DNA of 47,157 bases from an uncultured SAR86 cluster bacterium (lineage in GTDB: Bacteria > Pseudomonadota > Gammaproteobacteria > Magnimaribacterales > Magnimaribacteraceae), in assembly GCA_938075195.1 (NCBI GenBank), contig CALJGK010000050.1, positions 1-47,157 on the forward strand. Reading direction: 5' to 3'. Numbering within the stretch: the first letter of the stretch is position 1; each line of letters opens with the position of its first letter. The position numbers were made by a program, and so were the translations under genes. Positions 1 to 47,157 of the stretch are shown in pieces. The notes below the pieces were generated by a model. The model was not told the origin of the DNA. It searched no databases and saw only the letters and a list, made by a program, of their open reading frames with translations.

Positions 1-99
1 GAAGAACTAAGAATTGGTCATTTTTTTAAAAGACTTCTAGTTATAGATTCGCAATTTGGTAATGCTGATTTCCATCTAAGTAAGTTTACAAACTTTTAA
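1..99 (+). CDS. C-terminal fragment of an unidentified CDS truncated by the window start (EELRIGHFFKRLLVIDSQFGNADFHLSKFTNF*)
   Basis: Frame 1 is open from base 1 to TAA at 97-99; too short to identify. Confidence 0.4.
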   Translation, partial: EELRIGHFFKRLLVIDSQFGNADFHLSKFTNF

Positions 100-110
100 A
101 ATTTAGAAAA

Positions 111-1268
111 ATGCAAGTTGACTCCGACAAAATAAATAATATTTTAAGGATCGCTGCCGAGAAAAGAGTCCCGTCGATATCGGCTGCTGTTTTTTCTAAA
201 CAAGAAAAGTTATTCGAAGGTCACTTTGGTTTTTCAAATATAGAAAATTCGGTTCCTGTGGGTAAAGACTCTCTTTTTAGGATTGCCTCGATGACTAAAG
301 CCATTACCTCTTCATGTATCTATCAACTAATTGAAAAAGACATATTGTCCTTGAATACAAAGCTTAAGGAATTTTTTCCAGAGGTTGCGGAGAAGGAAAT
401 TCTCAAAGGTTTTAAAGAAAATGGTGATCCGATACTTTCTAAGCCTACTAATGACATAACAATTGGTAATCTTCTAACCCATACATCCGGTTTTGCTTAT
501 GAAATATGGAATGAAAATATTGCAAAATTAGTGGAAAAAGGCGATTTACAGAGTGCCTTTGCAAACAATGATGAATTCTTAAAAGCTCCTCTGGTTTTTG
601 ATCCAGGAACGAATTGGGAATATGGTATAGGAATAGATTGGTTGGGAGTGCTTATAGAAAAACTTAATGAATGTTCTCTTCAAGAGTACATGCAAAAAAA
701 TATTTTTGAACCTTTAGGAATGGAGAATACATCTTATGATCTTGAGGCTAAAGATCATGCCAGAGTTGCAACTGTATATGGTAGAAATGAAGATAAATAT
801 TTTGAAATGCCTTTCGAGGTTCCTGAAAAATCCAATTTTTATTCTGGAGGGGGGAACTTAATCTCAAACTTAGACGACTACATTAAATTTCTCAGAGTAT
901 TCCTAGATTATGAAAAAGAAGAAAAAGATATCATTCTCTCCAGTTCGTCTATCAAATCAATGTTAACAAGTTTCAATGAAGAACTGTTAATGCGAAATAT
1001 GTTAACTCAAGTACCAATGCTTTCTAATAATGTGGACTTCTTCCCTGAATCCTCAAAATCTTGGAGTCCTGGCTTTATGATCAATCACGAGGATATAAAA
1101 TCTGGCCGCCCAAAAGATAGCGCAGGATGGGCGGGTCTATTTAATTCATTCTTCTGGGTAGATCCTAAGAATCAGATATCAGGTTTAATATTAATGCAGA
1201 TGCTTCCTTTTGCTGAGGAAGGTTGTTTTGAAACTTTACAAGAATTTGAAAGTTCAATTTATGCTTAA
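111..1268 (+). CDS. Beta-lactamase-family (class C / esterase EstB-like) serine hydrolase
   Basis: ORF 385 aa; SxxK-like motif 'SMTKA', 'YGIGIDWLG' (YxN-like position), C-terminal 'SAGWAGLFNSFFWVDP'. Confidence 0.85.
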   Translation: MQVDSDKINNILRIAAEKRVPSISAAVFSKQEKLFEGHFGFSNIENSVPVGKDSLFRIASMTKAITSSCIYQLIEKDILSLNTKLKEFFPEVAEKEILKGFKENGDPILSKPTNDITIGNLLTHTSGFAYEIWNENIAKLVEKGDLQSAFANNDEFLKAPLVFDPGTNWEYGIGIDWLGVLIEKLNECSLQEYMQKNIFEPLGMENTSYDLEAKDHARVATVYGRNEDKYFEMPFEVPEKSNFYSGGGNLISNLDDYIKFLRVFLDYEKEEKDIILSSSSIKSMLTSFNEELLMRNMLTQVPMLSNNVDFFPESSKSWSPGFMINHEDIKSGRPKDSAGWAGLFNSFFWVDPKNQISGLILMQMLPFAEEGCFETLQEFESSIYA

Positions 1269-1409
1269 CATTAAAGTCTAATTCTTTATTCAATAGATAA
1301 ATAAGTCTTCTCTCAAGGATAAATACAGGTAATAACCTTTAGCTATTTCTTATCAAGAATCAAATGGATTTTGCATTTGGAATCTATAAACTAAGGCTTA
1401 AACTATTTT

Positions 1410-1883
1410 GTGAAAAAAATGAAAAGAACTATTTTTATATTAACTTTGCTTTTTCTTTTAGAGAGTTGCGCCTACTCTTCCCTCAAACCTGACACATTTG
1501 ATCGTGACTCAGTGCAAAGGATCTCCAATGTTCTCTATGGAGAAGTAGTTTCTCTGAAAAAAGTAAGCATTGAAGGTAGTACAACACCTGGAACAATAGT
1601 TGGCGGGTTAGTAGGAGCAGCAGCAGGTAGTGAAATAAGTAATTCAAAACCGGAATCCGAAATTGGGGCTGTTTTAGGAGGAGCTATAGGAGCAACTCTG
1701 GGCGGCAACTTATCAAAAAGTATTCAAACATCAGAAGGCATCCAATTAACAATCAATATGGATGATGGACGAACTATCTCAGTTGTACAGGAAGTTGGGA
1801 CATACAACTTTATCATCGGAGATTTAGTCGAAGTCATTACCACTAAAGGAAAGACTCGAGTCTCTCCCTCAGGAATCAGATAG
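1410..1883 (+). CDS. Glycine-zipper 2TM-type outer-membrane lipoprotein (SlyB/Pcp-like)
   Basis: Lipobox 'LLESCAYS', Gly-rich repeats 'GTIVGGLVGAAAGSEI...GAVLGGAIGATLGG'; GTG start. Confidence 0.75.
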   Translation: MKKMKRTIFILTLLFLLESCAYSSLKPDTFDRDSVQRISNVLYGEVVSLKKVSIEGSTTPGTIVGGLVGAAAGSEISNSKPESEIGAVLGGAIGATLGGNLSKSIQTSEGIQLTINMDDGRTISVVQEVGTYNFIIGDLVEVITTKGKTRVSPSGIR

Positions 1884-1899
1884 AACCATTAAGACAAAA

Positions 1900-1931
1900 A
1901 TAAAGGCAGATCTATAAAGAACCGCCTTTAT
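1900..1931. terminator. Candidate bidirectional terminator hairpin (ATAAAGGC...GCCTTTAT)
   Basis: Perfect 8-bp inverted repeat with 16-nt loop between convergent CDSs. Confidence 0.5.
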
Positions 1932-1942
1932 GTACTTATCTC

Positions 1943-2695
1943 TTATCTAGAAAGTGAAAATCCGAGCTGGCTTTGAACCAGTCTTTCTTCTGAAAGGTCT
2001 GATCTGGCAGTAACCTTACCAGCTTCATTAAACTTGAACCTTGTTACTACATTTTGTTCAAATTCTAAGTCGAATGTAGTATTTAGAGACTTATGCCAGT
2101 GCCAAACATAGACAGTATTTTCCTTTTTATTGGATGCTACCTCATTGATTCTAAAATCAATAGTCGTCCAGTTGGCCTCATCAGCCTCGGATATACTTTC
2201 CAATGATTGCTCTTTTGTATTAGAAGAGTTAACAATTCCTCTTGTGACAGAAATATTCTTAGTTTTTCCGTCTCTTAAAATTACAGCATTAACTTGCTTT
2301 CCAGGCAATCCAGAGAAGGCTAGTTTTTCTTCATCTATATTTTTTTGATTTACCTCTACGCCCTCTACAGATATAAATTCGTCTCCAGATTGGAGGATGC
2401 CCTCAGCTGGACTATTTTCTATAACTCTCATAACAACCATTCTTCCTTCTTCCAAATCAGGATTCCAATTAAAACCAAACCCAACAAACCTGCCAGGATA
2501 ATTAAGTCCGTCTTCAGCCATATTATTTTGGATAGAAGATAACATCTCTTGCTTGCTCGTATAAGAAGCATTAATCCATGCTTTCGCTGTCATCTCATTA
2601 GCTTGCATTGCATTTGATTCATGATGCCCAGCAAATAATGCGCTTACAGAGAAAGCTAAAGAAACAACCATAACCAGTAAAGATTTAGATTTCAT
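1943..2695 (-). CDS. Secreted PDZ-domain protein
   Basis: Signal peptide; PDZ-like 'GFNWNPDLEEGRMVVMRVIENSPAEGILQSGDEFISVEGVEV...GLPGKQVNAVILRDGK'. Confidence 0.7.
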   Translation of the reverse strand: MKSKSLLVMVVSLAFSVSALFAGHHESNAMQANEMTAKAWINASYTSKQEMLSSIQNNMAEDGLNYPGRFVGFGFNWNPDLEEGRMVVMRVIENSPAEGILQSGDEFISVEGVEVNQKNIDEEKLAFSGLPGKQVNAVILRDGKTKNISVTRGIVNSSNTKEQSLESISEADEANWTTIDFRINEVASNKKENTVYVWHWHKSLNTTFDLEFEQNVVTRFKFNEAGKVTARSDLSEERLVQSQLGFSLSR

Positions 2696-2814
2696 AATGA
2701 ATCTCCTTTTTTTTATGAGAATTTAATATAACCTAAAGAGAATAGAAATAAAGTTATTAGATTTATTTATTTTATTAAAAGCTTTATACGACAATTAATT
2801 ATTTCTCTAAAAAA

Positions 2815-4914
2815 ATGATGATACGAATACTTATTTATTTAACGTTTACTTTTACCTTATTCTCATGTCAGTCCGCAGATAACAAAGCAGTAGATTTTTA
2901 TCTTGAACAAGCAAATTCTTATAAAGCAAAAATAACTAGAGACATCTGGGGTGTTCCACATGTTTATGGAGAGACAGATGCAGATGCAGCTTTTGGACTT
3001 GCTTATGCACATGCCGAAGATGATTTCATCAATACCGCAGAAAATTTTTACCTTTATAGAGCTCAAATGGGATTAAAAGAAGGGGCTAGCGGTGCTATTC
3101 AGGACTATCTAATAAAAGTTTTAAAAATAAGAGAAAGAATAGAATTAAATTATCTTACGGATATAGATGAAGAAGTTAGAAAAGTTATAGAGGCCTATGC
3201 TGCAGGCATAAATTACTGGATGATTCAGAATCCTAATAATGAATATAGTCAATTTTTTCCAGTTACAGAGCAAGATATTATTGCGGGTTTTTCAATTCAA
3301 AATCTATTCTTTTCAGGAGTAATGAGTTCAATTGAAAAACTCCAAAGGGAAGAGAATATAAAAGAGGAATATACAAGTTTATATAGGAATCAAGAGCTTG
3401 TTACTGGTTCAAATGTTTTGGCAGTTAACTCGAATAAGACGTCAGATAATTCAACGAGAATAATAATAAATTCGCATCAACCCTTAGATGGGCCTCTCGC
3501 CTGGTATGAAGCGCATATCAGAAGTGATGAAGGATGGAATATGATGGGAGGCCTCTTTCCAGGTTCGCCATTTGTTTTTGTAGGTTTCAATGAGAATATT
3601 GCTTGGGGCTTTACTGTGAACAAGCCCGATCTTTCAGATAGCTATCTACTCGAAATCAACCCAGATAATAATAATCAATATTTACTGGATGGATCTTGGA
3701 CGGACTTTGAAATAGAAACAATAAAACTACCTACCAAGATTTTTGGACCTATTAAATGGACCTTTAAAAGGGAAGCGAAGTATTCTGTCCATGGTCCTGT
3801 CTTGGAAATTGCTGACAAACACTACGCATTAAGATTTTCAGGTATGAGTGATATCAAACAGGTGAATCAATGGTTTGCAATGAACAAATCAAATTCTCTC
3901 GAAGAGTGGAAGTCTGCCATGAAAATGAGGTCAATAATCTCATTTAATGGTGTCTATGCCGATAAAGAAGATAATATTTTATTCTTACATAATTCTTCTT
4001 CCCCCAAAAGAAGTGAAGGCATTGATTGGAAGAATGTTATTGATGGCACTAAATCAGATCTAATATGGGATAGTTATGTAGATTTTGATGAAATTCCACA
4101 GATCATTAACCCCTCTTCTGGCTGGATTGCTAGCACTAATCAAGACCCTTTCAAGGTCACCGATTCGAAAGATAATTTAGATTCAAGTAACTATTCCCCT
4201 ACTCTTGGCCTTCAAACTAGAATGACTAATCGCGCTTATCGATCTATTGAATTATTTGATGAGTATAAAGAAGTTGATGAAGAAACTTTTGATCTAATAA
4301 AATTTGATAATAAGTATTCAAAACAATCCCGTTCTTATAAATATATAGCCAAAATCTTTGAGATGCAGTTTGATACTGAAGAATTAAATTTTGCTCAGGC
4401 AATTCTAAAGGAATGGAATCTAGGAACTGATCTTAACAATACTTCTGCTGCGCTAGGTGTATGTGTTCTGTCTAGCGAATGGATTTCTGAACAAGGACAA
4501 CGAATTCCGCAAGATCCTGAAATCTCTTTTAAAGAATGTGTGAAAGAGCTGACAGCAACTTATGGCAAGGTTAATCCTTTATGGTCAGACAGAAATTTTA
4601 TTGCCCGAGGTGGTGAAAAAACTTCGGTTCAAGGCGGGCCTGATGTACTAAGAGCCATATACGGGAGGAATGATGAAGAAGGAGATTTAAACGCTGCAGG
4701 AGGAGATGGGCTCTATATTCATGTGAGCTGGAATGAAAATGGCGATCAAGATTCAAAGAGTATTCATCAATATGGAAGTGCCACTCAAGATATAAGCTCT
4801 AAGCACTATGATGATCAGGTTCAACTTTATGTAGATGAAAAATATAAATCTACATTTTTTGAAAAAAAAGATTTAGCGATCAATACATCTAAGGTCTATT
4901 ATGTTCCTGAATAA
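2815..4914 (+). CDS. Penicillin acylase family lipoprotein (Ntn hydrolase; beta-lactam or acyl-homoserine-lactone acylase type)
   Basis: Lipobox 'LFSCQS'; 'RDIWGVPHVYGETDADAAFGLAYAHAEDDF'; 'GSNVLAVNSNKT' with Ser nucleophile; 'NEN(I)AWGFT'. Confidence 0.9.
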   Translation: MMIRILIYLTFTFTLFSCQSADNKAVDFYLEQANSYKAKITRDIWGVPHVYGETDADAAFGLAYAHAEDDFINTAENFYLYRAQMGLKEGASGAIQDYLIKVLKIRERIELNYLTDIDEEVRKVIEAYAAGINYWMIQNPNNEYSQFFPVTEQDIIAGFSIQNLFFSGVMSSIEKLQREENIKEEYTSLYRNQELVTGSNVLAVNSNKTSDNSTRIIINSHQPLDGPLAWYEAHIRSDEGWNMMGGLFPGSPFVFVGFNENIAWGFTVNKPDLSDSYLLEINPDNNNQYLLDGSWTDFEIETIKLPTKIFGPIKWTFKREAKYSVHGPVLEIADKHYALRFSGMSDIKQVNQWFAMNKSNSLEEWKSAMKMRSIISFNGVYADKEDNILFLHNSSSPKRSEGIDWKNVIDGTKSDLIWDSYVDFDEIPQIINPSSGWIASTNQDPFKVTDSKDNLDSSNYSPTLGLQTRMTNRAYRSIELFDEYKEVDEETFDLIKFDNKYSKQSRSYKYIAKIFEMQFDTEELNFAQAILKEWNLGTDLNNTSAALGVCVLSSEWISEQGQRIPQDPEISFKECVKELTATYGKVNPLWSDRNFIARGGEKTSVQGGPDVLRAIYGRNDEEGDLNAAGGDGLYIHVSWNENGDQDSKSIHQYGSATQDISSKHYDDQVQLYVDEKYKSTFFEKKDLAINTSKVYYVPE

Positions 4915-4923
4915 TAATAAAAA

Positions 4924-5328
4924 ATGTTAGATATCTTACTTTTAGTACAAGTATTAGTCTCAGGCTTGGTTTGTGGACTTATATTGTTTCAGTCTGCTTT
5001 TGTAGCTCCAACTGTATTTAGAGACCTTCCTGAAGAAAATAGACCAATCATCTTAAGATCACTTTTTCCTAAGCTTTTTAAATCTATCGCTGCGGCTGGT
5101 TTTGTATTTATTATCATCACATTATTCAGAGACCAGGAATCGATGGTGCCATATTTTATAGGCTCGTTTACCCTGCTTTCAGGTTTTGTATGTAATGCGA
5201 TGATTGGAGCAACGAATCAAGCAAGAGATCAAGGCGATGATAAGCTTTTCTCTCTATTGCATCGCATTAGTGTATTGCTAACAGTAGCTACTCTGATTGC
5301 TAACTTAATATGGATATTCTTAATTTAA
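4924..5328 (+). CDS. Small integral membrane protein (DUF4149/TMEM205-like)
   Basis: 134 aa, four predicted TM segments, 'QSAFVAPTVFRDLP'. Confidence 0.55.
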   Translation: MLDILLLVQVLVSGLVCGLILFQSAFVAPTVFRDLPEENRPIILRSLFPKLFKSIAAAGFVFIIITLFRDQESMVPYFIGSFTLLSGFVCNAMIGATNQARDQGDDKLFSLLHRISVLLTVATLIANLIWIFLI

Positions 5329-5332
5329 TACT

Positions 5333-5767
5333 ATGAAAGAAAAAATTAATAAATTTTTAAATAATGGAGTGAATAGAGGTTTGAGCTGGACGACCATTGC
5401 TAGCGAAAAGCTTTTATTAGCTTTAATAGGGATCTCTACATGCGTAGCATCAGCAAAATATCTATATGAAATGTTTGTTGCACAAAGAATAGAGTTAGCC
5501 GATTTATTCATGTTATTTATATACGCAGAAATACTTGCAATGGTTGGTGCCTTCTACAGCACAAATCGCATACCAGTTACTTTGCCAATAATAGTAGCCA
5601 TTACTGCTTTGTGCCGGTTAATTATAATGCAGTCTAAAGAAATGGATGGGATGATGGTTATGTGGGAGTCTGTAGCAATCTTAATTCTTGCGGGTGCAGC
5701 ATATTTAATGAGCATGAAAGATAAAATGAGTTTAGAGAAACTAAAAGAAAATTCAGACAAAGATTAA
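5333..5767 (+). CDS. PsiE-like small membrane protein
   Basis: 144 aa, four TMs; 'MLFIYAEILAMVGAFYSTNRIPV...ALCRLIIM' resembles phosphate-starvation-inducible PsiE family. Confidence 0.65.
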   Translation: MKEKINKFLNNGVNRGLSWTTIASEKLLLALIGISTCVASAKYLYEMFVAQRIELADLFMLFIYAEILAMVGAFYSTNRIPVTLPIIVAITALCRLIIMQSKEMDGMMVMWESVAILILAGAAYLMSMKDKMSLEKLKENSDKD

Positions 5768-5768
5768 G

Positions 5769-6194
5769 TTAAGAATAATTTCTAAATCTTTCTTCTCTCC
5801 ATGCATCAATAATTTCTTTAGAATTTTCTTTTCCAAACCAAATCTTGTCCGATTCGTTATTGATTTGATGAACCTTTAGTTCCTGTAATCCTGAAGGTGA
5901 ATTGCCATCAAAGAACTCTTGGATGAACCGTTGGTAGGATAAAGGATCGCTTAATTCTCTTAAATAAATCGACTTTTTTTTAATCTCCTGAAGTTCTGTA
6001 AAATGATAGATATAAAGAAAAGCATCTTCTGCATGAATCATATCTCTAAAGATAGGACTTCCTTGATCAATCCACCGCTTAAATTGATCTCTGACTTGTG
6101 ACATCTGAAAATTATTAAGGGATTCTCCAGTTTCTTTTAAAAAGACTGCATTAAAATCATTATAAGTTCTTTCTATATCGTCCTTGATACTCAT
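5769..6194 (-). CDS. Hypothetical protein
   Basis: ORF 141 aa filling the gap between neighbours; no recognised motif. Confidence 0.6.
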   Translation of the reverse strand: MSIKDDIERTYNDFNAVFLKETGESLNNFQMSQVRDQFKRWIDQGSPIFRDMIHAEDAFLYIYHFTELQEIKKKSIYLRELSDPLSYQRFIQEFFDGNSPSGLQELKVHQINNESDKIWFGKENSKEIIDAWREERFRNYS

Positions 6195-6245
6195 TGAATT
6201 TTAATTGAAGATCATATTTATTATTGGAAATCAGTAATAATCTGA

Positions 6246-6674
6246 TTACCAGTTAAAAGTAAAGATGCTTGTCAAATAACAAATCGCCACAACTAAAGTC
6301 AGTGTCGTTCTTAAGAGTTTATAGCCTTCATCTTTCATCTGATTAGATACTTTTAATTCAAATAAATAGAATGCGATAAAGCTTATTAAACCAATACATA
6401 GGCTGTAATAAAGAAACATGTTTGATATGGCTATGATAAAAAAACCGATCAGAGAAAATATGATTCCGATTATAAGAGAAAGGTTATGACTCTCTGAATC
6501 ATGCCAACCCCATGTCATTCCACCTAAGAAAGAGAGAATTACTGCTCCATAAAAAGAAAGCAATAGATTGAATATATAGCCTTCAGGGAATGGAATGAAT
6601 AAAGGCACAAAAGAAAAAGTTATAAATGGAATTAGTCCTAGGTAACCTAAAATTCTTCTAGTATTAAGATTCAT
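6246..6674 (-). CDS. DUF3429-like membrane protein
   Basis: 142 aa, multiple TMs, 'GAVILSFLGGMTWGW'. Confidence 0.65.
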   Translation of the reverse strand: MNLNTRRILGYLGLIPFITFSFVPLFIPFPEGYIFNLLLSFYGAVILSFLGGMTWGWHDSESHNLSLIIGIIFSLIGFFIIAISNMFLYYSLCIGLISFIAFYLFELKVSNQMKDEGYKLLRTTLTLVVAICYLTSIFTFNW

Positions 6675-6741
6675 GTGTTTATTTTCAAGAAGCTAGATTG
6701 TATACAATTTTTTTGATTAGGTAGCATCTTAGATAAAAAAT

Positions 6742-7539
6742 TTAAAGTAACAACCAATCCGATATATCCTTAAAGGCCCTTTTATCCTGTACAAGAAATA
6801 AATGACCACCCTCATAGAACTCTAACCTGCTTTGTCTAATTTGTTGATGCATTGCTTTCATGTTTGAGACTGGTGCAATCCCATCATACTTACCACCTAA
6901 TAAAAAAACGGGAATATCAATATTGGGTAAGTCCTTATAAGTATTATGTTTTTTCCTTGCCAGAAGCTGCTTGATGAGAAATTTAGGATCTGATTTATGG
7001 GTCAGTCTAGTCCTGGCAGCTCTCTTAATTGAGTTCCATGATTCTTTATTATCATTGATCCAAGGATCCGTAATTCTCAAATCATTGATTTTAATACTGA
7101 GTTCTAACTTTTCATCCTCACTTAATTCTTCTAGTTCATGCAGAGGATAAGAAGAACCTCCCTGTCCACCTGAGGAAGTGCAAGCGAGAACTAATTTGCT
7201 CACTTTTGAAGGATGTCTCTTTGATAATTCTTGTGCAACCATTCCTCCAAAAGATACGCCCATAACAATAATGTTATCTATCTCAAGCTCATCAAGTAAA
7301 TCGGCAGCATCATCGGCATATTGTTGCATCGAATAATCACCGGAAGGTTTTGTTGTTTGGCCAAGGCCTCTTTGATCATAACTGATGATTTCAAAAAGGT
7401 CAGATAACGGAGAGTCCATTTGATTAGGTTTATTCCTTAAATCTCCTCCTGTACCTCCTATATATAAAATCGATCCATTGCTTTTAGGCGAGCTTCTCTC
7501 AAAATATATATTCAGTTCTTTTGTGCTTATAATGGTCAC
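6742..7539 (-). CDS. Alpha/beta hydrolase
   Basis: 'YDQRGLGQT', nucleophile elbow 'GVSFGGM', 'GKYDGIAP', 'GGHLF'. Confidence 0.9.
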   Translation of the reverse strand: MTIISTKELNIYFERSSPKSNGSILYIGGTGGDLRNKPNQMDSPLSDLFEIISYDQRGLGQTTKPSGDYSMQQYADDAADLLDELEIDNIIVMGVSFGGMVAQELSKRHPSKVSKLVLACTSSGGQGGSSYPLHELEELSEDEKLELSIKINDLRITDPWINDNKESWNSIKRAARTRLTHKSDPKFLIKQLLARKKHNTYKDLPNIDIPVFLLGGKYDGIAPVSNMKAMHQQIRQSRLEFYEGGHLFLVQDKRAFKDISDWLLL

Positions 7540-7571
7540 TCCCTTTAGTATAAATTAAAGAAATAAAAAAA

Positions 7572-7787
7572 ATGAAAAAGGCTTATATATTAATATTTTC
7601 ACTGGTGGTGATCTCTTCTCCAGTAGCTTCTTTCTCCGACGAATTTAATCTACTAGTTAAAACTTGTAAGAGCTGTAGTTGGATCATCTATCCACAGCCC
7701 TTTCGCCTCAAAGAGCAATGCGAAATCGCAAGACAAGGCATCTTTCTAAAAGGCATGACCAAATGTAAAAGAAACTCTGATTTATAA
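7572..7787 (+). CDS. Small secreted cysteine-containing protein of unknown function
   Basis: 71 aa with signal peptide and four Cys (CKSC...C...C) in mature part; directly upstream of the glycosidase gene. Confidence 0.55.
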   Translation: MKKAYILIFSLVVISSPVASFSDEFNLLVKTCKSCSWIIYPQPFRLKEQCEIARQGIFLKGMTKCKRNSDL

Positions 7788-7789
7788 TC

Positions 7790-8842
7790 ATGTGGACGAA
7801 AGAAAAATCATTTCAATGGTATAAAAATAACGAATGGCTTGTTGGATGTAACTACCTGCCAAGTAATGCGATCAACCAACTGGAGATGTTTCAGGTTGAA
7901 ACTTATGATGCAGAGATTAATAAAAGGGAGCTCTCATGGGCCAAAGAACTGGGATTTAATTCAGTTCGAGTCTATTTACATGATCTTCTTTGGCAAAATT
8001 CAGATACCTTTAAAGATACACTAAATAATTTTTTAGAAATATGTCATTCGTTAGACATCAAAGTAATGCTAGTGCTGTTTGATGATTGCCATAGACCCTA
8101 CCCAAAGGTTGGTAAGCAACCACTGCCAGTTAGGGGAGTTCATAATTCAGGCTGGAAGCAAAGTCCTGGAATGGCTTTAGTTCATGAGATTCATGAAGAT
8201 GCACTCCACCCCGAAATACCCCGAATTAAAAAATATGTCCAAGAGATCTTATTGGAATTTAAGGATGATGATCGGATATTAATGTGGGATCTGTATAACG
8301 AACCGGGTCAGTTTGGTGTAGGAGATAAATCTATAAGTTTATTGAAGCTAGTGTGGGATTGGGCATTAGAGATTAGGCCTTCGCAGCCCCTTACTGCATG
8401 TTTAGATGGATCTGTAGGTACAGAAATAATTAATTTAAATGCTAAAAATTCCGATATCATCACTTTTCACACATATGAGGGTGAAAAGCTTCAAGAGACG
8501 ATAAATAAGTTACTAACTCATGGTAGGCCTTTAATTTGTACTGAATATATGGCCAGAGAGTTTGGATCTACTTTTGAATTTAGCTTACCTATCTTTAAAA
8601 ATAATAGCGTCGGATGTTTTAATTGGGGTCTAGTAGCAGGGAAAAGCCAGACTCATTTTGGCTGGTCAACTATCCTCGATATAAAGCAAAAGAAAGATGC
8701 TGGAGATTTCATAAAAGAAGATGAGGCTATTCCAGAACCAGAGTTATGGTTCCATGATATTCTAAGACAAGACGGAACAGCGTTTAGCGATGAGGAGATA
8801 TCCTTCATAAAATCCATCACCTCAAATAAAGAATTAAAATAA
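7790..8842 (+). CDS. Cytoplasmic glycoside hydrolase of the clan GH-A/GH5-like fold
   Basis: 'WDLYNEPG' (acid/base NEP) and 'RPLICTEYMAR' (nucleophile Glu); no signal peptide. Confidence 0.8.
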   Translation: MWTKEKSFQWYKNNEWLVGCNYLPSNAINQLEMFQVETYDAEINKRELSWAKELGFNSVRVYLHDLLWQNSDTFKDTLNNFLEICHSLDIKVMLVLFDDCHRPYPKVGKQPLPVRGVHNSGWKQSPGMALVHEIHEDALHPEIPRIKKYVQEILLEFKDDDRILMWDLYNEPGQFGVGDKSISLLKLVWDWALEIRPSQPLTACLDGSVGTEIINLNAKNSDIITFHTYEGEKLQETINKLLTHGRPLICTEYMAREFGSTFEFSLPIFKNNSVGCFNWGLVAGKSQTHFGWSTILDIKQKKDAGDFIKEDEAIPEPELWFHDILRQDGTAFSDEEISFIKSITSNKELK

Positions 8843-8843
8843 A

Positions 8844-9461
8844 ATGATAAATAGGTTTATTTTTATCAAGAAGCTTTTACTGCTATTTTTTATTACTATT
8901 TCTTTAGGTCTTTCCGCCTCTGAAGAAACGAATAAAGTGCTTTGTGAATTAGAGGGCAATTACTCAATAACCTATGAGGATTTTAGGAGAAATTATTTTA
9001 ATGAAGCTGTTGAAATTGCAAAGAATGTTGCGGTTACAACTACTCAATCTATTTTTTTTCTTAACAGAGCAAAAGAAACTCTTAATAAAGATGCCTGGGA
9101 TAAGAATAAGATTGATGTGACACAATATTGGGCAATAAATGAGTCTACGGATGACCTCCTTAAATTAGACTATGTAATCGAACCTGCTCCTGTTTGGATT
9201 ACACAAAGTGATTGGAATAAAGAAAAGAAAGAAACCGGTCTACTAGTAACTCATTTCATAGAGAATGGAGTCCTTCATCCAAATTATCCTGAGTATAAAG
9301 TCGATGTTTATCGATTGAGTAACGAAATTAACTGGTTTACAGGAAAAGCTAGGATTAACGGAGATATATGGCTTAAGAGAGTTGATGGCAAAAGAGGCAA
9401 GGATCCAAAAATAGAAATTCTTGCGAAAGGTGATTGTGAAAAACAAGAAAGAAAGTTTTAA
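8844..9461 (+). CDS. Secreted protein of unknown function
   Basis: 205 aa with N-terminal signal sequence; 2 nt downstream of the glycosidase. Confidence 0.65.
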   Translation: MINRFIFIKKLLLLFFITISLGLSASEETNKVLCELEGNYSITYEDFRRNYFNEAVEIAKNVAVTTTQSIFFLNRAKETLNKDAWDKNKIDVTQYWAINESTDDLLKLDYVIEPAPVWITQSDWNKEKKETGLLVTHFIENGVLHPNYPEYKVDVYRLSNEINWFTGKARINGDIWLKRVDGKRGKDPKIEILAKGDCEKQERKF

Positions 9462-10370
9462 CTAGAAACTTTGAACTATCCAGAGAGAAGTAGGAATTAT
9501 CATTGCCCAGACTAAGCAGGCTAATAGAGAAGGCCTGATTGTAATTAGTTTCAAGCTGTCTTTGTTAATTTGAGTTCCAATGCAAAATAATCCAGTCAGT
9601 AAACAAAGTTTATTGATGTCTTTTAAATAAGAGACTGTTAGGACATCTGGTTCAAAGATAGAATTGAGTAATACTGCTACGATAAAAAAAATGACAAAGG
9701 GAGGCAGTCCAAAACCTTCAGATTTAGTTCTATAAAGCCAGCTAGCAAAAATTACTAAAGGCACTATCCAGATAGTCCTGGCAACCTTTAAAGTAGCCGC
9801 AACTTCGACCGCAATATCTCCTACGGAAGAAGCGGCACCTACGACTGACGCCGTATCATGTATTGCAAGTGCAGCCCAAGCTCCAAACTGTCTATCACTC
9901 AATTCTAAATAACCATTAGCTAATGGGAATAATAAAACAGCTACGGCGTTTAACAAAAATACTATAGTTATTGCTGTCGTTAATTCTTCTGGCTTGGCTT
10001 TTATTGAGGGAGCTACTGAGGCAATGGCTGTTCCTCCGCATACTGATGTACCGGAGGCTAACAAGAAAGAAAGTTTATGAGAAACACCTAATAACCTACC
10101 AATGAATATAACTGTCCCAAAAGACAAAAGGACAAAAGCAGAAATCCATAAAAAATATTCTGAATTTGTTTCGTATACACTTCCTAAACTTAAGCTGCCT
10201 CCTAAAAAAACTATACCTGTCTGTAAAATCTTTGATCCATACTTCTGCGTAAAGAAATCATCTGGTAACTTATAAAGTAGAGTTAATAGTATTCCCAAAA
10301 ATAATGATACCGCTGAATTTCCAATCCACAGACTTATAGCAAGAGTTAATAGAGTTATTAAATATGGCAT
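9462..10370 (-). CDS. YeiH-family (UPF0324) putative sulfate exporter
   Basis: 'LASGTSVCGGTAIASVAPSIKAKPEELTTAI...AIHDTASVVGAAS' is characteristic. Confidence 0.9.
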   Translation of the reverse strand: MPYLITLLTLAISLWIGNSAVSLFLGILLTLLYKLPDDFFTQKYGSKILQTGIVFLGGSLSLGSVYETNSEYFLWISAFVLLSFGTVIFIGRLLGVSHKLSFLLASGTSVCGGTAIASVAPSIKAKPEELTTAITIVFLLNAVAVLLFPLANGYLELSDRQFGAWAALAIHDTASVVGAASSVGDIAVEVAATLKVARTIWIVPLVIFASWLYRTKSEGFGLPPFVIFFIVAVLLNSIFEPDVLTVSYLKDINKLCLLTGLFCIGTQINKDSLKLITIRPSLLACLVWAMIIPTSLWIVQSF

Positions 10371-10467
10371 TAATTATGTTGAAGTGCTCAAGCAAGTTAG
10401 AAACTAATCATATCACTTGTTATTTTAAATACCCTTTAATAGTGAATTTATAATGTAATATCCAAAT

Positions 10468-10947
10468 ATGATTATGCTTAAAAAATTTCTGAGTCTATTA
10501 ATATTTATCTTAATGATGTCTGTGGAATCCTCTGACCTTAATATTAAAAATATTAATTCTCAAACGGAGCTCTTAGTTCATAAAACTCCAACTTGTGGTT
10601 GTTGCAAAATGTGGGTGAAACATATCGAAAATAATGGATTCACTGTAAACACGCAAGATCATCAAAGTCTTATAGATATAAAAGAAAAGTTAAAGATCGA
10701 ACCTAAATATAGGTCTTGTCATACCGCCGTTTCGTCAAAAGGATATTTTTTTGAGGGTCATGTTCCTAGCAAGTACATAAATCAATTTCTCATGGAAAGA
10801 AATCCAAATGCTATCGGTTTATCAGTCCCAGGAATGCCTTTGGGCTCACCTGGTATGGAAGTTGAAGGGCGTTTTACGCCTTATGATGTATTGATTCATT
10901 TCAAAGATGGAGAAACCAAGGTGTATGCTGAAGTAAGAGGTTTGTGA
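10468..10947 (+). CDS. DUF411 metal-binding protein
   Basis: 'VHKTPTCGCCKMWVKHIENNGF', 'CHTAV', 'GHVP', 'GLSVPGMPLGSPGME'. Confidence 0.9.
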   Translation: MIMLKKFLSLLIFILMMSVESSDLNIKNINSQTELLVHKTPTCGCCKMWVKHIENNGFTVNTQDHQSLIDIKEKLKIEPKYRSCHTAVSSKGYFFEGHVPSKYINQFLMERNPNAIGLSVPGMPLGSPGMEVEGRFTPYDVLIHFKDGETKVYAEVRGL

Positions 10948-10950
10948 TAT

Positions 10951-10995
10951 TGGCGGGCCCGGGAGGACTCGAACCTCCGACCAATGGATTATGAG
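10951..10995 (-). pseudogene. 3' fragment of tRNA(CAT), a 45-bp direct repeat of the intact gene at 12654-12730; candidate displaced att half-site
   Basis: 44/45 identity to 12654-12698; the single difference is at the discriminator base; 5' half of the tRNA absent. Confidence 0.9.
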
Positions 10996-11044
10996 AGCTC
11001 TGGTTGATTAATATTCATTCGACCATTGTATTTGCTTAAAAGAA

Positions 11045-12013
11045 TCACTTTAATCTGAAGATTTCAATATACATTCTGGTATCGAAAGGCACTCTAGCAC
11101 TTATCACATGCAGGCTTATGAAGTGCACAAAAGGATTTCCAGTTACAACAGTGAAAGTTGCTTTGCCCATCCCAACCAGAGTCTGAGTCATGACTATATA
11201 TGTGAAAGAGGTCAGAGCATAAGAAACGCTACTATAATCAACTCCTTGATCAAATAGACTAAATAGAGAGTAAAACAAACCTCCAAGCAAAATTACGGTT
11301 AGCTTATTATCAATTAATACTGCTACACGTGGAATGAAAATCATATGCATCATCACCACTACAGGCAATCCAGCTCCCAAGGTATTAATTAAAATTCCAA
11401 GCGGAATGCCTTGAGCGTATTGAGTTGAGCTAATGCCGCCAATGAAATCTGTAGATCCTGAAAATATGGGACCGAAAAAATCTATACCCCAATAAGCAAT
11501 GATTATCCATAAATCCCTGATCCATTTAAATGAACCAAAAAGTTTTTTTAAGGAAAATCCCCTTCTTCTAAGCCAGATTAAGGGAAAAACGGTATAGATA
11601 ATTGTATATGTAATTGCCCAAAGCCACACATCTACTTGAGAATGACTTCCTGTTGAATAAACATCTGTTCCAGGAAAATGAAGTCCCATATTAAAACCTA
11701 AACCTAAAATCAATTGAGTAACTAGCAAGTAAACTACAGTCAACCATGCTTCTGTTTTTGCAGTAGATTTTTTAACTGAATAAAGCTCAATCCAATTAAC
11801 TGCTTCTCTCTTTCGGGTTAGATATAGCAACAAAAATACTGCAATAACTAATACGGGTATGTATGTAGTTAATAAACTTCTAAAACCATCCTCTGCTATA
11901 GGCGAAACATTGAGGCCTTTTTGAACAAAGAAAAAATAAGAAAAAGTTGCAAGTATCCAAAATGAAAGCCCTATTAAAAAGATTTTATTTTTAGGGTTTA
12001 TTAATAATTGCAT
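11045..12013 (-). CDS. Multipass integral membrane protein of unknown function (possibly CPBP-like)
   Basis: 322 aa, about eight hydrophobic segments; conserved-looking 'NPFVHFISLHVISARVPFDT'. Confidence 0.7.
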   Translation of the reverse strand: MQLLINPKNKIFLIGLSFWILATFSYFFFVQKGLNVSPIAEDGFRSLLTTYIPVLVIAVFLLLYLTRKREAVNWIELYSVKKSTAKTEAWLTVVYLLVTQLILGLGFNMGLHFPGTDVYSTGSHSQVDVWLWAITYTIIYTVFPLIWLRRRGFSLKKLFGSFKWIRDLWIIIAYWGIDFFGPIFSGSTDFIGGISSTQYAQGIPLGILINTLGAGLPVVVMMHMIFIPRVAVLIDNKLTVILLGGLFYSLFSLFDQGVDYSSVSYALTSFTYIVMTQTLVGMGKATFTVVTGNPFVHFISLHVISARVPFDTRMYIEIFRLK

Positions 12014-12014
12014 C

Positions 12015-12026
12015 TTCTAATTAGAA
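12015..12026. promoter_or_regulatory. Perfect 12-bp palindrome TTCTAATTAGAA, candidate MarR operator in the divergent promoter
   Basis: Self-reverse-complementary; overlaps the -10 (TCTAAT) of the 11045-12013 gene. Confidence 0.5.
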
Positions 12027-12048
12027 TATGAATTTAGTATAATGTCAA
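12020..12048 (-). promoter_or_regulatory. Sigma-70-like promoter TTGACA-17-TCTAAT for the membrane-protein gene
   Basis: Minus-strand -35 at 12048-12043, -10 at 12025-12020; expected +1 near 12013, the A of ATG. Confidence 0.55.
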
Positions 12049-12533
12049 TTATGGTTGACAATTTAAAACCAACATTCGATTATTTAGAAACTAATCTGAT
12101 GAAGTTAGTTTTAGAGATGGCAGAAAAGATGCAAGAGGAATCCATATCTTTAAACAAAAGCGGAAAATATCATCGGGCAACATCTGCACAGATAAAAATA
12201 TTCGATACTCTAAGGGGAGAAAAAAGGTCAATTTCATCACTATCCAGAAAATTAGGCATATCAAGGCAAGCGACCCATAAAACTGTTCATCAGTTAGTAG
12301 ATTTGGGATTATTGAAACTAGAAAAGCTGAAGAATAGCAGAGATAAAATTGTTCTCTATACTGATGAAGGAAAAAAAGCTCGATTAGTTGGAGCGAAAAA
12401 CTTAATCAAGATTGAAAAAAATATAATTCAGTATCTGGGTAAAGAAGACTATTTAAATCTAAAAAGAATTTTACTGAAACACTATAAGCTTCATGAAACT
12501 AAAGATAAGATGCCTTCAAAACCTAACATATAA
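12042..12533 (+). CDS. MarR-type winged-helix transcriptional regulator
   Basis: 'RSISSLSRKLGISRQATHKTVHQLVDLGLLKLEKLKNSRDKIVLYTDEGKKAR'; the in-frame ATG at 12051 may be the real start. Confidence 0.85.
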   Translation: MSIMVDNLKPTFDYLETNLMKLVLEMAEKMQEESISLNKSGKYHRATSAQIKIFDTLRGEKRSISSLSRKLGISRQATHKTVHQLVDLGLLKLEKLKNSRDKIVLYTDEGKKARLVGAKNLIKIEKNIIQYLGKEDYLNLKRILLKHYKLHETKDKMPSKPNI

Positions 12534-12653
12534 TGAATCATTGGGTCTGACACAGTGAGCAGTCTTATGAACTCAAAGGAATGTTATTTGTGAACATAGT
12601 ATTAGCTGATCACAAACTTTTTAAAAATGAAAAACCTCTGAAATCCTTGTAAA

Positions 12654-12730
12654 TGGTGGGCCCGGGAGGACTCGAACCTCCGACCAATGGATTATGAGTC
12701 CACTGCTCTAACCAACTGAGCTACAGGCCC
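12654..12730 (-). tRNA. tRNA with CAT anticodon, probably tRNA-Ile2 (lysidine-modified), encoded CCA
   Basis: Cloverleaf GGGCCTGTAGCTCAGTTGGTTAGAGCAGTGGACTCATAATCCATTGGTCGGAGGTTCGAGTCCTCCCGGGCCCACCA; C4-G69 and C5-G68 acceptor pairs. Confidence 0.95.
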
Positions 12731-12733
12731 TAT

Positions 12734-14602
12734 TTAGGAGTCAAGAAAACCTTTCAAATGAGATGATCTGGTTGGATGTCTTAATTTCCTAAGAGCTTTG
12801 GCTTCTATTTGCCTTATTCTCTCTCTAGTCACATCAAACTGTTTCCCGACTTCTTCTAAGGTATGGTCAGTATTCATTCCGATACCAAACCTCATTCTTA
12901 AAACTTTTGCTTCTCTCGCTGTAAGGCTACCAAGAATATCATCAGTTGCTCCTTGCAGATTTTCTTCTATAGCCGCTACATCTGGAGAATCAATTGAAGT
13001 ATCTTCTATAAAGTCACCAAGAGTTGTATCTTCTTCGTCTCCAATCGGAGTTTCGGTAGAAATTGGCTCTTTAGCAATTTTTAACACTCTCCTAACTTTA
13101 TCTTCCGGTAGATCCATTCGTTCGCCCAACTCTTCAGGCGTAGGTTCTCTTCCCATCTCTTGGATCATCTGACGGGATACTCTATTGAGTTTATTGATGG
13201 TCTCTATCATATGAACAGGAATTCTAATAGTTCTAGCTTGGTCTGCGATAGAACGTGTAATAGCCTGCCTAATCCACCAGGTCGCATATGTTGAGAATTT
13301 GTAACCTCTTCTGTACTCAAACTTATCTACAGCCTTCATTAAGCCTATATTTCCTTCTTGGATAAGATCTAAAAATTGTAAACCTCTGTTTGTATATTTC
13401 TTTGCGATAGAAATTACCAATCTAAGGTTAGCCTCAACCATATCTTTTTTGGCTCTTCTTGTTTTGGCTTCTCCAATAGACATTCTTCTATTAATATCTT
13501 TTATTTCGCTTACGGGAAGCTGAATAATCTTTTCTAGTTTTGCTAGTTTATTCTGTAATCTAACGATTTCAGTAAGATTAGCCTTAACTTCTTTAGCCCA
13601 AGGCTTTCTTGATTTAGCAATTTTTTCAGACCAAGCTGAATCAGCTTCATTGCCTGAATACTCTTGTATAAATTCTTTTCTAGGCATCCTGCCTCGCTTC
13701 ACATAAATAGTGAACAAATACTTCTCTACTTCTCTAATAATTTCTAACGCATCTCTCGCTGGATTAGCAACTTTTTCAAATTGAGTTGGAGACAGCTTTA
13801 TAAATTGAAAAATTTCACCAAGTTTTGCTTGTTCAGCTAGAGCAGCCTTGCTGGTTCTGGTTCTGGAACAGGCTTTATCAACTTTATTGTATTGTCTTTT
13901 GAGGGCACTGAATCGCTTTTTGACTTCTACGGGATCTGGACCAGTAGGCTCATCATCATCCGATTCACCTTTTTCTTCTTTTTCTTTCTTTTGAGCTAAT
14001 GCAGGTGGTGGTATTCCTTCTTCTATATCCATAAAACCAACCATGACTTCAGATAGTCTTCTATCGCCTGCCACGTACTCTTGATATTCGTCTAAGATTC
14101 TGTCGACAATACCAGGATAAAAACAACAAGCATGAAGAAGTTCTCTTGCTCCTTCTTCAATCCTTTTGGCAATGGCTATCTCTCCCTCTCTTGTGAGGAG
14201 ATCAACTGTTCCCATCTCTCTCATATAGAGCCTTACCGGGTCGGTTGTTCTTCCAACTTCTGATTCAACAGTTGTTAAGGTCGTTCTGGTATCAGCGATT
14301 GTTTCAGGAGCTGAGTCTGAGTTATCATCAGAAGCGCCATTTGATTCAAGCACTTCTATACCAATATCCATTAACATTTGTATAGTTTCTTCAACCTGGT
14401 CAGGATCAGAAATATCCTCAGGAAGCATCGCATTTATATCTTGATATGTGAGGAAACCTTGGTCTTTACCTTTGTCTACAAGCTCTCTAAGACCTGAATT
14501 CTCGAGATCTTCTTCGCCATGGGATACCTCTTCCGATTCTTCAGTGGATTCGACTTCTTTTTCTTTAGCTTCTAAAGGTGTTTTTTTTGCTTTTCTTGCC
14601 AT
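12734..14602 (-). CDS. rpoD: RNA polymerase primary sigma factor sigma-70
   Basis: '[74 protein letters not shown]'; region 4 '[28 protein letters not shown]'. Confidence 0.99.
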
Positions 14603-14668
14603 ATCAAATTTAAGGGGTGGGCAATTATATTAGTTTTTAATAGAAATTACCTAACTTTTAATACATTT

Positions 14669-16489
14669 CTAATTAGTTTTTTGACTTAATGCTCTAAGCA
14701 GATTCTTTTCGGGTTCTTCTAGTTTATGGATATTAGACAGTAAATGCTGCTGAAGTTCAAAAGTTTCATCTTCAGATAGCTCTCCATCCTCAAAAACTTC
14801 TTTTAATTCGAGGATTCTTGTTACTGAATCAGATTTCTTTAAATTGAATAAGCAGTCTTTCAAGTAAGCTTTCGCATTTTGTTCTTCAACAGGAACATGC
14901 ATCGATAATAAGGCCCCAATGAAAGAGGCTGATTCTTTATCAAGGATGCTTAAAAGGTCTGATATGCCTTGTTCAGGGTTTGCTTTAAAAAACTTTACAA
15001 CTTCACTCATAAGGACGACTTCAGGTTCAGTAAAGTCACTAAACCTTGAGAGGTCATCAATCTCCGTTGAGAGATATGGATAGGACAATATCACGGTTAG
15101 TATTTTTGATCCCAGTCCCGTAGCCTCAAAAGTTTTCAAGTTCTCTTCATCCTCACCAGACCTATTCTTTCTAATTCTATTAGGATAATTGACCGTTCTG
15201 CTTTGCGTTTTAAGATCTTTCATTTCAAGACCGGTCACCTTAGAAACCTCGGCCTCTAATAATCTTTTTATGGAGCTTTCTTGCATGGTGGAAAGAAGAT
15301 CCATAGCCTTTGCTGCTAGTGAAGCCTTTTTTTCAATAGAAATAACTTCAGAAGCCTGCATTAGTCGTTCAATAAAATATTCAGAAAGAAGACTCGCATC
15401 TTTAGACATTTTCTTGAATACGTTAGAAGAGTCTTTTTCCAATATGCTTGCCGGATCTTCACCTTCGGGCAAGAAAAGAAATCTAACCTCAGTTCCATCA
15501 ATTATTGCAGGTAATACGTTTTTTAATGCTCCCCAAGCAGCACCCCTGCCGGCATCATCTCCATCAAAGCAGAAGGTGATTTCATTGACTATTTGAAGTA
15601 ATTTTTGAATGTGAAATCTATTCGTTGCTATGCCTAAAGTTGCTACAGAATTTTTCATGTCATGCTCATACATGGCTATAGTATCCATGTAGCCCTCAAC
15701 AACAAATATTTCACTGAGGTCTTTTCTGAACTCCAGAGTTTCGTGAAAACCATACAGCTCTCTACTCTTTTGAAAAATTGGAGTATCACCAGTATTAAGA
15801 TATTTAGGTTGGTCATCGGGATTCATGACTCTCCCTCCGAAACCTACTACTCTCCCCTTTCGATCTTTGATTGGAAACATTAATCGATCCCTAAAAACAT
15901 CAAATAATTTTCCGTCTTTATTTTTTTTTGCCAATCCGGCCTTAATGAGCATCTCTTCGTCTACTCCAGACTTCAACATTTCATTTGATAGGGCATCCCA
16001 AGACTTGGTCGCATATCCAATAGAAAATTTCTTGGTGACCTCTGGTGATATCTTTCTTTCTTTAGTTATGTAATTTCTGACATGTTCTGCATTATCTGAA
16101 TTAGATAGATTTTTTTCAAATATCTCTGTAGCAAACTTCAAAGCATCATAAATGGGACTCTTTTCATTACTTGAAGAGCCGGCATTTTCATAAGGCACTT
16201 CCATCCCTGCCCTAGTTGCGAGAGCTTCAATTGATTCTATAAAATCAAATCCTTGATGGGATTGCAAAAAACCAATTACGTTTCCTGTTGCTCTACACTT
16301 AAAGCAATAGTAAAACTGTTTTTGCTCACTGACACTGAATGATGGATTCTTTCCATCTTCACAAAATGGACAGATGCCCCAATGGTCTTTCCCTTTTCTT
16401 TTTAGGGGTAGATAGGCATCTACTAGAGAAACAATATCGGTTGTATCGACAATATCTCTAATAAAATCTTGTGGGATGGATCCAGACAC
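14669..16489 (-). CDS. dnaG: DNA primase
   Basis: Zinc finger 'CPFCEDGKNPSFSVSEQKQFYYCFKC'; TOPRIM 'EGYMDTIAMYEHDMKNSVATLG'. Confidence 0.98.
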   Translation of the reverse strand: MSGSIPQDFIRDIVDTTDIVSLVDAYLPLKRKGKDHWGICPFCEDGKNPSFSVSEQKQFYYCFKCRATGNVIGFLQSHQGFDFIESIEALATRAGMEVPYENAGSSSNEKSPIYDALKFATEIFEKNLSNSDNAEHVRNYITKERKISPEVTKKFSIGYATKSWDALSNEMLKSGVDEEMLIKAGLAKKNKDGKLFDVFRDRLMFPIKDRKGRVVGFGGRVMNPDDQPKYLNTGDTPIFQKSRELYGFHETLEFRKDLSEIFVVEGYMDTIAMYEHDMKNSVATLGIATNRFHIQKLLQIVNEITFCFDGDDAGRGAAWGALKNVLPAIIDGTEVRFLFLPEGEDPASILEKDSSNVFKKMSKDASLLSEYFIERLMQASEVISIEKKASLAAKAMDLLSTMQESSIKRLLEAEVSKVTGLEMKDLKTQSRTVNYPNRIRKNRSGEDEENLKTFEATGLGSKILTVILSYPYLSTEIDDLSRFSDFTEPEVVLMSEVVKFFKANPEQGISDLLSILDKESASFIGALLSMHVPVEEQNAKAYLKDCLFNLKKSDSVTRILELKEVFEDGELSEDETFELQQHLLSNIHKLEEPEKNLLRALSQKTN

Positions 16490-16914
16490 TAAGCATTACT
16501 CCTAAACCAGTCTTCAAGAATTATCTGAGCAGATATACTGTGTTTATTAGTAGAATCTTTAGTTCCAATTTTAGGAGACTCTAATCTCTCCGTTGCCTCT
16601 CTGCTCGTCAATCTTTCGTCAGACTTTTCAATAGTTATATCATATCTTTTATTGAGTGAATTTGAGAATCTATCTGATAGGTCTTGTATTTTGCTCCTTG
16701 AGCCATCCATATTGAATGGATCGCCAACAACAAATAGGCCAGGCTTCCAGTCTTCTACGATGTCATCCAACTCAGCCCAATGGGGCTGGCCATCAATAGC
16801 CTTTAATGAATAAAAAGTAGAAGCAGTTCTTGTGATTTCTTGACCTATAGCAATACCAATATTTTTAAGTCCAAAATCAAAAGCCATTACTACCCTTGGA
16901 AAACTTTTGCTCAT
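16489..16914 (-). CDS. ruvX: YqgF-family Holliday junction resolvase-like protein
   Basis: 'MAFDFGLKNIGIAIGQ', 'VVGDPFNMDGS', 'DERLTSREA'. Confidence 0.92.
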   Translation of the reverse strand: MSKSFPRVVMAFDFGLKNIGIAIGQEITRTASTFYSLKAIDGQPHWAELDDIVEDWKPGLFVVGDPFNMDGSRSKIQDLSDRFSNSLNKRYDITIEKSDERLTSREATERLESPKIGTKDSTNKHSISAQIILEDWFRSNA

Positions 16915-17852
16915 GTAGCTAATGCTTCAACTGATTCTATAAAGATTTTAGCTACATCAATATCGCATAAATCTTTGTACTCTTTAAAGCAAGTTGGGCT
17001 AGTTACGTTAACTTCAGTTAAATAATCACCGATAATATCTAAACCAACAAGCAGAAGACCTTTTTCAACTAACGCAGGAGCAACCTGTTCGCATATCCAC
17101 AAATCTCTGTCTGAGAGAGATTTAGCTACTGCAGATGCTCCAGCGGCCAGATTGCCCCTCAGTTCACCTTGTGCCGGTATTCTTGCAATCGCTGCGCCCA
17201 TTGGCTTACCGTTAATCACCAAAATACGTTTATCACCCTCTAAAATTTCAGGGATGTATTCTTGAATCATGACTTTCTGAGTAAAGTGATTTGTTATGGT
17301 CTCTAGAATTACACTAAGATTTGGATCACTTTTTTTTAATCGAAAAATTGAAGCTCCTCCCATACCGTCCAAAGGCTTGATTACTGTATCTTTATATTCT
17401 TCTACAAAGTCCTTTAAAAGTTCTTTTTTGCTGGTTACAAGATGTTTCGTGCAGCATTGAGGGAACTCAGTTGCAAAGACTTTCTCATTACAGTCTCTTA
17501 AGCTTTTGGGATTATTAAACACATGAACACCTAGCCTCGAAGCCATTTCCAAGACATAAGTGTTATAGATGTATTCAGAGTTGAAAGGGGGATCTTGACG
17601 CATCAAAATTGCATCAAGATGCGAAAGATCCATAGGAGAAATCTCGCCTAGGGAAAACCAATCAGATGGGTCATTTCTGACTTCAATATTTGCCAGGTTT
17701 GAAAAGGCAACTCCTGAATTAATAAATAATGAATCTGGAGTCATGTAGAAGATTTCATGACCTTTATCTTGAGCCTCTAACATCATCGCCAAAGTACTAT
17801 CCTTTTTGAAATTTATAGTCTCTATAGGATCCATAACAACGCCTAATTTCAT
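16911..17852 (-). CDS. gshB: Glutathione synthase
   Basis: 'MKLGVVMDPIETINFKKDSTLAMMLEAQDKGHEIFYM', 'LRDCNEKVFATEFP', 'VIKPLDGMGGASIFR', 'EVNVTSPTCFKE'. Confidence 0.97.
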   Translation of the reverse strand: MKLGVVMDPIETINFKKDSTLAMMLEAQDKGHEIFYMTPDSLFINSGVAFSNLANIEVRNDPSDWFSLGEISPMDLSHLDAILMRQDPPFNSEYIYNTYVLEMASRLGVHVFNNPKSLRDCNEKVFATEFPQCCTKHLVTSKKELLKDFVEEYKDTVIKPLDGMGGASIFRLKKSDPNLSVILETITNHFTQKVMIQEYIPEILEGDKRILVINGKPMGAAIARIPAQGELRGNLAAGASAVAKSLSDRDLWICEQVAPALVEKGLLLVGLDIIGDYLTEVNVTSPTCFKEYKDLCDIDVAKIFIESVEALAT

Positions 17853-17874
17853 CTCTAATCCTGATTTTTTATAA

Positions 17875-18612
17875 TTAAAATTCTTTTACTCCGTACCTTA
17901 AAGCACTCACAACAGATATTGCCGCTGTTTCAGCCCGCAGGATACGTTTGCCTATAGTAACAGGTAAGAATCCAGATTCTTTTAAGCACTCTACTTCCTC
18001 TCCAGTAAAGTCTCCTTCCGGCCCAATGGCAATTGAAATACTTTTAGAAATTTTAACATCGGATAATTTATCTTTTGCATCAGGAAAAAGAACTATTTTA
18101 GTTTCAGCATCACTCGACTTAGACCACTCCTTAATTCCTGTTGGTGAGGCAATCTCAGGTATCCAATTTTCTCCACATTGCTCACATGCACCTTTGGCAA
18201 TTTGTTTCCACTTTTCCATTCTAGACTTTTCGGAGAATTGGTCTCTTTTTACAACAACTCTTTCTGAAATGATTGGTGAAAATTTCTTAACCCCCAATTC
18301 CGTAGCCTTTTGCAAAGAAAAATTAAATGGGTCGTTCTTGATTAAAGATTGTCCTAAATCAATATCAAGTCCCTCCCTAAAAGAAGGTTCAAATAGTTCA
18401 ATAATTTTTATAATAAAATTTTTCCTATTCAACTCTATTATCTCTGTTATTCCAGAACCCCCTTTACCATCAAAGATGATAAATCTATCGCCCTCCTTTT
18501 TTCTAAGGACGTTTAATTCATGATGAAATAATTTCTTATCTAAAGAAATTATCTTATCTTTATGATAGCTATCTTCTAAAAAAGTTCTTGTGTAATTCAT
18601 ATTCTCAATCAA
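17875..18612 (-). CDS. rsmE: 16S rRNA (uracil1498-N3)-methyltransferase
   Basis: 'SIAIGPEGDFTGEEVECLKESGFLPVTIGKRILRAETAAISVVSAL'. Confidence 0.95.
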   Translation of the reverse strand: MIENMNYTRTFLEDSYHKDKIISLDKKLFHHELNVLRKKEGDRFIIFDGKGGSGITEIIELNRKNFIIKIIELFEPSFREGLDIDLGQSLIKNDPFNFSLQKATELGVKKFSPIISERVVVKRDQFSEKSRMEKWKQIAKGACEQCGENWIPEIASPTGIKEWSKSSDAETKIVLFPDAKDKLSDVKISKSISIAIGPEGDFTGEEVECLKESGFLPVTIGKRILRAETAAISVVSALRYGVKEF

Positions 18613-18677
18613 AACACCTATATTAAAACATCAAATCTATTCAGGTGCAGTCAATGAAAAAGAGATGAGTTAGCCAC

Positions 18678-18743
18678 TATTATTCAATGAGCAACAAATT
18701 TTCCTAAACTTCTTGAAAGATTAAATTTGTTGGGTATTATTCA
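18678..18743. repeat. Nested repeat: 9-bp direct repeats (TATTATTCA) flanking a 10-bp inverted repeat (CAACAAATTT/AAATTTGTTG)
   Basis: Direct repeats 18678-18686 and 18735-18743; inverted arms 18692-18701 and 18723-18732. Confidence 0.5.
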
Positions 18744-18784
18744 TAATCCATTTTTAAAATAATAACTGACTAAAATTCAACCAA

Positions 18785-19048
18785 GTGGCTCAAAAAAATA
18801 AAAAGAAATTCAACGGCGAAGGAAGGCAGCTTAGTCACCAAGTGTCTAAAAGCATGAGGAAGTATTTCAAAGAGCTGGATGGTGAAAGAGCAAGTGACAT
18901 TTACAATATGGTTCTTAAAGAGGTTGAACTTCCGCTTCTAGAAATTGTCATGCGAGAATGCAATGATAACCAATCCAAGGCTAGTCAGATTTTAGGTATC
19001 AATAGAGGCACCCTTAGAACTAAACTCAAGGAACATAAATTACTCTAA
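18785..19048 (+). CDS. fis: Fis-family nucleoid-associated DNA-binding protein
   Basis: '[42 protein letters not shown]'; GTG start; adjacent to purH. Confidence 0.93.
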
Positions 19049-19055
19049 TTTAAGT

Positions 19056-20624
19056 ATGGCTCAAATTGCCAACCCAAAAATCAAAAGAGCCTTAGTCAGC
19101 GTCTCAAACAAAGAAGGGATAGTCGACTTTTGCAGATCCTTATTTGATGACTACGGAGTAGAGATTATCTCTACAGGCGGAACTCTGAAGACATTACAAG
19201 ACTCTGGAATCGGTGCCATAGACATATCTCAACATACTGGCTTTCCTGAGATCATGGACGGAAGAGTTAAAACTCTTCATCCAAAAGTACATGGTGGAAT
19301 ATTGGCGAGAAGAGAGATTGATCAACAAGTCATGACTGATAATGGCATTAAAGAAATTGATCTTGTGGTAGTAAATCTTTATCCATTCGTAGAGACGATA
19401 TCCAAAAAAGAAACAACTCGAGAGATTGCTATAGAAAATATTGATATCGGCGGTCCTAGCATGGTCAGGTCTGCTGCCAAAAATAATCTTTACGTGGGAG
19501 TAGTGGTTGAACCAAATAACTATGATGATGTTTTAAAAGAACTATCTGAAAATGATGGATCACTTACATTTAAAACTAGAAGAGAGTTAGCAGCAAAGGC
19601 CTTTAGCCATACTGCAAACTATGATGCCGCTATATCGAGCTATCTTAATCAACAAGAAGAGAAGATTCCTCAATATTTATTTGGCAAATATGAGCTCAAA
19701 CAAGAACTCCGATATGGTGAAAACCCTCACCAATCAGCTGCATTCTATATCGATCCAGGCCAATTAGGAGTTAGCAGTATCTCTTCTGCTGAACAATTAC
19801 AAGGTAAGGAATTATCGTACAATAATATTGCAGACACTGATGCAGCATATGAGTGCGTTAAAAATTTTTCTGAACCCGCTTGTGTCATTGTTAAACACGC
19901 AAATCCATGTGGAATAGCGTTAGGAAAATCTTTGAAGGAAGCTTATGAAAGAGCCTTTTCTTCAGATGAAACTTCAGCATTTGGAGGAATCATTGCTTTC
20001 AATGGTGAATTGGATGAAGAAACTTCAAAACAGATAATTGATAACCAGTTCGTAGAAGTGATTATTGCACCTGGGGTGAGTCAAGGTGCTCGCAACATAA
20101 TTTCCACAAAAGAAAATATCAGATTACTTGATACAAAAAAGCTAGGAGATTTAGATAGCGGTTCTAAAATTCTTAGTGTAAGTGGCGGCCTCTTGATCCA
20201 AGATAATGATATTGCGGGTCTATCAAGAGAAGATTTGAAAATTGTTTCAACTCGCCTGCCCACAGATGAAGAAATAAATAATTGTTTATTTGCTTGGAAA
20301 GTTTGTAAATATGTTAAGTCTAACGCAATAGTCTATACAAGAGATAATCAAACTATTGGCATAGGAGCAGGCCAAATGAGCCGAATTGATAGTGCAAAAA
20401 TAGCTGCATCAAAAGCACTAGAAAGAGGTTTTGAAACTCAAGGATGTAGTATGGCTTCAGATGCCTTTTTTCCATTTAGAGATGGTATAGATGCTGCAGC
20501 AAAAATTGGTATCACTTCAGTTATACAGCCTGGAGGATCTATGAGAGATCAAGAAGTTATTGATGCTGCAAATGAAGCCAATATGGCCATGCTTTTTACT
20601 GGCATACGACACTTTAGACACTAA
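19056..20624 (+). CDS. purH: Bifunctional AICAR transformylase/IMP cyclohydrolase
   Basis: '[15 protein letters not shown]', '[16 protein letters not shown]', '[15 protein letters not shown]', C-terminal 'TGIRHFRH'. Confidence 0.98.
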
Positions 20625-20628
20625 CTAA

Positions 20629-21921
20629 ATGAGGGTTCTGGTTGTTGGAGAAGGCGGGAGAGAACATGCTCTATCCTGGAAAATAGCACAGAGCCCTAAA
20701 GTAACTAAAGTTTATGTAGCACCGGGAAATGGTGGTACAGAACAAGAAGCCCTCCTAACAAATATTAATATAAAGTCTGATGATATAAATGAGCTTGCGA
20801 GCTTTGCCATGAAAGAGCAAATCGATCTCACGATTATAGGACCAGAAGATCCCTTGGTGCATGGAATTACTGATAAATTTCAAGCACTAGGTTTGAAGTG
20901 TTTTGGTCCTTCTAAGGATGCATCTCAACTAGAAGGTTCAAAAGAATTCATGAAAGATTTTCTTCAAAAGAATAATATACCTACCGCAGAATATCAGACA
21001 TTCACAGATGCAACTAAAGCGATTGAGTTTGTTAAAAAAGCAGGCTGTCCCATAGTAATTAAAGCTGATGGGCTTGCTGCTGGAAAAGGAGTAACAATAG
21101 CTTTAACGTTAGAAGAAGCTACAAATGCTATCAATCAATCCCTGAAATCTGAAATCTTTGGAAAAGCAGGGAAAAAAATTGTAATTGAAGAGTACCTTGA
21201 AGGTGAAGAAGCTAGTTTCATAGTTATTACTGACGGGGTCACTGCTATACCATTCGCCTCATCACAAGACCATAAAGCAAGAGATGAAATGGACTTAGGA
21301 CCAAACACTGGAGGAATGGGTGCCTATTCTCCAGCACCGATAGTGGATGAAGTTATTCATAATAAAATTATGAATCAAGTTATCTACCCCACCCTAGAAG
21401 GTATAAGGAAAGAAGGTTATCAATACTGCGGATTCCTATACGCAGGAATGATGATAGATAAAGAAAATCGTTTAAAAGTTCTTGAATTCAATTGTAGATT
21501 TGGCGATCCTGAAACACAGCCAATAATGATGAGACTAAAATCTGACTTAGCTGAAATATGTGATAAAGCTTGTGATCTAAATCTTAAAAATGAGAAACTT
21601 GAATGGGATAAAAGAAAGGCCATAGGTGTTGTGATGGCATCTAGAGGTTATCCATTTCAATACGAAAAAAATAAGCCAATCAGAAATATTCCTCTAGAAA
21701 CAGATGATCTTAAGGTTTTTCATGCGGGTACAAAAATAGATTCTGGATTGGTAAAATCAAATGGGGGTAGAGTTTTATGTATAACAACTCTCGGAGAATC
21801 TGTAGAATCGGCTCAAAAGAAAGCCTATGATGCTGTTTCCAAAATTGAATGGGAAGATGCGTACTATAGAAAAGATATAGGTTATAAAGCAGTTGAAAGA
21901 GAATCAAATGAACTTAGTTGA
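20629..21921 (+). CDS. purD: Phosphoribosylamine-glycine ligase
   Basis: 'MRVLVVGEGGREHALSWKIAQSP', 'LEFNCRFGDPETQPI'. Confidence 0.98.
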   Translation: MRVLVVGEGGREHALSWKIAQSPKVTKVYVAPGNGGTEQEALLTNINIKSDDINELASFAMKEQIDLTIIGPEDPLVHGITDKFQALGLKCFGPSKDASQLEGSKEFMKDFLQKNNIPTAEYQTFTDATKAIEFVKKAGCPIVIKADGLAAGKGVTIALTLEEATNAINQSLKSEIFGKAGKKIVIEEYLEGEEASFIVITDGVTAIPFASSQDHKARDEMDLGPNTGGMGAYSPAPIVDEVIHNKIMNQVIYPTLEGIRKEGYQYCGFLYAGMMIDKENRLKVLEFNCRFGDPETQPIMMRLKSDLAEICDKACDLNLKNEKLEWDKRKAIGVVMASRGYPFQYEKNKPIRNIPLETDDLKVFHAGTKIDSGLVKSNGGRVLCITTLGESVESAQKKAYDAVSKIEWEDAYYRKDIGYKAVERESNELS

Positions 21922-22537
21922 CCAGATTATATGTGAAGTAGATAAAGGAATTAAATTTTCTTTACACAACTATCAAAAAGAAAATAGAAGATATCCCGCG
22001 CATGGCATCAATGAAGATAATTTAAGTGAAATTGAAAGAAGTCATTCCGCAAATCTTATGAGAGTTAATCATTCGGGAGAAGTAGCCGCCCAAGGTCTTT
22101 ATAGAGGCCAGGCTATGACTGCTAAACTTGAAGGAACTAGAGAGAAGATGGACCATGCTGCACAAGAAGAACTCGATCATCTGTCTTGGTGCAATAAGAG
22201 ACTTGAAGAATTGAACGAACGTCCGAGTCTATTGAATCCAGCCTGGTATGCACTTTCATTTGGAATGGGTGCCGCTGCAGGCCTTGCTGGAGATAAATGG
22301 AGTTTAGGATTCGTTCATGAAACAGAAGAACAAGTTGTTAAGCATCTTGAAGGTCATTTAGATGATCTGTCTTTAAATGATAAAAAAACCGCAGCGATCT
22401 TAGAACAAATGCAAATTGATGAATCTAAACATAGTGAAGAAGCTCTAGAATCAGGTGCAGAAAACTTGCCAGAAGGTCTCAAGATGGTTATGTCACTCAT
22501 TGCAAAGGTGATGACCAAAACAAGTTACTACATTTGA
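21908..22537 (+). CDS. coq7: 2-polyprenyl-3-methyl-6-methoxy-1,4-benzoquinone monooxygenase (Coq7 family)
   Basis: 'LMRVNHSGEVAAQGLYRGQ', 'AAQEELDHLSWCNKRLEEL', 'ETEEQVVKHLEGHL'; ORF-track start 21893 replaced by the internal ATG. Confidence 0.93.
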   Translation: MNLVDQIICEVDKGIKFSLHNYQKENRRYPAHGINEDNLSEIERSHSANLMRVNHSGEVAAQGLYRGQAMTAKLEGTREKMDHAAQEELDHLSWCNKRLEELNERPSLLNPAWYALSFGMGAAAGLAGDKWSLGFVHETEEQVVKHLEGHLDDLSLNDKKTAAILEQMQIDESKHSEEALESGAENLPEGLKMVMSLIAKVMTKTSYYI

Positions 22538-22563
22538 CTAATTTTAATTTATTAAATTACTTA

Positions 22564-22615
22564 TTGATAATTAGATAGACACAGGTATAGTTGCGCGCGT
22601 AACAATAGTGTTACG
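22564..22615 (+). promoter_or_regulatory. Sigma-70-like promoter (TTGATA-16-TATAGT), GC-rich discriminator and 7-bp hairpin at the predicted mRNA 5' end
   Basis: -35 22564-22569; -10 22586-22591; CGTAACA-ATAG-TGTTACG at 22598-22615. Confidence 0.55.
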
Positions 22616-22636
22616 GTTTTTAGAAAAGGAAAATAG

Positions 22637-22882
22637 ATGAATATATACGTTGGAAACATTGCCTGGACAACTTCTGAGGAAGACTTAGAAGCTCATTTTG
22701 GACAATATGGAAGCGTCAAAGCGGTCAGAATTATTACTGAAGGTCACTCCGGTCGATCTAAAGGTTTCGGATTTGTAGAGATGGAATCAAAAGAAGCAGG
22801 TCAAGCAGCAATAGAAGCTCTTGACGGAACTGATTTTGGCGGCAGAGATTTAAGAGTAAACGAAGCTAAGCCAAGAGATTAA
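22637..22882 (+). CDS. RRM-domain RNA-binding protein (Rbp-like)
   Basis: RNP2 'IYVGNI', RNP1 'KGFGFVEM'; 81 aa. Confidence 0.95.
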   Translation: MNIYVGNIAWTTSEEDLEAHFGQYGSVKAVRIITEGHSGRSKGFGFVEMESKEAGQAAIEALDGTDFGGRDLRVNEAKPRD

Positions 22883-22891
22883 TTTCAAACT

Positions 22892-22913
22892 AGAAGAAAT
22901 ATTCATTTCTTCT
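22892..22913 (+). terminator. AT-rich hairpin AGAAGAAAT-ATTC-ATTTCTTCT downstream of the RRM gene
   Basis: Perfect 9-bp inverted repeat, 4-nt loop. Confidence 0.4.
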
Positions 22914-22930
22914 ATTTCATAATATAGAAA

Positions 22931-22961
22931 AAGAAAGCCAAGACTCAATCTTGGCTTTCTT
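22931..22961. terminator. Strong bidirectional intrinsic terminator (13-bp perfect stem) overlapping the 3' end of the ybjQ-family CDS
   Basis: AAGAAAGCCAAGA-CTCAA-TCTTGGCTTTCTT; T-rich tracts follow on both strands. Confidence 0.85.
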
Positions 22962-23274
22962 CTTTTATTACCACAGCTGTCCCGTAGGCCATAAGCTCTG
23001 CTGCTCCCTGTGAAATCACAGAAGTAGTAAAAGATAGGCCAATTATTGCATTAGCGCCAAGACGTTCGGCATCTTGAATCATTCTGTCTATGGCTTGCTC
23101 CCTGCTTTCAGCCAAAAGCTTTGTATATTCATGAAGTTCACCACCAACTATCCCTCTAAGGGCTGCGATTATGTCCTTACCTACATGCCTAGCTCGAATT
23201 GTATTGCCTTTAACAATCCCTAAAGTCCTAGAAATCTCCCTTCCAGGAATATCAAATGTAGTAACTATCAACAT
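22945..23274 (-). CDS. YbjQ/UPF0145-family protein
   Basis: 'TTFDIPGREISRTLGIVKGNTIRARHVGKDIIAALRGIVGGELHEYTKLLAESREQAIDRMIQDAERLGANAIIGL'. Confidence 0.95.
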   Translation of the reverse strand: MLIVTTFDIPGREISRTLGIVKGNTIRARHVGKDIIAALRGIVGGELHEYTKLLAESREQAIDRMIQDAERLGANAIIGLSFTTSVISQGAAELMAYGTAVVIKEESQD

Positions 23275-23276
23275 TT

Positions 23277-23411
23277 TTACTTCTCCACGTCTTTATATTT
23301 ATCATTTTTATATTCTTTGATTCGCTGTATTGAAACGAAGGCGAATAGAATTCCTGTTATTAAAGCTATGATTTTGTATTCGTAGACTAAGGCTATAGTA
23401 ATTTCTAACAT
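23277..23411 (-). CDS. 44-aa small single-TM protein (MLEITIALVYEYKIIALITGILFAFVSIQRIKEYKNDKYKDVEK), not in the supplied ORF track
   Basis: ATG at 23411-23409, TAA at 23279-23277; 9-nt gap from trpC and 2-nt gap to the ybjQ-family start. Confidence 0.65.
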   Translation of the reverse strand: MLEITIALVYEYKIIALITGILFAFVSIQRIKEYKNDKYKDVEK

Positions 23412-23420
23412 TAATTTTTT

Positions 23421-24206
23421 TTAAAAAAATAGTTTTTCTAAAGCCTCACCCGGATCTTCAGCTCTCATAAAGGACTCACCTACAAGAAAATTAAGCACTC
23501 CAAAAGATAAAATCTTATCAATATCTTCATTCGTTTTAATTCCACTTTCTGAAACTACCAACTTATCTTCAATTTCTGAAGACAGTTCTTTAGTTGTAAT
23601 TAGGTCTACTTCAAATGTGCTGAGGTTCCTGTTATTTATACCTATAAGAGAGAAATCTATTGGTGCAATTCGTCTTAGTTCATCTTTATTGTGGATTTCT
23701 ACAAGAACATCTAGACCAATACTTTCAGCAATTTCTTTATAATCTTGCAACTGAGTATCTGTTAATACAGAGGCAATAAGCAAAATGCAATCTGCACCGT
23801 ATGCCTTACTTTGATAGATTTGATACTCATCAATCGTAAAATCTTTTCTCAAGAGCGGTAAATTGACAGTCGCTCTGACACTTTCTAAATAATTTAATGA
23901 ACCTTGAAAATACTCTTCATCCGTTAAAACACTAAGACAAGTTGCATTTTTTCTCTCATATTGTCGAGCAATCTCTTCAGGTAAAAAATTCTTTCTTATA
24001 ATGCCCTTACTGGGAGATGCTTTCTTGATTTCCGCAATAACAGAAACCAATCCTTGTTGATCTCTTTTTCTAATTGCATCTATAAAGCCCTTAGGAGGTG
24101 ACGAGTCTGATGCTTTAGAGAGGATTTCTTTCAGACTTTCTTGAGCCTTTTGTTCGGCTACAACCAAGACCTTAGTCTCTATTATTTTATCCAGGTAACT
24201 TTGCAT
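23421..24206 (-). CDS. trpC: Indole-3-glycerol phosphate synthase
   Basis: 'VIAEIKKASPSKGIIRKNF', 'LLRKDFTIDEYQIYQSKAYGADCILLI', 'GINNRNL'. Confidence 0.98.
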   Translation of the reverse strand: MQSYLDKIIETKVLVVAEQKAQESLKEILSKASDSSPPKGFIDAIRKRDQQGLVSVIAEIKKASPSKGIIRKNFLPEEIARQYERKNATCLSVLTDEEYFQGSLNYLESVRATVNLPLLRKDFTIDEYQIYQSKAYGADCILLIASVLTDTQLQDYKEIAESIGLDVLVEIHNKDELRRIAPIDFSLIGINNRNLSTFEVDLITTKELSSEIEDKLVVSESGIKTNEDIDKILSFGVLNFLVGESFMRAEDPGEALEKLFF

Positions 24207-25222
24207 TACAACTGAGAGGTAAACTCAATAAGTTGATTTAATTTATTTAATCCATTGCCTTCGCTTATGCATGTTTTTGCAATATTGACACCAGACACAA
24301 GTGAACCAGAAATACCTGCAACATAGAGGGCAGCGCCAGCAGTCATAGATACCATAGCACTTGCTTCCCGATGACCACCGCTCAGCGCCAGTCGAGCCAG
24401 GTCTAAACTTTCTTTGGGAGAGTTCACTATAAGTTCCTCTAAGGAACTAGTTTCAAAACCTAATTCTTCAGGACAAATTTTATATTCGGCGATCTTTCCA
24501 TCTTTTAATTCTGCGACATAAGTAGGAGCTGCAATACTAATTTCATCTAGCCCGTCTTCAGAATGAACAATCATCACATGTTCACTACCAAGCTCTTTTA
24601 AAACAGTAGCTATAGGCACCATCCATTGCTTATCATAAACACCCATAACCTGCCGTTTTGCAGAGGCAGGATTAGTTAAAGGACCTAGAACATTAAAAAT
24701 ACTTTTTTGAGCTATTTCTTTTCTTGGTCCAACAACATATTTCATTGCATTATGATGCGCAGGGGCAAACATAAAACCGAGGCCAACTTCCTCTATACAA
24801 TCTGAAACCTGAGAAGGCGTGAGATTAAGAGATACGCCAGCTTCCTCTAGAATATCTGCGCTCCCACTTTTTCTTGTGGCGGACCTATTTCCGTGTTTGG
24901 CAATTTTTGCTCCACAAGAAGAGGCTATAAATGCAGAGGTCGTAGATACATTAAAAATTCCTATTCCAGAGCCTCCTGTTCCACAGGTGTCAACTAAGTT
25001 AGGAATATTTGTCTCAACTTTAGCTGATAATTTTCTCATGACATCAACCGCACCCAGAACTTCTTCAACAGTCTCTCCTTTCATTGAAAGGCCAATTAGA
25101 AAAGCTCCTATCTGGGCATCAGTAGCCTCGCCTTTTAAAATTTGAAGCATGACCTCTGCCATCTCCTCCTTTTCAAGATTTCTGTTTGAGACAACTAAGC
25201 TTATACCTTGTTGTATATTCAT
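24206..25222 (-). CDS. trpD: Anthranilate phosphoribosyltransferase
   Basis: 'DTCGTGGSGIGIFNVSTTSAFIASSCGAKIAKHGNRSATRKSGSADILEEAG'. Confidence 0.98.
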   Translation of the reverse strand: MNIQQGISLVVSNRNLEKEEMAEVMLQILKGEATDAQIGAFLIGLSMKGETVEEVLGAVDVMRKLSAKVETNIPNLVDTCGTGGSGIGIFNVSTTSAFIASSCGAKIAKHGNRSATRKSGSADILEEAGVSLNLTPSQVSDCIEEVGLGFMFAPAHHNAMKYVVGPRKEIAQKSIFNVLGPLTNPASAKRQVMGVYDKQWMVPIATVLKELGSEHVMIVHSEDGLDEISIAAPTYVAELKDGKIAEYKICPEELGFETSSLEELIVNSPKESLDLARLALSGGHREASAMVSMTAGAALYVAGISGSLVSGVNIAKTCISEGNGLNKLNQLIEFTSQL

Positions 25223-25791
25223 CTTAAATTCATTTCCAAAAAATTATTTAGCATGACCTTACCATATTCTGTTGCTATAGATTCTGGATGAAATTGCATA
25301 CCAGTGACTTGTTGAGTCTTATGTTGAATGGCCATTATTGTTCCATCTTCAGATCTAGCTGTTATTTCAAAATCTTTTGACAATGAATTTTCATCTATGA
25401 TCAAGGAATGATAACGAGTAGCAAGAAAGTCCTCTGCCACAGAAGAGAATATACCCTGTCCATTATGTGTAATTTTTGAAATTTTTCCATGCATGACCTC
25501 TTTGGCCTTTATGATCTTAGCTCCATATGCTGCCCCTATAGACTGATGTCCCAAACAAACGCCTAATATTGGAATTTCACCTGAAAATTTATTTATTACC
25601 TCAATAGAGATTCCCGCTTCTTTAGGAGTACATGGACCTGGAGAAATCACTAAGAAATCTGGAGACTTATTTTTGATCTCTGAAAGACTAATCTGATCAT
25701 TTCTATAAACCTCTACTTCTTGATTCATTTCATAAAAATACTGAACCAGGTTATAAGTAAAAGAGTCATAGTTATCAATCATCAATAACAT
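25219..25791 (-). CDS. trpG: Anthranilate/aminodeoxychorismate synthase glutamine amidotransferase
   Basis: 'MLLMIDNYDSFTYNLVQYF', 'ISPGPCTPKEAGIS', 'GVCLGHQSIG', 'FHPESIATEYG'. Confidence 0.97.
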   Translation of the reverse strand: MLLMIDNYDSFTYNLVQYFYEMNQEVEVYRNDQISLSEIKNKSPDFLVISPGPCTPKEAGISIEVINKFSGEIPILGVCLGHQSIGAAYGAKIIKAKEVMHGKISKITHNGQGIFSSVAEDFLATRYHSLIIDENSLSKDFEITARSEDGTIMAIQHKTQQVTGMQFHPESIATEYGKVMLNNFLEMNLR

Positions 25792-25792
25792 T

Positions 25793-27235
25793 TCAACCCT
25801 CCAATTTTTCTTGCACTAATTCAGCCGCCTTGAAAATAGCCCTGCCTTTGTTAAGTGATTCCTTCCACTCAAGTTCGGGGATAGAATCTGCGACCCAGCC
25901 TCCACCTGCTTGGATATACAGGACTTCATCCTTTATAACTGCTGTTCGAATCGCTATAGCCATATCCATATTTCCTTGCCAAGACAGATAGCCTATTGCA
26001 CCCCCATAAATTCCCCTTTTAACTGGTTCAAATTCATCAATAATTTCCATTGCCCTAATTTTAGGCGCACCTGAAACTGTTCCAGCGGGGAATGTAGCCT
26101 TAAATAAATCTATAGCTGATGAATGATCTTGTAATTCTGCTTCTACATTAGACACCATATGCATAACATGACTATAGCGCTCCACTCCAAATTTTTCTGT
26201 AACCTCAACTGAACCCGGTTTAGCAATTTTACCAACGTCATTTCTTCCTAGATCGATCAGCATCAAGTGTTCAGCAATTTCTTTAGGGTCATTAACCATC
26301 TCCTTCTCCATGGCCATATCATCCTTGGCATCCTTACCTCTTCTTCTTGTACCTGCAATGGGCCTAACAGTAACCTTATTATCTTCCAGTCTTGCCAAGA
26401 TTTCTGGCGACGAGCCTACGATGTGGAAATCATCTAAATTAAGATAATACATATAAGGAGAAGGATTTAATTGTCTGATTGATCGGTAAAGGGCAACGGG
26501 ATCTGCGGTAAAAGGAAGAGACATCCTTTGAGAGCATACCACTTGCATAATATCACCTTCTTCGATGTATTCTTTTGCTTTAAGGACAGACTTCTTAAAG
26601 TCTTGCTCACCAAATCCAGATATAAAATCAGATTCACTGATACTCTTTTCTGGTTTCTTGAAATCTTGATAGCCAAGAGGTTCTCTCAACTTTTCTTCCA
26701 ACGCATCGAGGCGCTGATTTGCAGATTCCATCTCTTCTTTTGAGTTGATTAGAATTATCAAATGAAGCTTATTCTTTAGATTATCGAAAACAGCAACTTC
26801 TTCGGAAATCATAAATAAAGCATCCGGAGTTCCTAAAGTGTCAGGAGGAGCTGTTTCAGATAATTTTGGTTCGATATATCTTACACAGTCATAAGAAAAG
26901 TAACCAACCAGACCTCCGTTAAACTTGGGCAAATTTGGATCTTCTTCTAAGGTGTAATTTTTTTGCAATTCATCAATATAATCTAGAGGATTTTCAGCTA
27001 AAAAACTTTCAGCTAATTTGCCATCCTGGTGAATCTGTATTGTATTGTTGATAATTTTAATAACCCTATTGGCCTTAAGCCCTATAAGAGAATATCTAGC
27101 CCACTTCTCCCCTCCTTCTACAGATTCAAAAAGATAACTATAGGAGCAATTTGCCAATTTTCTATAGACACTCAAGGGAGTCTCCATATCAACTAGTATT
27201 TCTCTCGAAACAGGTATTTTAGTTTGTGTATCCAA
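25793..27235 (-). CDS. trpE: Anthranilate synthase component I
   Basis: 'PSPYMYYLNLDDFHIVGSSPEILARL', 'RPIAGTRRRG', 'LIDLGRNDVGKI', 'FPAGTVSGAPKIRAMEII'. Confidence 0.98.
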   Translation of the reverse strand: MDTQTKIPVSREILVDMETPLSVYRKLANCSYSYLFESVEGGEKWARYSLIGLKANRVIKIINNTIQIHQDGKLAESFLAENPLDYIDELQKNYTLEEDPNLPKFNGGLVGYFSYDCVRYIEPKLSETAPPDTLGTPDALFMISEEVAVFDNLKNKLHLIILINSKEEMESANQRLDALEEKLREPLGYQDFKKPEKSISESDFISGFGEQDFKKSVLKAKEYIEEGDIMQVVCSQRMSLPFTADPVALYRSIRQLNPSPYMYYLNLDDFHIVGSSPEILARLEDNKVTVRPIAGTRRRGKDAKDDMAMEKEMVNDPKEIAEHLMLIDLGRNDVGKIAKPGSVEVTEKFGVERYSHVMHMVSNVEAELQDHSSAIDLFKATFPAGTVSGAPKIRAMEIIDEFEPVKRGIYGGAIGYLSWQGNMDMAIAIRTAVIKDEVLYIQAGGGWVADSIPELEWKESLNKGRAIFKAAELVQEKLEG

Positions 27236-27239
27236 TTTT

Positions 27240-27914
27240 CTAGCCAGACTCTAGATTAGATCTCATCTGTTTTATAACCTTTGAATAATCAGATTGACTG
27301 AATATTGCAGAGCCAGCAACAAATGTGTCTGCTCCCGCTAAGGCAACTTCCGAGATGTTTTCAAGGGTTATTCCGCCGTCAACTTCAAGCCTAATATCTT
27401 TATTAGTTTTATTAATCAATGTTCTGGCTTGAGATATCTTATTCAACACAGAATCTATAAATTTTTGACCTCCAAATCCAGGATTAACAGACATCAATAA
27501 AACCATATCTAATTCATCTATATATTCCTCTAGAACACTCAGTGGAGTGGCAGGATTGAGAACTAAACCAGCCTTGCATTCATGAGATTTAATCAGTTCG
27601 ATGGATTTACCAACATGATCTGACGCCTCGGGATGAAAAGTTATATAAGTAGCACCTGCATCAGCAAAACTTTCAATGAGGCCATCCACTGGTTTAACCA
27701 TAAGGTGAGTATCGATAGTGGCTTTAATTCCATAATCTCTGAGAGCCCTGCATACCATAGGTCCAATAGTTAAATTGGGAACATAATGATTATCCATTAC
27801 ATCAAAATGGATCCAATCTGCTCCGGAATCCAGCACTAGCTTTGCATCTTCACCAAGACGAGCAAAGTCAGCAGAAAGAATTGAAGGCGCAATTATGTAA
27901 TCATTAGTGCTCAT
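27240..27914 (-). CDS. rpe: Ribulose-phosphate 3-epimerase
   Basis: '[16 protein letters not shown]', '[17 protein letters not shown]', '[13 protein letters not shown]', 'LEVDGGI'. Confidence 0.98.
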
Positions 27915-27926
27915 AATGCAGCAAGT

Positions 27927-28592
27927 TTACTCCTCGTCCATTAAACCGTCTAATCTTTCAACATCTTCTAATGTATTGAGATTTTCAAATTTACCTTCAT
28001 AAATTTGCCCTGTAACAAGATTTTTATTTGACGCTGGCTTTAAGATATCTTGCCAAAGACCTTTCTCTTCCAGCTTAAAATCATAAAACAGTTCTGGTGA
28101 AAGTATTGATAATCCTGAAAAGGTATATTTGAGTCCTGAGCCCTTCTCCTTAACAAGATTTTCTTCAAAATATACATCACCATCTGGATTATTTGCAGGA
28201 TTAGGAATCAAAATCATGTGCGCTAGTGCGTTATCTTTAAGCTCAAGATTCTCAAGATTAAAGTCAGTCCAAGTATCAGCGCTTAGGACAATAAAAGGAT
28301 CAGAGAAATGATGAATTGAATTTAAAATCCCACCCCCAGTACCTAGAAGCTTTTCTTCAATGGAATATGAAATTTTAATATCAAATCTAGATCCATCTCC
28401 CAATAAATCTATTATCTTTTCTCCAAAATGATGAAGATTTATAACGACTTCATCAACCTTACATTTTTTTAGTTTCTCTATATTTCTTTCAATAAGAGAA
28501 AGGCCGCCAATCTTAATGAGAGGTTTCGGATTATCAAGAGTGAAAGGCAGCAGTCTCTTGCCTCTACCTGCTGCCAATAAAAAAGCTTTCAT
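27927..28592 (-). CDS. murU: N-acetylmuramate alpha-1-phosphate uridylyltransferase
   Basis: 'MKAFLLAAGRGKRLLPFTLDNPKPLIKIGGLSLIERNIEKL'; overlaps the amgK-like gene. Confidence 0.88.
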   Translation of the reverse strand: MKAFLLAAGRGKRLLPFTLDNPKPLIKIGGLSLIERNIEKLKKCKVDEVVINLHHFGEKIIDLLGDGSRFDIKISYSIEEKLLGTGGGILNSIHHFSDPFIVLSADTWTDFNLENLELKDNALAHMILIPNPANNPDGDVYFEENLVKEKGSGLKYTFSGLSILSPELFYDFKLEEKGLWQDILKPASNKNLVTGQIYEGKFENLNTLEDVERLDGLMDEE

Positions 28593-29605
28593 TTGATATC
28601 CTTTAGAGCTGCAATAAGCTTGGGTTTAACTTTACCTATAAGTAAATGATTAAACTCATCGAGCTGATGATATTTTTTGGAATCATCTATTAAGAAGTCT
28701 AGTGTTTGAATCAAGTCATTAAGTCTAAAAGATTTTTTATCTCTTATATGAAGTCTTGATAGTGTTCCCAATATCCTCAGTTGACGTTGAAAACCTGCAA
28801 AATCAACATCTCTAATTAAATCACTAAGGGCTTTCCTGCTGATAGTTTTTGGGACTTGAGCGAGTTCGCAGAAAAAATTTAAATAAATTTGAATTTGATC
28901 CTTGGTTAAAGGGTTTTCTATATCCTTTAATATGGATACTAGATCTAAGGCATAAGGACCTTTGCATAAATCCTGAAAATCTAGGATACCTATTGCCCCA
29001 TCATTTAGGAGCATCAGATTTCTAAATTCAAAATCAAAATGGCATAAATATTGCTCTTGGCTCATGCACTCTTTAGAGATGACCTTATAAGCATTATCGA
29101 TTATCTTCTTTTCATTCCCTGAAAGTTTAAAGTTAATCAATTCACCTAAAAGCCAATGCTCAAAAAGATACATTTGGTCAATTAATGTCACCTCAGACAA
29201 CTCGAACGCACCTCTAGGGGATTCACATTCCTGAATCAAAGCTATTTGCTTTAATGCAGACTGAATAAAACTATCTATATTTAAAGTATTGATTTCAAGC
29301 TGCAATACTTTGTCCCCAAAGTCTTCCAATAATAAAAAACCCTTCTGATGGTTGTGCGCTTCTACCCTAGGAACTTTTATATTATTTTCTATGAAGAATT
29401 TTGAATAGTTTGTAAACACCAAATTCATGTCAGACTCTGGATCAGAAATCACTCCTACATAAGAACCTATATCTGTCTTAATCCTAAAATAATTTCTTAA
29501 ACTAGCCTGCTCACGAAGCGGAACTATACTTTCGACCTCAGAAAATCCTAAATTGTATGCTTCTGAAATCACCCAATTCAATAAGTCATCTTTTAGCTGT
29601 GTCAT
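28589..29605 (-). CDS. amgK: N-acetylmuramate/N-acetylglucosamine kinase (APH family)
   Basis: 'LCHFDFEFRNLMLLNDGAIGILDFQDLCKGPYALDLVSIL'; murU neighbour, divergent from lptD. Confidence 0.87.
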   Translation of the reverse strand: MTQLKDDLLNWVISEAYNLGFSEVESIVPLREQASLRNYFRIKTDIGSYVGVISDPESDMNLVFTNYSKFFIENNIKVPRVEAHNHQKGFLLLEDFGDKVLQLEINTLNIDSFIQSALKQIALIQECESPRGAFELSEVTLIDQMYLFEHWLLGELINFKLSGNEKKIIDNAYKVISKECMSQEQYLCHFDFEFRNLMLLNDGAIGILDFQDLCKGPYALDLVSILKDIENPLTKDQIQIYLNFFCELAQVPKTISRKALSDLIRDVDFAGFQRQLRILGTLSRLHIRDKKSFRLNDLIQTLDFLIDDSKKYHQLDEFNHLLIGKVKPKLIAALKDIK

Positions 29606-29696
29606 AATGATTTGACCTTATATCTAGTAATTTATCCCGATATTCAATTATGATCTTGAATAAGTTTATGGAACAATTTATGTTTTACACACTCTA

Positions 29697-31913
29697 ATGG
29701 GTAATATGTCCAAAGAATACCCTTTTATCCAGTTCTTAATTGGTTATCTAATCATTTCTATCCCCTTTTTCCTTCATGCTAGTGAAGCTAACGATTTGGA
29801 AATAAAATCAATAAATGCCCAAATAATTAAGTCTCTGGATGACGATATTCTAAGCCTAAAAGGTAATGTCATTATAAAAACTGATGTTATGGATCTTTGG
29901 GCCGATGAAGCCACCTATGACCGAACTAAACAAGTAATAAATTTAAATGGAAACATAAGGGCTCTTTCAAAGAATCTAAAGATAAATGCAGAGGTAATGA
30001 AAGCAGATTTCTTTAAACAAGAATTTTATTTAAAAGGTTCTAGTTTTAAATTCATGGAGAAGGCTTTTGGTGAAGCACAACATATAAATATAAATCCCAA
30101 CAGTGATATTGAATTACTTAATGTATCAATATCTAGCTGTGAAAAGGAAAGTTTGTCTTGGGACCTCATCGCAGAAAAAATTTCCGTTGTAGATCAGGGT
30201 GAAAATGCTGTTATTAGAAATGTCAGCCTTAAAGTAAATAAACATTCTATTTTCTATTTACCTTTTGTCAGAACAGTTATTGGGAAAGAAAAAACTTCTG
30301 GATTTCTTTCTCCATCCATCAAACAAGGTGATGATGGCCTTGACCTTTCCTTGCCTTATTTCTTCAGTCTGGCCCCTAACTATGATGTAACAGTCGCTCC
30401 TCGCTATATACAAGAAAGAGGTCTTGGGATTAGCTCAGAGGCAAGATATCTGACTAAATCTTCAAAAGGAGTTATTTCTTATTCTCACTTTGGTAAAGAT
30501 AAAAAATTTATTGATAAAACAGGTCTTGATGGAAAACGATGGGCAGCAAAATTAACAAATATGTCTAAGTTAGGTACTAATCTATTTCTAAAAATAAATA
30601 CCGAACAAGCCAGTGATGACTTATATTTTGAAGACCTTGATGACAATATCATAGGCACACAGCAGAAAGATTATTTAGTTAGAAATATTTTGCTTAGATG
30701 GAATACTAAGAACTTAAAGCTTCAAGGATCAGTCAACAAATATCACAATCTTAATCCATTCTCCTCGAATGACTATAATACGCAACCAAGCTTGAACATT
30801 GATTTCGAAAAACAATTCAGCCAAATGAAATTCAAGCTCCGAACTGACTATTCGAAGTTTTCCTTTGATGATTCATATAATCCCATTGAAAGACACAGAA
30901 ATCTAAAAAGAATATCTGTACAGCCATCTATTTTAATACATAGATCTAAGTTCTCTTCTGCGAGTTCATTAGAGGTTGGAAGAAAAAAGACTAACCACCA
31001 GACTGGAAATAATTCTATTGATAACTCTCATAACTGGGCAGAGTTTACCCATAAGATCTTTATGGATAAGCGCACAAAAACTACTTTCAGCACATTTAAT
31101 CCCATATTTAAGGCCATTTGGATAGATGGTCAAAATACTATAGATGCTAATGTAGATTCAAAACTTCTTAATTTGAACTTTGATACATTATTCAAAAGAA
31201 ATTGGTATTCAGGATCTGATCTTTTTTTAGAAGAAAGTAGGCTAGTCCTTGGTATTGAACATAATTTCTTCAATTCTCTTTCTGGACATCAAAGATATTT
31301 TTCTTTTGGGAGAGCATTCTTCAATAATAAGGAAAAGAATCTTACTGACTATGATGACAAGGATTCTTCTTTCGTTACGGAATTCAAAACTAACCTTACA
31401 GATACCTTAAAGCTCAATAGCTCTTTTGAAATAGATTCTGATCTAGACAAGATGCTTAGAAGTTCTATTGGAGTGAGCTACGTTCCAGAAGAAAAAAAGC
31501 GAATAGAACTTCGTTCAGTCTTTAAAAGAAATGCGCAATACTTAAATGAATCCCCATGGTCAAAAGAAGATGACTCTATCAATCAAATCGAATTAATCAC
31601 TCAATGGAAACTTTCTGATAACTTATCTTTTTTTGGAAAAGTATCTAGAGATGAAAATATTAGCCTATCTAGAGATTTATCCTATGGAATTGAATATGCA
31701 AATTGTTGTTTAAAAATTGGTGTTATGAAGAGAAAATGGCAAGATCAGGACTTCTTCATTGCCTCAAGCGCCGAAGAAAGAATAAAGATTTTTGAAAGTG
31801 GTAGATTGCCAGAAAGAGAAAGAGATAACCTGTATTTCTTCTTTGAATTGGTTGAATTGGGTAGATTCGGGAAGAGAATATCAGATGTATTAAGCTCAAG
31901 AAAATTCCAATAA
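29697..31913 (+). CDS. lptD: LPS-assembly protein LptD
   Basis: OstA-like N-terminus and 'LPFVRTVIGKEKTSGFLSPSIKQGDDGLDLSLPYFFSLAPNYDVTVAPRYI'; followed by surA. Confidence 0.95.
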   Translation: MGNMSKEYPFIQFLIGYLIISIPFFLHASEANDLEIKSINAQIIKSLDDDILSLKGNVIIKTDVMDLWADEATYDRTKQVINLNGNIRALSKNLKINAEVMKADFFKQEFYLKGSSFKFMEKAFGEAQHININPNSDIELLNVSISSCEKESLSWDLIAEKISVVDQGENAVIRNVSLKVNKHSIFYLPFVRTVIGKEKTSGFLSPSIKQGDDGLDLSLPYFFSLAPNYDVTVAPRYIQERGLGISSEARYLTKSSKGVISYSHFGKDKKFIDKTGLDGKRWAAKLTNMSKLGTNLFLKINTEQASDDLYFEDLDDNIIGTQQKDYLVRNILLRWNTKNLKLQGSVNKYHNLNPFSSNDYNTQPSLNIDFEKQFSQMKFKLRTDYSKFSFDDSYNPIERHRNLKRISVQPSILIHRSKFSSASSLEVGRKKTNHQTGNNSIDNSHNWAEFTHKIFMDKRTKTTFSTFNPIFKAIWIDGQNTIDANVDSKLLNLNFDTLFKRNWYSGSDLFLEESRLVLGIEHNFFNSLSGHQRYFSFGRAFFNNKEKNLTDYDDKDSSFVTEFKTNLTDTLKLNSSFEIDSDLDKMLRSSIGVSYVPEEKKRIELRSVFKRNAQYLNESPWSKEDDSINQIELITQWKLSDNLSFFGKVSRDENISLSRDLSYGIEYANCCLKIGVMKRKWQDQDFFIASSAEERIKIFESGRLPERERDNLYFFFELVELGRFGKRISDVLSSRKFQ

Positions 31914-31948
31914 TTGCAAGAAGTAAAAAAAAGAAGACAATAGCGTAT

Positions 31949-33268
31949 ATGAATCAACTAAATATACTCAAAACATCATTTTGGACTAGGAAAAACATCT
32001 TTGTATTACTAGTATCACTTTTAGCTTCAATGAATATTTTTTCTAAAATAGAGTTGATTGATAGAGTCGTAGCCGTTGTAGACTCAGGCGTCATAATGGA
32101 ATCACAGCTTAACTCTAGAGTTGAAGAAATTCTTATCCGATTAAAAAGCGATACAACTGAGCTGCCGCCTATCAATCTGCTTGAAGAGCAAGTTCTCGAT
32201 AGATTAATAATTGAAGAAATACAATTGCAACTAGCTGATAGAGCTGGCATTAAAATAAGTGATTCAGAATTAAATCAGACTCTTTCAAGAGTCTCTTCTC
32301 AGAATAATCTCAGTTTAGAGGATTTTAGACTAAAGTTAGAAGCCGAAGGCACCTCTTATAAATCTTTTAGAGACACTATAAAGAAAGAACTTATTATTCA
32401 AAGGGTACAAAGAGGAAGAGTTGGAGGAAAGGTAGATATATCCGAGCAAGAAATAGAAAACTTCATCAATTCAGAGGAGGGTAAATCTCAACTTGCTGAG
32501 CAATATAATGTTCAACATATTCTGCTTTCAGTGAAGAGTGGATTAACTGAGCAGCAAATAGAAGAAATCAAAGATGAAGCTAATAATTTAATTACTAGAT
32601 TAGAAGGCGATGAAAGTTTTGAAAAACTTGCTGCATCTTATTCATCGGGCCAAGAGGCATTAGAGGGAGGTTTTTTGGGCTGGAGAACCGCTGCTGAATT
32701 ACCTAGTCTTTTTGCAAATGTGGTGACTGAACTCAAGGTTGGAGAAGTAGCTCAACCTCTAAGAAGTGGTGCAGGTTTCCATATACTAAAACTGACCGAT
32801 AAGAGAGGAAATACAGTTAAATTTTTAGATCAAACTTTAGCAAGACATATATTAGTCCAACCTTCAGAGATCAGAACAGAAAATCAAGCGGAAGAATTAA
32901 TTAATGACATCTACGAAAGACTGACCAATGGAGAAGACTTCAAACAACTTGCAAGACAATTCTCTGAAGATCCTGGATCGAAGATGGATGGTGGTGAGCT
33001 TGGATGGAGTAATCCAGGTGACTATGATCCTATTTTTGAAAAGACATTAAATGCAACTGAAATTGGGAAAATATCTGAACCAGTTCAATCTTCTTTTGGC
33101 TGGCATATCATCGAGGCAATGGATCGAAGAAATGAAGACGTAAGTCAAGAAGAGCAAAAAAATAGAGCCTATCAAATCATTTTCAAGAGAAAATTTGAGC
33201 AAGAGCTTCAAAGTACTCTCATTGAATTGAGGGCAGAAGCCTATGTTGATATAAAACTTACCACATGA
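31949..33268 (+). CDS. surA: Periplasmic chaperone/peptidyl-prolyl isomerase SurA
   Basis: 'IDRVVAVVDSGVIMESQL', two parvulin domains with 'GGFLGWRTAAELP' and 'GGELGWSNPGDYDPIFE'. Confidence 0.97.
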   Translation: MNQLNILKTSFWTRKNIFVLLVSLLASMNIFSKIELIDRVVAVVDSGVIMESQLNSRVEEILIRLKSDTTELPPINLLEEQVLDRLIIEEIQLQLADRAGIKISDSELNQTLSRVSSQNNLSLEDFRLKLEAEGTSYKSFRDTIKKELIIQRVQRGRVGGKVDISEQEIENFINSEEGKSQLAEQYNVQHILLSVKSGLTEQQIEEIKDEANNLITRLEGDESFEKLAASYSSGQEALEGGFLGWRTAAELPSLFANVVTELKVGEVAQPLRSGAGFHILKLTDKRGNTVKFLDQTLARHILVQPSEIRTENQAEELINDIYERLTNGEDFKQLARQFSEDPGSKMDGGELGWSNPGDYDPIFEKTLNATEIGKISEPVQSSFGWHIIEAMDRRNEDVSQEEQKNRAYQIIFKRKFEQELQSTLIELRAEAYVDIKLTT

Positions 33269-34254
33269 CCAAAATAGCTGTCTCTTCAGGAGATCCAGCT
33301 GGAATAGGACCTGATATTTGTATCAAGGCTTTTGGATCAAGAAATATACAACCTTATTTCCCGGTCATCTTTGGGAACATTGGCCTCTTTAAGGATAGAG
33401 CCAAGTTACTAGAAATTGATGCAGATATACAAGTCTATGACGGAGAAGACGTTAATGATTTAACTCATAATAGTCTGTGGATGGTTGATCAGCCTATAGG
33501 AGGGGATATTATTCCGGGAACACCCTCTTCTCTTTCAGCACAGTACACTATTAGTTTATTTAAAGAGTCTGTTGAAAGGACGATATCAAAAGAATTTGAT
33601 GCGATAGTCACATGCCCAATTAATAAAGAGGTCATTAACAAAGGTGGTATACCTTTTACAGGTCATACAGAGGAATTAGCCAGAATGTCCAATGTCGATA
33701 AAGTTGTAATGATGCTGGTCAATGAAAACATGAAAGTTGCTTTGGCCTCAACCCATATCCCTCTGAGTGAAGTATCCTCAGCCATTAACCATGACTTCCT
33801 GATTGAAATCATTTCTATTATTGATAATTCATTAAAGCTTCAATGGAACATTAAAAAGCCTCTTATTAAGGTTCTTGGCTTAAACCCACATGCTGGTGAC
33901 GGGGGATTTATCGGTAAAGAAGAAGAAGAGATTATTAGTCCAGCAATAGAGACCTTAAAAAAAAATGGATTAAATATTATTGGACCTATTTCTGCAGATA
34001 CGGCTTTTATAGAGAAGGACAATGAAAAAGCTGATGCATTTTTAGCAATGTTCCATGATCAGGGTCTTCCTGTTATCAAGACAATGAGTTTTGGAGAAAT
34101 TGTTAACATAACGTTAGGTTTACCATTTATAAGAACCTCTGTAGATCATGGGACTGCTTATGATGTGGCTGGAAGTATCTTGGCAGATGAAACCAGTCTT
34201 CTAACGGCATCGAAAATGGCTCACTCTATTAGTAACAGAACAAAAAATGCCTAA
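33265..34254 (+). CDS. pdxA: 4-hydroxythreonine-4-phosphate dehydrogenase
   Basis: 'SSGDPAGIGPDI', 'CPINKEVINKGGIPFTGHTE', 'GLNPHAGDGGFIGKEE', 'MFHDQGLPVIK'. Confidence 0.98.
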   Translation: MTKIAVSSGDPAGIGPDICIKAFGSRNIQPYFPVIFGNIGLFKDRAKLLEIDADIQVYDGEDVNDLTHNSLWMVDQPIGGDIIPGTPSSLSAQYTISLFKESVERTISKEFDAIVTCPINKEVINKGGIPFTGHTEELARMSNVDKVVMMLVNENMKVALASTHIPLSEVSSAINHDFLIEIISIIDNSLKLQWNIKKPLIKVLGLNPHAGDGGFIGKEEEEIISPAIETLKKNGLNIIGPISADTAFIEKDNEKADAFLAMFHDQGLPVIKTMSFGEIVNITLGLPFIRTSVDHGTAYDVAGSILADETSLLTASKMAHSISNRTKNA

Positions 34255-35011
34255 AGCCAAGAAGAGCTTAGGTCAAAATTTTCTTATTGATACTTCTGTT
34301 GTTAATCAAATTATTCAATTTGTTAATCCTGATTCATCGCATAGATTTCTTGAAATAGGTCCAGGCAAAGGAGTGATTACTCAAAGATTAGTTAAATCTG
34401 TAGATGAGATACATGCTGTTGAAATTGATAAAGATCTATTACGAGATTTAGCTCAGATTGAGCATCTTGATAATTTTTATCTCCACAATCAAAGCATTCT
34501 TGATTTTGAACCGAATAAGATTTCTGATGGAGGTTTGAGGGTTATAGGCAATCTTCCATATAATATATCTACTCCCATCATGCTTTGGAGCTTTAAATAT
34601 TTAGAATTATTTTCTGATATGCATTTTATGTTCCAAAAAGAATTTGGAGATAGATTAGTGTCTGAAAACAATAAAAAGACTTTTGGAAGAATCTCAGTCA
34701 TTACGCAGTACCTTACCAAACCAAAATATTGTTTTATGATCGAGCCTGAAAGTTTTTCTCCAAAACCAAAAGTTGATAGTGTATTTATAAGATTTGATCC
34801 TATCAAAGGAAGAAGCTTAAATGATCCAATTGCAATTAAATTACAAGAAGTAACTAAGATTACATTTATGCATAAAAGAAAAATGATAGGTAAATCACTT
34901 CAAAAAATCCTTTCTGAAGATCAGTTAGTCCAGTTAGATATCGATTCTAAATCAAGACCAGAAAACTTATCTGTAGAAGATTATGTAAAGATAGCCAAAG
35001 TATTGATCTAA
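34247..35011 (+). CDS. rsmA: 16S rRNA dimethyladenosine transferase
   Basis: 'KKSLGQNFLID', 'FLEIGPGKGVITQRL', 'VIGNLPYNISTPI', 'MFQKEF'. Confidence 0.98.
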   Translation: MPKAKKSLGQNFLIDTSVVNQIIQFVNPDSSHRFLEIGPGKGVITQRLVKSVDEIHAVEIDKDLLRDLAQIEHLDNFYLHNQSILDFEPNKISDGGLRVIGNLPYNISTPIMLWSFKYLELFSDMHFMFQKEFGDRLVSENNKKTFGRISVITQYLTKPKYCFMIEPESFSPKPKVDSVFIRFDPIKGRSLNDPIAIKLQEVTKITFMHKRKMIGKSLQKILSEDQLVQLDIDSKSRPENLSVEDYVKIAKVLI

Positions 35012-35844
35012 TGTCCACATATGTAATTGGTGACTTACAAGGTTGTTTCGAAGAGTTTCAGAAACTTTTAACTACAGTAGAATTTAGAGAAGATAGGGAC
35101 GCTTTATGGTTATGTGGAGATATTGTTAATCGAGGCCCTGAATCACTTAAATGCTTAAGTTATCTCTATTCTATTCGAGAGAACTGCAAGATTGTTCTAG
35201 GAAATCATGATTTGCATTTACTTGGGATTATAGAAGGAAGTAGAAGTCCAGCTGAATCCGATACCTTAGAAGAAGTCCTAGAAAGTTCTGATTTGATTAT
35301 TCTTGCCGAGTGGATGAAGACCTTACCCTTCCATCATATTGAGAAAGTTAAAAGTGATGGCATGGAAATAGAATTCATAATGACACATGCTGGAGTTCCG
35401 CCAAGTTGGACAAAACAAGATCTTCTTGAGCGCTCAGAAGAACTTAGTAAATATCTTTCAAATGCAAATTCAGAAAATTTTTTAAATAATATTTTTGGCA
35501 ATTACCCCAATCTTCCAAACGAATGTAAAAGCGACATTGAAAGGCTGAGATTAAATATTAACTATATTACTCGGATGAGATATTTCGATGAAGATGGCTC
35601 TCTAGACTTAAAATTCAAAGGAAGGACTATAGATGCGCCAATAAATTTAAAGCCCTGGTTTGAGTATGAGTCCAAAATTCTTAATGAAGAAAATCATTTA
35701 TTATTCGGTCATTGGGCTGCATTAGATGGCTTTACTGGAAAAAATAATATCTCTGCGCTAGATACTGGATGTGCATGGGGAAATAAACTGACGGCCTTAA
35801 GACTAGAAGATAAGACAATCTTCTCATGTGATAAGCTGAATTAG
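35011..35844 (+). CDS. apaH: Symmetrical bis(5'-nucleosyl)-tetraphosphatase
   Basis: 'STYVIGDLQGCFEEFQKLL', 'LWLCGDIVNRGPESLKCL', 'VLGNHDLHLL'. Confidence 0.98.
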   Translation: MSTYVIGDLQGCFEEFQKLLTTVEFREDRDALWLCGDIVNRGPESLKCLSYLYSIRENCKIVLGNHDLHLLGIIEGSRSPAESDTLEEVLESSDLIILAEWMKTLPFHHIEKVKSDGMEIEFIMTHAGVPPSWTKQDLLERSEELSKYLSNANSENFLNNIFGNYPNLPNECKSDIERLRLNINYITRMRYFDEDGSLDLKFKGRTIDAPINLKPWFEYESKILNEENHLLFGHWAALDGFTGKNNISALDTGCAWGNKLTALRLEDKTIFSCDKLN

Positions 35845-35848
35845 TTTT

Positions 35849-36916
35849 ATGAATATTTATTTAGTTGGTGGTGCTGTACGAGATACATTACTCGGTATAG
35901 AGGTATTAGAACGAGACTGGGTTGTTGTGGGCGGGACAGAAAATGATTTAAAAAGAAGCGGTTATAAAAAAATTGGGAAGGACTTTCCTGTATTTTTGCA
36001 TCCTGATAGTAAAGAAGAATATGCACTAGCTAGGAAAGAAAGGAAATCTGGACTAGGACATAAAGCATTTGAGTTTGAATTTGACTCATCCGTAACCCTT
36101 GAAGAAGATCTACTCAGAAGAGATCTTACAATTAATGCAATTGCTCAAGATGAAGGAGGAAAACTAATAGATCCTTATAACGGCATTAAAGACATAGAAA
36201 ATAAAGTTATCAGAAAAGTCTCTTCGTCCTTCAAAGAAGATCCCTTAAGAGTTTTAAGAGTAGCTCGGTTTGCTTCAAAGCTTAACTTCTTAAAATTTAA
36301 GATAGAAAAAGACACTCTTGAATCTATGAAAGAAATCTCTTTATCAGGTGAAATTAAAACACTAAGTAAAGAAAGAATTTGGATGGAAACCCATAAAGCC
36401 CTAATTACAAAAAATCCTGAGATATATTTTTTAATTCTTCAACAGGTAGGCGCTTTAGATGAAGTCTGCCCTATTGAAGTTATGAATATTGAAGAGCTAA
36501 ATAATTCTTCAGAAGAAACTGAGGATATTGCCATAAGATGGGCTGTCCTTGTTTCTGGTAATCAAAATATGCAAGAAATAAACACTTCTTTTAATCTCCC
36601 AAAAGAATTAATAGAAATCTCTGGTATATGTGATTTGTTGATTAAATTCAAAGCCACCCCATTCTCTGCTCATTCAATTCTTGAAATAATTCATCAAAGT
36701 GACTTGATAAGGAAGCCTGAAAGGTTCTTTAGAGCCGAAAAGGCATCTTCATTTTTTAAAAGCTCAACTCAGAAAATAACTATTGATTGGGAAAAGCTTT
36801 ATGACTTGGTAAGTAATGTAGAAGCCGAAGTCGCCCTAAAAAATGGAAAATTGATTGCAAAAAAACTTCAGGAAGATAGATTGCAAGTTCTAGAAAATTA
36901 TCTTTCAAAAATATGA
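35849..36916 (+). CDS. cca: CCA-adding tRNA nucleotidyltransferase
   Basis: 'MNIYLVGGAVRDTLLGIEVLERDWVVVGG', 'LRRDLTINAIAQDEGG', 'KEDPLRVLRVARFASKL'. Confidence 0.96.
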   Translation: MNIYLVGGAVRDTLLGIEVLERDWVVVGGTENDLKRSGYKKIGKDFPVFLHPDSKEEYALARKERKSGLGHKAFEFEFDSSVTLEEDLLRRDLTINAIAQDEGGKLIDPYNGIKDIENKVIRKVSSSFKEDPLRVLRVARFASKLNFLKFKIEKDTLESMKEISLSGEIKTLSKERIWMETHKALITKNPEIYFLILQQVGALDEVCPIEVMNIEELNNSSEETEDIAIRWAVLVSGNQNMQEINTSFNLPKELIEISGICDLLIKFKATPFSAHSILEIIHQSDLIRKPERFFRAEKASSFFKSSTQKITIDWEKLYDLVSNVEAEVALKNGKLIAKKLQEDRLQVLENYLSKI

Positions 36917-37644
36917 CAAATAAATTTATTTTTTTAACTGGTGGAGCTAAAAGGATTGGCAAAACAACTTGTAAACATTTTCATGATGAAGGTTTCAATA
37001 TTATCTTTCATTATAATTCTTCTGCCTCAAAGGCCTTAGAGATTCAGAAAGAATTAAATGAAATACGAAGTGATTCTTGCTTTATCCTTCAAGCAGATTT
37101 TAATAATTTAACTTCTATAGAGGACTTGCAAAAAGGGGTGGCTAAAATTACGGATGATTTGGCGGTATTAGTAAATAATGCTTCTAGCTTCTATCCTACT
37201 CCGCTAAAGGGAGCTTCGGTAGAAGAATGGAATGACTTAATGGCCACAAATGCTACAACGCCTCTATTCCTTACTCAGGCCCTACTCCCTTTTTTGATGA
37301 AAGGGAAAGGATGTGTCATTAATATTTCAGATACATTAGCTCCAAGTGGAATAAAAAACTTTAGTCTATACGCAGGAGCTAAGTCTGCCCTGGAAGGTAT
37401 TACTAAATCCTTAGCAAAGGAATTGGCACCCGAGATACGGGTCAATGCTATTTCTCCTGGCGCCATACTATGGCCTGAAGACGAAGATCTTACAGAAGAG
37501 CAGAAAAAAGTCAGGTTAGCGAAAGTTCCTCTAGGCAGGATAGGTGATCCAAGAGATATTTCTTCTGTAGCAGTATTTCTATCAAGTGCAGAATATATAA
37601 CCGGCCAAGTTATCAAAGTTGATGGAGGAAGATCGATTAGCTAA
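36913..37644 (+). CDS. folM: Short-chain dehydrogenase, pteridine/dihydromonapterin reductase type
   Basis: 'FLTGGAKRIGKTTCKHFHDEGFNIIFHYNSS', 'LVNNASSFYPTPL', 'YAGAKSALEGITKSLAKELAPEIRVNAISPGAILWPE'. Confidence 0.8.
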   Translation: MTNKFIFLTGGAKRIGKTTCKHFHDEGFNIIFHYNSSASKALEIQKELNEIRSDSCFILQADFNNLTSIEDLQKGVAKITDDLAVLVNNASSFYPTPLKGASVEEWNDLMATNATTPLFLTQALLPFLMKGKGCVINISDTLAPSGIKNFSLYAGAKSALEGITKSLAKELAPEIRVNAISPGAILWPEDEDLTEEQKKVRLAKVPLGRIGDPRDISSVAVFLSSAEYITGQVIKVDGGRSIS

Positions 37645-37693
37645 GCTGCATTTTTTCCTTTTATCATTTTTACAACTATCTTATTATGAAATT

Positions 37694-38758
37694 ATGAGTA
37701 ATGAACTTCACGATACTGACGAGAATACCGGAACAATGGAGGTCTTGGATAGGCACCAGTTTGATGCTTCCAGGCTTGAGGAATATATGCATGAAAATGT
37801 GGAAGGATTTGAGGGCAAAATAGAAGTCGAAGAGTTTAAAGGCGGTCAGTCTAATCCAACTTACAAAGTTATCAGTCCAAGTCAATCTTATGTGCTTAGA
37901 AGAAAACCACCTGGAAAATTATTAAAGTCTGCTCATGCCGTAGATAGAGAATACCAAGTCATAACAGCTCTCAACAAAACAGATGTTCCTGTTCCAAAAA
38001 GTTATGCACTTTGTGAAGATGAAGAAGTTATTGGGACCGCGTTTTATTTAATGGAATTCAAGGACGGAAGGGTTCTTTGGGACCCTGCCATGGAAGATAG
38101 CGATGAAGAAGAAGCCAGAGGAGTTTATGAATCTATGAATGATTCTATGGCTAAACTTCATACAGTTGATCCCATGGAAATAGGCTTAGAGAATTTTGGA
38201 AAGCCAGGAAATTATGTTGGTAGGCAAGTTTCTAGATGGTCAAAGCAATATATAGATTCGGAAACAGAAACTATTGAATCAATGAATAATCTAATTGAAT
38301 GGTTGCCAAAAAATCTTCCAACTGAGAAGAAAACTGGAATTGTTCACGGTGACTATAGTCTTAGTAATGTAATGGTAGGCAAAAATGACCCCGGAGTGAT
38401 TGCTATACTAGATTGGGAGTTATCTACTCTTGGAGATCCTTGTGCGGACTTTAATTATCATTGCATGCAATACACGATGAATCCAAAGCTAGCAGATAAA
38501 GAATATTGCAAAGAAAAAGGAATTCCTGTCATAGAAGACTATGTAAAACTCTATTCAGAAAAAATTAATGTTGATCTAAGTGAGGAATGGGATCTTTATA
38601 CGGCATATAATTTATTTAAACTTGCAGGTATCCTGCAAGGCATACTGGGAAGAGTTAGAGATGGAACAGCAGCAAGTCAAAATGCCGCAGAAAGAGCAAG
38701 CGGAGTTAGTAATCTTTCGGACACCGCTTGGGATTTAGTTAAGAAGAATTTTTTATAG
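37694..38758 (+). CDS. APH-fold phosphotransferase family protein (ACAD10/11 N-domain-like)
   Basis: 'GGQSNPTYKVISPSQSYVLRRKPPGKLLKSAHAVDREYQVITAL', 'GIVHGDYSLSNVMVG', 'AILDWELSTLGDPCADF'; start moved from 37619 to the in-frame ATG at 37694. Confidence 0.92.
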   Translation: MSNELHDTDENTGTMEVLDRHQFDASRLEEYMHENVEGFEGKIEVEEFKGGQSNPTYKVISPSQSYVLRRKPPGKLLKSAHAVDREYQVITALNKTDVPVPKSYALCEDEEVIGTAFYLMEFKDGRVLWDPAMEDSDEEEARGVYESMNDSMAKLHTVDPMEIGLENFGKPGNYVGRQVSRWSKQYIDSETETIESMNNLIEWLPKNLPTEKKTGIVHGDYSLSNVMVGKNDPGVIAILDWELSTLGDPCADFNYHCMQYTMNPKLADKEYCKEKGIPVIEDYVKLYSEKINVDLSEEWDLYTAYNLFKLAGILQGILGRVRDGTAASQNAAERASGVSNLSDTAWDLVKKNFL

Positions 38759-38767
38759 GAGAAAAAA

Positions 38768-39271
38768 ATGGCTATTGATAAATTTTTAGTAGAAGCAAGC
38801 CACATTATGATGTTCGCAAGATCTGTTGGAGACGCAAATCCAATTTACCATGATGAAGAGTATGCAAAAAGAACGGATTCAGGCGGAATAATTGCACCTC
38901 CAACTTTTGCACAATCAAGTGCCCAATTCGATCCCGATTACTTTCTAAGGCCAAAAATAGGAGGAGAGGGTTGGTTTGGTTCTGGAAAAGAGGCAACTGG
39001 ATCTAAACCTTCAAAAGATTCAGGTGGTGGAGGCGGTGGAGCTGCTATGGGCCTTCATGCTGAACAACATTTTGAGTATCACATGACCCTTAAAGCTGGA
39101 GATGTTCTTACGGCTACCACTAAACCAGGTAACTCTTGGGAAAAAGAGAGTAAAAGAGCTGGTAAATTAAAATTTAGTGAAAGTGTCACTGAATACAGAA
39201 ATCAAGATGGTGAATTAGTTATAACGGCTACTGGTGTTGGCGTTCAAACTGAAAGAGCTGTAGATAGCTAG
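38768..39271 (+). CDS. MaoC-family dehydratase, N-terminal (FAS1-DH-like) domain protein
   Basis: 'DANPIYHDEEYAKRTDSGGIIAPPTFAQ', 'GLHAEQHFEYHMTLKAGDVLTATT'. Confidence 0.9.
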   Translation: MAIDKFLVEASHIMMFARSVGDANPIYHDEEYAKRTDSGGIIAPPTFAQSSAQFDPDYFLRPKIGGEGWFGSGKEATGSKPSKDSGGGGGGAAMGLHAEQHFEYHMTLKAGDVLTATTKPGNSWEKESKRAGKLKFSESVTEYRNQDGELVITATGVGVQTERAVDS

Positions 39272-39280
39272 GAGAAAATA

Positions 39281-39700
39281 ATGTTAAAAGAAAATGAAAT
39301 AAAAGTTGGAGATACTCACTCATCTGTCTTAGTAGAGGATCTCAAAAGAACTCAGATAGTACAATATGCAGGAGCTTCTGGAGATTACAATCCTCTTCAT
39401 ACTGATGAAATCTTTACAACCCAAATAGCAGGTTACCCAAGCGTTTTTGCCCATGGCATGCTATCAATGGGTTTAACTGGAACAATGCTTACCGACTATG
39501 TAGGTGACGGAGCCTTAAAAAAATATGGAGTTAGATTTACTAATCAAGTTTGGCCTGGTGACACACTGACCGGAAAAGCTACTATTATAGAAATCCGTCA
39601 AGAAGATGATGGGAAAGTTATTGATCTAATGATTGAAACCACTAATCAAGATAACGTCTCTGTGATTACCGGAAACGCCACAGCAAAAATAGAATCTTAA
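39281..39700 (+). CDS. MaoC-family hydratase/dehydratase
   Basis: 'QYAGASGDYNPLHTDE' and 'FAHGMLSMGLTGTML'. Confidence 0.93.
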   Translation: MLKENEIKVGDTHSSVLVEDLKRTQIVQYAGASGDYNPLHTDEIFTTQIAGYPSVFAHGMLSMGLTGTMLTDYVGDGALKKYGVRFTNQVWPGDTLTGKATIIEIRQEDDGKVIDLMIETTNQDNVSVITGNATAKIES

Positions 39701-39729
39701 AAAAATAATCTACTAAGGGGAGAAAAATT

Positions 39730-41310
39730 TTGTCAGAAGAGAAAAATTCTGAGGTTGGTGGCTATCACGCGAAAGTTGCACTAAGCCTCCTTGTATTAGT
39801 TTATATCTTTAACTTTGTTGATAGACAGATTCTTTCTATCCTTGCGGAGGATATAAAAGCAGACCTTGGAATTTCCAATAGTGATATCGGTTTCTTATTT
39901 GGAACAGCCTTTGGAGTTTTTTATTCAGTAGTGGGCATTCCCATGGGGAAATTAGCAGACTCATGGAATAGAAAAAATCTTATTAGTGTGGGACTGGCAT
40001 TTTGGAGCTTGATGACTTTTATGTCCGGTACTGCAAAATCTTTTTTAAGTCTTTCAATTTATAGATTTGGAGTCGGTATTGGAGAGTCAACTGCAACCCC
40101 TTCTGCCTACTCTCTTCTTTCAGATTACTTCTCTCCCAGAGTAAGAGCTACAGTTTTATCAATATATTCAAGTGGTCTCTACCTCGGAGCTGGAATAGGC
40201 TTATTTTTAGGAGGTGCAATTTTAGATACTTGGAATTCTGCTTTTCCTGACCCAACACAAGCTCCTTTGGGACTCAAAGGTTGGCAAGCAGCATTCATGG
40301 GCGTTGGACTGCCAGGTATTTTACTTTCACTGATTACTTTTACATTTATTAAAGAACCCATACGAGGCATGAGTGAAGGTATTGTTACAGAGCAGAGCAA
40401 AGAACCTTTCAAGGATACATTTAAAGAGTTTATAGGATTGACGCCGATATCTCTTTTAGGGAATAAAGATACCCTAAAATCTCTCTCCATCAATCTTCTA
40501 GTTGCAACAACTATTTTTCTTTTGTGCTTTTCTTTATATCGTCTGACTGGTGACTTCTTGCAGTGGGTGGCTTGGGGTATTGGTACTTATTTAGTATGCA
40601 CCTGGATACAGAGTTTAAGTAAACGAGATATTGTTGCTTTTTCTCTCATGTTTAAAAGCAAGGCAATAGTCTATTCATTTATCTCTTTCCCCTGCATACC
40701 ATTTGTAGGTTATGCCTACTCTGCTTTTACACCTTCTTTCTACATCAACTATCATGGTATGACAGCCTTAGAAATTGGCACTATGATTGGTCTAATAACT
40801 GCCATTGGGTCTTTTATAGGAGTGATTGGTGGCGGGTATTTTGGCGATAAATTAAGAGATAAATATTCTGGAGGAAGACTCTACGTAATATTCGTTGGTG
40901 GAGTTTTAATAACAACATTAGGTTGTTTAGGCATGATTTACTCTGAAAGCAGAAATGTCTCTTTAGTCTATAATTTTATTTATCATGTGGGGAGTTCTGT
41001 TTATGTAGGTTGTGCAGCGACAACAGTTACAAACCTGGTCTTACCTAGAATGAGAGCTATGGCAGGTGCATTCTTCATACTTACACTGAGCATGATAGGA
41101 CTGGCGCTTGGTCCTTATACTTTGGGAAGAATAAGCGATATGTTTGAATATCAAGGCTACGCTCCTGGAGAAGCAATGCAGACTTCTATGGGGTTGATTC
41201 TTTTCATACTGCTAATTCCAACAGTCACTTTATTTATGGCCGTTAAGCATCTTAAACAAGATGAAGGATCAGTCACAGAAAGAGCAAGGGCTCTTGGTGA
41301 AAACATCTAG
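39730..41310 (+). CDS. MFS transporter (spinster-like)
   Basis: 'NFVDRQILSILAEDIKADLGISNSDIGFLFGTAFGVFYSVVGIPMGKLADSWNRKNLI'; TTG start. Confidence 0.92.
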   Translation: MSEEKNSEVGGYHAKVALSLLVLVYIFNFVDRQILSILAEDIKADLGISNSDIGFLFGTAFGVFYSVVGIPMGKLADSWNRKNLISVGLAFWSLMTFMSGTAKSFLSLSIYRFGVGIGESTATPSAYSLLSDYFSPRVRATVLSIYSSGLYLGAGIGLFLGGAILDTWNSAFPDPTQAPLGLKGWQAAFMGVGLPGILLSLITFTFIKEPIRGMSEGIVTEQSKEPFKDTFKEFIGLTPISLLGNKDTLKSLSINLLVATTIFLLCFSLYRLTGDFLQWVAWGIGTYLVCTWIQSLSKRDIVAFSLMFKSKAIVYSFISFPCIPFVGYAYSAFTPSFYINYHGMTALEIGTMIGLITAIGSFIGVIGGGYFGDKLRDKYSGGRLYVIFVGGVLITTLGCLGMIYSESRNVSLVYNFIYHVGSSVYVGCAATTVTNLVLPRMRAMAGAFFILTLSMIGLALGPYTLGRISDMFEYQGYAPGEAMQTSMGLILFILLIPTVTLFMAVKHLKQDEGSVTERARALGENI

Positions 41311-41328
41311 TGAAAGGTTCGAGAAAAA

Positions 41329-41361
41329 ATGCCTGAATACCTTGTTAGATATCCAGGCATT
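41329..41361. terminator. Intrinsic terminator hairpin between convergent genes
   Basis: AATGCCTGAATA / TATCCAGGCATT stem (one mismatch); preceding A-tract becomes a U-tract on the minus strand. Confidence 0.75.
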
Positions 41362-41370
41362 GATAACTAT

Positions 41371-42087
41371 TTAACTTCCGAAATAAAGTTGTTCGCAAAC
41401 TTCCATGTTGTCCGAAACCACTTCTCCTAATGAAGTAACTGTCTGATATTCATCTGCCCAAGAAGCATTACCTTCAAAGAATTCGTCAAATAGGACTCCC
41501 ATAGCATTAGCATCTCGAACGATAGAGCGAACTATTACTGTTCCAACATCACGATCACCTCCGCCAATTAAAACAAAAGCTCCGTTGTAAAAATTTTCAT
41601 AACCGGCATCTTGAATAGCTTTTTCCAGATTATCGATTGCCGCCGTAAAGGCTTGCATGTTTTCTGCAGAAACTTTTATTCTTTGAACCCTTTCAAAACC
41701 TGGTTCAAGTCTGAAAGGTGTTATGGGCTTCCAAGTTACTCCATATTTAACTTCTCTTAACCTTTCAAAGCTTCTTGGAGCTTTTTGAGGATCATACATC
41801 GTACTTCCTGATAACGCAGCAGCTACATTCGGGAATGCGCTCCAAACCATCATTTGACCTAAGTATTCATGCCCACTATTGGTTACACAAATACCAGCGG
41901 CAGTGGCTCCTGTGGCTTGAAAGGCAGAAGGATTATCAATAAGGGTTTGTCTATATTTTTCAATATCAGGTGAAGCTACCTGCAAAGTAGTAAATGCTCC
42001 ATCAGTAGACATTGGTGCACTCTCATGACCATCTGCAAAAACGAACAGAGATAATGAAGCAAGCGTCATTAAAATTAATTTTTTCAT
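41371..42087 (-). CDS. Secreted protein of unknown function
   Basis: Signal peptide 'MKKLILMTLASLSLFVFADGHES'; 238 aa; no recognised catalytic motif. Confidence 0.7.
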   Translation of the reverse strand: MKKLILMTLASLSLFVFADGHESAPMSTDGAFTTLQVASPDIEKYRQTLIDNPSAFQATGATAAGICVTNSGHEYLGQMMVWSAFPNVAAALSGSTMYDPQKAPRSFERLREVKYGVTWKPITPFRLEPGFERVQRIKVSAENMQAFTAAIDNLEKAIQDAGYENFYNGAFVLIGGGDRDVGTVIVRSIVRDANAMGVLFDEFFEGNASWADEYQTVTSLGEVVSDNMEVCEQLYFGS

Positions 42088-42166
42088 AGTATTCCTTTTT
42101 TATTAATTCTCTAATCGTATATTAATTTATGACACCAATACAAGGCATCATTGATAGCAATACTAA

Positions 42167-42613
42167 CTAGGAATGATCAAGTAAATCCAGATAAGATACC
42201 TTTAGGACCGGGTGAATAAGGTTAGGTGCGATTTCAGCCAAAGGCTCTAAGACAAATTTATACTTTTCTATGTCAGCACTTGGGATTTCTAGCTCTAGAT
42301 CATTAATTTCAAAATCTCCATACAGAATAAGATCAAGGTCTATTACTCTGTTCGACATACCCTTCTGGTCAATTGTCCTGCCCATATCTTTTTCAATCTC
42401 CTTAAGTATTCTGCGTATTTCATAAGGATTCATTTCAGTTTCAAACTTACAAACTCTATTTAAAAAGTCTTCACCTACGAAGCCTTCGGCTGGTGTTTTG
42501 TAAATACTTGAATATGTCACATCAAAAAGAAGATCTAAATGATCTTTCACAAGTATTATATTTTTTTCAGCATATAGATTACTTCCAATGCTTATAAAGA
42601 CTGTCTCTTTCAA
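42167..42613 (-). CDS. folK: 2-amino-4-hydroxy-6-hydroxymethyldihydropteridine pyrophosphokinase
   Basis: 'FISIGSNLYAEKN', 'NRVCKFET', 'EKDMGRTIDQKGMSNRVIDLDLILYG'. Confidence 0.95.
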   Translation of the reverse strand: MKETVFISIGSNLYAEKNIILVKDHLDLLFDVTYSSIYKTPAEGFVGEDFLNRVCKFETEMNPYEIRRILKEIEKDMGRTIDQKGMSNRVIDLDLILYGDFEINDLELEIPSADIEKYKFVLEPLAEIAPNLIHPVLKVSYLDLLDHS

Positions 42614-42957
42614 GGTCTAATAATCGAGATTCCTACTGAATCTGAACCTCTCATTGCACCTGGTTTTTTTAAGGTGACCTTAACCTTAGAAACAGGGAAT
42701 TCTTTAAGAATGATTTTTGAGATATTCTCTGCAAGAGCCTCGACTAATTTAAATTTTGATTTTTGTACGTACGCAGTGACTCTTTTACCTACAAGCTTAT
42801 AGTTTAATGCGTCTTCTATCTGATCAGATTTTGCTGCTTTCTTATTATTAAAATCCATTTCTATATCTATAGAAATTAATTGCCTTACTTCTCTCTCCCA
42901 CTGGAAGATTCCAATAATGCCCTCAACTTCTAAATTATTAATAAATACTTTATCCAT
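42610..42957 (-). CDS. folB: Dihydroneopterin aldolase
   Basis: 'DKVFINNLEVEGIIGIFQWEREVRQLISIDIEM', 'KPGAMRGSDSVGISI'. Confidence 0.95.
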   Translation of the reverse strand: MDKVFINNLEVEGIIGIFQWEREVRQLISIDIEMDFNNKKAAKSDQIEDALNYKLVGKRVTAYVQKSKFKLVEALAENISKIILKEFPVSKVKVTLKKPGAMRGSDSVGISIIRP

Positions 42958-43960
42958 TATTTAATTCTGAAAGTGGCCATCGTGGCTTAATGTCTAAATT
43001 CATATCTTGTTCCTTTTCATTCAAGTAAAAGCTTCCTGCAAAAGCAATCATTGCACCATTATCAGTGCATCTTTCTATTGGGGGAAAGAAAATTTTATTA
43101 CCCTCGAGCCCATTGATCAGTTTTTCTCTGATAAATTTATTAGAAGCAACCCCGCCTCCAATAACCAATTCATTTAGTTCTGTTTCAAGCAGTGCTTTTT
43201 TAGTTTTATTCAACAAAGTATCTGCTACGGCAGTCTGAAAAGAAGCTGCTATGTCTGCCTTTTGATTATCAGAGATCTGTTTAAACTTTTTGCACTCATA
43301 ATAGACGGCTGTCTTTAATCCGCTAAAGCTAAAGTCTAAATTATTTTTATTAGTCATCGGTCTAGGGAAGTTAAATGCTGAAGCATCTCCTTTTTTAGCT
43401 AATTCTTCTATTTTTGGACCTCCGGGGTAACCAAGTTCCAAAATCTTAGCAACCTTATCAAAAGCCTCCCCGACTGCATCATCCAAAGTTTGTCCAATTA
43501 TTTCATAATCGCCTAAAGACCTTGAATTTATAAGCAAACAATGACCTCCTGAAATCAATAATGTTAAAAAGGGAAAAGATGGGGCAGGAGATTCTAAAAG
43601 ATTTATTAAAAGATGAGCTTCCATGTGGTGGATACCAATTGAAGGTTTTCCTAAGCTCAGAGCAATAGCTTTTGCAGCAGACGCCCCAATCAAAAGAGGT
43701 CCTCTTAATCCTGGTCCAGCTGTATAAGCTATTCCGTCAATTTCACTTAGTAAATATCCAGATTCTTGAACTGTTAGACGAATAAGAGGAATCAGCTTTT
43801 TAAGATGATCTCTAGAAGCCAGCTCTGGCACTACACCTCCATACAGAGCATGCTTCGCAGCCTGACTATAAAGTTGCTCAGAAACAATGGTGTTCTTTTC
43901 AGTATCAAAGATAGCGACACCCGTTTCGTCACAAGATGTTTCAATTCCAAGTACTTTCAT
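42950..43960 (-). CDS. tsaD: tRNA N6-adenosine threonylcarbamoyltransferase
   Basis: 'MKVLGIETSCDETGVAIFD', 'GGVVPELASRDHLKKL', 'GIHHMEAHLL', 'LISGGHC', 'GGVASN'. Confidence 0.98.
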   Translation of the reverse strand: MKVLGIETSCDETGVAIFDTEKNTIVSEQLYSQAAKHALYGGVVPELASRDHLKKLIPLIRLTVQESGYLLSEIDGIAYTAGPGLRGPLLIGASAAKAIALSLGKPSIGIHHMEAHLLINLLESPAPSFPFLTLLISGGHCLLINSRSLGDYEIIGQTLDDAVGEAFDKVAKILELGYPGGPKIEELAKKGDASAFNFPRPMTNKNNLDFSFSGLKTAVYYECKKFKQISDNQKADIAASFQTAVADTLLNKTKKALLETELNELVIGGGVASNKFIREKLINGLEGNKIFFPPIERCTDNGAMIAFAGSFYLNEKEQDMNLDIKPRWPLSELNNG

Positions 43961-44057
43961 ATGACTAGGGTAGCTATTCTGGTTGAAAATAAAAAAAAAG
44001 AAACACTTTCCAAATGAAAAATGGTTCTATAGAATTGCGCATCCGTAAAGGACATTT

Positions 44058-44273
44058 ATGCCATCAATTAAAATAAGACCAAACGAATCATTTGATGTAG
44101 GGCTCAGGAAGTTCAAGAGGGCCTGTGAAAAAGCGGGTATCATTCCTGAAGTGAGAAAAAGAGAGTTTTATGAAAAACCAACTGCTGTTCTCAAACGCAA
44201 GAAAGCCGCTGCCGTTAAAAGAGAGCAAAAAAATCAAAGAAAAAATCGTTTAGGAAGACCTCCTAGATTTTAG
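44058..44273 (+). CDS. rpsU: 30S ribosomal protein S21
   Basis: '[41 protein letters not shown]'. Confidence 0.98.
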
Positions 44274-44284
44274 TCACCAGCCTT

Positions 44285-44737
44285 ATGGCAAACTCGATCA
44301 GACATCTCATCGAAGAGGCAGTCAAGTCCTCAATGAGAGAAAGGAACAAAGAGAGAACATCTACCTTAAGAATGTCTCTTTCTGAAATCAAGAAAGAAGA
44401 GATCGATCGTAGGATGGAATTATCAGATGAAGAGTCTATCAAGATAATTCAAAGAATGATCAAACAGAGAAAAGAGTCCGCTGCTCAATTCCTTGAAGCG
44501 AAAAGAGAGGAATTAGCCAATAAAGAAAATTCTGAAATATCGATCCTGCAAGACTTTCTTCCGGAACAACTTAGCGAAGATGAGATTAAAGACATAGTCT
44601 TGAATGCTATTGCAGAAACAGAAGCTCAAGACTCGCAAGACATGGGAAAGGTTATGGGTTTGCTAAAATCAAAAATAAAAGGAAATGCTGATATGGGAAT
44701 TGTTAGCAGGTTAGTTAAAGAAAATCTTCAAGGCTAA
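44285..44737 (+). CDS. yqeY: GatB/YqeY domain protein
   Basis: 'LRMSLSEIKKEEIDRR', 'IIQRMIKQRKESAAQF', 'EISILQDFLPEQLSEDEI'. Confidence 0.95.
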   Translation: MANSIRHLIEEAVKSSMRERNKERTSTLRMSLSEIKKEEIDRRMELSDEESIKIIQRMIKQRKESAAQFLEAKREELANKENSEISILQDFLPEQLSEDEIKDIVLNAIAETEAQDSQDMGKVMGLLKSKIKGNADMGIVSRLVKENLQG

Positions 44738-44749
44738 TCCACGATCCAA

Positions 44750-45352
44750 TTATGATTCTTCAAGTCTAGCCTCAACAGCTTTTACAGCTGCATACGTAGT
44801 CTGGTCAACTTCAATATTCAATATATCTTCATCTATAACTTCTGATAAGTTTGTGGCCTTGAGTGTCTCAGGTATCAAAAACACCGAAAAAGTCTCATCT
44901 CCTTTCTTGGCAACAGTGAGGCTGGCTCCATTAATAGAAACATATCCTTTATGAAATATATAGTTAATCCATTCTTTGGGGCATGATATAACCAATTCTA
45001 TTTCATTTTCAGATTTAATAAGTTTTGATGATGCGGTACATGAAACATGACCCGATAAAACATGCCCTCCCACTTCATCTCCAAATTTTAAGGAACGTTC
45101 AAGATTAACTTTTGAGTCTTTTGATAAATTATTTAAGTTGGTAACCCTTAAGGTTTCAGGAATAACATCAAACACAACGTTAGCTTTAGAAAACTTTATA
45201 ACAGTGAGGCAGACGCCATTTACGGCTATACTTGCTCCAATTTCAAGCTTCTCTAGAAATAACTCAGAGGTATTTATTTCTAACGAAATCCCTGAATTGG
45301 TTTCTTCTTTTTTAGAAATAATTCCTATTTCTTGCACTATTCCTGTAAACAT
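44750..45352 (-). CDS. ribE: Riboflavin synthase (alpha chain)
   Basis: 'MFTGIVQEIGII', 'SIAVNGVCLTV', 'GGHVLSGHV', 'KGYVSINGASLTV'. Confidence 0.97.
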   Translation of the reverse strand: MFTGIVQEIGIISKKEETNSGISLEINTSELFLEKLEIGASIAVNGVCLTVIKFSKANVVFDVIPETLRVTNLNNLSKDSKVNLERSLKFGDEVGGHVLSGHVSCTASSKLIKSENEIELVISCPKEWINYIFHKGYVSINGASLTVAKKGDETFSVFLIPETLKATNLSEVIDEDILNIEVDQTTYAAVKAVEARLEES

Positions 45353-45981
45353 TAAAGGTTGGTAAGATAATTTTTAATTGTAGTCGCTTCTTCTTCTCTA
45401 TCGGATAAATAGAAAAATTCTACCAACTGAGAAATTCTGGCAATTGACATCACATCAATACTGAAGTCATTAAGAATTATATCTCTGGCTAAGGCACCAT
45501 GTAAAATTTCTTCTCTATCAAGAGCCACTAGACTTCCTACTACTTTACCCCCTTCACTATTGATAGTATCTATAGAGTGTTTAAGCGCAGTTCCTGCAGT
45601 AAGCACATCATCAACTATAAGAACTCTTTTATCTTTTAATTCTCCAACTATCGATCCACCCTCTCCATGTGATTTCGCTTCCTTTCGATCAAAGGCAAAG
45701 GGGAAGGGTCTCGAAGATTTTAGATTAAGTGTTGTCGAGATGGCTGCAGCCAAAGGAATTCCTTTATAGGCTGGCCCAAAAATTAGATCAAATTCTAATC
45801 CACTCTCTACTATTACATCTGCGTAGAGTTCTGCCAACTCTCCGATGTGACCTTGATTAAAAAATGCTCCAACATTAAAGAAATAAGGGCTCTTCTTACC
45901 AGATTTTAAGGTGAAATCTCCAAGTAACAATGAGTTAGACTTTAGTGCCAACTCAAAGAAAATGTCCTCTTTTTTTTGCAT
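45352..45981 (-). CDS. pyrE: Orotate phosphoribosyltransferase
   Basis: 'FTLKSGKKSPYFFNVGAFF', 'LIFGPAYKGIPLAAA', 'FAFDRKEAKSHGEGG', 'RVLIVDDVLTAGTA'. Confidence 0.98.
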   Translation of the reverse strand: MQKKEDIFFELALKSNSLLLGDFTLKSGKKSPYFFNVGAFFNQGHIGELAELYADVIVESGLEFDLIFGPAYKGIPLAAAISTTLNLKSSRPFPFAFDRKEAKSHGEGGSIVGELKDKRVLIVDDVLTAGTALKHSIDTINSEGGKVVGSLVALDREEILHGALARDIILNDFSIDVMSIARISQLVEFFYLSDREEEATTIKNYLTNL

Positions 45982-46040
45982 AAATTTTAAAAACTTTAAT
46001 ATTTTAAATATATTTCACCTACAATAAACTTTTTTTAATC

Positions 46041-46655
46041 ATGGGCAAATTATTTGTAATCTCTGCACCGTCTGGCACAGGCAAGACTTCTCTAATACAT
46101 GCCACCCTAGAGGACGAAAATGCAGAAAAAACTAAACTCGGTATTTCCTGTACAACACGGGAAAAAAGGGATCAAGAAAAGAATAATGAATCGTATTTCT
46201 TTGTCTCTAAAGAAGAATTTGAAGAAAAGATAAAGAATAATGAGTTTTTAGAATACGCTGAAGTTTTCGGTAATTTCTATGGAACTCCTAAAGAATGGGT
46301 TCTAGATTCCTTATCTAACAGAGAAAACGTAATTCTAGAGCTTGATATCCAGGGTGCTTTGCAAGTCAAAGAAGCTTTTCCTGAAACAAAGACAGTCTTT
46401 ATAATTCCACCTTCCTATAATGATCTTGCTTCAAGGCTTGAAAAAAGAGCTCAAGACACGGAAGAGGAGATCAAAAGAAGATTGATGGAGGCAAAAAAAG
46501 AAATATTCATAGGACAGAAATTTGATCAGATCATTGTTAATGACGATTTCGAAAAAGCTCTTCATGATCTAAAACAGTTTATATTTTCAGGTGATACATT
46601 ATCTCCAGAAAGAAAGGGTATTGCTGATGATTCTTTGAATCTATTGCTGGATTGA
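46041..46655 (+). CDS. gmk: Guanylate kinase
   Basis: '[18 protein letters not shown]', '[21 protein letters not shown]', '[13 protein letters not shown]'. Confidence 0.98.
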
Positions 46656-46705
46656 ATAAAGAGTTTGCTTTAGAATGCTGTCCCTCACAACCAAATGGTA
46701 GAAAA

Positions 46706-46978
46706 ATGGCTAGAATTACAGTAGAAGATTGTTTAGAAAAAGTATCAACTAGATATGAGTTGATAATACTTGCAGCAAAAAGAGCTAGGCAGCTCGCTAC
46801 TGGGGGCAGACGCCCTACTCTTGATTGGGAAGATGATAAACCTACAGTCATGGCCTTGAGAGAGATTGAAGCCGGAACAGTCACTGTTGATAACATCAAT
46901 GATCTCAAAGTGGATATAGCAGATTTAGAACAAGAGTTTTCTGATGAATTATCAGCAGAAGACCTACCACAATCCTAG
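46706..46978 (+). CDS. rpoZ: RNA polymerase omega subunit
   Basis: '[54 protein letters not shown]'; ORF-track start 46652 trimmed. Confidence 0.96.
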
Positions 46979-47044
46979 AAAGTCTAAAAAAATTAGCAAT
47001 AACCTCAGAAAACAGAGATACTTAATCTTTGTTTTATTATTGTT

Positions 47045-47157
47045 ATGGAATCAATAGGCGCCTTATCTAAAAAACTTTCGGATTATCTAGATCCAAAAAA
47101 AGTAGACCAAGTTAACAAGGCTTATCACTTTGCCTGCGAAGCACATTCTGGTCAATT
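47045..47157 (+). CDS. spoT: SpoT/RelA-family (p)ppGpp synthetase/hydrolase, N-terminal fragment truncated by window end
   Basis: MESIGALSKKLSDYLDPKKVDQVNKAYHFACEAHSGQ; gmk-rpoZ-spoT order. Confidence 0.85.
   Translation, partial: MESIGALSKKLSDYLDPKKVDQVNKAYHFACEAHSGQ

Follow-up and report, generated by a model that had tools for sequence, protein, structure and literature searches.

SAR86 bacteria abound in the sea, have small genomes, and remain uncultured, and the ways in which they acquire genes are poorly known. A 47,157-nucleotide contig from the SAR86 draft genome G000 (completeness 82.6%), called the window here in its full length, raises this question at its single tRNA gene: how did two genes come to lie between an intact tRNA-Met and a displaced copy of its 3' half, with no integrase beside them?

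A two-gene unit behind tRNA-Met

The only tRNA of the window is tRNA-Met(CAT), and the last 45 nt of this gene recur in direct orientation at the far end of the interval (Table 1). The initial annotation had described this repeat as differing at one position, which the alignment bears out: 44 of 45 nt are identical, and the lone mismatch falls in the terminal CCA region (GGGCCCACCA versus GGGCCCGCCA). The best 45-nt matches in shuffled windows (n = 6) reach only 23–27/45, and further tRNA-like matches in the rest of the assembly are all partial (≤79%) and lie on other contigs. Two more of its claims stand: the identity block begins at the anticodon loop—this holds in every tRNA-Met unit—and a membrane protein, TM322, and a MarR/winged-HTH regulator are the sole genes between the repeats. 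The interior of the unit measures 1658 bp, or 1703 bp counting one repeat copy. An island at a tRNA is recognized by an intact tRNA plus a displaced direct 3' fragment, and this criterion is met by the window (44/45), by the genomes G032 and G124 (45/45 each), and by units at tRNA-Phe (40/40).

The TM322 family is absent from Pfam, NCBIfam, and PADLOC and has no solved relative. Its AlphaFold model is poor (pLDDT 58), the fold search is uninformative, and no member was found in plasmids or phages. The most that can be said is that TM322 is a MarR-controlled membrane protein of unknown function.

Table 1. Features of the tRNA-Met unit and its surroundings in the window, and contigs with tRNA-Phe units
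Feature	Position	Strand	Basis
tRNA-Met(CAT), intact, restored target; its last 45 nt (12654–12698), from the anticodon loop, are the left att repeat	12654–12730	−	ARAGORN, repeat comparison
Element left end (LE), with homologs in the LE of G032, G013, and G124	12580–12653	−	Alignment
MarR/HTH-type regulator, 163 aa, cargo; not in the G124 version	12042–12533	+	
TM322, multipass membrane protein without known family, cargo	11045–12013	−	
Right end (RE), mutated in the window; conserved with G032, G124, G008, and G041	10996–11030	−	Consensus TCCACTGCTCGAATGAATTTTAATCGATCAAAGCC
Displaced copy of the tRNA 3' 45 nt (44/45), the right att repeat	10951–10995	−	
DUF411 gene flanking the right repeat; abuts the tRNA in G033 and G009 (sites empty for the TM322 unit)	10468–10947	+	
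rpoD, conserved left flank	12734–14602	−	
tRNA-Phe unit contigs in SAR86	L155, L156, L157, L158, L122		

The same unit in distant SAR86 lineages

The genome G032 belongs to another SAR86 genus and features the same arrangement at the same tRNA: tRNA, LE, MarR, TM322, RE, and a 45/45 repeat. It aligns with the window at 89% nucleotide identity from rpoD through the right repeat, where homology ends. The genome G124 (AG-447-M16, presumably a single-cell genome, SAG, as read from the isolate name) belongs to another SAR86 family and lacks the MarR gene—its order is tRNA, LE, TM322, RE, a 45/45 repeat, and a second LE. TM322 of the window and of G124 are 91.3% identical in amino acids and 92.4% in nucleotides, whereas their neighbors on the same stretch reach 34.6% (dnaG) and 63.5% (rpoD) in amino acids. 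The TM322 genes of the window's own genus, in G011 and G002, are more distant (78% and 73% aa). A TM322 tree groups the window with G032, G124, and G123 at a support of 83/90; this is below the threshold of the tool, and the argument for transfer therefore rests on the identity contrasts.

TM322 also occurs in other settings. In G002 the gene follows cobS/cobT-like genes (names that we assigned by reading; L014:7825–8769), and at the corresponding place of the window genome the last 55 TM322 codons remain (G000:C26:6985–7149, contig L015). In family f2, TM322 stands beside MarR near tRNA-Phe. In G123 a 92%-identical TM322 lies at the 3' end of what we take to be guaA, named from reading its C-terminus, with a 12-nt direct repeat CATTGAGTGGGA (L121:9936–11187); to go by this repeat, guaA is a different integration site with the same TM322 cargo.

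Variable occupancy of the tRNA-Met site

The initial annotation had suggested looking in relatives for empty sites or other cargo, and both are present at tRNA-Met. Among outgroup genera in the family of G000, a PF03601 gene follows the tRNA within approximately 10 nt (G026, G030, G027, G022, G019, G020, and others), and in G033 and one G009 contig DUF411 follows it directly. In genus g1, the genes of the interval differ between species: two methyltransferase-like genes with neighbors in G004, G010, and G008 (assigned by reading), a 279-aa gene in many genomes, and an aldehyde dehydrogenase-like block in G009; older, scarred insertions are also present downstream of the tRNA. Five SAR86 contigs (L046, L047, L050, L060, and L069) terminate in or shortly past tRNA-Met, as is expected if strains differ in inserted content. 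In G070, a right-end-like scar lies beside a tRNA-Met piece and DUF411 (L119:8230–8330), with no intact tRNA-Met nearby in the stretch examined.

TM322 is found in 11 of the 204 SAR86 genomes compared—most of them incomplete drafts—and its distribution does not track core-gene relatedness. Together with the variable tRNA site, this means that the MarR and TM322 genes are not core. The interval would have been refuted as an island by universal sharing among relatives, a core-like phylogeny, and a lack of empty sites; this outcome failed to appear, given the 11/204 distribution, the empty and alternative sites, and the exact bounds in G032. As far as sequence comparison can establish it, the relatives confirm that the TM322 unit is mobile and has moved between distant SAR86 lineages without an integrase of its own.

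Conserved ends and units at tRNA-Phe

Intact copies feature TTTACAAGGGTTTCAGAGGTTCTTCATTTTCAAAAAGTGTGAACACCTGTGAACACCTATT..ATGTTCACA after the CCA: a direct pair of 10-nt repeats plus a single copy in inverted orientation. The direct pair of the intact tRNA-Met copies (TGTGAACACC, twice) lies 39 nt past the CCA, and the right end before the anticodon-loop crossover resembles TCCACTGCTCGAATGAATTTTAATCGATCAAAGCC in all intact copies. The second left end of G124 retains the direct pair and lacks the inverted copy. In the window, the TGTGAACACC pair is destroyed by an 8-nt deletion and substitutions, and the inverted copy TGTTCACA is retained at 12589–12596. Because the direct pair is lost, the right end mutated, and the repeat imperfect, the window copy looks decayed; on the state of these ends, it is probably a decaying member that is no longer mobile. 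Two further units share the right end: an 860-bp unit in G008, whose cargo is a lipoprotein-like gene and whose left end repeats the layout in a different sequence, and a one-gene unit in G041, metallophosphoesterase-like by reading, with the right end only.

A scan of the 204 genomes with the arm pattern TGAACACNNNTGAACAC yields nine sites in eight genomes, and the reversed-pattern control yields none; the left ends of the window and of G008 are too diverged for detection by this pattern. All nine sites lie at a fixed distance past the CCA, 39 nt at tRNA-Met or 31 nt at tRNA-Phe, and the arm sequences at the two tRNAs are related but different. The tRNA-Phe units span 0.9–4.6 kb with perfect repeats (40/40), and their cargo is mostly restriction-modification or small unknown genes: a single 107-aa gene in G059 (952 bp), an HNH endonuclease-VII-family restriction enzyme plus a C5 (5mC) methyltransferase in G109 (2.3 kb), and a restriction-modification set in G118 (4.6 kb). 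The unit of G120 measures 2.2 kb. G088 features two intervals in tandem, the first without the arm motif. The units of G088 (family f3) and G109 (family f2) have 1.7 kb in common at 90% nucleotide identity. Overall, most units are 0.86–2.3 kb, and only that of G118 exceeds 4 kb. A 104–107-aa protein family of unknown function (MFLMEKNM...) recurs in the tRNA-Phe units of G088, G059, and G120.

Absence of an integrase and the search for a helper

No PF00589 integrase lies inside the window unit or any of the related arm-bearing units found, so the absence reported for the window by the initial annotation extends to all of them, and something else must move these units. A larger, integrase-bearing version, whose existence in relatives it had raised, was not found: none of the 61 nearest genomes has an integrase at tRNA-Met. 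Seven carrier genomes (G000, G032, G059, G041, G088, G120, and G109) have tyrosine recombinases of only approximately 300 aa, XerC/D-sized, their Xer identity being assigned by size only. Other integrases occur in the carriers G124 (529 aa), G118 (a fragment), and G013 (450 aa). The G124 contig was rejected as helper since it has only single TGAACAC sites without paired arms, and the G013 contig was rejected as the missing half of the truncated G013 unit since no end motif is there. Additional SAR86 integrase contigs have no matching ends and no tRNA-Met within reach. End-pattern matches across GTDB fall in three SAR86 genomes, those in Serratia and a GC-rich MAG being judged unrelated. Hence, a helper integrase with matching arms was not found in the 204 SAR86 genomes, by exact patterns in IMG/VR, or in GTDB contigs, and exact end patterns revealed no SAR86 parent element in viral contigs.

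Elsewhere in SAR86, integrases often adjoin paired direct repeats of similar period and other sequence. In a non-SAR86 element of IMG/VR, a P4-type integrase with a PF13356 arm domain adjoins GTGTTCATAAGTGTTCATG, the arm sequence of the tRNA-Phe units. Since the same layout, and once the same sequence, lies beside such integrases, the repeats are proposed by analogy to be arm sites of a P4-type-like integrase. Near tRNA-Ser in G118, two copies of the arm pair TTACGCACTTCGTTACGCACTT flank a 106-aa integrase fragment (L182:6988–8900); this region is possibly a decaying integrase-bearing unit.

Two overlapping IMG/VR phage contigs (L125:1874–1950 and L126:7551–7627) carry a tRNA-Arg and a tRNA-Met, the latter 77/77 identical to that of the window. 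They were rejected as element parents, the matches being phage-encoded tRNA genes instead. The identity suggests a SAR86 phage and, possibly, an extra target for cassettes.

Proposed mechanism and alternatives

We consider it likely, with real room for doubt, that these units are SAR86 cassettes without an integrase, which an unidentified tyrosine integrase, probably P4-type-like, moves in trans, and that the window copy is a decaying member. A unit would consist of one to few cargo genes between an arm-repeat left end and a right end adjoining the tRNA 3'-half copy. The integrase, supplied in trans, would join a circular cassette to tRNA-Met or tRNA-Phe by recombination at the anticodon loop; integration would restore the tRNA and leave the displaced 3' copy at the far end, and repeated rounds could stack units behind the tRNA. 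Evidence of stacking is given by the G088 tandem, the second LE of G124, and the varied tRNA-Met cargo in genus g1. The circular intermediate, the identity of the recombinase, and the route of cell-to-cell transfer are inferred—no circular or excised form was observed. The TM322 units look mobilized in trans because integrase-less copies are 89–92% identical across genera and families. The initial annotation had left open trans mobilization or a decayed remnant, and each finds support: the former for the family by this identity, the latter for the window copy by its damaged ends and imperfect repeat.

That all units are remnants, immobile now, of integrase-bearing islands that lost their integrase at the tRNA in place by CIME-like accretion and decay is unlikely but deserves weight. 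The visibly decayed window copy, the integrase fragment between two arm-pair copies at tRNA-Ser of G118, and the older scarred insertions in genus g1 are in its favor. However, the stretch from TM322 to the right end (89–92% nt) and the left end are common to three copies in three genera, so the integrase was absent before their divergence; independent deletions would give different endpoints. In addition, 0/9 arm-bearing units in the 204 genomes retain an integrase, and the perfect repeats (45/45, 40/40) and the arms present in several copies speak for a recent integration. Perfect repeats aside, could homologous recombination between conserved flanks (rpoD/tRNA and PF03601/DUF411) have spread the cargo and left the repeat over? 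We regard this as very unlikely: between families these flanks are too diverged (rpoD 63.5%, dnaG 34.6% aa), homology ends at the att repeat, the same end type occurs at another tRNA, and the 92%-identical TM322 at guaA has a different repeat, even though most copies do sit at one chromosomal locus.

Scarcely credible, too, is integration by the chromosomal XerC/XerD in the manner of IMEX, which would need no extra integrase. Elements using XerCD have dif-like sites and no paired arm-type repeats, whereas here the crossover falls in the anticodon loop of a tRNA and paired arms accompany it, in the style of phage or P4-type integrases, and the arms at tRNA-Met and tRNA-Phe differ in sequence while being related; the point in favor is that several carrier genomes show only Xer-sized tyrosine recombinases. 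A degenerated old tandem tRNA duplication around ordinary chromosomal genes can practically be dismissed. The displaced copy is indeed a tRNA fragment, but all tRNA-Met units have it starting from the anticodon loop, the interval is missing in relatives and has conserved ends, tRNA-Phe shows the same structure around other genes, and no full-length second tRNA lies at this place in the loci examined.

Relation to known elements

Additive flexible genomic islands, described in Alteromonas (PMC4119200) and as fGI-2 in Methylopumilus (PMC10872708), are tandem tRNA-anchored cassettes. As far as these reports were accessible, they resemble the SAR86 cassettes in their location at a conserved tRNA, in direct repeats of the tRNA 3' end, and in strain-variable occupancy, with fGI-2 sizes reaching down to 330 bp (PMC10872708), and the SAR86 units meet the criterion of variable cassettes stacked behind one tRNA. 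The accessible parts describe islands of varying length, not from SAR86, and neither conserved arm-bearing ends nor integrase-less single units exchanged between families. CIMEs keep attL and attR, lack integration and transfer genes, and can occur in tandem (PMC5704250). The SAR86 units likewise keep att sites without integration genes; however, CIMEs arise by decay of an ICE or IME (PMC5704250), whereas the SAR86 units are, in their integrase-less form, near-identical between genera and between families. No ICE/IME parent with matching ends was found in the 204 SAR86 genomes or GTDB contigs.

Tycheposons, as far as PMC10872708 and PMC10803314 recount them, span 4–200 kb and carry a tyrosine recombinase. 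Being marine, tRNA-anchored, and cargo-carrying, they are similar to the SAR86 units in logic, and to this extent the comparison drawn by the initial annotation stands; it does not fit in size or recombinase (PMC10872708, in the part available), for the SAR86 units are 0.9–4.6 kb and recombinase-less, with only G118 (4.6 kb) within the tycheposon range. PICMI and other phage satellites are also small and site-specific, and some satellites carry anti-phage genes (PMC10803314). Satellites bring an integrase and excision functions of their own, the PICMI core genes being integrase, AlpA, and primase (PMC10803314); such a set of own integrase, regulator, replication, or packaging genes is absent from the SAR86 units as judged by Pfam and PADLOC. 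Integron cassettes and CALIN arrays share the small cassettes, the array behind a fixed site, and an integrase possibly elsewhere (PMC11389934), but the SAR86 att site, judged by its repeat alone, is a tRNA half plus arm-type repeats and not attC. It is an improbable, speculative extension that SAR86 tRNA genes are the entry site of an integron-like system, in which a diffusible helper integrase would insert one- to few-gene circles at tRNA-Met and tRNA-Phe, and phages with an identical tRNA-Met would offer the same target and ferry cassettes from host to host.

The literature was covered in part, without the original tycheposon paper; within this coverage, no report on SAR86 was found, nor any account of integrase-less units below 2 kb that have conserved ends and pass between families.

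Implications

Restriction-modification genes are part of the cargo in several units and suggest a light-weight route for the exchange of phage defence. The conserved ends are a direct handle with which these units and their helper can be searched for. If cassettes of 1–2 kb can indeed cross families with no more than an att site and an integrase from outside, searches keyed to an integrase adjoining a tRNA would miss a large pool of marine islands.
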